Source: Clostridia bacterium
GTDB lineage: Bacteria > Bacillota > Sulfobacillia > SLMV01
Assembly (NCBI GenBank): GCA_003566675.1
Contig: PXCI01000327.1
Location: forward strand, 1 to 33,389
DNA: 33,389 bases
Direction: 5' to 3'
A program made the translations under genes and the position numbers. The notes under the pieces were generated by a model. The model had not been told where the DNA came from and made no database searches. It was given only the letters and a program-made list of their open reading frames with translations. Shown in pieces: positions 1 through 33,389 of this stretch. Within the stretch, counting starts at the first letter, position 1, and the number at the start of each line of letters is the position of its first letter.

Positions 1-442
1 CTACCGGGTGGTCTCCCTGGAACACGATGGTTCGATGGGCGGAACCGGTCTCGTGAAAGAAGGGGGATCCTTGCTTCAGGAATGCGACGGAGGCCAGTAG
101 ATTGTCAACCGTCACCGGCTGTTGTTTTTCCCGGATGGACGAACCTGATCGAGTATCTATTGGGTCACGATCGTCCCTGGTCCTGATCCGGATCTCTGTG
201 AGGTCAGGCCCCCTGGCCGTCTCGACGGAGATCAACTGCCCTGGTTCTGTGAGTAGGCCCCTGGAAACGAGGTGACCCACCCCGAGATACTCCAGTTCCC
301 TTGGAGTGCAGGAGAAATTGGCCAGAACCCTTTCATTTAGGATCAGCTGGACGGGCGCCTCAATAGGCACCGTTTCCTTCATGAGGGACGGTGTCCCCTG
401 TGAGTATCTAGTTACGTCCACGGTGACGGTGCGGTTGCTCAT
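1..442 (-). CDS. fdhD: FdhD-like formate dehydrogenase accessory protein, N-terminal part (cut by window edge)
   Basis: The visible 147 residues start at ATG 442 and run off the window at base 1. FdhD moves sulfur from IscS to the molybdenum cofactor of formate dehydrogenase. Family signatures seen are EAPVQLILNE (about 28-37), the SCTPRELEYLGVGHL block (44-58) and FHETGSAH (129-136), which corresponds to the usual F..TGGVHAA. The region between, where FdhD normally carries a CGxCG or SGCG cysteine motif, reads TRSGSSIREK (98-107) and has no cysteine; the only Cys in the visible part is C45. The start lies inside the end of mobA (35-nt overlap), so the two are probably translationally coupled. 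It may be a diverged FdhD with altered function. The family call is firm; sulfurtransferase activity is doubtful. Confidence 0.85.
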   Translation of the reverse strand, partial: MSNRTVTVDVTRYSQGTPSLMKETVPIEAPVQLILNERVLANFSCTPRELEYLGVGHLVSRGLLTEPGQLISVETARGPDLTEIRIRTRDDRDPIDTRSGSSIREKQQPVTVDNLLASVAFLKQGSPFFHETGSAHRTIVFQGDHPV

Positions 443-1109
443 CTCCCTGCATCCTTTCTTCGGCGGCTCTCATGTCATCTGAGTTGTTGATGTTGGTGAA
501 CATCCGGAGCTCGGGATCGAAGGGGGTGATCTTGTGTTCTTCAACGACGGTGACCGATACCTTGTGAAAGAAGCTCTTCAGCTTTCGCTCCCCGGCCTCC
601 AGCGCGTCCTCAATAGCAGGGATACAGGCCCTGGAGTAGAGGGCGTGCAGTGGCTCCACGAAACCGTTCAGGCGGGGGATCAGTATGTCTGTTGAGCAAA
701 AGCGGTCAACCATGTATTGGATGAACTGGCCATTTAGAAAGGGCATGTCGCAGGCCACGATGAAGTTGATCGAGCTGTTCGACGCTTTCAGTCCGGTGTA
801 CAGACCGCCCAGTGGGCCTGCGCCCGGTACGAGGTCTTCGACCGACCGGACGTCATAATGTAGATAATCCTCCCGTGTTCGGGAAACTACGATTATGTCG
901 TCGCACACCCCTTTGACGACCTCCAGTACCCGTTCGATCATCGGGATTTTCTTCAGATGTATGAAGGCTTTGTCCACACCACCAAGGCGTTTGCCCCTGC
1001 CACCGGCCAGTATGATGCCTGTTACTGAGCGATCACTGCTCTGCAAGTACGATACCTCCCCTGATCGTGCACTCGGAATCAGCGGACCTTCGTTGACGTG
1101 CCTGTTCAT
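408..1109 (-). CDS. mobA: Molybdenum cofactor guanylyltransferase MobA
   Basis: Encodes about 233 residues. MobA attaches GMP to molybdopterin to make the bis-MGD type cofactor used by formate dehydrogenases and related enzymes. The nucleotidyltransferase signature LAGGRGKRLGGVDKAF lies at about residues 34-49 and the metal-binding VACDMPF segment about 80 residues later. The reading frame is open further upstream, but ATG 1109 is chosen because the GTP-binding loop is then at the usual distance and AAGGAAAAGG lies just before it. The 3' end overlaps fdhD. The leader between 1110 and 1235 contains a small perfect hairpin (GGGGC/GCCCC, 1183-1195); no molybdenum cofactor riboswitch could be recognised there. 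Its pairing with fdhD supports a role in formate dehydrogenase maturation. Confidence 0.9.
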   Translation of the reverse strand: MNRHVNEGPLIPSARSGEVSYLQSSDRSVTGIILAGGRGKRLGGVDKAFIHLKKIPMIERVLEVVKGVCDDIIVVSRTREDYLHYDVRSVEDLVPGAGPLGGLYTGLKASNSSINFIVACDMPFLNGQFIQYMVDRFCSTDILIPRLNGFVEPLHALYSRACIPAIEDALEAGERKLKSFFHKVSVTVVEEHKITPFDPELRMFTNINNSDDMRAAEERMQGDEQPHRHRGRN

Positions 1110-1293
1110 TATAACCTTTTCCTTAGGACCACTACAGTGACATCCGCCCGGGGTACCTGGCGTGGGTGTGTCTGGGGGGGTAGGGGCGTGGCCCCAGTAG
1201 AGGTGTGGGCTGCAGATATCTCGAGATGGGTTCAATGAGGTGGAAAGGGTGATTTCGTGACGACTTCATCCGGTCCCCGGGTCGACCTGGCAT

Positions 1294-1308
1294 CCGGCGA
1301 TGCGCCGG
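1294..1308 (-). terminator. Short GC-rich hairpin just after the MATE gene
   Basis: CCGGCG-ATG-CGCCGG is a perfect 6-bp stem 10 bases beyond the MATE stop codon. It has no T-run, so it may be a pause or mRNA-end structure rather than a true intrinsic terminator. It lies between the MATE gene and mobA. Confidence 0.35.
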
Positions 1309-1317
1309 TCCGGGGGA

Positions 1318-2730
1318 TCAGATGTCCAGCGTCTTCCATTGCCCTCGTTTGAAGATCCATCGCGTGACCAGCGCCCGGATGACCTGCTCAATGAGCACCA
1401 CCACCCAGATGGCGACAAGGGAGAGATCGAGGACGTACACGGCGACGAGGATCAATGGTACTCGTATGACCCACGATCCGAGGCCCGAAACGTACATGGC
1501 GGTCCGGGTATCGCCAGCCCCACGCAGGGAGCCCACGTACACGTCGGCCGCAGCCATGGCGGGCTGCATCAGGGCAGCCACACGCAGGCACCAGCTTCCA
1601 AGGGCTATAACTTCTGGGTCGTCGGTGAAAATGCGGATAAACACCCCGGGGAACAGAAGAAATAGTACTCCCATACCCCCCATGACGTACATGGCAAGAG
1701 CTGAGGCCTGGTAGGTGCTCTCTTCGGCCCTGCCCGGATCTTTCGCCCCAAGGCTCTGCCCAGTGAGAATGCTGGCTGCAATGGCGAAACCGTAGCCGGG
1801 CATGAAGGACAGAGATTCCGCAGCCACCGTCACCTGCTGCGCAGCCATGGCAACCGTTCCCATGCTGGCGATCACGAAGGTGGTTAGGGTTCGGGCTCCG
1901 TCTCGGAGCAGGGTCTCAATTCCCGCTGGAAGGGATAGCGCAGCAATCTTCCGGATGGTGGGGACGTGAGGACGGACCAGGGACTTGATGTGGACCTGGA
2001 TGTCTCGACGGCGGAAGAGGACATAGAGGGCCACCGCGGTACCGACGCCCTGCGCCACCACCAGGGCCACCGCGGCCCCCGTCACTCCCATGGTCGGGAA
2101 CCCTAACCTGCCGAAGATCAGGAGGTAGTCGCCGACAACGTTGATGACGTTGGTGATGATGGTCACATACAGGGGGGTTCGGGTGTCTCCCAGCCCCCGC
2201 ATGGTGCTGTTGGCTGCTATCTTAGGCAAAAAGAAGATTCCCCCGATTGCCAGCGTTCCCAGGTATCCTTCACCCATGGCACTGACGTCGGGGGCGAACC
2301 CGACCAGGGCAAATACCTGGGGCGTGGCCAGGCGGAGCGTCACGGCTGCCACGGCACCCAGGACCAGGGCTAGCATAAGTCCCTGCTGGGCGATATGGGC
2401 TGCCGCCTTGTTGTCTCCGGCGCCCTTGCGCCTGGCAACCAGGGCGGTGATTCCAATGCCAATGGCTCCGAGAAAGAAAATGATAGAGAAGTAGACCTGT
2501 CCCCCCAGGCCCACGGCGCTGAGAGCGCCGGCACCTAGCCGTCCCACCATGGCCGTATCTACGATCCAGGCCAGCATGTGAAGGGACATTTCCCCTATCG
2601 CGGGCCAGGCAAGGGCCATGATCTGTGATCGGTCGACCGGAGTCCGGGCAATCTCGGTTCTCTTTATTTTCCTATACTGTGCCAATGCAACCCCCGCCGA
2701 TTCATGACTAAAGAATGGATCACGACCCAT
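1318..2730 (-). CDS. MATE family efflux transporter
   Basis: A 470-residue polytopic membrane protein of the MATE/NorM/DinF superfamily, which exports drugs or metabolites in exchange for Na+ or H+. The N-terminal segment MALAWPAIGEMSLHMLAWIV (38-57) followed by VDTAMVGRLGAGALSAVGLG is typical, and the two halves each give about six hydrophobic segments; GLGDTRTP and GAGDTRTA are the matching loop repeats of the two halves. The start is uncertain: ATG 2730 gives a 37-residue hydrophilic lead, and a TTG at about 2684 behind a GGGGG tract is an alternative. It is followed on the same strand by mobA after 208 bases. The substrate cannot be told from sequence. Confidence 0.9.
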   Translation of the reverse strand: MGRDPFFSHESAGVALAQYRKIKRTEIARTPVDRSQIMALAWPAIGEMSLHMLAWIVDTAMVGRLGAGALSAVGLGGQVYFSIIFFLGAIGIGITALVARRKGAGDNKAAAHIAQQGLMLALVLGAVAAVTLRLATPQVFALVGFAPDVSAMGEGYLGTLAIGGIFFLPKIAANSTMRGLGDTRTPLYVTIITNVINVVGDYLLIFGRLGFPTMGVTGAAVALVVAQGVGTAVALYVLFRRRDIQVHIKSLVRPHVPTIRKIAALSLPAGIETLLRDGARTLTTFVIASMGTVAMAAQQVTVAAESLSFMPGYGFAIAASILTGQSLGAKDPGRAEESTYQASALAMYVMGGMGVLFLLFPGVFIRIFTDDPEVIALGSWCLRVAALMQPAMAAADVYVGSLRGAGDTRTAMYVSGLGSWVIRVPLILVAVYVLDLSLVAIWVVVLIEQVIRALVTRWIFKRGQWKTLDI

Positions 2731-2891
2731 ATGATATCATAGTTGCCGTTGAAAAGGGCACTGCCTCGCCCAAAGCGTCCGAAAAAGGATATCCTGTGAG
2801 GACAGGGTATTGGTTCATAGTGGGCGGAGTTGGGGTCTCAAGGGCAGCTGTGCAAGCCCGGGACTGCTTCTCCGGTCGAGGAGGGGAGATC

Positions 2892-3431
2892 ATGCAAGTC
2901 AGGTTTCGAAGGGCAGCTATTGAAGATGCACATGCCATTGCAAGGGTGTATGTGGATACCTGGAGGACGGCCTACAGGGGTCTTGTCCCCGAACCTTACC
3001 TCCTTTCCCTCGACTATGAGAAGGAGGCCAGGGGGTGCCTGGACTTCCTGACCGGAGATGAGTATCCCCGGATGCTCGATCTCGCCGAGGTGAAGGGTGT
3101 TGTGGCGGGATACGTGGTAGCCGGACCCAACAATGAGCAGCCCGAGGTATATGAGGCCGAGATCTACGAGATTTTCGTCCGCCAGGAGTTCAGCGGAGAG
3201 GGGATAGGAACCCGGCTGATGCAGAGGGCGATAGATTGGCTCATCGGCATGGACTTCGCCTCGGTTGTGATCTGGTGCTGGAAGAGCAATCCCTTCGCGA
3301 GATTCTACTGGAGCCTGGGCGGTGAGGTTGTTCACACCTGTATGCAGACCGTGGCTGGCAATGAAATGGACGTGCTGGTTTTTGGCTGGGAGATTGATGA
3401 CCTGAAGAGAAACCTGCAGGCGCGTAGGTGA
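2892..3431 (+). CDS. GNAT family N-acetyltransferase
   Basis: Encodes 179 residues with the GNAT fold. ATG 2892 is chosen because it follows GAGGAGGGGAGATC and the domain starts there (MQVRFRRAAIEDAHAIARVY); the frame is open upstream, but that extension has no resemblance to GNAT proteins. The acetyl-CoA binding motif A is at about 98-112 (EFSGEGIGTRLMQRA, the R/QxxGxG/A loop), preceded by a beta strand IYEIFV. The C-terminal part ARFYWSLGGEVV matches the usual GNAT end (FYxxxGF-like). These enzymes transfer acetyl groups to small amines or protein N-termini; the acceptor is unknown. It lies upstream of the lytic transglycosylase gene, with a gap of about 190 bases. Confidence 0.85.
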   Translation: MQVRFRRAAIEDAHAIARVYVDTWRTAYRGLVPEPYLLSLDYEKEARGCLDFLTGDEYPRMLDLAEVKGVVAGYVVAGPNNEQPEVYEAEIYEIFVRQEFSGEGIGTRLMQRAIDWLIGMDFASVVIWCWKSNPFARFYWSLGGEVVHTCMQTVAGNEMDVLVFGWEIDDLKRNLQARR

Positions 3432-3625
3432 CCTGTTATTCCTTCATCGGTGTTGCTCCTGGGGCCCATGCGTAGTAATGGCCTAAGCTCGCCATGACGG
3501 CTGGAGACCGTCCACCCGGGCAATCTGTCGATGTGTCCCCGTCCGGGCCACAGTGAGAGCGTTTTGAGAGGGGCGCTGTTTCCTGTGTCTGACAGCACAC
3601 ATGTCGATGGGAGGTGGAGGGGTCA

Positions 3626-5422
3626 ATGAGGAGCAAGGGATACGCATCGAGGGGGATGCTCGTTGTGATGGTTATCGCGATCTTGTTGGGCGGGCTGTTT
3701 TTTGCCGGTATCTATCTCGCAACAGATCGTGGGCCCGGACTGCTGCTTCCCGAGTCACCTCCGGAGGAGGAGCCTGACCTGACTGAGGTCCCCGACGACG
3801 ACCTGCGATATGCCGTGATACTGGAGAAGATCCTGGCAGGTCCTGTGCTGGAAGGTGGCGAGGTACTTCTGGATCTTTCCCGGCGGGATGATGCGGTGGG
3901 TTACCAGGCGAGTGTTGCCCTGGCCCGCAGGCATCGTGAGGAGGGTGGCGATCCCCTGTCCCTCTACCTGCGCGCTTTATCGCTGTACGACTCATCGGCC
4001 CTACGCAAGGAACTGGCCATCTTCCTGGAGGAGGCTGACCGGTACCCTGAGGCCGCGGAACAGTTACTCAAAGTTCTCCCGGATGACCTGGCAATTGAGT
4101 CCCTGCGGCGCCTCATTGGCCCAGAGGCGCTGGCGAAAGAGCTGGTGGATCTCCGGCTCTACGAGGACGCGGTCAGGGAGGTCGAGGAAGCCTCTCCTGG
4201 CGCCGATTGGGAGGAGTTAGAGCGGCCTTATCTGAGGGCCCTCGTCGGCATGGGACGGTACGATGAAGCCCGGGCCGGGCTGCGAGACTACTACGAGAGA
4301 ACCCCGTCGGACTCCGACATGGGATGGTGGCTGGCCCGCAGCCTGGAGGTGGCGGGACATGTGAGCGATGCCCTCGATCTTTACACCGCCCTGGGCGAGC
4401 GGGGCGCCTATCGTCGCGGGATCATTCTGGAGGAACAGGGGTTTCTTGAAGAGGCGGCAGCCGCCTTTGTCTTTGCCCCCGAACCGGAAGCGCGCTGGCG
4501 AGGGGGCCGTCTGTGGGAGGATCTCGGGTATCCCACGGAGGCGCTTTCTGTCTATATGGAGCTGGGGAGAGAACCAGGCGTCCTGCAGGATGATGCCGCC
4601 TTCCGAGCATACGTCCTTCTTTCGGAGCGAGATGATCAAGGGGCCGAGGAATTTGCAGAATATTTGAGGATCCACCCGGCTTGGATGGAGCGCCTGGGAG
4701 AGGACGCCCACTGGGAGACAGTAGCAGACGACCCTGGGGTTGCCTCTCCTCGATTCCTCGATAGGGTGGAGGCTTACAGCGCCAGCGGTCGCGAGGTGCT
4801 GGCACAGTTGGAGCTGGCGATCGGCCGGGATCGCGCCTCTTCTTCAGACCGGCTCGACCTAGGTGAGTGGTATCTTGAGATGGAGGATTTCCCAGCGGCT
4901 GTCGCCCAGGGGAGCATCGTTTTGCAGACCCATCCCACCCCCCGGGCATACAGGCTCGCCTATCCTCTTCCCTTTGAGGATCTGGTGATCAGTGCTGCGG
5001 CGGACTACGATCTCGACCCCTACCTCTTGCTGGCGGTCATGCGCGAGGAGAGCCGCTATCGCTCCGCCGTCGTCTCGTGGGCAGGGGCCCGGGGCCTGAT
5101 GCAGATCATGCCGTCCACGGGGAGAGACATTGCCGCCCGGAAGGGTGTTGACTTCGAAGTCGCCGACCTGTTTGATCCGGAGATCAATATTCGGTTCGGC
5201 GCTTTCTACCTGCGGGCGATGCTCGACATGTTCGGGGGGGATCTGGACAGGGCCCTCGCCGCTTACAACGCGGGTCCTGGTAACGTGCAGAGGTGGAGTG
5301 GTTCTTCCCTGGCTTCCGATGAACTCGGGTTCCCCGTCGCGATCACGTTCGTCGAGACCCGTGAGTACATCACGAGGGTCAGAAACTCCTACCTGACCTA
5401 TCTCTGGCTCGGCGGGCAGTGA
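3626..5422 (+). CDS. Membrane-anchored TPR protein with C-terminal soluble lytic transglycosylase domain
   Basis: Encodes 598 residues from ATG 3626 (SD GGAGGGG; an in-frame GTG at 3614 is the alternative). A hydrophobic segment at about 11-33 (MLVVMVIAILLGGLFFAGIY) acts as signal anchor. The central part, about 60-440, is a run of degenerate TPR-like helical repeats rich in Glu and Arg. The C-terminal SLT domain (about 455-598) has the catalytic Glu at about 475 in VMREESRYR, the GLMQIMPSTG motif and AYNAGPGNVQRW. Such enzymes cleave the glycan strands of peptidoglycan with formation of 1,6-anhydro-muramic acid, outside the membrane. The overall design resembles Slt70. The downstream gene starts about 140 bases later and appears to have its own control region. 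Confidence 0.9.
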   Translation: MRSKGYASRGMLVVMVIAILLGGLFFAGIYLATDRGPGLLLPESPPEEEPDLTEVPDDDLRYAVILEKILAGPVLEGGEVLLDLSRRDDAVGYQASVALARRHREEGGDPLSLYLRALSLYDSSALRKELAIFLEEADRYPEAAEQLLKVLPDDLAIESLRRLIGPEALAKELVDLRLYEDAVREVEEASPGADWEELERPYLRALVGMGRYDEARAGLRDYYERTPSDSDMGWWLARSLEVAGHVSDALDLYTALGERGAYRRGIILEEQGFLEEAAAAFVFAPEPEARWRGGRLWEDLGYPTEALSVYMELGREPGVLQDDAAFRAYVLLSERDDQGAEEFAEYLRIHPAWMERLGEDAHWETVADDPGVASPRFLDRVEAYSASGREVLAQLELAIGRDRASSSDRLDLGEWYLEMEDFPAAVAQGSIVLQTHPTPRAYRLAYPLPFEDLVISAAADYDLDPYLLLAVMREESRYRSAVVSWAGARGLMQIMPSTGRDIAARKGVDFEVADLFDPEINIRFGAFYLRAMLDMFGGDLDRALAAYNAGPGNVQRWSGSSLASDELGFPVAITFVETREYITRVRNSYLTYLWLGGQ

Positions 5423-5502
5423 TGAAGAAATCGTCGGTGGCTCATCTCCGGGCGTCGGGGCACGGGTTGGTCGCGATCAGAGGCGAGTCGTTTCATGTTG
5501 CG

Positions 5503-5519
5503 TTGTGCCCAGGGCACAA
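5503..5519. promoter_or_regulatory. Perfect inverted repeat, candidate operator upstream of the DUF134 gene
   Basis: TTGTGCCC-A-GGGCACAA is an exact 8+1+8 palindrome 41 bases before the DUF134 start codon. Because DUF134 proteins have a helix-turn-helix, autoregulation through this site is a natural guess. No convincing -35/-10 pair was found around it. Confidence 0.5.
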
Positions 5520-5560
5520 TAGACCTGGGTGGACATCAGTTCGGAGACAGGAGGTGTGAG

Positions 5561-6025
5561 ATGCCCAGACCAACGAAGCGAAGAACCGTAGAGTTCCTGC
5601 CACCGCATGACTGTTTCAAACCGGCGGGAGTTCCGATGGCAGATCTCGAAGAGGTCCGTCTGAGTATTGATGAGCTGGAGGCCATACGTCTCAAGGACCT
5701 GGAGGGATTAGACCATGAAGATAGTGCAGAGCGCATGCAGGTGTCGCGCCCCACGTTTCACCGCATTCTCCGTTCTGCCCATGCTAAGGTCGCGTCTGCG
5801 CTGACCGAGGGCAAGGCCGTGAAGATTGAGGGAGGCACCTATCGCCTGAAGGGGCGCCGCCGGTGCCGGAAATGTGGGAACGTCTGGCGGGAAAGCCCCG
5901 AAGAGACCCCGGCTGCTTCGTGTTCACAGTGTGGCAGTGAGAATGTTGGGCCCGCCGCACCAGGGCGCGGGCGCCATCGACGAGGTCGGCGTGCAAAGGG
6001 CAGAGGAAGAACACCGGGGGGCTGA
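5561..6025 (+). CDS. DUF134 family helix-turn-helix protein with zinc-ribbon-like tail
   Basis: Encodes 154 residues. ATG 5561 follows AGGAGGTGTGAG. The family signature is clear: MPRPTKRR at the N-terminus, EEVRLSIDELEAIRLKDLEG (about 29-48) and a helix-turn-helix around QVSRPTFHRILRSAHAKVA (about 60-78), resembling sigma factor region 4. After residue 100 comes CRKCGNVW...CSQCGSENV, two CxxC pairs that can form a zinc ribbon, and then a very Arg/Gly-rich basic tail. DUF134 proteins are presumed DNA-binding regulators, often found beside NifX/NafY-like iron-molybdenum cofactor proteins; none lies next to this gene. The inverted repeat at 5503-5519 may be its target. Confidence 0.85.
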   Translation: MPRPTKRRTVEFLPPHDCFKPAGVPMADLEEVRLSIDELEAIRLKDLEGLDHEDSAERMQVSRPTFHRILRSAHAKVASALTEGKAVKIEGGTYRLKGRRRCRKCGNVWRESPEETPAASCSQCGSENVGPAAPGRGRHRRGRRAKGRGRTPGG

Positions 6026-6104
6026 GCGATGTAGAGCCTTACATCACCTCTCGCAGATCGCTCGTTAGATAGCAACTGGGTCCTGTGCATCCGACCGGGG
6101 AATG

Positions 6105-7118
6105 TCAGACGAAGTACGGTACCGAGGCGCCTGGCAGCATTTCATCAATCTTGTTTCGAAACCATTCCTCGATCTGTTTCATCACCGGCTGGGGATATAC
6201 GTGTTTTCCATAGCCAAACTGACCGTATTTGTACCGGCGGCACTCGTCATCCATGTCCAACTGGGTCCGTGGGAACACCTCGAGGATCCGTTTCCGGGCG
6301 GAGTTGGTGTATCGGTGGGTTATGAGCTCTACGGTGAAGGGCCCGGGGATCCGCTCACCCAGCGTTTCCAGCAGCTCCTGGTAGTCCCGCTGCCAGCCTG
6401 TGTCCGCCATGATCGGCGCTATGAGGAACCCCAGGGGATAGCCTGCGGTCTGTACCTTCACTGCGGCGTTGAGACGTTCCTCCAGTGAAGGGGTCCGGTG
6501 TTCAAACCGCTCGATCACACCCCTGGTGTTGATGCTGAATCGGAACTCTGTGCGCCCTGCGTGCTGAACCTTCAGCAGGGGCTCCACCGATGTGTACTTG
6601 GTCACAAAACGGAATCGGACCAGTGGGCTTGCCGCCGCAAACTCCACGGCTTCACGTAGTGACCCGGTGTATCTTTCGACGCTGAGGGGGTCTGAGGTGG
6701 CAGCACCCTCAAAGAGGGTTTCCTCCGGCTTTCGCTGCTGTGCATACCGGTCTGCCCGGTCCAGGATCTCCCCCGTGTTGACATAGACTCTGATGTAGGG
6801 TTTCTTGCCGAAGTGCGTGTTGAGGTAGCAGTATTGGCACATGCCCGGACAACCGGTAACGAGGGGAAGCTGGTAATGGGCGGAGGGCTTGCACGATTGG
6901 AATTCCAGTGACTGCTTCACTCCCACGACGAGGGTTCCCTTACCCTCGCGGAAGGCCTGTTGGGGCGTCGTCCCCGGGATCCCGGTGACCCTGTTGTGGG
7001 ATCCCGTACTCCTGATGTCTGTGACGCCCTCGTCCCGGAGCTGATCCAGAATCCTCTTGCCCCGGGGGTGTTCGAGGGCATCTTCCTGAAAGTATACTCT
7101 TCGTGGCACAAATTCCAT
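6105..7118 (-). CDS. splB: Spore photoproduct lyase family radical SAM protein, H-donor Cys replaced by Ala
   Basis: Encodes 337 residues from ATG 7118, close to the usual length of about 340; the frame is open 58 codons further upstream without similarity. The radical SAM cluster motif CPGMCQYCYLNTHFGKKPY (Cys at about 90, 94, 97) is followed by IRVYVN, as in spore photoproduct lyase, which reverses the 5-thyminyl-5,6-dihydrothymine lesion in germinating spores. SHNRVTGIPG, RFVTKYTSVEPLL and FRFSINTRGVI are also family blocks. The striking point is FEGAATSDPLS (about 136-146): in Bacillus and Geobacillus enzymes this reads FEA(A/S)CTSDIVG, and that Cys is the hydrogen donor to the product radical. 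Here it is Ala (codon GCC at 6701-6699). It is divergent from the M14 gene. Family call is firm; catalytic equivalence is not. Confidence 0.88.
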   Translation of the reverse strand: MEFVPRRVYFQEDALEHPRGKRILDQLRDEGVTDIRSTGSHNRVTGIPGTTPQQAFREGKGTLVVGVKQSLEFQSCKPSAHYQLPLVTGCPGMCQYCYLNTHFGKKPYIRVYVNTGEILDRADRYAQQRKPEETLFEGAATSDPLSVERYTGSLREAVEFAAASPLVRFRFVTKYTSVEPLLKVQHAGRTEFRFSINTRGVIERFEHRTPSLEERLNAAVKVQTAGYPLGFLIAPIMADTGWQRDYQELLETLGERIPGPFTVELITHRYTNSARKRILEVFPRTQLDMDDECRRYKYGQFGYGKHVYPQPVMKQIEEWFRNKIDEMLPGASVPYFV

Positions 7119-7278
7119 AGACCCACCCCGTCCATTATCTTGTCCCACGGGGGTGGGGATATGAGGCCGCGACATTGTGGAACTCTGCAGGTTATTTCCC
7201 TGCTGTGTCAAAAGAAACCGTATCGGGATATCTGCGGCAGAGGCATTTCCCCGGAAACAATGGAAGGGAAGATGTTCA

Positions 7279-9816
7279 ATGACCATCATCACAGCGCCTG
7301 AGGAGTTTTTCGGCTACCAGCTGGGCAGTGACCGCAAGATCGCTCGCTGGAACGATATCGTGGACTACTTCTATTGCCTGGAATCGGAGTCTGATCGGAT
7401 CAAGGTCATCAACATGGGGGAAACCACGGAGGGCAATCCCTTTCTTCTGACCATCATCTCCTCGCCGGACAATCTTGCGGATCTCGATCATTTTCGCCAG
7501 GTAAATGCCCAGATCAGCGATCCGGAAGGTCTTGCGGATGAGACGATGGGAGATTTGATCCGGGAGGGACGTGCTGTTGTATGCCAGACCATGAGCATGC
7601 ATGCAACAGAGATCGGCGGTACCCAGATGGCCCCGGAATTGGCACACGACCTTCTATCGGACAGCTCGGAATCGACCCTGAAAATTCTGGAGAACGTCAT
7701 CTTTTTAATGGTGCCCTGTTTCAACCCGGACGGGCAGCTGATGGTTGCCGACTGGTACGAGGAGCACCTGGGGACCGAATACGAGGGATGCCGCCTGCCG
7801 CAGCTCTACCATAAGTACGCGGGACACGACAACAACCGGGATGCCTTCATGCTCAACATCCCCGAGTCCAGGTATGTGGGTGAGATCCTATTCCGGCAGT
7901 GGAAACCCCAGGCCTACCAGGATCATCATCACATGGGCAGCTACGGGGCCCGGTTCTACGTGGCACCCTATTGCGATCCCATCCATCCTTACGCGGATCC
8001 CCTCATCTGGCGGGAGCACTCGTGGTTTGGTGCTCACATGGCCTACAAGTTGGAGGAGGGTGAGAAGAAGGGAATCCTCAATGCAGCCCAGTTTCCCGGC
8101 TGGGGACATCTGGGCTTTCACTGGATCACCGCGTATCACAACATAGCGGGGATGTTGACAGAATCTGCCAGCGCAAAACTGGCTTCTCCACTGTACATTC
8201 ACCCGGGGCAGTTGAGAGGGGCAAGTCCAAAGACCCTGCCAGAGTATGAGGCGCAGACGAATTTTCCCAATCCCTGGGAGGGCGGCTGGTGGCGTCTTCG
8301 AGATATCGTGGAGCAGAAAAAGATTGCTGCGTGGGCCCTGCTTGATTTGTGCGCTCATCATCGGGAGACGGTTCTTCGCAATGCCTACAATAAGGCCCGG
8401 CGTCAGACTGAACGTGGCCGACAATCCGATCGGTATGCGTTCGTCATTGATGCCCGGCAGCACGATCCTTTGACCCGAGATAAATTGGTGACGATCCTGA
8501 TCAACCAGGGAATCCAGGTCAGGATGGCTGAGAAGGATTTCGAAGCCGGGGGACGGACCTATCCGGCGGGAACGTACGTGGTGCATGTGGCTCAGCCAAA
8601 GATGGGTTTGATCCGGACCCTTCTGGACAGGACCCTTCATCCTGAAGGCTACTGGACCCGTCAACCCGATGGGTCTCCTGTGGTCTTTGACACAGCATCG
8701 GATACCGTTGCCGAGTACATGGGCGTGACGGTGACGCCGGTGGATCGGGAGTTCGAGGGCGAATTTACGGCCGTCACCAAGGTCAGACCTGCGCGTGGTG
8801 AGACATCAGCGGGTGCCCACGGCTACGTCCTTGACGGGCGCCTGAACGATGCTTACGCCGCGGTGAACTGTCTCCTGCGAGACGGTCACGAGGTCTTCAG
8901 GGCCGAAGAACCCCTCGAGGCTCAAGGGGTGGCCTTCCCCGCAGGTTCCTTTGTCGTGTCTGCTGGCGATGAAGTGGACAGGATCCTGGCTGGGATCGCT
9001 GAGGAACTTGGTGTGTCCTTTCACGGACTCTCATCGCAGCCTGACGTGGACCTGGTGCCCGCAAGAGCCCGCCGCATTGGGATGTACCAGCGCTACTGGG
9101 GCGGAAATGCGGACGAGGGATGGACCCGGTATGTGTTCGATCAATTTGGGTTCGCTTACACGACGTTGATGGACAAGGACATCAGAGCGGGATCTTTGCG
9201 AGAGGCGTTTGACGTCATCATCATCCCCAGTGATCCTGAGTATATGATCGTGGATGTGGATCGGGCCGGTAATGAGACAGCTGCTCGTCACCTGAAGTGG
9301 CTGGAAGACACGGTTCCTCCCGAGTACCGCAGCGGCATGGGTGAGGAGGGGGTGAAGGCCCTCGGAGCGTTTGTGCAGGATGGGGGGCGCCTTGTTGCCT
9401 TTGACCAGGCGTGGTCGGTGGCCGCGGAAGCCTGCGATCTCAGGGTCGAAAATGCTGTAGAGGGGATGGCTTCCAAGGAGTACTACACCCATGGATCTAC
9501 GCTGCATTGCCAGGTCGATTCTTCTCATCCTTTGGGCTATGGGATGCCCGAGGACTCCCTGGTGTTCAACTGGGATAGCGCGGTTTTTGAGATCTGCGAG
9601 ACGGTCTACGCTGAGAGGTATGAGGTGATCGCGAGATACCCCACTCAGAATCTTTTGCAGAGCGGAAAACTGGTCGGAGAGGATAAGATTGCTGGTAGGC
9701 CGGCCATGCTTCGCGTTAGGCAGGGCGATGGAGATGTGGTGCTGATCGGTTTCCGGTGTCAGCACCGGGCACAGACCCACGGAACCTACAAACTCCTGTT
9801 CAACTGCTTGCTGTAG
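7279..9816 (+). CDS. Large M14 family zinc metallopeptidase with C-terminal glutamine-amidotransferase-like domain
   Basis: Encodes 845 residues from ATG 7279 (SD GGAAGGGAAG). The N-terminal peptidase domain has zinc ligands in MHATE (H108, E111), the FNPDG motif (148-152), HDNNRD (183-188) and a candidate third zinc ligand in QDHHHMG (214-220). These are the hallmarks of M14 carboxypeptidases, which remove residues from peptide C-termini or act on peptidoglycan-like substrates. The middle part (about 400-570) has two repeated motifs of the type GRTYPAGTYVV and GVAFPAGSFVV. The C-terminal 250 residues contain a DVIIIPSDPEY strand and a GAFVQDGGRLVAF segment like the class I amidotransferase or DJ-1 fold. 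No signal peptide or membrane segment is visible at the N-terminus, so it appears cytoplasmic. A terminator hairpin follows 50 bases after the stop. Confidence 0.85.
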   Translation: MTIITAPEEFFGYQLGSDRKIARWNDIVDYFYCLESESDRIKVINMGETTEGNPFLLTIISSPDNLADLDHFRQVNAQISDPEGLADETMGDLIREGRAVVCQTMSMHATEIGGTQMAPELAHDLLSDSSESTLKILENVIFLMVPCFNPDGQLMVADWYEEHLGTEYEGCRLPQLYHKYAGHDNNRDAFMLNIPESRYVGEILFRQWKPQAYQDHHHMGSYGARFYVAPYCDPIHPYADPLIWREHSWFGAHMAYKLEEGEKKGILNAAQFPGWGHLGFHWITAYHNIAGMLTESASAKLASPLYIHPGQLRGASPKTLPEYEAQTNFPNPWEGGWWRLRDIVEQKKIAAWALLDLCAHHRETVLRNAYNKARRQTERGRQSDRYAFVIDARQHDPLTRDKLVTILINQGIQVRMAEKDFEAGGRTYPAGTYVVHVAQPKMGLIRTLLDRTLHPEGYWTRQPDGSPVVFDTASDTVAEYMGVTVTPVDREFEGEFTAVTKVRPARGETSAGAHGYVLDGRLNDAYAAVNCLLRDGHEVFRAEEPLEAQGVAFPAGSFVVSAGDEVDRILAGIAEELGVSFHGLSSQPDVDLVPARARRIGMYQRYWGGNADEGWTRYVFDQFGFAYTTLMDKDIRAGSLREAFDVIIIPSDPEYMIVDVDRAGNETAARHLKWLEDTVPPEYRSGMGEEGVKALGAFVQDGGRLVAFDQAWSVAAEACDLRVENAVEGMASKEYYTHGSTLHCQVDSSHPLGYGMPEDSLVFNWDSAVFEICETVYAERYEVIARYPTQNLLQSGKLVGEDKIAGRPAMLRVRQGDGDVVLIGFRCQHRAQTHGTYKLLFNCLL

Positions 9817-9867
9817 GGGGCATGTCTGCACGGTCGGTACGGCCGGAGCAGATCCAGATCTGAGTTG

Positions 9868-9900
9868 CAGCCGGGTGCATGATGGCCCGGCTGTTTCATT
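9868..9900 (+). terminator. Intrinsic terminator after the M14 peptidase gene
   Basis: CAGCCGGG (9868-9875) pairs with CCCGGCTG (9886-9893) over a 10-nt loop and is followed by TTTCATT on the plus strand. It sits 51 bases after the peptidase stop codon. Confidence 0.7.
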
Positions 9901-10102
9901 GAGGCGTTCTGAAGATGTGGTGCCGACTTGTGAGTGAAACCGGGGGGCGGTGTAGATCCCGTAGATCCCGGAGATTAGGCCTATGCCAACCGGATACAGA
10001 GGTGCCCTGAGTACCTCAGCATACGTGCAATATGCAGGGATTACTAATGTGAGCATACCCTGCCTGGAGGTTTCTCCTGTCGTAGGCCCTTAGTCCTGGC
10101 AC

Positions 10103-11218
10103 CTAGTAGCCCAATGCAAGAGCTATGGTGAGAAGGATGCTGCCGGCGATGATGGAGCCGACCTGCCCCGCCACGTTCGCTCCGGTGGCCTGCATCAGGA
10201 GGAAATTCTGTCGGTCTTCTTTGAGTCCCATCATGTGCACGACCCGGGCAGACATGGGAAAAGCAGAGATCCCCGCCGCACCGATCATGGGGTTGATCTT
10301 CACCCCCAGGAAGAGGTTCAGGAACTTGGCGAAGAGCACCCCGGCTGCCGTATCGAGGGCGAAGGCGATCAAGCCCATACTCAGGATGAGCAGTGCCTCG
10401 GGACGGAGAAAGGCGGAGGCTGTCATGGTTGAACCCACGGCGATCCCGAGGAGAATGGTGACCAGATTGGACAGTTCGTTTTGGGCAGACGCTGACAGTC
10501 GGTCAACGACCCTCGATTCGCGAAGGAGGTTTCCAAACATGAGGGCACCTATGAGCTCGGTGCTGATGGGTGCGATGATACCGGCGGCCAGTGTGATGGC
10601 GATAGGGAACAGCAGCCTGGTCGTGCGGGAAACTTCTCGCCCGGGTGCGATGGCTGGAATGCGCCTCTCCCGTTTGCTAGTGAGGAGCCGGATGATCGGT
10701 GGCTGGATGATCGGAACCAGGGCCATGTAGGAGTAGGCGGCAACGGAAATGGGTGCGAGGAGGGATGGGGCGAGTTTAGCGGAGACATAGATGGACGTGG
10801 GGCCATCGGCTGCTCCGATGATGCCGATAGAGACGGCTTCACCCACAGGGAAACCTATTGCCAGTGCCATCAGTGCGGTGGCGAAGATTCCGAACTGGGC
10901 GGCAAGACCTAGCAGAGCCGTGACGGGCTGGCTCAGGAGGGGGCCGAAATCAATCATCGCGCCGATGCCGATGAAGATGAGAATAGGGAACAGCTCGGTG
11001 GCAATGCCAGCCTGGTAAATCAAACTCAACCATCCATCAGGGGCTGTTGCTCCGGAGAGGGGTATGTTGGCCAGGAACGCACCGAAACCGATAGGGAGAA
11101 GCAGCATAGGCTCGTAACCTTTGTTGATCGCCAGGTATAGAAGGGTGCAGGCAATGGCAAGCATGATGGCGTGATGTACGGTGAAACTGCTGAGTCCGGA
11201 AAGGAGCTGGTATTCCAA
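10103..11218 (-). CDS. oadB: Na+-translocating decarboxylase beta subunit (OadB/GcdB family), solitary
   Basis: Encodes about 371 residues from TTG 11218, which lies 7 bases after AGGAGG; the open frame further upstream covers the riboswitch terminator and is not coding. OadB is the membrane subunit that couples decarboxylation to Na+ export. Family blocks seen are FIGIGAMIDFGPLL, GIIGAADGPTSIYV, AYSYMALVPIIQPP, MFGNLLRES, GSTMTA, INPMIGAAGISAFPMSARVV and ATGANVAGQVGS. Residues matching the ion-path residues of the Klebsiella enzyme (D203, Y229, N373, G377, S382, R389) are all present, at about D138, Y164, N309, G313, S318 and R325. No alpha (carboxyltransferase/biotin) or gamma subunit gene is in the window. 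The gene is preceded by a complete Mn2+-type riboswitch with terminator, so it should be expressed when Mn2+ is high. A role as a manganese-linked transporter is inference. Confidence 0.93.
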   Translation of the reverse strand: MEYQLLSGLSSFTVHHAIMLAIACTLLYLAINKGYEPMLLLPIGFGAFLANIPLSGATAPDGWLSLIYQAGIATELFPILIFIGIGAMIDFGPLLSQPVTALLGLAAQFGIFATALMALAIGFPVGEAVSIGIIGAADGPTSIYVSAKLAPSLLAPISVAAYSYMALVPIIQPPIIRLLTSKRERRIPAIAPGREVSRTTRLLFPIAITLAAGIIAPISTELIGALMFGNLLRESRVVDRLSASAQNELSNLVTILLGIAVGSTMTASAFLRPEALLILSMGLIAFALDTAAGVLFAKFLNLFLGVKINPMIGAAGISAFPMSARVVHMMGLKEDRQNFLLMQATGANVAGQVGSIIAGSILLTIALALGY

Positions 11219-11243
11219 TTCGATTCCTCCTGTCACAAAGAAA

Positions 11244-11277
11244 GAGACCTTCGGACCACGAATGGTCCGAAGGTCTC
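11244..11277 (-). terminator. Riboswitch-controlled intrinsic terminator upstream of oadB
   Basis: On the minus strand GAGACCTTCGGACCA pairs perfectly with TGGTCCGAAGGTCTC (15 bp) across a TTCG loop and is followed by TTTCTTT. The 5' arm contains GAGACCTTC, which is also the 3' strand of aptamer helix P1, so the hairpin and the closed aptamer exclude each other. Confidence 0.92.
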
Positions 11278-11368
11278 GCCTACTCATCCTGAGCTCGACA
11301 GACGGGCATGTGCCGGGTTGACGTCGGTCGAGGGTCTACAATTCGACCCTAGCTACTCCCCTTCAATC
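11268..11368 (-). ncRNA. yybP-ykoY (Mn2+-sensing) riboswitch aptamer
   Basis: Read on the minus strand, the segment starts with TTGAAGGGGAGTAGC and ends with GTAGGCGAGACCTTCG. GGGGAGTAGC and GCGAGACC (GCAAGACC in many members) are the two conserved internal-loop signatures of the yybP-ykoY class, which was shown to bind Mn2+. Helix P1 is GAAGG (11364-11360) with CCTTC (11273-11269). Inside are AGGGTC/GACCCT, and a GACGTCAACCCGG segment like the family's GTCGTCAA. Ligand binding should stabilise P1, take GACCTTC away from the terminator and allow read-through into oadB (an ON switch). The family was named from memory of its consensus, not by a covariance search. Confidence 0.88.
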
Positions 11369-11376
11369 ATGGAGTG

Positions 11377-11405
11377 ATCGTAGCACGGTTAGCAGTGATC
11401 GACAA
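11377..11405 (-). promoter_or_regulatory. SigmaA-type promoter of the riboswitch-oadB transcript
   Basis: Minus strand TTGTCG (11405-11400), 17-bp spacer, TACGAT (11382-11377). Both hexamers match 4 of 6 consensus positions. The predicted transcription start near 11370 falls just before the 5' end of the aptamer, which supports the assignment. Confidence 0.6.
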
Positions 11406-11453
11406 GTGCCAATGTGGAATGCGGGTGTCTGAGGGTGAGTAGCCATGATGCAT

Positions 11454-11482
11454 TTGTTCTCAATCTATGTCTGCCCTATGAT
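11454..11482 (+). promoter_or_regulatory. SigmaA-type promoter of the broken antiporter gene
   Basis: TTGTTC (11454-11459), 17-bp spacer, TATGAT (11477-11482). It points to the plus strand, back-to-back with the oadB promoter, and would have driven the CPA2 antiporter gene whose fragment follows. Confidence 0.55.
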
Positions 11483-11497
11483 ACAGATGTAGGTCAG

Positions 11498-11750
11498 ATG
11501 TACCTATCCTCGACCCAAGTGGGGGAATCCCTTTTGAATTCTCCGCTGGTACTGGGAGTGATCTTGATGGCCGATGTTCTGGGGGGCCATGTTGCCCATA
11601 GATTTGGGTTACCCTCTGTGACGGGCTACTTGTTGATAGGAATCATCATCGGACCCTCGGTCACAGGTTTGATCAGAAAGGCAGACCTGACAGCTCTACA
11701 GCCCGTCAAAGATTTTGCCCTGGGCCTGCTCGGATTGTCCATCGACGGTG
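11498..11750 (+). pseudogene. N-terminal fragment of a CPA2 (Kef-type) cation/proton antiporter
   Basis: The frame gives PLVLGVILMADVLGGHVAHR, FGLPSVTGYLLIGIIIGPSV and FALGLLGLSI, the first three membrane segments of CPA2 monovalent cation/H+ antiporters. A start at ATG 11498 or, behind GGGGGAA, at TTG 11534 is possible. Resemblance stops at about 11743; a full member has several hundred residues and at least ten more membrane segments, all absent. The frame then runs through unrelated codons to a stop at 11801-11803. With its own promoter and a terminator further on, this looks like the 5' end of a former gene after a large internal deletion. Confidence 0.75.
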
Positions 11751-11834
11751 ATGGATCAGCCCGATGCCGGCATTGTATTCACGGTGCCATTAGGCAGGGT
11801 TGAGGGGTTCAATGCGCCCCTGAACACGGGTTGA
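11751..11834 (+). pseudogene. Possible C-terminal remnant of a PII-like protein gene
   Basis: In a different frame from the antiporter fragment, bases 11751-11834 encode 27 residues beginning MDQPDAGIVFTVPLGRVEGF and ending in a stop. The pattern of a Pro/Gly turn, then GI-FTVP and RV-G, resembles the last strand of PII-family nitrogen regulators. It has no start region of its own. It may mark the far side of the deletion that removed most of the antiporter gene. The match is short and from memory, so this is tentative. Confidence 0.3.
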
Positions 11835-11842
11835 CTGCATTC

Positions 11843-11900
11843 GAATCTCGAGGTATCAGCTGATGTTGATCCTCGAGTATTGCGAGATTCCCTGCTTTTT
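11843..11900 (+). terminator. Intrinsic terminator with two alternative stems
   Basis: GAATCTCG (11843-11850) pairs with CGAGATTC (11883-11890), followed by CCTGCTTTTT. An overlapping alternative pairs CTCGAGG (11847-11853) with CCTCGAG (11871-11877), and the palindrome ATCAGCTGAT (11855-11864) lies inside. It ends the remnant transcript and precedes the iron-sulfur protein gene by about 100 bases. Confidence 0.65.
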
Positions 11901-11999
11901 GCGTGGAGTTGATCGGATATTGGATTAGCAGGCATACCGTGCTCTTGTCACGAAGTCTATCAAGCAGACGATAGACTTTCAACAGGGACGGTGATCATT

Positions 12000-12698
12000 G
12001 TGGCAAAGGCTGAGAAAAAGCTATCAGAACTGGCCCTGGCACGGGGTGCCGCACGGGTGGGATTTGCTGATCTGACCCATCTGCCGCCGGAGCCTCGCAG
12101 ATCCATGCCCACGGGGGTGTCCCTTGCAGCTGTCCTTGATGCTCGAATTGCAGCTGGCCTTTACAAGGGGCCCTCTGAGGAGTACGTACTGGAATATGAG
12201 CGGCTAAACGAGCAGCTGGCCTACCTGTCAGGGGTTGTTGCGGATGCGCTCAGGGCATGGGGTTTTGATGCGATTCCATTGCCCCCCACCGGCATGGACT
12301 TTGATCCTCAGACGTTGAGCACGGCCTTGCCCCACAAGACCGTCGCAACTCGCGCAGGAATGGGGTGGATTGGCAAGAACGCCCTACTCATAACTGAGCA
12401 ATACGGTTCAGCTGTCAGGCTGGGAACCGTACTGACGGATGCAGATCTCGACAGCGGGACACCCGTTGATCATTCCCGATGCGGGGAGTGCATGCGTTGT
12501 GTGCAGGTGTGTCCTGCAGAGGCTCCGACGGGGCGGAATTGGAATGTTGCTCTGTCTAGGCAAGACTTGCTGGATGCTCACGCCTGCAGTGCCTTTGCTG
12601 AGTGCCTGTCCGAAAAGCTGGGCTCCGCTCACACGGTTTGTGGGATGTGTATTGCTGCCTGTCCGTGGACCCAAAAATACGTGAAAGCGGAGGGTTGA
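12000..12698 (+). CDS. QueG-like double [4Fe-4S] protein
   Basis: Encodes about 232 residues. GTG 12000 is preferred because GGTGATC, complementary to the 16S rRNA 3' end, lies just before it; GTG 11991 is the alternative. The block AGMGWIGKNALLI resembles the AGLGWIGKNTLL of epoxyqueuosine reductase. Two ferredoxin-type clusters are indicated by CGECMRCVQVCP and by C...VCGMCIAACP near the C-terminus. It is much shorter than QueG (about 350-380), lacks the C-terminal HEAT repeats, and the VDSAP-type segment with the catalytic Asp is not found before AGMGWIGKN (the region reads LPHKTVATR). It is therefore probably one of the clostridial QueG-related iron-sulfur proteins of unknown function rather than a queuosine enzyme. 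Confidence 0.8.
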   Translation: MAKAEKKLSELALARGAARVGFADLTHLPPEPRRSMPTGVSLAAVLDARIAAGLYKGPSEEYVLEYERLNEQLAYLSGVVADALRAWGFDAIPLPPTGMDFDPQTLSTALPHKTVATRAGMGWIGKNALLITEQYGSAVRLGTVLTDADLDSGTPVDHSRCGECMRCVQVCPAEAPTGRNWNVALSRQDLLDAHACSAFAECLSEKLGSAHTVCGMCIAACPWTQKYVKAEG

Positions 12699-12765
12699 TC
12701 CGTAAACCCTTAGATATCAGACTCCCCTTGATGTCTCCCACTCTCCCCACGGTGACTGTCGGGGC

Positions 12766-12794
12766 TTGAACATGTTCGATCTCTGCGCTATAAT
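12766..12794 (+). promoter_or_regulatory. Near-consensus sigmaA promoter before the DUF2958 gene, overlapping a palindrome
   Basis: TTGAAC (12766-12771), 17-bp spacer, perfect TATAAT (12789-12794). The palindrome GAACATGTTC (12768-12777) overlaps the -35 hexamer. It resembles a LexA box but has a 2-nt instead of the 4-nt centre of Bacillus SOS boxes, so another repressor is as likely. Confidence 0.75.
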
Positions 12795-12841
12795 GGAAAT
12801 AAATGGCAAGACGAGTTGGCGTAGAGAGGGGAGGAGGAATC

Positions 12842-13153
12842 GTGGCGAATCTCATGACGGAAGAGCTGCGTGAGCAGATCCCCGCGCTGTATGCTACGGA
12901 GGGAGATGAGGATCCCCGGGTCTACGCCCGATTCTTCACGCCCGATTCCGGTTGGACTTGGTACGTCCTGGAGTTCGATGGGCAAGACACATTCTTCGGC
13001 TACGTTGTAGGTCACTATCCCGAGCTGGGGTATTTCTCACTCAAGGAGTTGGAATCCATCCGCGGGCCCCTGGGGCTGCCCATTGAGCGCGATTTCCATT
13101 TTGAGTCCCCGAGGCTATCTGTTGTGTTGAAGCGAGAAAATTCCCCGTCCTAG
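12842..13153 (+). CDS. DUF2958 family protein
   Basis: Encodes 103 residues from GTG 12842, directly behind GGAGGAGGAATC; ATG 12857 is an alternative. The family pattern is plain: LREQIPALYATEG, VYARFFTPDSGWTWYVLEF, FFGYVVGHYPELGYFSLKEL and GLPIERDFHF. DUF2958 has no known biochemical role; members are small, cytoplasmic and often found on plasmids or mobile islands. Here it stands alone between housekeeping-type genes with a strong promoter of its own. No mobile element genes were seen next to it. Confidence 0.85.
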   Translation: MANLMTEELREQIPALYATEGDEDPRVYARFFTPDSGWTWYVLEFDGQDTFFGYVVGHYPELGYFSLKELESIRGPLGLPIERDFHFESPRLSVVLKRENSPS

Positions 13154-13289
13154 ACTCGACGGCGCCAGCAGCACGTTAGCGAAGTGGTAATCGGCCCCAC
13201 CCCAGGGAGGTGCAGTTGTCGGCTGAGCAGCAGCTCGCTCGCATTGATCCGTATCGAACTCCTCCCTGTGCACTGGTTGCGCCAGCTGC

Positions 13290-14474
13290 CTACGAGCCCG
13301 AGTTTAACTCTCGCAATGCCTCGAGGGCGGCTGCGGCAAGGACCGCCGCCCCTACGGAGAGACAGTCTTCATTCACAGTGAATTCGGGGTGATGCCAACC
13401 CTTATCAGGGCTGTCGCTTCCGATCCACATGAAACAGCCAGGCGTACGCTCCTGATATAGGGAGAAATCCTCCGAAGCCAGCACGGGAATGGCATCAAGG
13501 ACCCTGTCGCTGCCGAGGATCTTCTCTGTGGAGGTGCGGGCAATTCTTGTTGCTTCTGGGTCGTTGTCCACGGGTGGAAGTCTGAATTTGGGCCCGGTGC
13601 ACTCTGCCGTGCAATCGAAGGCCCTGGCGGTGGCCGATGCCAGGGTGTGGAGTCGGCGGGTGACCAATGCCTGAACCTCGGGACTGTAAGCGCGGACAGT
13701 GCCTGTCATGGTGACTTCGCCTGGTATGATATTGCCTGCGGTTCCCCCCGTGATGCTTCCCACAGAAATGACGGCTGATTCCAGGGGGTCGACGTTGCGA
13801 GCGACGATGGACTGAAGGCCGGTCAATATTGCCCCGGCTACCGGCATGGGATCCTGGGTCAGGTGAGGTATAGCCCCGTGCCCTCCGCGACCGGTGACGG
13901 TAATCTTGAAACCGCCAACAGATGCCATCAAGTAACCCGGAGCGATGCCGACCGTGCCTGCAGGGAGGTCGGGTTTGTTGTGGGCGCCAAAAATCATGTT
14001 CACGTCCTCCAGGACGCCAGCATCGATCACATCTTTTGCCCCACTGGTGCGTTCCTCGGCGGGCTGAAAGATGAGACGTATTTCTCCTGCGTATTTTTCC
14101 TTCATTTGGGTAAGGATCATTGCAGCTCCGAGTAACCAGGTGATGTGGCTGTCGTGTCCACAAGCGTGCATGCAACCTTCGGTAAGGGAGGCAAAGGGCA
14201 GGCCGGTCTTTTCCTGCAGGGGAAGGGCATCAATGTCAGCCCGCAGTGCCACGATTTTCCCCTCTCCAGAAGAAATGCGGCCGCAAACGCCAGTCTCCAG
14301 ATTGCAATCGGTAATCTCTACCTCGAGATCCGTGAGGATATCCCTGATTTTCTGTGTGGTGAGGTGTTCCTCTCGGCTCAGTTCGGGATGTTGGTGGAAG
14401 TATCTTCTCAGTTCGATCAATTCGGGAGCCAGGTCTTTGGCGAGTGAGACGATGTGTTGGGCTTCAGTTTTCAT
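13290..14474 (-). CDS. M20 family metal-dependent amidohydrolase (N-acyl-amino-acid or hippurate hydrolase type)
   Basis: Encodes 394 residues from ATG 14474, behind AAGGAGCGATCCC; the open frame continues 51 codons upstream but the family starts here. The metal centre motifs are ALRADIDALP (77-85), MHACGHDSH (102-110, with C105 and H107) and QPAEE (138-141), as in the M20D subfamily (IAA-amino acid hydrolases, hippurate hydrolase, N-acetyl-diaminopimelate deacetylase). GRGGHGAIPH and the segment ASEDFSLY near the C-terminus complete the set. It releases an acyl group from N-acylated amino acids in the cytoplasm. It is convergent with the DUF2958 gene; the gap of about 135 bases contains an inverted repeat CAGGGAGG/CCTCCCTG (13203-13210 and 13261-13268). 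The exact substrate is not readable. Confidence 0.9.
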   Translation of the reverse strand: MKTEAQHIVSLAKDLAPELIELRRYFHQHPELSREEHLTTQKIRDILTDLEVEITDCNLETGVCGRISSGEGKIVALRADIDALPLQEKTGLPFASLTEGCMHACGHDSHITWLLGAAMILTQMKEKYAGEIRLIFQPAEERTSGAKDVIDAGVLEDVNMIFGAHNKPDLPAGTVGIAPGYLMASVGGFKITVTGRGGHGAIPHLTQDPMPVAGAILTGLQSIVARNVDPLESAVISVGSITGGTAGNIIPGEVTMTGTVRAYSPEVQALVTRRLHTLASATARAFDCTAECTGPKFRLPPVDNDPEATRIARTSTEKILGSDRVLDAIPVLASEDFSLYQERTPGCFMWIGSDSPDKGWHHPEFTVNEDCLSVGAAVLAAAALEALRELNSGS

Positions 14475-14738
14475 GGGATCGCTCCTTCTCAAAGAGGCTA
14501 AAGGCATTCTTCGCGCCCGGACTTCGAGGTCCTTCAGATCTTGGGCGAATTCCCGTCTGGATTGGGACGGATACACCAAGTCGCCGAGAAGGCGAAGGAT
14601 TGCCCCGTATTCTTCTGCCCCTTTCACCTAGTTGAGCGATGGACGAATGTCTTCAGGTCTATCGTCGGTGACGAGAGCGAATTGTGTCGGTGAGGGAAGT
14701 GCAGATGAACTCAATATTGACCATCTGGCGGTCTGTGG

Positions 14739-14767
14739 TTAACCTGGCCCGGGGTTAGTGGTAAGAT
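14739..14767 (+). promoter_or_regulatory. Candidate promoter of the signal peptidase gene
   Basis: TTAACC (14739-14744), 17-bp spacer, TAAGAT (14762-14767), about 30 bases before the lepB start. Each hexamer matches 4 of 6 positions. TTGACC at 14717 is a better -35 but has only a poor -10 (TAACCT) at 17 bp. Confidence 0.35.
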
Positions 14768-14798
14768 GGAATTGTTGTGATCGTAGAAAGGGCTGATC

Positions 14799-15380
14799 AT
14801 GTTGATGGAGGATCATGAGGGTTGTCACGAAGAAAGTGCGGGTCCTACAGGCGGAGATGTGAAGGATCTGTTTCGAGAAGTGGCTCAGACCCTTATTCTG
14901 GCTCTGCTTCTGGCCCTGATCATACGCGGTTACCTGGTGGAGACGTACCTGGTGTACGGTCCCTCCATGGAACCATCCCTGTTTGAGGGCGAGAGACTCC
15001 TTGTCAACAAACTGGTCTATCGGTTCCGCGATCCAGCCCCGGGCGAAGTGATCGTGTTTCGGGAGCCCGGCGTTGATGGCAGGAATCTGGTCAAGCGGGT
15101 GGTGGCTGTTGATGGCCAGATGATTGAAGTCCGAAACGGGGATGTTTTTCTTGATGGCAATCTGGTCCGTGAGAGCTTCGTGATCTCTCCCAGCAGTGAT
15201 ACGATCCCGACTCATCAAGTGCCGGATGGCACCATCTTTGTGATGGGGGACAACCGTGCCAACAGCCTGGATTCGCGCTACTTCGGCCCAGTAGATACAG
15301 AGAGCGTGAGAGGACGAGCCTTCATCATATTCTGGCCCCTGTCACGATTCAACATACTCAGTTCATTTGTCAGTCCCTGA
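14799..15380 (+). CDS. lepB: Signal peptidase I
   Basis: Encodes 193 residues, the usual size for Bacillota. It removes signal peptides from exported proteins at the outer face of the membrane. A single N-terminal membrane segment (about 29-43, VAQTLILALLLALII) is followed by the catalytic Ser56 in YGPSMEPSL and the general base Lys99 in NLVKRVVA; box D GDNRANSLDSRYFG is present near residue 150. Two close ATG starts (14799 and 14805) are both possible; the SD is GAAAGGG. It is separated from the next recognisable gene by about 670 bases, so it is probably monocistronic. Confidence 0.95.
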   Translation: MLMEDHEGCHEESAGPTGGDVKDLFREVAQTLILALLLALIIRGYLVETYLVYGPSMEPSLFEGERLLVNKLVYRFRDPAPGEVIVFREPGVDGRNLVKRVVAVDGQMIEVRNGDVFLDGNLVRESFVISPSSDTIPTHQVPDGTIFVMGDNRANSLDSRYFGPVDTESVRGRAFIIFWPLSRFNILSSFVSP

Positions 15381-16048
15381 ACGGGTTTCATTGAGTTTAC
15401 AAGACCGGACTGACCATCTCTTCATAGAGTCTACCCCATTGTAGCCAACATGCTGATCCCCGATTTTCATTGCCCCTTTGAGCCCTCTCGGGCCAGGGTG
15501 CGCAGCTGCATTTTGCCTTCATTCCCGCCGTCCTGAAGCAGTACCCTCGCCGAGCAGCGGACATGGCTTGCAGCGGATGCCCTCCCATTTGCGTGTTCAT
15601 AGGGTAGGGGTATGCTCCTCAGGGTCCACGGATACCCGGATCCGTTTTACCCTCGTCTTTGAGGGGCCCTTTCCCTGGATCAGCCTGGCAACACTGCAAG
15701 CAGAAGGGATATGGTGTTGCAGGTAGAAAAAGAAGGAGACAGATGTTGACTGATGTCCGTCGGGAAGGCATTGGGGCCAACGTTGAAACTCGCGGTGTTG
15801 AACCTGGTCCGGTTGGCTACCGAACAGGATCGCCCCAGGAGAGACCCGCGATCGGATGGCGAGAGATGGTAGGATCGGAGATGTGCAGGATCCCGATTGC
15901 TACGCTTTGCTGCGACCGCATGGCGAATGAGTTCTGGAACCTGTCTGCATTACGATCTGCTCCATGGCGACCATGCTCCGCTCCTGCTTTTTGGGAATTC
16001 GGGACGCCGAACACTGCAAGATTCTCCCTGCGAGAGGAGATGGTTTGT
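15381..16048. other. Long gap without a recognisable gene
   Basis: The frame of the next gene stays open back to about 15659, and ATG 15743 follows AAGGAGACAG, but the protein read there has no family resemblance and is unusually rich in Cys and Arg. In the other two frames short protein-like pieces occur: MSVGKALGPTLKLAVLNLV at 15752 in one frame, and GRIGDVQDPDCYALLRPHGE at about 15867 in another. These could be remains of a frameshifted gene. No RNA gene, repeat or terminator was found. Confidence 0.4.
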
Positions 16049-16483
16049 GTGGATTCGAAAGATCCTTACGTTGAGGGTGATCTGCCGGTTGCCCCCTTCG
16101 TCGAACGAAGACCCGTCACGGGGGAGGTAGTGGCCGTGCTGCGTGGATGTTGGGATGACCGCGCCCTGTGTCTCATTCCGCAGCCTTCCCGGGCCCTGGG
16201 ACAGGGTGAAATTCACGAGGTTATCCTGACGGATGAAGATCCCCGGCCGGGTGACAAAGTGCTTAGGATTGCCTACTTTGCTTTTGTGCAGATCGATGAG
16301 GGAGGGGTCGCCCTGGTAGGCGACCGGGTGCGGGTGGGATCCGGTTCAGGAATTCTTGCCGGATTTGATCCCACACACATGCCCAATCATTACAATATTG
16401 TGGTGAGGGTAAGGAGCTGCCTGGCGGACGGGGAGGAACAGGGATTGCAGTTGGGAGATAGAATGCGGATTGTCGGTGCTTGA
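16049..16483 (+). CDS. Small uncharacterised protein (possibly DUF6917 family) upstream of ddh
   Basis: Encodes 144 residues from GTG 16049, which stands 9 bases after GAGAGGAG; a longer version from ATG 15743 is possible but its extra part looks non-coding. The sequence is soluble and beta-rich: RPVTGEVVAVLRGCWDDRAL, QPSRALGQGEIHEVILTDED, VGDRVRVGSGSGILAGFD and THMPNHYNIVVRV. I associate this pattern with a conserved protein of unknown function, perhaps DUF6917, but cannot confirm the number. The 48-nt gap to ddh on the same strand suggests one operon, so a link with diaminopimelate or amino acid metabolism is possible. Confidence 0.6.
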   Translation: MDSKDPYVEGDLPVAPFVERRPVTGEVVAVLRGCWDDRALCLIPQPSRALGQGEIHEVILTDEDPRPGDKVLRIAYFAFVQIDEGGVALVGDRVRVGSGSGILAGFDPTHMPNHYNIVVRVRSCLADGEEQGLQLGDRMRIVGA

Positions 16484-16531
16484 GGGTGTTGGTTGCTCGG
16501 ATTTGACCGGTGAGGGGATGGTGGGAGAGGA

Positions 16532-17431
16532 ATGGGGAACGTACGAGTTGCAGTGATCGGTTATGGAAATGTGGGCCGCAGCGCACTTGCGACGGTGGCC
16601 TCGGCACCGGATATGAACGTGGCGGGTGTGGTGCGCCGTAGGGGAATGCGCCCCCCGGGGCTCGCTGATGACATTCCGGTTGTGGAGGATGTCACAGACC
16701 TCACTGCAGTGGATGTGGCTGTACTGACCGTTCCGACCCGCTTGGTCGGAGAATATGCTCAGACGTGCCTCGCTGCGGGGATCTGTACCGTAGACAGTTT
16801 CGATCTGCACGGGGATGAGACCTGGAAGCACCTGCAGGATCTGGAGAGGATGGCCCTCAACGGGGGCGCATGTGCCGTCATAGCCGCCGGCTGGGATCCA
16901 GGCACAGACTCCATGGTCCGGGCGATGATGGAACTTGTGGCGTCACGAGGCATAACACATACCACGTTCGGCCCCGGAATAAGTCTCGGACACAGCGTGG
17001 TCTGCCGTGACGTCGTCGGTGTCAGGGATGCGGTATCTTTCACTGTTCCCGCGGGGAATGGGGTGCACCGACGCGAGGTCTACGTCGAGCTGGAAGAGGG
17101 AGCATCTCTGGAGAGCGTGGTCCGCCAGATCCGTGAGGATCCCTATTTCGTCGATGACGAGACCTCGATCACGCCTGTTGACGATGTGGATAGATTAGTT
17201 GATCTGGGGCATGGGGTCTCTTTACAGAGAAGGGGAGCCTCAGCCGATGCCCACAACACCCTATCTCGCTTTGAGATGAGAGGGACCAACCCCGCCATGA
17301 CGGCCGAGGTCATGGTCAGTGCGGCCCGGGCTGCGGGCCGGATGGAGCCCGGGGCCTATACCCTGCTGGAGATTCCCCTTCTTTACTTGCTCCCCGGAGA
17401 GCGGGAAGACCTGGTGAGGCGGCTGGTCTGA
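16532..17431 (+). CDS. ddh: meso-Diaminopimelate D-dehydrogenase
   Basis: Encodes 299 residues. The enzyme interconverts meso-2,6-diaminopimelate and L-2-amino-6-oxopimelate with NADP(H) and ammonia, giving a one-step route to the lysine and peptidoglycan precursor. The Rossmann motif VAVIGYGNVGRSAL (6-19) is followed by TVDSFDLHGD (about 86-95), AAGWDPGTDSMVR and FGPGISLGHSVV, which bind the substrate as in Corynebacterium and Symbiobacterium enzymes. The C-terminal half carries the dimerisation and substrate part. Start ATG 16532 follows GGGAGAGGA. Its stop codon abuts that of dppC on the opposite strand within TGATCA (17429-17434), so there is no intergenic space. A related 2,4-diaminopentanoate dehydrogenase cannot be fully excluded. 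Confidence 0.85.
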   Translation: MGNVRVAVIGYGNVGRSALATVASAPDMNVAGVVRRRGMRPPGLADDIPVVEDVTDLTAVDVAVLTVPTRLVGEYAQTCLAAGICTVDSFDLHGDETWKHLQDLERMALNGGACAVIAAGWDPGTDSMVRAMMELVASRGITHTTFGPGISLGHSVVCRDVVGVRDAVSFTVPAGNGVHRREVYVELEEGASLESVVRQIREDPYFVDDETSITPVDDVDRLVDLGHGVSLQRRGASADAHNTLSRFEMRGTNPAMTAEVMVSAARAAGRMEPGAYTLLEIPLLYLLPGEREDLVRRLV

Positions 17432-18304
17432 TCACTGCTTGAGCTTGGGATCCAGTGCGTCTCTCAGACCGTCTCCAATGTAGTTGAAGGCCAGTACGGT
17501 GACGAAGATGAGAATTCCAGGATACAGGCTCACCCAGGGAGCTAGCCTCAGGTGACCTCGCCCTGAGTTCAGGATGCTTCCCCAGCTCGGGAAGGGTTCC
17601 TGTATTCCGAGTCCCAGGAAGCTGAGACTGGATTCGGCCAGGATTGCCCCTGCTATGCCTAAGGTGGTACTGACAATGACGGGGGCCATGGCGTTTGGAA
17701 GAATGTGCCGAAAGATGATCCGGCCATCCCGGCTTCCCAGGCCCCTGGCGGCCTCCACGAATTCCTGTTTCTTCAGGGCCAGTACCTCTCCTCGCACAAG
17801 GCGGGCGAGCCCTGGCCATGACGTGATGCCAATGACCAGCATTATGTTGAATATGCTGCGATCAACGATGGCGATGATGGTCAGCAGAAGAAACATGGTT
17901 GGAAAGGATTGCACGATCTCGGTGAATCTTTGCAGAACGTTATCCACCCAGCCTCCGAAGTACCCGGAGACGGCTCCTATGGTGGTTCCCAGGACGACCG
18001 AAACACCCGCGGCCACGAAGCCCACACTCAGCGACACCCGCGATCCCCAGAGGATTCGACTGAATACGTCACGACCGAGGCGGTCGGTGCCAAAGAAGTG
18101 ATCGGCATTGGGAGGCTGGAACCGATTTGTCGGATCCACGGCGGCGAAGTCATGGGTGGCCAGGTAGGGTGCCAGCAGGGCAGCCAGGTAGAGAACAAAG
18201 AGAAGGATGATGCCCAGTGTGGCCAGTCTGTGGCGTTTGAAACGCTTCCACGTCATTGCCGCCCAGGATTCCACTTCTGCAGAATGGTCTTGTTCCATCG
18301 TCAT
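17432..18304 (-). CDS. Peptide/nickel-type ABC transporter permease, DppC/OppC family
   Basis: Encodes 290 residues, an inner-membrane permease with about six membrane segments and the N-terminal OppC domain (FKRHRLATLGIILLFVLYLA). FGTDRLGRDVFSRILWGSRV and the EAA loop EAARGLGSRDGRIIFRHILP, which contacts the ATPase, are typical. ATG 18304 lies 14 bases after the dppB stop, with GGGGAGAG just before it. It is the last gene of a binding protein-permease-permease cluster; no ATPase genes follow, because the convergent ddh begins immediately. Confidence 0.93.
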   Translation of the reverse strand: MTMEQDHSAEVESWAAMTWKRFKRHRLATLGIILLFVLYLAALLAPYLATHDFAAVDPTNRFQPPNADHFFGTDRLGRDVFSRILWGSRVSLSVGFVAAGVSVVLGTTIGAVSGYFGGWVDNVLQRFTEIVQSFPTMFLLLTIIAIVDRSIFNIMLVIGITSWPGLARLVRGEVLALKKQEFVEAARGLGSRDGRIIFRHILPNAMAPVIVSTTLGIAGAILAESSLSFLGLGIQEPFPSWGSILNSGRGHLRLAPWVSLYPGILIFVTVLAFNYIGDGLRDALDPKLKQ

Positions 18305-18318
18305 GGTGTTCTCTCCCC

Positions 18319-19290
18319 TCAGTCGTACGTGATCCTGGGGTCAACTGCCACGTAAAGCATGTCGGCGACGAAATTGCCGATGATTACCAGGGCAGCTCCG
18401 ATCACATTGAATGCCATGATGACCATGTAGTCGCGCATGAATACTGAGTTGACGGACAGGGTCCCGAGTCCCGGCCATGAGAAGATATTCTCGATGATCA
18501 CCGAGCCGGAGAACATCACCGGGATCTGAAAGCCGATTATGGTTACGATGGGTAGCAGGGCATTGCGCATTGCGTGCTTGTAGATGACCACCCGCTCCCC
18601 CAGTCCCTTTGACCGGGCCGTGCGGATGTAGTCCTGCCGGGTCACTTCGAGCATGCTGGAGCGCATGTAACGGGTAATGCCCGCAAGGGCGCTCAGGCCC
18701 ATCACGATAACCGGCAAGATGAGGTAACGCAGTCGATCCAGTAGCACCAGCCAAGGACCATTATTTGCCATGGTGACACCGTAGGTGGCGATGCCTCCCA
18801 CGGGTATAAGGTCCACCTGTAAAGCGATGCCGTAGATCAGCAGAAGCCCAAACCAGAAGTTGGGGAGAGCCTGTCCGAGAAAGGCGAAACCAGTGACGCT
18901 GTGATCAAATACCGAATACTGGCGCAGGGCCGAGGCGACGCCAATGGGTATTGCCAGACAGTAGATTACGATTGAGACGACCAAATTGAGATACGCAGTG
19001 TTGGGAAGCCGCTCCATGATCATTTCCAACACCGGTCGACCACGCACGTAGGAATGTCCGAAGTCACCGCGCAACATGTTGGTGAGCCATATCCAGTACT
19101 GCACGTGCAGGGGACGGTCCAGGCCATACAGCGTACGCGCCCTGGCCCGCTCTTCTGCTGTGGCGTTGCGTTCCGTCAACAGATCCACGGGGTCCCCCGG
19201 GGCCATCTGCATGATGGCAAAGGACACGATGCTGATTCCTATGAGCAGCGGAATCATCTGGAGTAGACGTTTGAAAACGTACGATTTCAC
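18319..19290 (-). CDS. Peptide/nickel-type ABC transporter permease, DppB/OppB family
   Basis: Encodes 323 residues from GTG 19290, behind AAGGAGGGCCATC. Family blocks: N-terminal KRLLQMIPLLIGISIVSF, MQMAPGDPVDLL, LNLVVSIVIYCLAIPIGV, and the EAA loop YIRTARSKGLGERVVIYKHA, which docks the ATPase subunit. MFSGSVIIENIFSWPGLGTL is the usual C-terminal block. It forms the transmembrane channel with the DppC-type protein and follows the binding-protein gene after 78 bases that contain a strong hairpin. Confidence 0.93.
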   Translation of the reverse strand: MKSYVFKRLLQMIPLLIGISIVSFAIMQMAPGDPVDLLTERNATAEERARARTLYGLDRPLHVQYWIWLTNMLRGDFGHSYVRGRPVLEMIMERLPNTAYLNLVVSIVIYCLAIPIGVASALRQYSVFDHSVTGFAFLGQALPNFWFGLLLIYGIALQVDLIPVGGIATYGVTMANNGPWLVLLDRLRYLILPVIVMGLSALAGITRYMRSSMLEVTRQDYIRTARSKGLGERVVIYKHAMRNALLPIVTIIGFQIPVMFSGSVIIENIFSWPGLGTLSVNSVFMRDYMVIMAFNVIGAALVIIGNFVADMLYVAVDPRITYD

Positions 19291-19319
19291 GATGGCCCTC
19301 CTTATCTGGCATCACGGAT

Positions 19320-19349
19320 GGCGGGGGGCGATGCGATCGTCCCCCCGCC
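19320..19349 (-). terminator. Intercistronic hairpin between binding-protein and permease genes
   Basis: GGCGGGGGG (19320-19328) pairs perfectly with CCCCCCGCC (19341-19349) over a 12-nt loop. It has no T-run in the transcribed direction. Such hairpins after solute-binding protein genes are known (as in malE-malF) to keep the upstream message abundant and reduce permease expression. Confidence 0.6.
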
Positions 19350-19368
19350 GCTCACCTGGGTCTACGCT

Positions 19369-21036
19369 TTAGTCCTTTGCTGCCACGGACTCAGTTTCGA
19401 TGTACCATCTCTCAGGATACAGAGAGCCGATTCCCGTCATGACGACGCCCTTGACGTCTTTGTGAACTGCCGCCACCACGTCTCGGCTGAACAGGAACAC
19501 GTACGGCAGTTCTTCGTTGAGAATCTCCTGAACTTCGAAGTAGATTTGCTGGCGTTCGTTCTTATCCATGGTCGTGCGCCCTCGTTCGAGGAGCTCGTCC
19601 ACTTCGGGGTTTGAGTACTCCACATCGTTGAACCCAGCCAGCTGGCCGTCTTCGTTGACCCCGGCCGACGAATGGAACGTGATGAAGTCGTCGGGGTCGG
19701 TGCTCAGGCTCCATGAAAGAAGATAGGACTGGAACTTGGCCACGTCCAGGTACTGGTTCAGAAGGACGGACCACTCATAGAATTCCGGTTTTAGCTCCAC
19801 GCCTATCTCGGCAAGGTTTTGCTGTGCAATGAGCATGACATCTTCTCTGAGGGTATCGCCTGTGCCCGACACAGTGGTGATTGTCAGACGCTCCCCTTCC
19901 GCGTTCATGCGGATGCCATCATCTGCTACTTCTGTCCACCCAGCGTCCTCAAGAAGTTCAATGGCCGTGTCCGGATTGTATTCGTAGGGGTTCAGGTTTG
20001 GGTTGTGCACCCATGAGAATCCAGGTATATTGGCGTTCATCACGGTGCCAAGGCCGCCGAGGATGTTGTCTACGATTCCCTGTCGGTCGATGCCGTACAT
20101 CAGGGCCTGTCGGACCCGCACGTCACTCAGGATGGGGTCGGTTTGCTTCAGGCCGATGTAGGAGTAGCCATTCTGCTGTAGGTTATGGAATTCCAGCCTG
20201 TCCGCGTACTCCTCTGTGATCCGGTCGACGTCGTCAGGCGGAATGGCGCCGAGCAAGTCGATATCTCCGGCTTCCAGGGCCGCCAGTACGACCTGCCCGT
20301 CCCCGTAGATCCTGATGTTGACGGTTTCAATAAACGGACCATCGAGGAAGAAGTCCGGGTTTCTCTCCAGTATCACGTATTGCCCACTCTGCCACTCCTT
20401 GAACGTGTAGGGGCCAGACCCCACGGGCTCCATATTTACATCGAGTTCGCGGAGCTCGGCAACCGGCGTATCGGAGTAGAGATGGGAGGGCAAGATTCCC
20501 ATGCCCAGGGTGCTGAGTAGAGGCGCATAGGGTGTGTGCAGTGAGAACCGCACGGTGAAATCGTCCTCCGCGACGACTTCTTCGACCGGCGCGTATGAAC
20601 TGGCGCGTACCCCGGTGTAGTCGGGATCGAGAATGGTCATGTAGGTGTAGACCACGTCCTCGGCCGTGAGCAGTTCGCCGTCATGGAAATAGACATCGTC
20701 GCGCAGGTAGAAGGTCCACTCGAGACCGTCATCGGAGTACTCCCAGTCGTGGGCAACGTAGGGTTCCATCTGAAGGTTTTCATCGGCCCGAACCAGGCCG
20801 GCATAGATCCGGCTGTTGACGAAGGCCGAGGGCGTGTCGGTGGCCAGGATTGGGTTGAGGATCACGGGTTCTCCCGTAATGCCGTAGACGAGTTCCCCTC
20901 CAACGGCAGGAACATCGGTCGGTTGACCCGGATCGGAGTCGTCATCGGGTGGTTCTACGGCGCCTGCGCAGCTGGCGACTGCGATTGCCAGGACCAGGAA
21001 CAGGGCCAGAATGGGAAGATGCTTGGATATCTTCAT
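19369..21036 (-). CDS. Extracellular solute-binding lipoprotein of a peptide-type ABC transporter (SBP family 5)
   Basis: Encodes 555 residues from ATG 21036, behind AGGAGGCGGACACTGAAC. The N-terminus is a lipoprotein signal peptide with lipobox VASC (Cys23 is the lipidation site), followed by an acidic Pro-rich linker. Family 5 blocks include GGELVYGITGEPVILNPI, LEWTFYLRDDVYFHDGELL with AEDVVYTYMTI, RVRQALMYGIDRQGIVDN and a long C-terminal lobe. These proteins capture oligopeptides, nickel or other solutes outside the membrane and deliver them to the permeases encoded downstream. The ligand is not readable. It is the first gene of a three-gene minus-strand cluster. Confidence 0.93.
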   Translation of the reverse strand: MKISKHLPILALFLVLAIAVASCAGAVEPPDDDSDPGQPTDVPAVGGELVYGITGEPVILNPILATDTPSAFVNSRIYAGLVRADENLQMEPYVAHDWEYSDDGLEWTFYLRDDVYFHDGELLTAEDVVYTYMTILDPDYTGVRASSYAPVEEVVAEDDFTVRFSLHTPYAPLLSTLGMGILPSHLYSDTPVAELRELDVNMEPVGSGPYTFKEWQSGQYVILERNPDFFLDGPFIETVNIRIYGDGQVVLAALEAGDIDLLGAIPPDDVDRITEEYADRLEFHNLQQNGYSYIGLKQTDPILSDVRVRQALMYGIDRQGIVDNILGGLGTVMNANIPGFSWVHNPNLNPYEYNPDTAIELLEDAGWTEVADDGIRMNAEGERLTITTVSGTGDTLREDVMLIAQQNLAEIGVELKPEFYEWSVLLNQYLDVAKFQSYLLSWSLSTDPDDFITFHSSAGVNEDGQLAGFNDVEYSNPEVDELLERGRTTMDKNERQQIYFEVQEILNEELPYVFLFSRDVVAAVHKDVKGVVMTGIGSLYPERWYIETESVAAKD

Positions 21037-21215
21037 GTTCAGTGTCCGCCTCCTAACAGGTATTTTTGTGGAATCGCTGCTTCGATTAGTTAAGGTCTGG
21101 CATTCGAGGTGCCAGCAGACTGCATGCTGATGCATTGACCATCGCCTCGTCCGGTTCATCGGCTATAAGTATGCATGGCGTTCAGGGAGTCGTCCATGAA
21201 GATTTGTGCCGTTGA

Positions 21216-21224
21216 TGGTATACT
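21216..21224 (+). promoter_or_regulatory. Extended -10 promoter of kbl
   Basis: TGGTATACT is a TGn-extended -10 element about 90 bases before the kbl start codon. No good -35 hexamer is present, as is common for extended -10 promoters. Confidence 0.5.
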
Positions 21225-21312
21225 TTAGATAATGAGACGCATCCGGGATCGTGGCATTAATCCGTCCCCGGAAGCGCTGGGAATTTCTCACATGGAAGAG
21301 GGAGGTTATCCC

Positions 21313-22500
21313 ATGGCAGATCGAGATGTTCTGGGCTTTGTTGATGAGCAGCTGCAGCAATTGCACGACGCCAATCTCTATAATGACATACGGGTTCTTG
21401 ACGGAGAGCAGGGGGCCTGGGTCGTTATAGACGGTGAGAAGAAGCTGAACCTTTGCTCCAACAACTACCTGGGATTGGCGGGCGATGATGACCTCAAGGA
21501 GGCGGCAATAGCAGCAATCAGGAAGTTTGGCGTCGGCCCTGGGGCCGTCAGGACCATTGCTGGAACGATGAGTATACATGGGCAACTCGAGGAAGAGTTG
21601 GCTAGATTTAAGGGGCGAGAGGCTTCAGTCGTGGTGCAGTCTGGCTTTAATGCCAACCTGACGGTGATTCCCCTTCTGGTCACCAAGGGAGATATCATCT
21701 ACAGCGACTCCCTGAATCATGCCAGCATTATCGATGGTTGCCGGCTTTCACGGGCGCAGATCAGGGTCTACCCCCATCTGGACATGCAGACTCTGGAACA
21801 ACTCATGAAGGAAGATGTCGATCACGATGGGAACAAGCTGGTGGTGACCGATGGCGTCTTCAGTATGGATGGTGATCTGGCTAACCTGCCGGCGGTTGCT
21901 GACCTGGCAGAGCAGTACGGCTGCATATCCATGGTAGATGACGCTCACGGAGAGGGTGTGCTCGGTTCCCACGGAGCCGGGATCGTGAATCACTTTGCTC
22001 TTGGCGAGCGGATCAACGTGGAAATGGGAACTTTGTCCAAGGCGATGGGTTGTGTCGGTGGTTTTGTGGCTGGCGACGCCCGTCTCATCGAGTATATCAA
22101 GCAGCGGGGACGTCCTTTTCTGTTCAGCTCGTCCCTGACTCCTCCCGAGGCGGGGGCCAACCTGGCTTCAATCAGGAAGCTGGCGGCGAGTGATGAACTG
22201 GTTGAGCAGCTATGGGATAATGCACGCTACTTCCAGGGTGCCATGCGGGAGATCGGTTTCGACACGGGACACACCGAGACACCCATTACACCGGTGATGA
22301 TTGGCGATGCCGGGGTATCGGCAGAGTTCAGTCGGCGTCTATTCGACAGGAATATCTTTGCGCAGAGCATCGGATTCCCCACGGTTCCGGCCGGTATGGC
22401 CAGAATTAGAGTGATGCTCTCTGCGGTACACAGCCGCGAGGATCTCGACTATGCCCTTGAGACCTTTGGTGATATAGGTAAGGAAATGGATCTCATCTGA
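21313..22500 (+). CDS. kbl: Glycine C-acetyltransferase (2-amino-3-ketobutyrate CoA ligase)
   Basis: Encodes 395 residues from ATG 21313, behind GAGGGAGGTTATCCC; an in-frame upstream ATG at 21232 is less likely. It is a PLP enzyme of the alpha-oxoamine synthase family that splits 2-amino-3-oxobutyrate with CoA into glycine and acetyl-CoA, the second step of threonine breakdown. Seen are LNLCSNNYLGLAG (45-57), GPGAVRTIAGT (75-85), the VDDAHGEG cofactor site (208-215) and the Schiff-base lysine K243 in GTLSKAMGCVGG. Its usual partner threonine dehydrogenase (tdh) is not nearby. 8-Amino-7-oxononanoate synthase is the closest alternative, but no biotin genes are present. A hairpin follows the stop codon. 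Confidence 0.85.
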   Translation: MADRDVLGFVDEQLQQLHDANLYNDIRVLDGEQGAWVVIDGEKKLNLCSNNYLGLAGDDDLKEAAIAAIRKFGVGPGAVRTIAGTMSIHGQLEEELARFKGREASVVVQSGFNANLTVIPLLVTKGDIIYSDSLNHASIIDGCRLSRAQIRVYPHLDMQTLEQLMKEDVDHDGNKLVVTDGVFSMDGDLANLPAVADLAEQYGCISMVDDAHGEGVLGSHGAGIVNHFALGERINVEMGTLSKAMGCVGGFVAGDARLIEYIKQRGRPFLFSSSLTPPEAGANLASIRKLAASDELVEQLWDNARYFQGAMREIGFDTGHTETPITPVMIGDAGVSAEFSRRLFDRNIFAQSIGFPTVPAGMARIRVMLSAVHSREDLDYALETFGDIGKEMDLI

Positions 22501-22510
22501 GACCTCAGTT

Positions 22511-22539
22511 CCGGGTTCCCTTCCAAAAAGGGAACCCGG
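22511..22539 (+). terminator. Hairpin after kbl
   Basis: CCGGGTTCCCTT (22511-22522) pairs perfectly with AAGGGAACCCGG (22528-22539) over a 5-nt loop, 10 bases after the kbl stop. The following bases are C/T-rich (CTCCCCTTCATATTTCT) rather than a clean T-run. Confidence 0.65.
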
Positions 22540-22599
22540 CTCCCCTTCATATTTCTCCACGACCCCTGTCGCAAAAAGGTTATGTATCCTCGTCACATA

Positions 22600-22632
22600 G
22601 TGACACATTTCTGAATGCGACTGCATTATACT
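22600..22632 (+). promoter_or_regulatory. Candidate Spo0A-type promoter of spoIIE with 21-bp spacer
   Basis: GTGACA (22600-22605, 5 of 6 match to TTGACA), 21-bp spacer, TATACT (22627-22632, 5 of 6). The B. subtilis spoIIE promoter is known for sigmaA hexamers 21 bp apart, activated by Spo0A. Upstream TGTCGCA (22567-22573) is one mismatch from the Spo0A box core TGTCGAA, and the inverted repeat GTCAC-ATA-GTGAC (22592-22604) overlaps the -35. Confidence 0.5.
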
Positions 22633-22678
22633 GGACGTCCACGGATGAAATAGGGATACAGGGGGGTGTCAGGGGGCC

Positions 22679-24973
22679 ATGATCAATAGGGAAGCACACA
22701 GGTACAGTGCCAAGGGAAGCGAAACTGCAGCTGATGGATGGAGGACGGTTTCTGACGGGGTGAGTGCGGCACTTCCGGTCGTGGCAGTCCGGGAGTTCAT
22801 TATCTATGGGGCCGTATTTTTGATGGGAGTTTTCGTTGGACGAGCCCAGATTCTCAATCTGCTGGCTCCTTTCGGTATTCCCTATGTCTTGGCCTCCCTT
22901 AGGTGGAGGCGCCGTACGGCTTTGTTTTCTTTGGTTGGAGTCACGGTGGGCCGGGGCTGGCTCCTGGGTTATGGTGCCGCTGTCCCCGAGGCCTTGATGT
23001 TGGCGGCTTTCTGGTTTAGCGCCGAGATGATCTTTGGCAGCGAGCGCGGTGAGGAGATGCCCCGGGGGCTTCTGGGTGTGGCTGTTGGAGCCTCCGCCCT
23101 TTTCAGGGGAGCGTCACGTCTCTGGATGGGAGCCACTCTATACAACCTCTTTCTTTTACTCTTTGAACTGTTGATGGTTGCGTCTTCGGTCGCGGTTTTT
23201 CACCGGGCACTCCCGCTGATTCTCTCTGCTGAGAAGCGCATTGAGAAGATGAACTTCGGCTCCATTCTGGGCGTGGGAATTTTCGGTGGAGTCTTGCTTC
23301 TTGGGACTGCTGGGTTATGGATCGGTGACCTCAGAGTGATCTGGGTAGCTGCAATCCTGGTGGTGATGTCCTTTGCTGGCAGGGGACTCTCAGGTGGGAT
23401 TGCTGCGGGGACGGCGGTTGGGCTGATTCTTGGTTTTGCTCTGCATCTCGACCTCGCCCTTTGGCTTGCGCTGATCTCTGCCGGGGCAGTAGCTGGGGCT
23501 GCGGCCAGGTGGGGCAGGGCCGGGGTTGTGGGGGGGTTCATCGGCTGTGTGCTGTTAGTATCATGGCTCTCGAGTGCGGGATCCGTTCCCTCGCCGTGGG
23601 AGATGCTGGTCGCCGTGGGACTGTACTTACTGAGCCCACTGGGATTCTACTATGGGGCTCGTCGCGAGGTGGCGGCGACCCGGGCGGGCAAACCGTGGTT
23701 TGCCGATGATGATGAGACATCAACAGCTCGTTTCTCTGATTCTGCGGGAGCCAGGGCCGCGCAGGAATCGATTTCATCCCTGTTTGCCAGTGTTCGGATC
23801 CGCGGTCGGTCGCGCAGTGGCACAGAGATGTCGACACGCATGCGTTCTTTTGCCAGGGTGTTCAGGCGACTCGCCGATTCCTTTGCCGAAGTGACCGAAT
23901 CGGAGCAGCCGTCCTTCACTGCTCAGGAACGGGAGGCAGACATTATCGAACGGGTGGGAGCGCAGGTGTGCAGGGAGTGTGACCGTTATTCCGAGTGCTG
24001 GCAGGAGCGGTTCATGACTACGTATCATACTCTCTCCGGGGTTCTCGCCACCTTTGAGATTGACGATCAACGGAGCATTGATGCTCGGATCAGGGAGCTG
24101 CAAAATCATTGCAGGGCCAACTTCCGTCCCGTGTTGGAGACAATGCAGTCCAGCTGGAGTTTGCAGCGCATGGGGATGAGCTGGTCTTCGCAGTTTGCCG
24201 AAACCCGTGATCTGGCTGCGTTTCAGTTCAGAGGGATTGCGGATATGATGGACGACTTCGCCCGGGGTGTGGCCTCCGGCGCGGGACCCAGGCAGTCTTC
24301 GAGAAGGTGTCGATTGCGCTACGATGCTGGAGTTGCGGCGATCGCCCAGGGCGGGCAGCAGCCAAGTGGGGACAGTCACCTGGTTCGAAAACTGCGTGCC
24401 CGGGATCTGGTCGTCTTGTTGAGCGACGGAATGGGCGCAGGGGACCGGGCCAGACAGGAGAGTAGCGCGGCTGTTTCACTTCTGGAGGAACTGCTGGAGC
24501 TTGGCTTGGACAGGGATTCGGCCCTGCGTACCGTCAACTCGGTCCTGGTGCTGCGCTCTACAGAGGAGATCTTTGCCACGGTGGACATGCTATCGGTGGA
24601 CCTGGTGACAGGTCGAGCGGAGTTTACCAAGATCGGCGCAGCGCCGACCTTCATCATGCGAGGCAGGGAGGTTTTCTGCATACCGTCCCAGGTAATCCCG
24701 ATCGGGATCCTCAACGAAGTGGCACCGGAATCCACCCAGCGGGCAGTTGAACCAGGCGACACGGTGGTGATGATGACCGACGGGGTCATGGAGGCCCTGG
24801 GGCATCTGACCGAGAGCCAGAAAAGAAACTGGGTTGCGCGCTTTCTCCAATCCAGCCGCCACAACTGTGCAGAGGATCTGGCCAGTGCCCTGGTCGCCCA
24901 GGCTGCTTCACTCAGCGGTGAGGGCCCGCTTGATGACATCAGCGTGGTGGTGATCGAGTTCTCCGAACGCTGA
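22679..24973 (+). CDS. spoIIE: Stage II sporulation protein E, membrane-bound PP2C phosphatase
   Basis: Encodes 764 residues. SpoIIE dephosphorylates SpoIIAA, which frees sigmaF in the forespore, and also binds FtsZ at the polar septum. Residues about 40-330 hold around ten hydrophobic membrane segments. The middle region carries the conserved VCRECDRYSECWQERF (about 430-445). The C-terminal PP2C domain has metal-binding Asp583 in LLSDGMGAGD, Asp701 in MMTDGVMEALG and Asp752/753 in LDDISVVVIEF. Start ATG 22679 follows GGGGGGTGTCAGGGGG. The gene marks the organism as a spore former. Upstream lies a promoter-like pair with 21-bp spacing. Confidence 0.96.
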   Translation: MINREAHRYSAKGSETAADGWRTVSDGVSAALPVVAVREFIIYGAVFLMGVFVGRAQILNLLAPFGIPYVLASLRWRRRTALFSLVGVTVGRGWLLGYGAAVPEALMLAAFWFSAEMIFGSERGEEMPRGLLGVAVGASALFRGASRLWMGATLYNLFLLLFELLMVASSVAVFHRALPLILSAEKRIEKMNFGSILGVGIFGGVLLLGTAGLWIGDLRVIWVAAILVVMSFAGRGLSGGIAAGTAVGLILGFALHLDLALWLALISAGAVAGAAARWGRAGVVGGFIGCVLLVSWLSSAGSVPSPWEMLVAVGLYLLSPLGFYYGARREVAATRAGKPWFADDDETSTARFSDSAGARAAQESISSLFASVRIRGRSRSGTEMSTRMRSFARVFRRLADSFAEVTESEQPSFTAQEREADIIERVGAQVCRECDRYSECWQERFMTTYHTLSGVLATFEIDDQRSIDARIRELQNHCRANFRPVLETMQSSWSLQRMGMSWSSQFAETRDLAAFQFRGIADMMDDFARGVASGAGPRQSSRRCRLRYDAGVAAIAQGGQQPSGDSHLVRKLRARDLVVLLSDGMGAGDRARQESSAAVSLLEELLELGLDRDSALRTVNSVLVLRSTEEIFATVDMLSVDLVTGRAEFTKIGAAPTFIMRGREVFCIPSQVIPIGILNEVAPESTQRAVEPGDTVVMMTDGVMEALGHLTESQKRNWVARFLQSSRHNCAEDLASALVAQAASLSGEGPLDDISVVVIEFSER

Positions 24974-24981
24974 AATTTTCC

Positions 24982-25030
24982 GAGACCGCAAGGGTTATTT
25001 CAAGACATTCATGACGGTCTCTGTTTGTTC
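24982..25030 (+). terminator. Possible terminator after spoIIE
   Basis: GAGACCG (24982-24988) pairs with CGGTCTC (25015-25021) over a 26-nt loop and is followed by TGTTTGTTC. It begins 9 bases after the spoIIE stop. The long loop makes it uncertain. Confidence 0.4.
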
Positions 25031-25470
25031 CCGCGCTAATTCTCAGCATACCCCCGCATTTGCCCATGTTCAGGGCTCTTAGAAACGGAGCTCCACTGGA
25101 ATCCGGTCTTGTCGACGAGACCGCGCGAAGCATTTATCTGCAATGCCCCAGCCGATGAAAAGTATTCTGAATAGAGCCATTTCGATGAGGTTGGGAGATG
25201 CGATGTGTGATCGCTGGTCTTGGACCACAAAATCCAGAGGAGCAAGAGAGGCGTCAGATTGCAAGGATCCGAATCACGGCTTCATCAACCCTCCGCTGTA
25301 GATGGCCATGCGTCACTGTAGTCCATAACCAGATGGTGTATGTGCTGGTAAGAGGTTGTGCCTGCATATCGTAGGCTTCTCGTGCGACTTGCTCGCTGAT
25401 TCTGCGACCTGCTCTTTTGCTGCAAACGGATATCGCTGTTCATGCGGTGTCACTGATTGGTAGGTTCGGA
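25031..25470. other. Gap between spoIIE and tilS without a recognisable gene
   Basis: No frame gives a plausible protein and no tRNA arms or known RNA motif were recognised. An imperfect direct repeat GCGACTTGCTC / GCGACCTGCTC (25384-25394 and 25404-25414, period 20) lies about 60 bases before the tilS -10 element. Confidence 0.5.
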
Positions 25471-25472
25471 TA

Positions 25473-25481
25473 TGCTATAAT
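25473..25481 (+). promoter_or_regulatory. Extended -10 promoter of tilS
   Basis: TGCTATAAT combines the TGn extension with a perfect TATAAT, 33 bases before the tilS start codon. The -35 position (CTGATT at 17 bp) matches only 3 of 6. Confidence 0.65.
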
Positions 25482-25513
25482 TTGGGCAGAGGCTTCTGAA
25501 AGGGGAATGATTC

Positions 25514-27016
25514 TTGAGCGGTAAGGCCCTGGTGGACAGGGTGAGACAGTTCCTATACGAGGAGTGCCTGGTACCAGGCGGTGCTCATCTCGTAGTTGGC
25601 ATCTCGGGAGGTCCTGACTCTGTCGCCCTGGCACATATGCTGCGGCAGATGGATTTTTCGCTGACTGCAGCCCATGTGAATCACTGTATACGGGGTGCCG
25701 ACTCTGATGCTGACGAGGTGTTTGTGCGGGAGTTGTGCAGAGAATGGAATCTGCCCCTCTTCTATCACAGGTTGTCTGTGGTCCCGGCTTCCGAGGAGGA
25801 AGCACGGGTTGCGAGGCTGGGCTTTCTCAGGGATGTGCGTGATGAGGTCGGTGCCGAGGCTGTGGCCCTGGGACACCACCGGGATGACCAGGCCGAGACT
25901 GTGCTGATGAACCTTGTGCGCGGGGCTGGACCCGCGGGATTGCGCGGTATCCTTCCTCGGCGGGGCGTCTTTGCTCACCCGCTTTTGAGTACATCCCGGG
26001 AAGAGATCCTGAGCTACTGCCGCGCCTGTGGTGTGTCCTACCGCACCGATCGCAGCAATGAGACGATGCAGTACCAGCGAAACCGGGTTAGGCTGGAGCT
26101 CATTCCTTACCTTAAGAAGCACTTCAATCCTGCGGTGGACCAGGCCCTTGCCCAGACAGCGGAGATTGTGCGGCGAGAGGAACAGTTTGCTGCCAGGGAG
26201 ACAGGTAGGGCATTTCGATCGCTGGCCCGGCTCCAGGGTTTCTCCCCGGACCGTTGTCCAACGATTGAGTTTCCTCATCGGGCTTTTGCTACCCTTCCCC
26301 GGGCACTTCAACGGCGCCTGATCCGGCTCGCCCATCAGCTCATCGCCGCGAGCCGGGATGAGCTCAGCTTCAATGCGGTGGAGGATCTGTTGGAACTGAT
26401 TCATGGGGCTTCTGCAGGAAAGAGATTGGAACTTCCCGGCGGGGTGGTGCTTCACAAGGGTTACGGACAGTTCATCATGGGTGACGAGGAGGCCGTGCTG
26501 GGCCGATGGGAGGGCCTTGTGCCCGCGGTGCTTCCAGTCCCCGGAAGGTTGATCCTCCGAAGGGGGAAGATGATAGGCTGTCGACTTATGACTTCCCTGC
26601 AGACAGAGGCGTTCAAGTGCAGTCTGAAGGGCGGGAGGATGCCCTCGCTTGTTAGCCATGCCTTCATCGATTATAATAAGGTGGACTTGCCCTTGAGAGT
26701 CCGCTCGTGGCGTTCAGGTGACCGCATGCGGCCCTTGGGTCTGGGAGGGCAGAAGAAGCTACAGGATCTATTTGTTGATGAGAAGATCCCTCGTTTGACA
26801 CGAGATCATATACCATTAATAGTGTCTAACGACAAGGTTGTGTGGGTAGCAGGTCTGAGAATTGACAACGACTACCGAGTTGATGGTGAGACCCAACGGA
26901 TCTTACATGTGTGGATTGACCACAGTGACCTGGCCGAGATCCCGGTGGAGAGTGATGTCGGCCATGTTTTGTTTGTAGAGGGGGACGAGAATGAGATGGA
27001 CCCGGATTTTCCATAG
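25514..27016 (+). CDS. tilS: tRNA(Ile)-lysidine synthetase
   Basis: Encodes 500 residues from TTG 25514, behind AAAGGGGAATGATTC. TilS attaches lysine to C34 of the CAU-anticodon tRNA-Ile so that it reads AUA; it is essential in most bacteria. The ATP-binding P-loop [10 protein letters not shown] is at 31-40, followed by HVNHCIRG and [19 protein letters not shown]. The C-terminal third has the TilS C-terminal domain ([28 protein letters not shown]). The 3' end overlaps the ftsH start by 26 bases, so the two are translationally coupled. In many Bacillota hpt (hypoxanthine phosphoribosyltransferase) sits between them; here it is absent. Confidence 0.96.
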
Positions 27017-28976
27017 CGTGGCATTCTACCTGGTACTTCTTTTCCTAGTGCTGACCGTGGTCCAGTACCTTGCCGGGCAGGCAGAGGCCCCGGCGGAGTA
27101 TTCCTATTCCCAGTTTGTGGGCATGGTGGAGTCGGATCGAGTGGCACAGGTGGACATATCCTACCACGCTGCAGGTACGGGGCGGGCCACGGGATCCCTT
27201 AAGGATGGTAGCCAATTTGTCACCACGGTACCTACGAATGATCCCCTGCTCCTGGATTTGCTCAGAAGGCACGAGGTTAATCATGAGATCCATGAACCGG
27301 AGACCCCCGCATGGTGGATGGCGCTTCTGACCAGCTTTCTGCCGATTCTACTGATAATCGGCGCTTTCTTCTTCATCATGCAGCAGGGCCAGGGTGGAGG
27401 TAACCGCGTGATGCAGTTTGGGCGCAGCAAGGCCCAGGTTCATGCTCCTGAGCATGCCCCCAATGTTACGTTTGATGATGTGGCGGGGATTGACGAAGTC
27501 AGGACCGAGCTTGAAGAGGTCACGGATTTCCTCCAGAACCCTCGTAAATACATCACAATTGGTGCGCGCATACCCAAGGGTGTGCTTCTCGTCGGTCCTC
27601 CAGGTACGGGTAAGACATTGGTGGCAAGGGCAGTCGCCGGGGAGGCTGGCGTGCCCTTTTTCAGCATAAGCGGCTCCGACTTCGTCGAGATGTTTGTCGG
27701 TGTCGGTGCCTCCCGCGTGAGAGATCTCTTTGAACAGGCCAAGAAGTCAGCTCCTGCCATCGTGTTCATCGATGAGATCGATGCAGTTGGTCGACAGCGC
27801 GGAGCGGGCTATGGAGGAGGTCATGATGAGAGGGAACAGACATTGAACCAGTTGCTGGTGGAGATGGACGGGTTCGGTGTCAACGAAGGAGTCATCATCA
27901 TGGCCGCAACAAACCGTCCCGATGTCCTGGATCCGGCCCTTCTACGTCCGGGGCGTTTTGATCGTCAGCTGACCATATTCCGTCCTGATGTTGACGGACG
28001 CAGGCAGATCTTTGATATACACCTGAGAGGTAAGCCCCTGGCCGAGGGTGTTGATCCCCAAATTCTCGCCCGAAGGACGCCCGGTTTCACTGGGGCTGAC
28101 ATCGAGAATGTGGTAAATGAGGCGGCCCTTCTTGCTGCTAGAAAAGATAAGTCTGAGGTAGACATGGTTGACTTCGAAGAAGCAATTGATCGCATCATGG
28201 CCGGCGGGCCTGAGAAACGAAGCCAGGTTATTAGCGAAAAGGAGAAGAAGATCGTGGCCTATCACGAGGCAGGCCACGCCCTGGCTGCCGATCGTCTTCC
28301 TAACACGGATCCGATTCACAAGATTTCCATCATACCTCGGGGTGGGGCTCTGGGTTATGTTCTGCAGATGCCCCTGGAGGATCGCTATCTTGTCACCAAG
28401 AGTGAGATCTTGGACCGGGTCACCATGGCCCTGGCGGGGCGTGCTGCTGAGGTCTTGGTATTTGATGAGATCAGCACTGGGGCGCAGGATGACCTGGAGA
28501 AGTCCACCACAATGGTGCGCAAGATGATCACCGAGTACGGGATGTCCGAGGAGCTTGGACCCCTTACCTATGGAGACAAGATGGATAATCCGTTCCTGGG
28601 ACGCGATCTCACCCGGGGTCGAAATTACAGTGAAGAGGTGGCCGCTGCCATTGACCGGGAGATTAAGAAAATCGTCGCAGATTCCTATGAAAAGGCACGC
28701 AACCTCCTCGTTGAACACCGTGAGGCCTTCGAGAGATTGGCCAAGGTTCTTCTCGAGAAGGAGACCATTGAGGGCGATGATGTAAGGAGCATAATCAAGG
28801 CCGTGGAAACGGACGATGAGGCACCAGAAGATGCCGCGGCGGCGAATGAGGAGGATGCCGTGGATGGTCAGGGGCAGGCCGGTAGAGCCGTGTCCAGTGC
28901 TAGTCAGATTAACGGGGGTTGCTTCCGCAGGTTGCGCTGCATGAGCGATTTGGCTCCTCGCGGGTGCGAGATCTGA
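26991..28976 (+). CDS. ftsH: ATP-dependent zinc metalloprotease FtsH
   Basis: Encodes 661 residues from ATG 26991, inside the end of tilS, with GGGGGACGAG as SD. FtsH is a membrane hexamer that unfolds and degrades membrane and regulatory proteins. Two membrane segments lie at about 9-28 and 109-131. The AAA module has Walker [10 protein letters not shown] (201-209), Walker B IVFIDEID (257-264) and the second region of homology [19 protein letters not shown]. The protease site is HEAGH (425-429), with a downstream [11 protein letters not shown] supplying the third zinc ligand. The last 60 residues are acidic and then end in a Cys- and Arg-containing tail ([20 protein letters not shown]) not typical of the family, possibly a diverged or extended C-terminus. 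Confidence 0.97.
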
Positions 28977-29036
28977 GGCAGATCGTTTGGCGGCTGATGG
29001 TGATGAGTGGCCCCGTACTGTGCGAGGTGAACGGCA

Positions 29037-30458
29037 TTGCGACGGATTGATGTCAGTTATGCGCGGCTGACCTGGCGTCAGTGGTGGGTAAGGTGGTTTG
29101 CTCTAGCTTTGATACCGCCCGAGGTTTCGCGGGTGCTTCGCGATATTGATGCAAATGGGGGCACAGCCTTCATCGTAGGGGGGTGTGTCCGGGATCTTCT
29201 TCTCAAGCGCTCTCCGGGTGACTGGGATGTTGCCACCTCACTGGCACCCGAGCAGATCATCCGAATCTTTCCTCATACCGTGCCCAGCGGGATCGAACAC
29301 GGAACGGTGACGGTCATCAGTGGTGAAAAGGCTGTGGAGGTCACGACCTTTCGCACCGAGGGAGGATACTCGGATCACCGACACCCTGACTGGGTCTGTT
29401 TCGCAAAAAGGCTGGAGGACGACCTGAGCCGACGGGACTTCACGATCAACGCGATGGCCCTGGACCGGTGCGGTAGCCTGGTGGATCCTTTCGATGGTAT
29501 TGGAGACCTTGCTCGCGGAGCGATCCGCACCGTTGGTAGGCCTTGGAAGCGGTTCAGCGAGGATGCGCTGCGCATGGTCCGTGCCGTTCGATTTTCTGCT
29601 CAGCTCGGGTTCGTTATTGATGAATCCGTCATCGAATCTGCGAGGGAAAATGCCCCGCTTCTCAGTGAGGTTTCCGCCGAACGGATCCGGGCAGAACTGG
29701 ACCGCATTTTGCTGTCTCGTGATCCAGCTTACGGGATGCGCCTGCTCCAGGAGACCTGTCTGCTGGAGCACTTCTGGCCTGAACTCACCGAGGGTGTGGG
29801 GCTGGAACAGAATGACCATCATGCCTACACCGTATGGGAGCACTCCCTGTTTGCCCTACAGGGGATGGCGGGCCAGAAGGGTGCGGGGTTGACGCTGCGC
29901 CTGGCAGCACTACTGCACGACGTTGCCAAGCCACGATGCATGTCAACGGACGTCCAGGGAGGACGTCATTTTTATAACCATCACGTCGTTGGTGCTGCTG
30001 TCGCCCGCAGAATGCTACAGCGATTGCGTTACGATAACAGGACCGTTGATACCGTCACTCATCTTGTACGCCATCACATGGCCCTTCACCACTATCCCGA
30101 TATGAAGGACTCCGCCATCCGTCGCCTGATTAACCGTGTGGGTGTACAGAATATGGATGACCTGATCAAGCTTAGAATTGCCGACCGGGAAGGTTCGGGG
30201 ACCAAGCATACGCCCCTGTCCCGGGGTACGATTCACCTTCTCAGGAGGATCGAGAAGGTGTTGGAGGAGGATTCAGCCTTCAGCCTTGCAGATTTGGCCG
30301 TGGATGGCAATGATGTGATGCGGGTGGCTGAGATCGGACCCAGCCCAGTCGTGGGTGAAATCTTGAACCATCTTTTGGATGATGTCCTTGAAGACCCTGC
30401 TTTAAACACGAGACCCGCCCTCGAGGAGCGTATCAAGGAGCTCATCAAGGACGGGTAG
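29037..30458 (+). CDS. cca: tRNA nucleotidyltransferase (CCA-adding type) with HD domain
   Basis: Encodes up to 473 residues from TTG 29037 (SD GAGGTGA); TTG 29109 behind AAGGTGG is an alternative that removes a Trp-rich lead. It belongs to class II polymerase beta-like enzymes that add or repair the 3' CCA end of tRNAs. Seen are FIVGGCVRDLLL (45-56), the metal-binding DWD (62-64), RRDFTINAMA (132-141) and EDALRMVRAVRFSAQLGF (175-192), which includes the templating region. The HD phosphohydrolase domain has AALLHDVAKP with H294 and D295. Some bacteria split this work between A-adding and CC-adding enzymes, so poly(A) or A-adding activity cannot be excluded. It ends 13 bases from the convergent deaminase gene. 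Confidence 0.9.
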   Translation: MRRIDVSYARLTWRQWWVRWFALALIPPEVSRVLRDIDANGGTAFIVGGCVRDLLLKRSPGDWDVATSLAPEQIIRIFPHTVPSGIEHGTVTVISGEKAVEVTTFRTEGGYSDHRHPDWVCFAKRLEDDLSRRDFTINAMALDRCGSLVDPFDGIGDLARGAIRTVGRPWKRFSEDALRMVRAVRFSAQLGFVIDESVIESARENAPLLSEVSAERIRAELDRILLSRDPAYGMRLLQETCLLEHFWPELTEGVGLEQNDHHAYTVWEHSLFALQGMAGQKGAGLTLRLAALLHDVAKPRCMSTDVQGGRHFYNHHVVGAAVARRMLQRLRYDNRTVDTVTHLVRHHMALHHYPDMKDSAIRRLINRVGVQNMDDLIKLRIADREGSGTKHTPLSRGTIHLLRRIEKVLEEDSAFSLADLAVDGNDVMRVAEIGPSPVVGEILNHLLDDVLEDPALNTRPALEERIKELIKDG

Positions 30459-30471
30459 CGCACCTGGGAGG

Positions 30472-30915
30472 CTATTTCCCGCGATCCTTCTGGAGTGCGC
30501 GTGATTCTTCGGCCAACAGGCCGCCCTCGACCACGGGAGGGGGAGATTCACCGTAGTCGGGATCGGTGAGCGGATGGGGGTGGGTTCTAAGCGGCGCCTG
30601 GGAGGGAGCACCAAACACGACCCGGGCCAGGCCTGCCCGTCGGATGGCGGCTGAGCACATCAGGCAAGGTTGTCCGTTTGTGTAGAGGATGAGACCTTCA
30701 AGGGAGTTTCTCTTGAGCGACTTCGTGGCCCGTCGTATGGCTTCCATTTCCGCATGCCAGGTGAGGTCATGTTCCGTGACTTCGCGGTTTCTACCCTCGC
30801 TGATCGTGTCGCCCTGATCGCTGATGATCACGGCTCCGAAGGGGTAGTCCCCGGCATCTACCGACTCCTTCGCGAGTTCGATGCAACGCCTCATCATCTT
30901 TTCATCCACATTCAT
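30472..30915 (-). CDS. CMP/dCMP deaminase family nucleoside or base deaminase
   Basis: Encodes 147 residues from ATG 30915, 7 bases after AGGAGG; a GTG just upstream is the alternative. The zinc-binding and catalytic residues are in HAEMEA (H54, E56) and PCLMCSAA (C84, C87), the fold shared by guanine deaminase GuaD, cytosine deaminases and tRNA adenosine deaminase TadA. YPFGAVI at 24-30 is the conserved N-terminal strand. The C-terminus, rich in Pro and ending in EESRALQKDRGK, does not match typical TadA or GuaD tails, so the substrate (guanine, cytosine, adenosine or tRNA) is left open. The gene is convergent with cca. Confidence 0.85.
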   Translation of the reverse strand: MNVDEKMMRRCIELAKESVDAGDYPFGAVIISDQGDTISEGRNREVTEHDLTWHAEMEAIRRATKSLKRNSLEGLILYTNGQPCLMCSAAIRRAGLARVVFGAPSQAPLRTHPHPLTDPDYGESPPPVVEGGLLAEESRALQKDRGK

Positions 30916-31574
30916 CACTTCACCTCCTGGTGATTATCACGCACAGATGCTGATGCTTCGTACGCCAGAAAAATGCCTGGGTGTCAGCCCGAGTAAGCCC
31001 CGCGTTTATGATTGCCCGGTCCGTGAACTTACGTGTTCAAAAAACGGTGTGTCGTTTCCAGGTAACACACAGGCGAGCCTCTACTTCGATGCATCTGTCA
31101 CTGGTTGGCTCAGCCCTATCCAGGCGACCTCTTCCATATACCTTAGTCATTCTTTTCATGGTTCCTCCCCAAATGTGAATTCCACGCTGCTTTTCAGCGT
31201 CCTGCTGCTGTTTGCACAGATACCTGAGAGATGAGGCACAGTAAGGCGGTGTAGCGTGTTATGTCGAGGATCATAAAACACCGGAGGTCATGTGATCACC
31301 GAGCATGGTGACGAGCCTCCGGGGCCATCACGGACTTCATTGAAAGAACCGTGGGGACAGGCAGGTAGATCGGTTGATGAAATTCCTTGTTCTTTCACAG
31401 TGCGTTAGCACACCTCGATGTTAAAAGATGACTGTCTGACTTCGGGTATGGGGCACGCCCATTTTTGAGTGATTCCCTTCAGGCTTTCAGATTCGTCTCA
31501 CATGCTCCAGCTGGCACAGTGAAAACTCGTCCCCATGGGTGGTGGCCTTGACTCTGGGGCCCAGATTCGGAGGC
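30916..31574. other. Sparse region between deaminase and methyltransferase genes
   Basis: No plausible protein was found in any frame. In particular, no signal recognition particle RNA or tRNA, which often lie near deaminase genes in Bacillota, could be recognised. Two hairpins occur: ACGCTG-CTTTT-CAGCGT (31184-31200) and the longer one at 31281-31322, listed separately. Confidence 0.5.
31281..31322 (-). terminator. Two-tier hairpin, possible terminator of the methyltransferase transcript
   Basis: CCGGAGG (31281-31287) pairs with CCTCCGG (31316-31322), with an inner stem TCACC/GGTGA (31296-31300 and 31307-31311). On the minus strand it is followed by TGTTTTATG. It is about 250 bases beyond the methyltransferase stop, so the link is not certain. 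Confidence 0.4.
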
Positions 31575-32573
31575 TTATTTGACAGCGGTAATGTGTGGAT
31601 TTAGCTCCAGCGGACATTCCAAGTTCACAGCAAGTCGGACAGCCGGCCTGATGGTGTCATCAACGTCCGCCATGTTCCGAGGCCGCTTCGCATCCGAAAA
31701 CCACCGATACATCGCGATCGCAGCTCTTTTGCCACTGTGGGTGGGCATCACCTGGTTGAAACCGAGGTCTTTCAGCCAATGGGCCCATGTCTTGCCGGAA
31801 GGATGAATGGTTCGGCTCCTTCTCGTCTTAACTACCATAGGCTCAACCTGTTTGAGCAACGATAAAGTGAGGTGGGAAAATGTGGGGCTGCGGCTCCCCA
31901 GTCTTTCCAGGAGTTCCTGCCGAGGCATGGCCAGAGTGATAGCGTATTGAATCACGTATTCGCAGGGTATATCGCGATCATACAGGAGTATCTTGCAGGT
32001 CTGCTGATCGAGATCCGAAATCCACATGGCTTGCTGCCGCCCTTCTTGATATCGGGCGAGGTCTTCGTAGCAGATTCGCAAACGACCGCCTGGCCGCAGG
32101 ATCCTGTGAAACTCTGCAAGGATACTCCTCGGGTCAGGGGCTTGCTCGACCGACGAAGCAGCCGTGATTCCATCAAAGGAATCGTGAGGGAGGGGGAGGG
32201 CAGCAGCAGCTTCATAGCTGATAAACTCAGCGTTAGTGATGCCCAGACGGCGCGCATTTTCACGGCATACCTGCACTCGCTTCCTGGAAGAATCCAGACC
32301 CACAACTTTGCGGGTGAAGGGAGCGACCAGGAGGGAGGGCCATCCGTCACCAGGGCCGAAGTCCAGGAGGGTTCGATTCTCTCCGCCGGTGGCATCCAGG
32401 AAATCATAAGTGGATCCGCGATCCGCCCAGTGGGACTCCTTGGTGCCGTCAAATGGCTGATAGATTATGGGCAGAGAGTAGCCCGACTGTGAATCCATGT
32501 CGTCATAGATCAACACATCGGTGCTGCAGGGTTGGGGAGTAAGTTGCTGCTCGATCCATCGGAAGACTTCCAA
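31575..32573 (-). CDS. Class I SAM-dependent methyltransferase
   Basis: Encodes about 332 residues from TTG 32573, which follows GAAAGGG at 8 bases. The frame is open to 32675, but a promoter-like TGCTATAAT lies inside that extension, so the start is placed downstream of it. Motif I is LLDFGPGDGWPSLL (about 69-82), followed by VVGLDSSRKRVQVCRENARR with the acidic residue that holds the SAM ribose. Motif post-II is FDGITAASSVEQAPDPRS and motif III ILRPGGRLRICYE, where the usual acidic or aromatic residues are seen. The C-terminal 150 residues are not similar to anything recognised. It stands alone; the substrate is unknown. Confidence 0.8.
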   Translation of the reverse strand: MEVFRWIEQQLTPQPCSTDVLIYDDMDSQSGYSLPIIYQPFDGTKESHWADRGSTYDFLDATGGENRTLLDFGPGDGWPSLLVAPFTRKVVGLDSSRKRVQVCRENARRLGITNAEFISYEAAAALPLPHDSFDGITAASSVEQAPDPRSILAEFHRILRPGGRLRICYEDLARYQEGRQQAMWISDLDQQTCKILLYDRDIPCEYVIQYAITLAMPRQELLERLGSRSPTFSHLTLSLLKQVEPMVVKTRRSRTIHPSGKTWAHWLKDLGFNQVMPTHSGKRAAIAMYRWFSDAKRPRNMADVDDTIRPAVRLAVNLECPLELNPHITAVK

Positions 32574-32654
32574 TCCGGGTACCCTTTCCGATTGCCCTGT
32601 CCGATTGCGAGTAACAATCCGATCGGAGATTCTGACATCAGCTGTTCTCAGGAT

Positions 32655-32663
32655 ATTATAGCA
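32655..32663 (-). promoter_or_regulatory. Extended -10 promoter of the methyltransferase gene
   Basis: On the minus strand TGCTATAAT (32663-32655) is a perfect TGn-extended -10. No good -35 is seen. It is about 80 bases before the proposed TTG start. Confidence 0.55.
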
Positions 32664-32675
32664 GATTCCTCGCAT

Positions 32676-33389
32676 CGGAGAGCAGAGCTTTGTTCAGGGC
32701 GATGTCGTTCTGGAGATGCGGGGACCTCCTATCCGATAGAAAGAGTACTACCCCTGATAGAGGCAGAATACGCGACGCACAGCCTTTAGACGCCGCCGCT
32801 GAATCGAGCTGAACCGCCTTGGTCATCACGCGAGAAGAACCTGAGCTTTGGCGAACTGAACCGGGCAAAAATTCGACTCTGAATTCCTTCGCACTTTCTC
32901 CAACAGGTTCCTTCATTTTGCGACGAAGGTCCATCGTGAGTCGATTGCTTCGACAAGTCATGATCTTTTCCCGGGAAATAATCCTCACATCTGCAAAATT
33001 CACCTTCGGTGGCAAGGAGCAGACCCGTATGCTGATAGAAGATACTTGCAATGTGCACATATGCCGTCGGCCTGGGTAGCTTGCCCGCGAACGTTAACTT
33101 GCTCTGGCATCAGGCGTAGAGTTAGAGGCGTAGAGTTATTCCGATCCTACGCCCCAATGATGTGGCGCCTTCTCAAGTGCTTGTCCAATTCCCGTCCCTG
33201 TTTCGGGATGTGAACCAACCGGCTAGCATCTGGGTGGTTGTCAACTGGCTGCACCCGCTGTCAATTCGACGTGTGGTGTGGGCGCATGGGACATCCACCG
33301 CGCTCGGTAAATATTAACTGATAAGGCATAGCTTTTTGAGATGGTCTGGTGCGGAGGAGGAAGTAAGAGGCCGGGTGGGGAGAACATTC
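32676..33389. other. Right-hand end without a recognisable gene
   Basis: The longest frames are about 90-135 codons, and none resembles a known family. A minus-strand frame at 32656-33060 (134 codons, basic middle part) is the best candidate but has no clear start signal and runs over the methyltransferase promoter. No transposase, integrase or tRNA was found. Confidence 0.45.
33112..33138. repeat. Short tandem repeat, period 14
   Basis: AGGCGTAGAGTTA occurs at 33112-33124 and again at 33126-33138, separated by one G, giving nearly two copies of a 14-base unit. It lies in otherwise empty sequence. Confidence 0.8.

Follow-up and report, generated by a model that had tools for sequence, protein, structure and literature searches.

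Cys76 as the probable hydrogen-atom donor of a clostridial spore photoproduct lyase with alanine at the Bacillus donor position

Results

The window (the whole stretch of DNA analysed, 33,389 nucleotides of contig PXCI01000327.1 from a Clostridia bacterium) almost certainly encodes a genuine spore photoproduct lyase (SPL) of a spore former within the Bacillota, an enzyme of the Clostridium type in which Cys76 quenches the thymine allylic radical. This assignment is based on the sequence, family membership, a fold match, the sole conserved cysteine outside the cluster motif and the presence of spore genes, and we infer the chemistry from characterised homologues.

The splB-like gene is located on the minus strand at positions 6105 to 7118 and encodes 337 amino acids, with the stop codon at 6107-6105. 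Its start at the ATG at 7118 was inferred from the length of homologues; the open frame extends to a GTG at 7292. Residues are counted from this ATG, which gives the same numbering as in the Geobacillus enzyme. The neighbouring genes encode a DUF134 protein (5495-6025, plus strand) and a large zinc carboxypeptidase-like protein of the M14 family (7177-9816, plus strand) transcribed in the direction away from the SPL gene. Unlike in Bacillus velezensis, no SplA-like gene was noticed adjoining the SPL gene.

At the column of the H-donor cysteine of Bacillus (C141) and Geobacillus (C140), the window SPL has Ala140, encoded by GCC at 6699-6701 (minus strand). The minus strand reads GAG GGT GCT GCC ACC TCA GAC (EGAATSD, within FEGAATSD), which bears out the alanine reported in a first-pass annotation of this DNA. 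The CxxxCxxC radical SAM cluster motif (6825-6851, minus strand) is intact, as that annotation also stated: C90, C94 and C97 are all present, together with Y96 and Y98, and this arrangement is invariant in all 153 SPLs aligned. Y99 of B. subtilis SPL corresponds to Y98 of Geobacillus SPL (PMC3742179), and Y98 of the window SPL occupies this radical-relay position. The proposed H-atom donor, Cys76 (TGC, 6891-6893, minus strand), lies within SCKPS / FQSCKPSAHYQLPL, with the first cluster cysteine 14 residues further on. This is the clostridial donor position, where Bacillus and Geobacillus have Ser76.

The window SPL scores 487.7 bits over its full length against the NCBIfam equivalog TIGR04070 ‘spore photoproduct lyase’ (cut-off 400) and 411 bits against Pfam PF20903 (SPL; cut-off 27). 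Its AlphaFold2 model has a pLDDT of 95.8 and matches six SPL structures in Foldseek with a TM of 0.97. In a sequence search of the PDB, the top match was 4rh0/4rh1 (~49% identity); the Foldseek title for 4rh0 reads ‘C140A/S76C mutant with bound AdoMet’. This Geobacillus mutant is the closest match by fold as well. The aligned segments of this mutant are SCKPSA with AAATSD (Cys76/Ala140), and those of the next chain, 4fhe, are SSKPSA with AAATSD (Ser76/Ala140). The window SPL has alanine where an enzyme of the Bacillus type has Cys140, and it carries a cysteine at one of the two known donor places (76 or 140) in the form of Cys76.

The survey alignment comprised 208 distinct SPLs in which the cluster motif is intact. 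They came from the class of the window, from samples of its phylum and of the class to which a Bacillus-like genome (G197) belongs, and from a few named records. Because sequences were selected by family score and from chosen groups, the following counts do not represent frequencies in nature: Cys76 is combined with Ala140 in 120 of the 208 sequences and with Ser140 in 26 (146 of the Cys76 type), and Cys140 is combined with Ser76 in 61 and with Val76 in one cyanobacterial sequence (62 of the Cys140 type). Cysteine at both positions was found in none of the 208, and cysteine at neither position likewise in none. The only columns with cysteine in more than 10% of sequences are 76, 90, 94 and 97 in the Cys76 type, and 90, 94, 97 and 140 in the Cys140 type. 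Cys76 is the sole conserved non-cluster cysteine of its type.

Four remote homologues (L026, L027, L028 and L170) lack cysteine at both 76 and 140. L026 and L027 are second, remote SPL-like paralogues in genomes that also encode a canonical SPL (G041 and G031, respectively). They combine Asn76 with Ser140, have a cysteine at column 101 directly after the cluster motif (CYCYLLC), and reach 207-230 bits on TIGR04070, far short of the cut-off of 400. These two would be real cases of SPL relatives without the known donors. L028 and L170 score lower still against the window SPL.

The host genome, a draft of 365 contigs, encodes a single SPL; a second SPL with the Bacillus-type cysteine, suggested as a check in the first-pass annotation, was looked for in this draft and not found. 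The genome also encodes one Spo0A (Spo0A_C, 147 bits) and has one strong (93 bits) and two weaker matches to SASPs. The natural reading of this gene content is that the host would be a spore former with SASP-coated DNA. With Spo0A, SASPs and one SPL in the same genome, the usual substrate, spore photoproduct, is therefore to be expected.

In phylogenetic trees computed without columns 76 and 140, the window SPL forms a clade with two homologues of the same family, L014 and L015, with a support of 97 to 100%. Since all three are C76/A140, inheritance is the most likely origin of this state in the window SPL. L007 and L077, both of the Cys140 type, sit among Cys76 sequences, and 3 to 4 changes of donor state are required on the trees. 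The Cys140 sequences formed one group in 0 of 200 bootstrap trees; a single Cys140 clade was not rejected by the AU test (p 0.17), and repeated switching is therefore not proven. Of the Cys140-type SPLs, L007 (G044) and L172 (G524) belong to genomes in the same class as the window. The placements of L007, L077 and L172 may reflect convergence, gene transfer or contamination.

Two further positions covary with the donor. Position 93, which immediately precedes C94 of the cluster motif (codon 6842-6840, minus strand; Met in the window SPL), is histidine in all 62 Cys140 enzymes, including the cyanobacterial one, and in 6 of 139 Cys76 enzymes (first set). Position 83 in the 62 Cys140 enzymes is alanine in 59, serine in two and glutamine in one. 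His93 may assist the Cys140 donor from the second shell.

Discussion

Displacement of the donor cysteine is in itself already known, from C74 of C. acetobutylicum SPL and from the S76C/C140A variant of the Geobacillus enzyme. A published account of C. acetobutylicum SPL describes C74 as the conserved cysteine, projected onto the side of the pocket opposite the conserved tyrosine, and reports that this enzyme, with C74 as donor, repairs SP TpT to ~80% TpT and ~20% TpT-SO2- (PMC5368176). We presume that C74 corresponds to alignment column 76, because this column holds the only conserved non-cluster cysteine of the non-Bacillus type and because of the design of 4RH0. The C. acetobutylicum enzyme, with its donor across the pocket from the relay tyrosine, would then match the window SPL. 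The C140A/S76C variant of Geobacillus thermodenitrificans SPL (4RH0, 4RH1) has the residue pair 76/140 and the fold in common with the window SPL. Its pair is engineered whereas that of the window SPL is natural, and residues 83/93 are Ala/His in the variant but Gln/Met in the window SPL. In B. subtilis SPL the donor is C141, and the equivalent C140 of Geobacillus is 4.5 Å from the methylene carbon (PMC3742179). These enzymes share family, cluster motif, relay tyrosine and fold with the window SPL, but differ from it in the Cys140 donor, Ser76, Ala83 and His93.

By analogy with these enzymes, the donor role in the window SPL is most likely taken by Cys76. Cleavage of SAM at the [4Fe-4S] cluster would generate the 5'-deoxyadenosyl radical, which would abstract H6 from spore photoproduct. 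Once the photoproduct has fragmented, Cys76, predicted to be situated across the pocket from Cys140 of Bacillus, would donate an H atom to quench the resulting thymine allylic radical. The thiyl radical would then be handed on, probably via Tyr98, with regeneration of SAM. Repair of spore photoproduct is the natural reading of what the window SPL would do.

The first-pass annotation described the protein as lacking the H-donor cysteine, which is misleading: Cys76 was overlooked, and the cysteine has moved rather than been lost. The wording ‘characterised enzymes’, which the annotation used for the block FEA(A/S)CTSD, covers the Bacillus/Geobacillus type only. An alignment with the donor cysteine displaced elsewhere, named there as grounds for giving up its reading, is what we obtained, and the tree and structural model that it proposed yielded the C76/A140 clade with L014 and L015 and the SPL fold. 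Of its two alternatives, takeover of the donor role by another residue stands, most likely in the form of Cys76, and action on another substrate found no support. Loss of the donor, with the enzyme either turned to a different substrate or dispensing with a protein H donor altogether, is very improbable. Ala140 would fit such a loss, as would the absence of clean repair in B. subtilis C141A (PMC3742179), but Cys76 is present, none of the 208 surveyed SPLs lacks both cysteines, the cluster motif, Y96, Y98 and family signature are intact, and the host genome encodes SASPs and Spo0A. A sequencing, base-calling or assembly error at 6699-6701 is hardly credible even in so fragmented a draft, as GCC would require two or three base changes within one TGC or TGT codon, the nearest kin agree, and Ala or Ser is the majority state at column 140 in the sample, always together with Cys76.

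The reading with Cys76 as donor removes a false lead, in that a change of substrate does not follow from alanine at the textbook donor position. Among the sampled Bacillota, enzymes of the Cys76 type occur widely in groups other than the Bacilli, and the Cys140 type of the textbooks is largely restricted to the Bacilli. We speculate, tentatively and at somewhat less than even odds, that the donor cysteine switched pocket sides more than once, always as a coupled exchange between Cys76 with Ala/Ser140 and Ser76 with Cys140, the latter with His93 and nearly always Ala83, and that His93 is a second-shell residue needed by the Cys140 pathway. If true, such coupled switching would explain why no sampled enzyme has both cysteines or neither. 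With cysteine strictly at one or the other of two sites across the pocket from each other, nature has in effect set up a neat experiment on how radicals are transferred.
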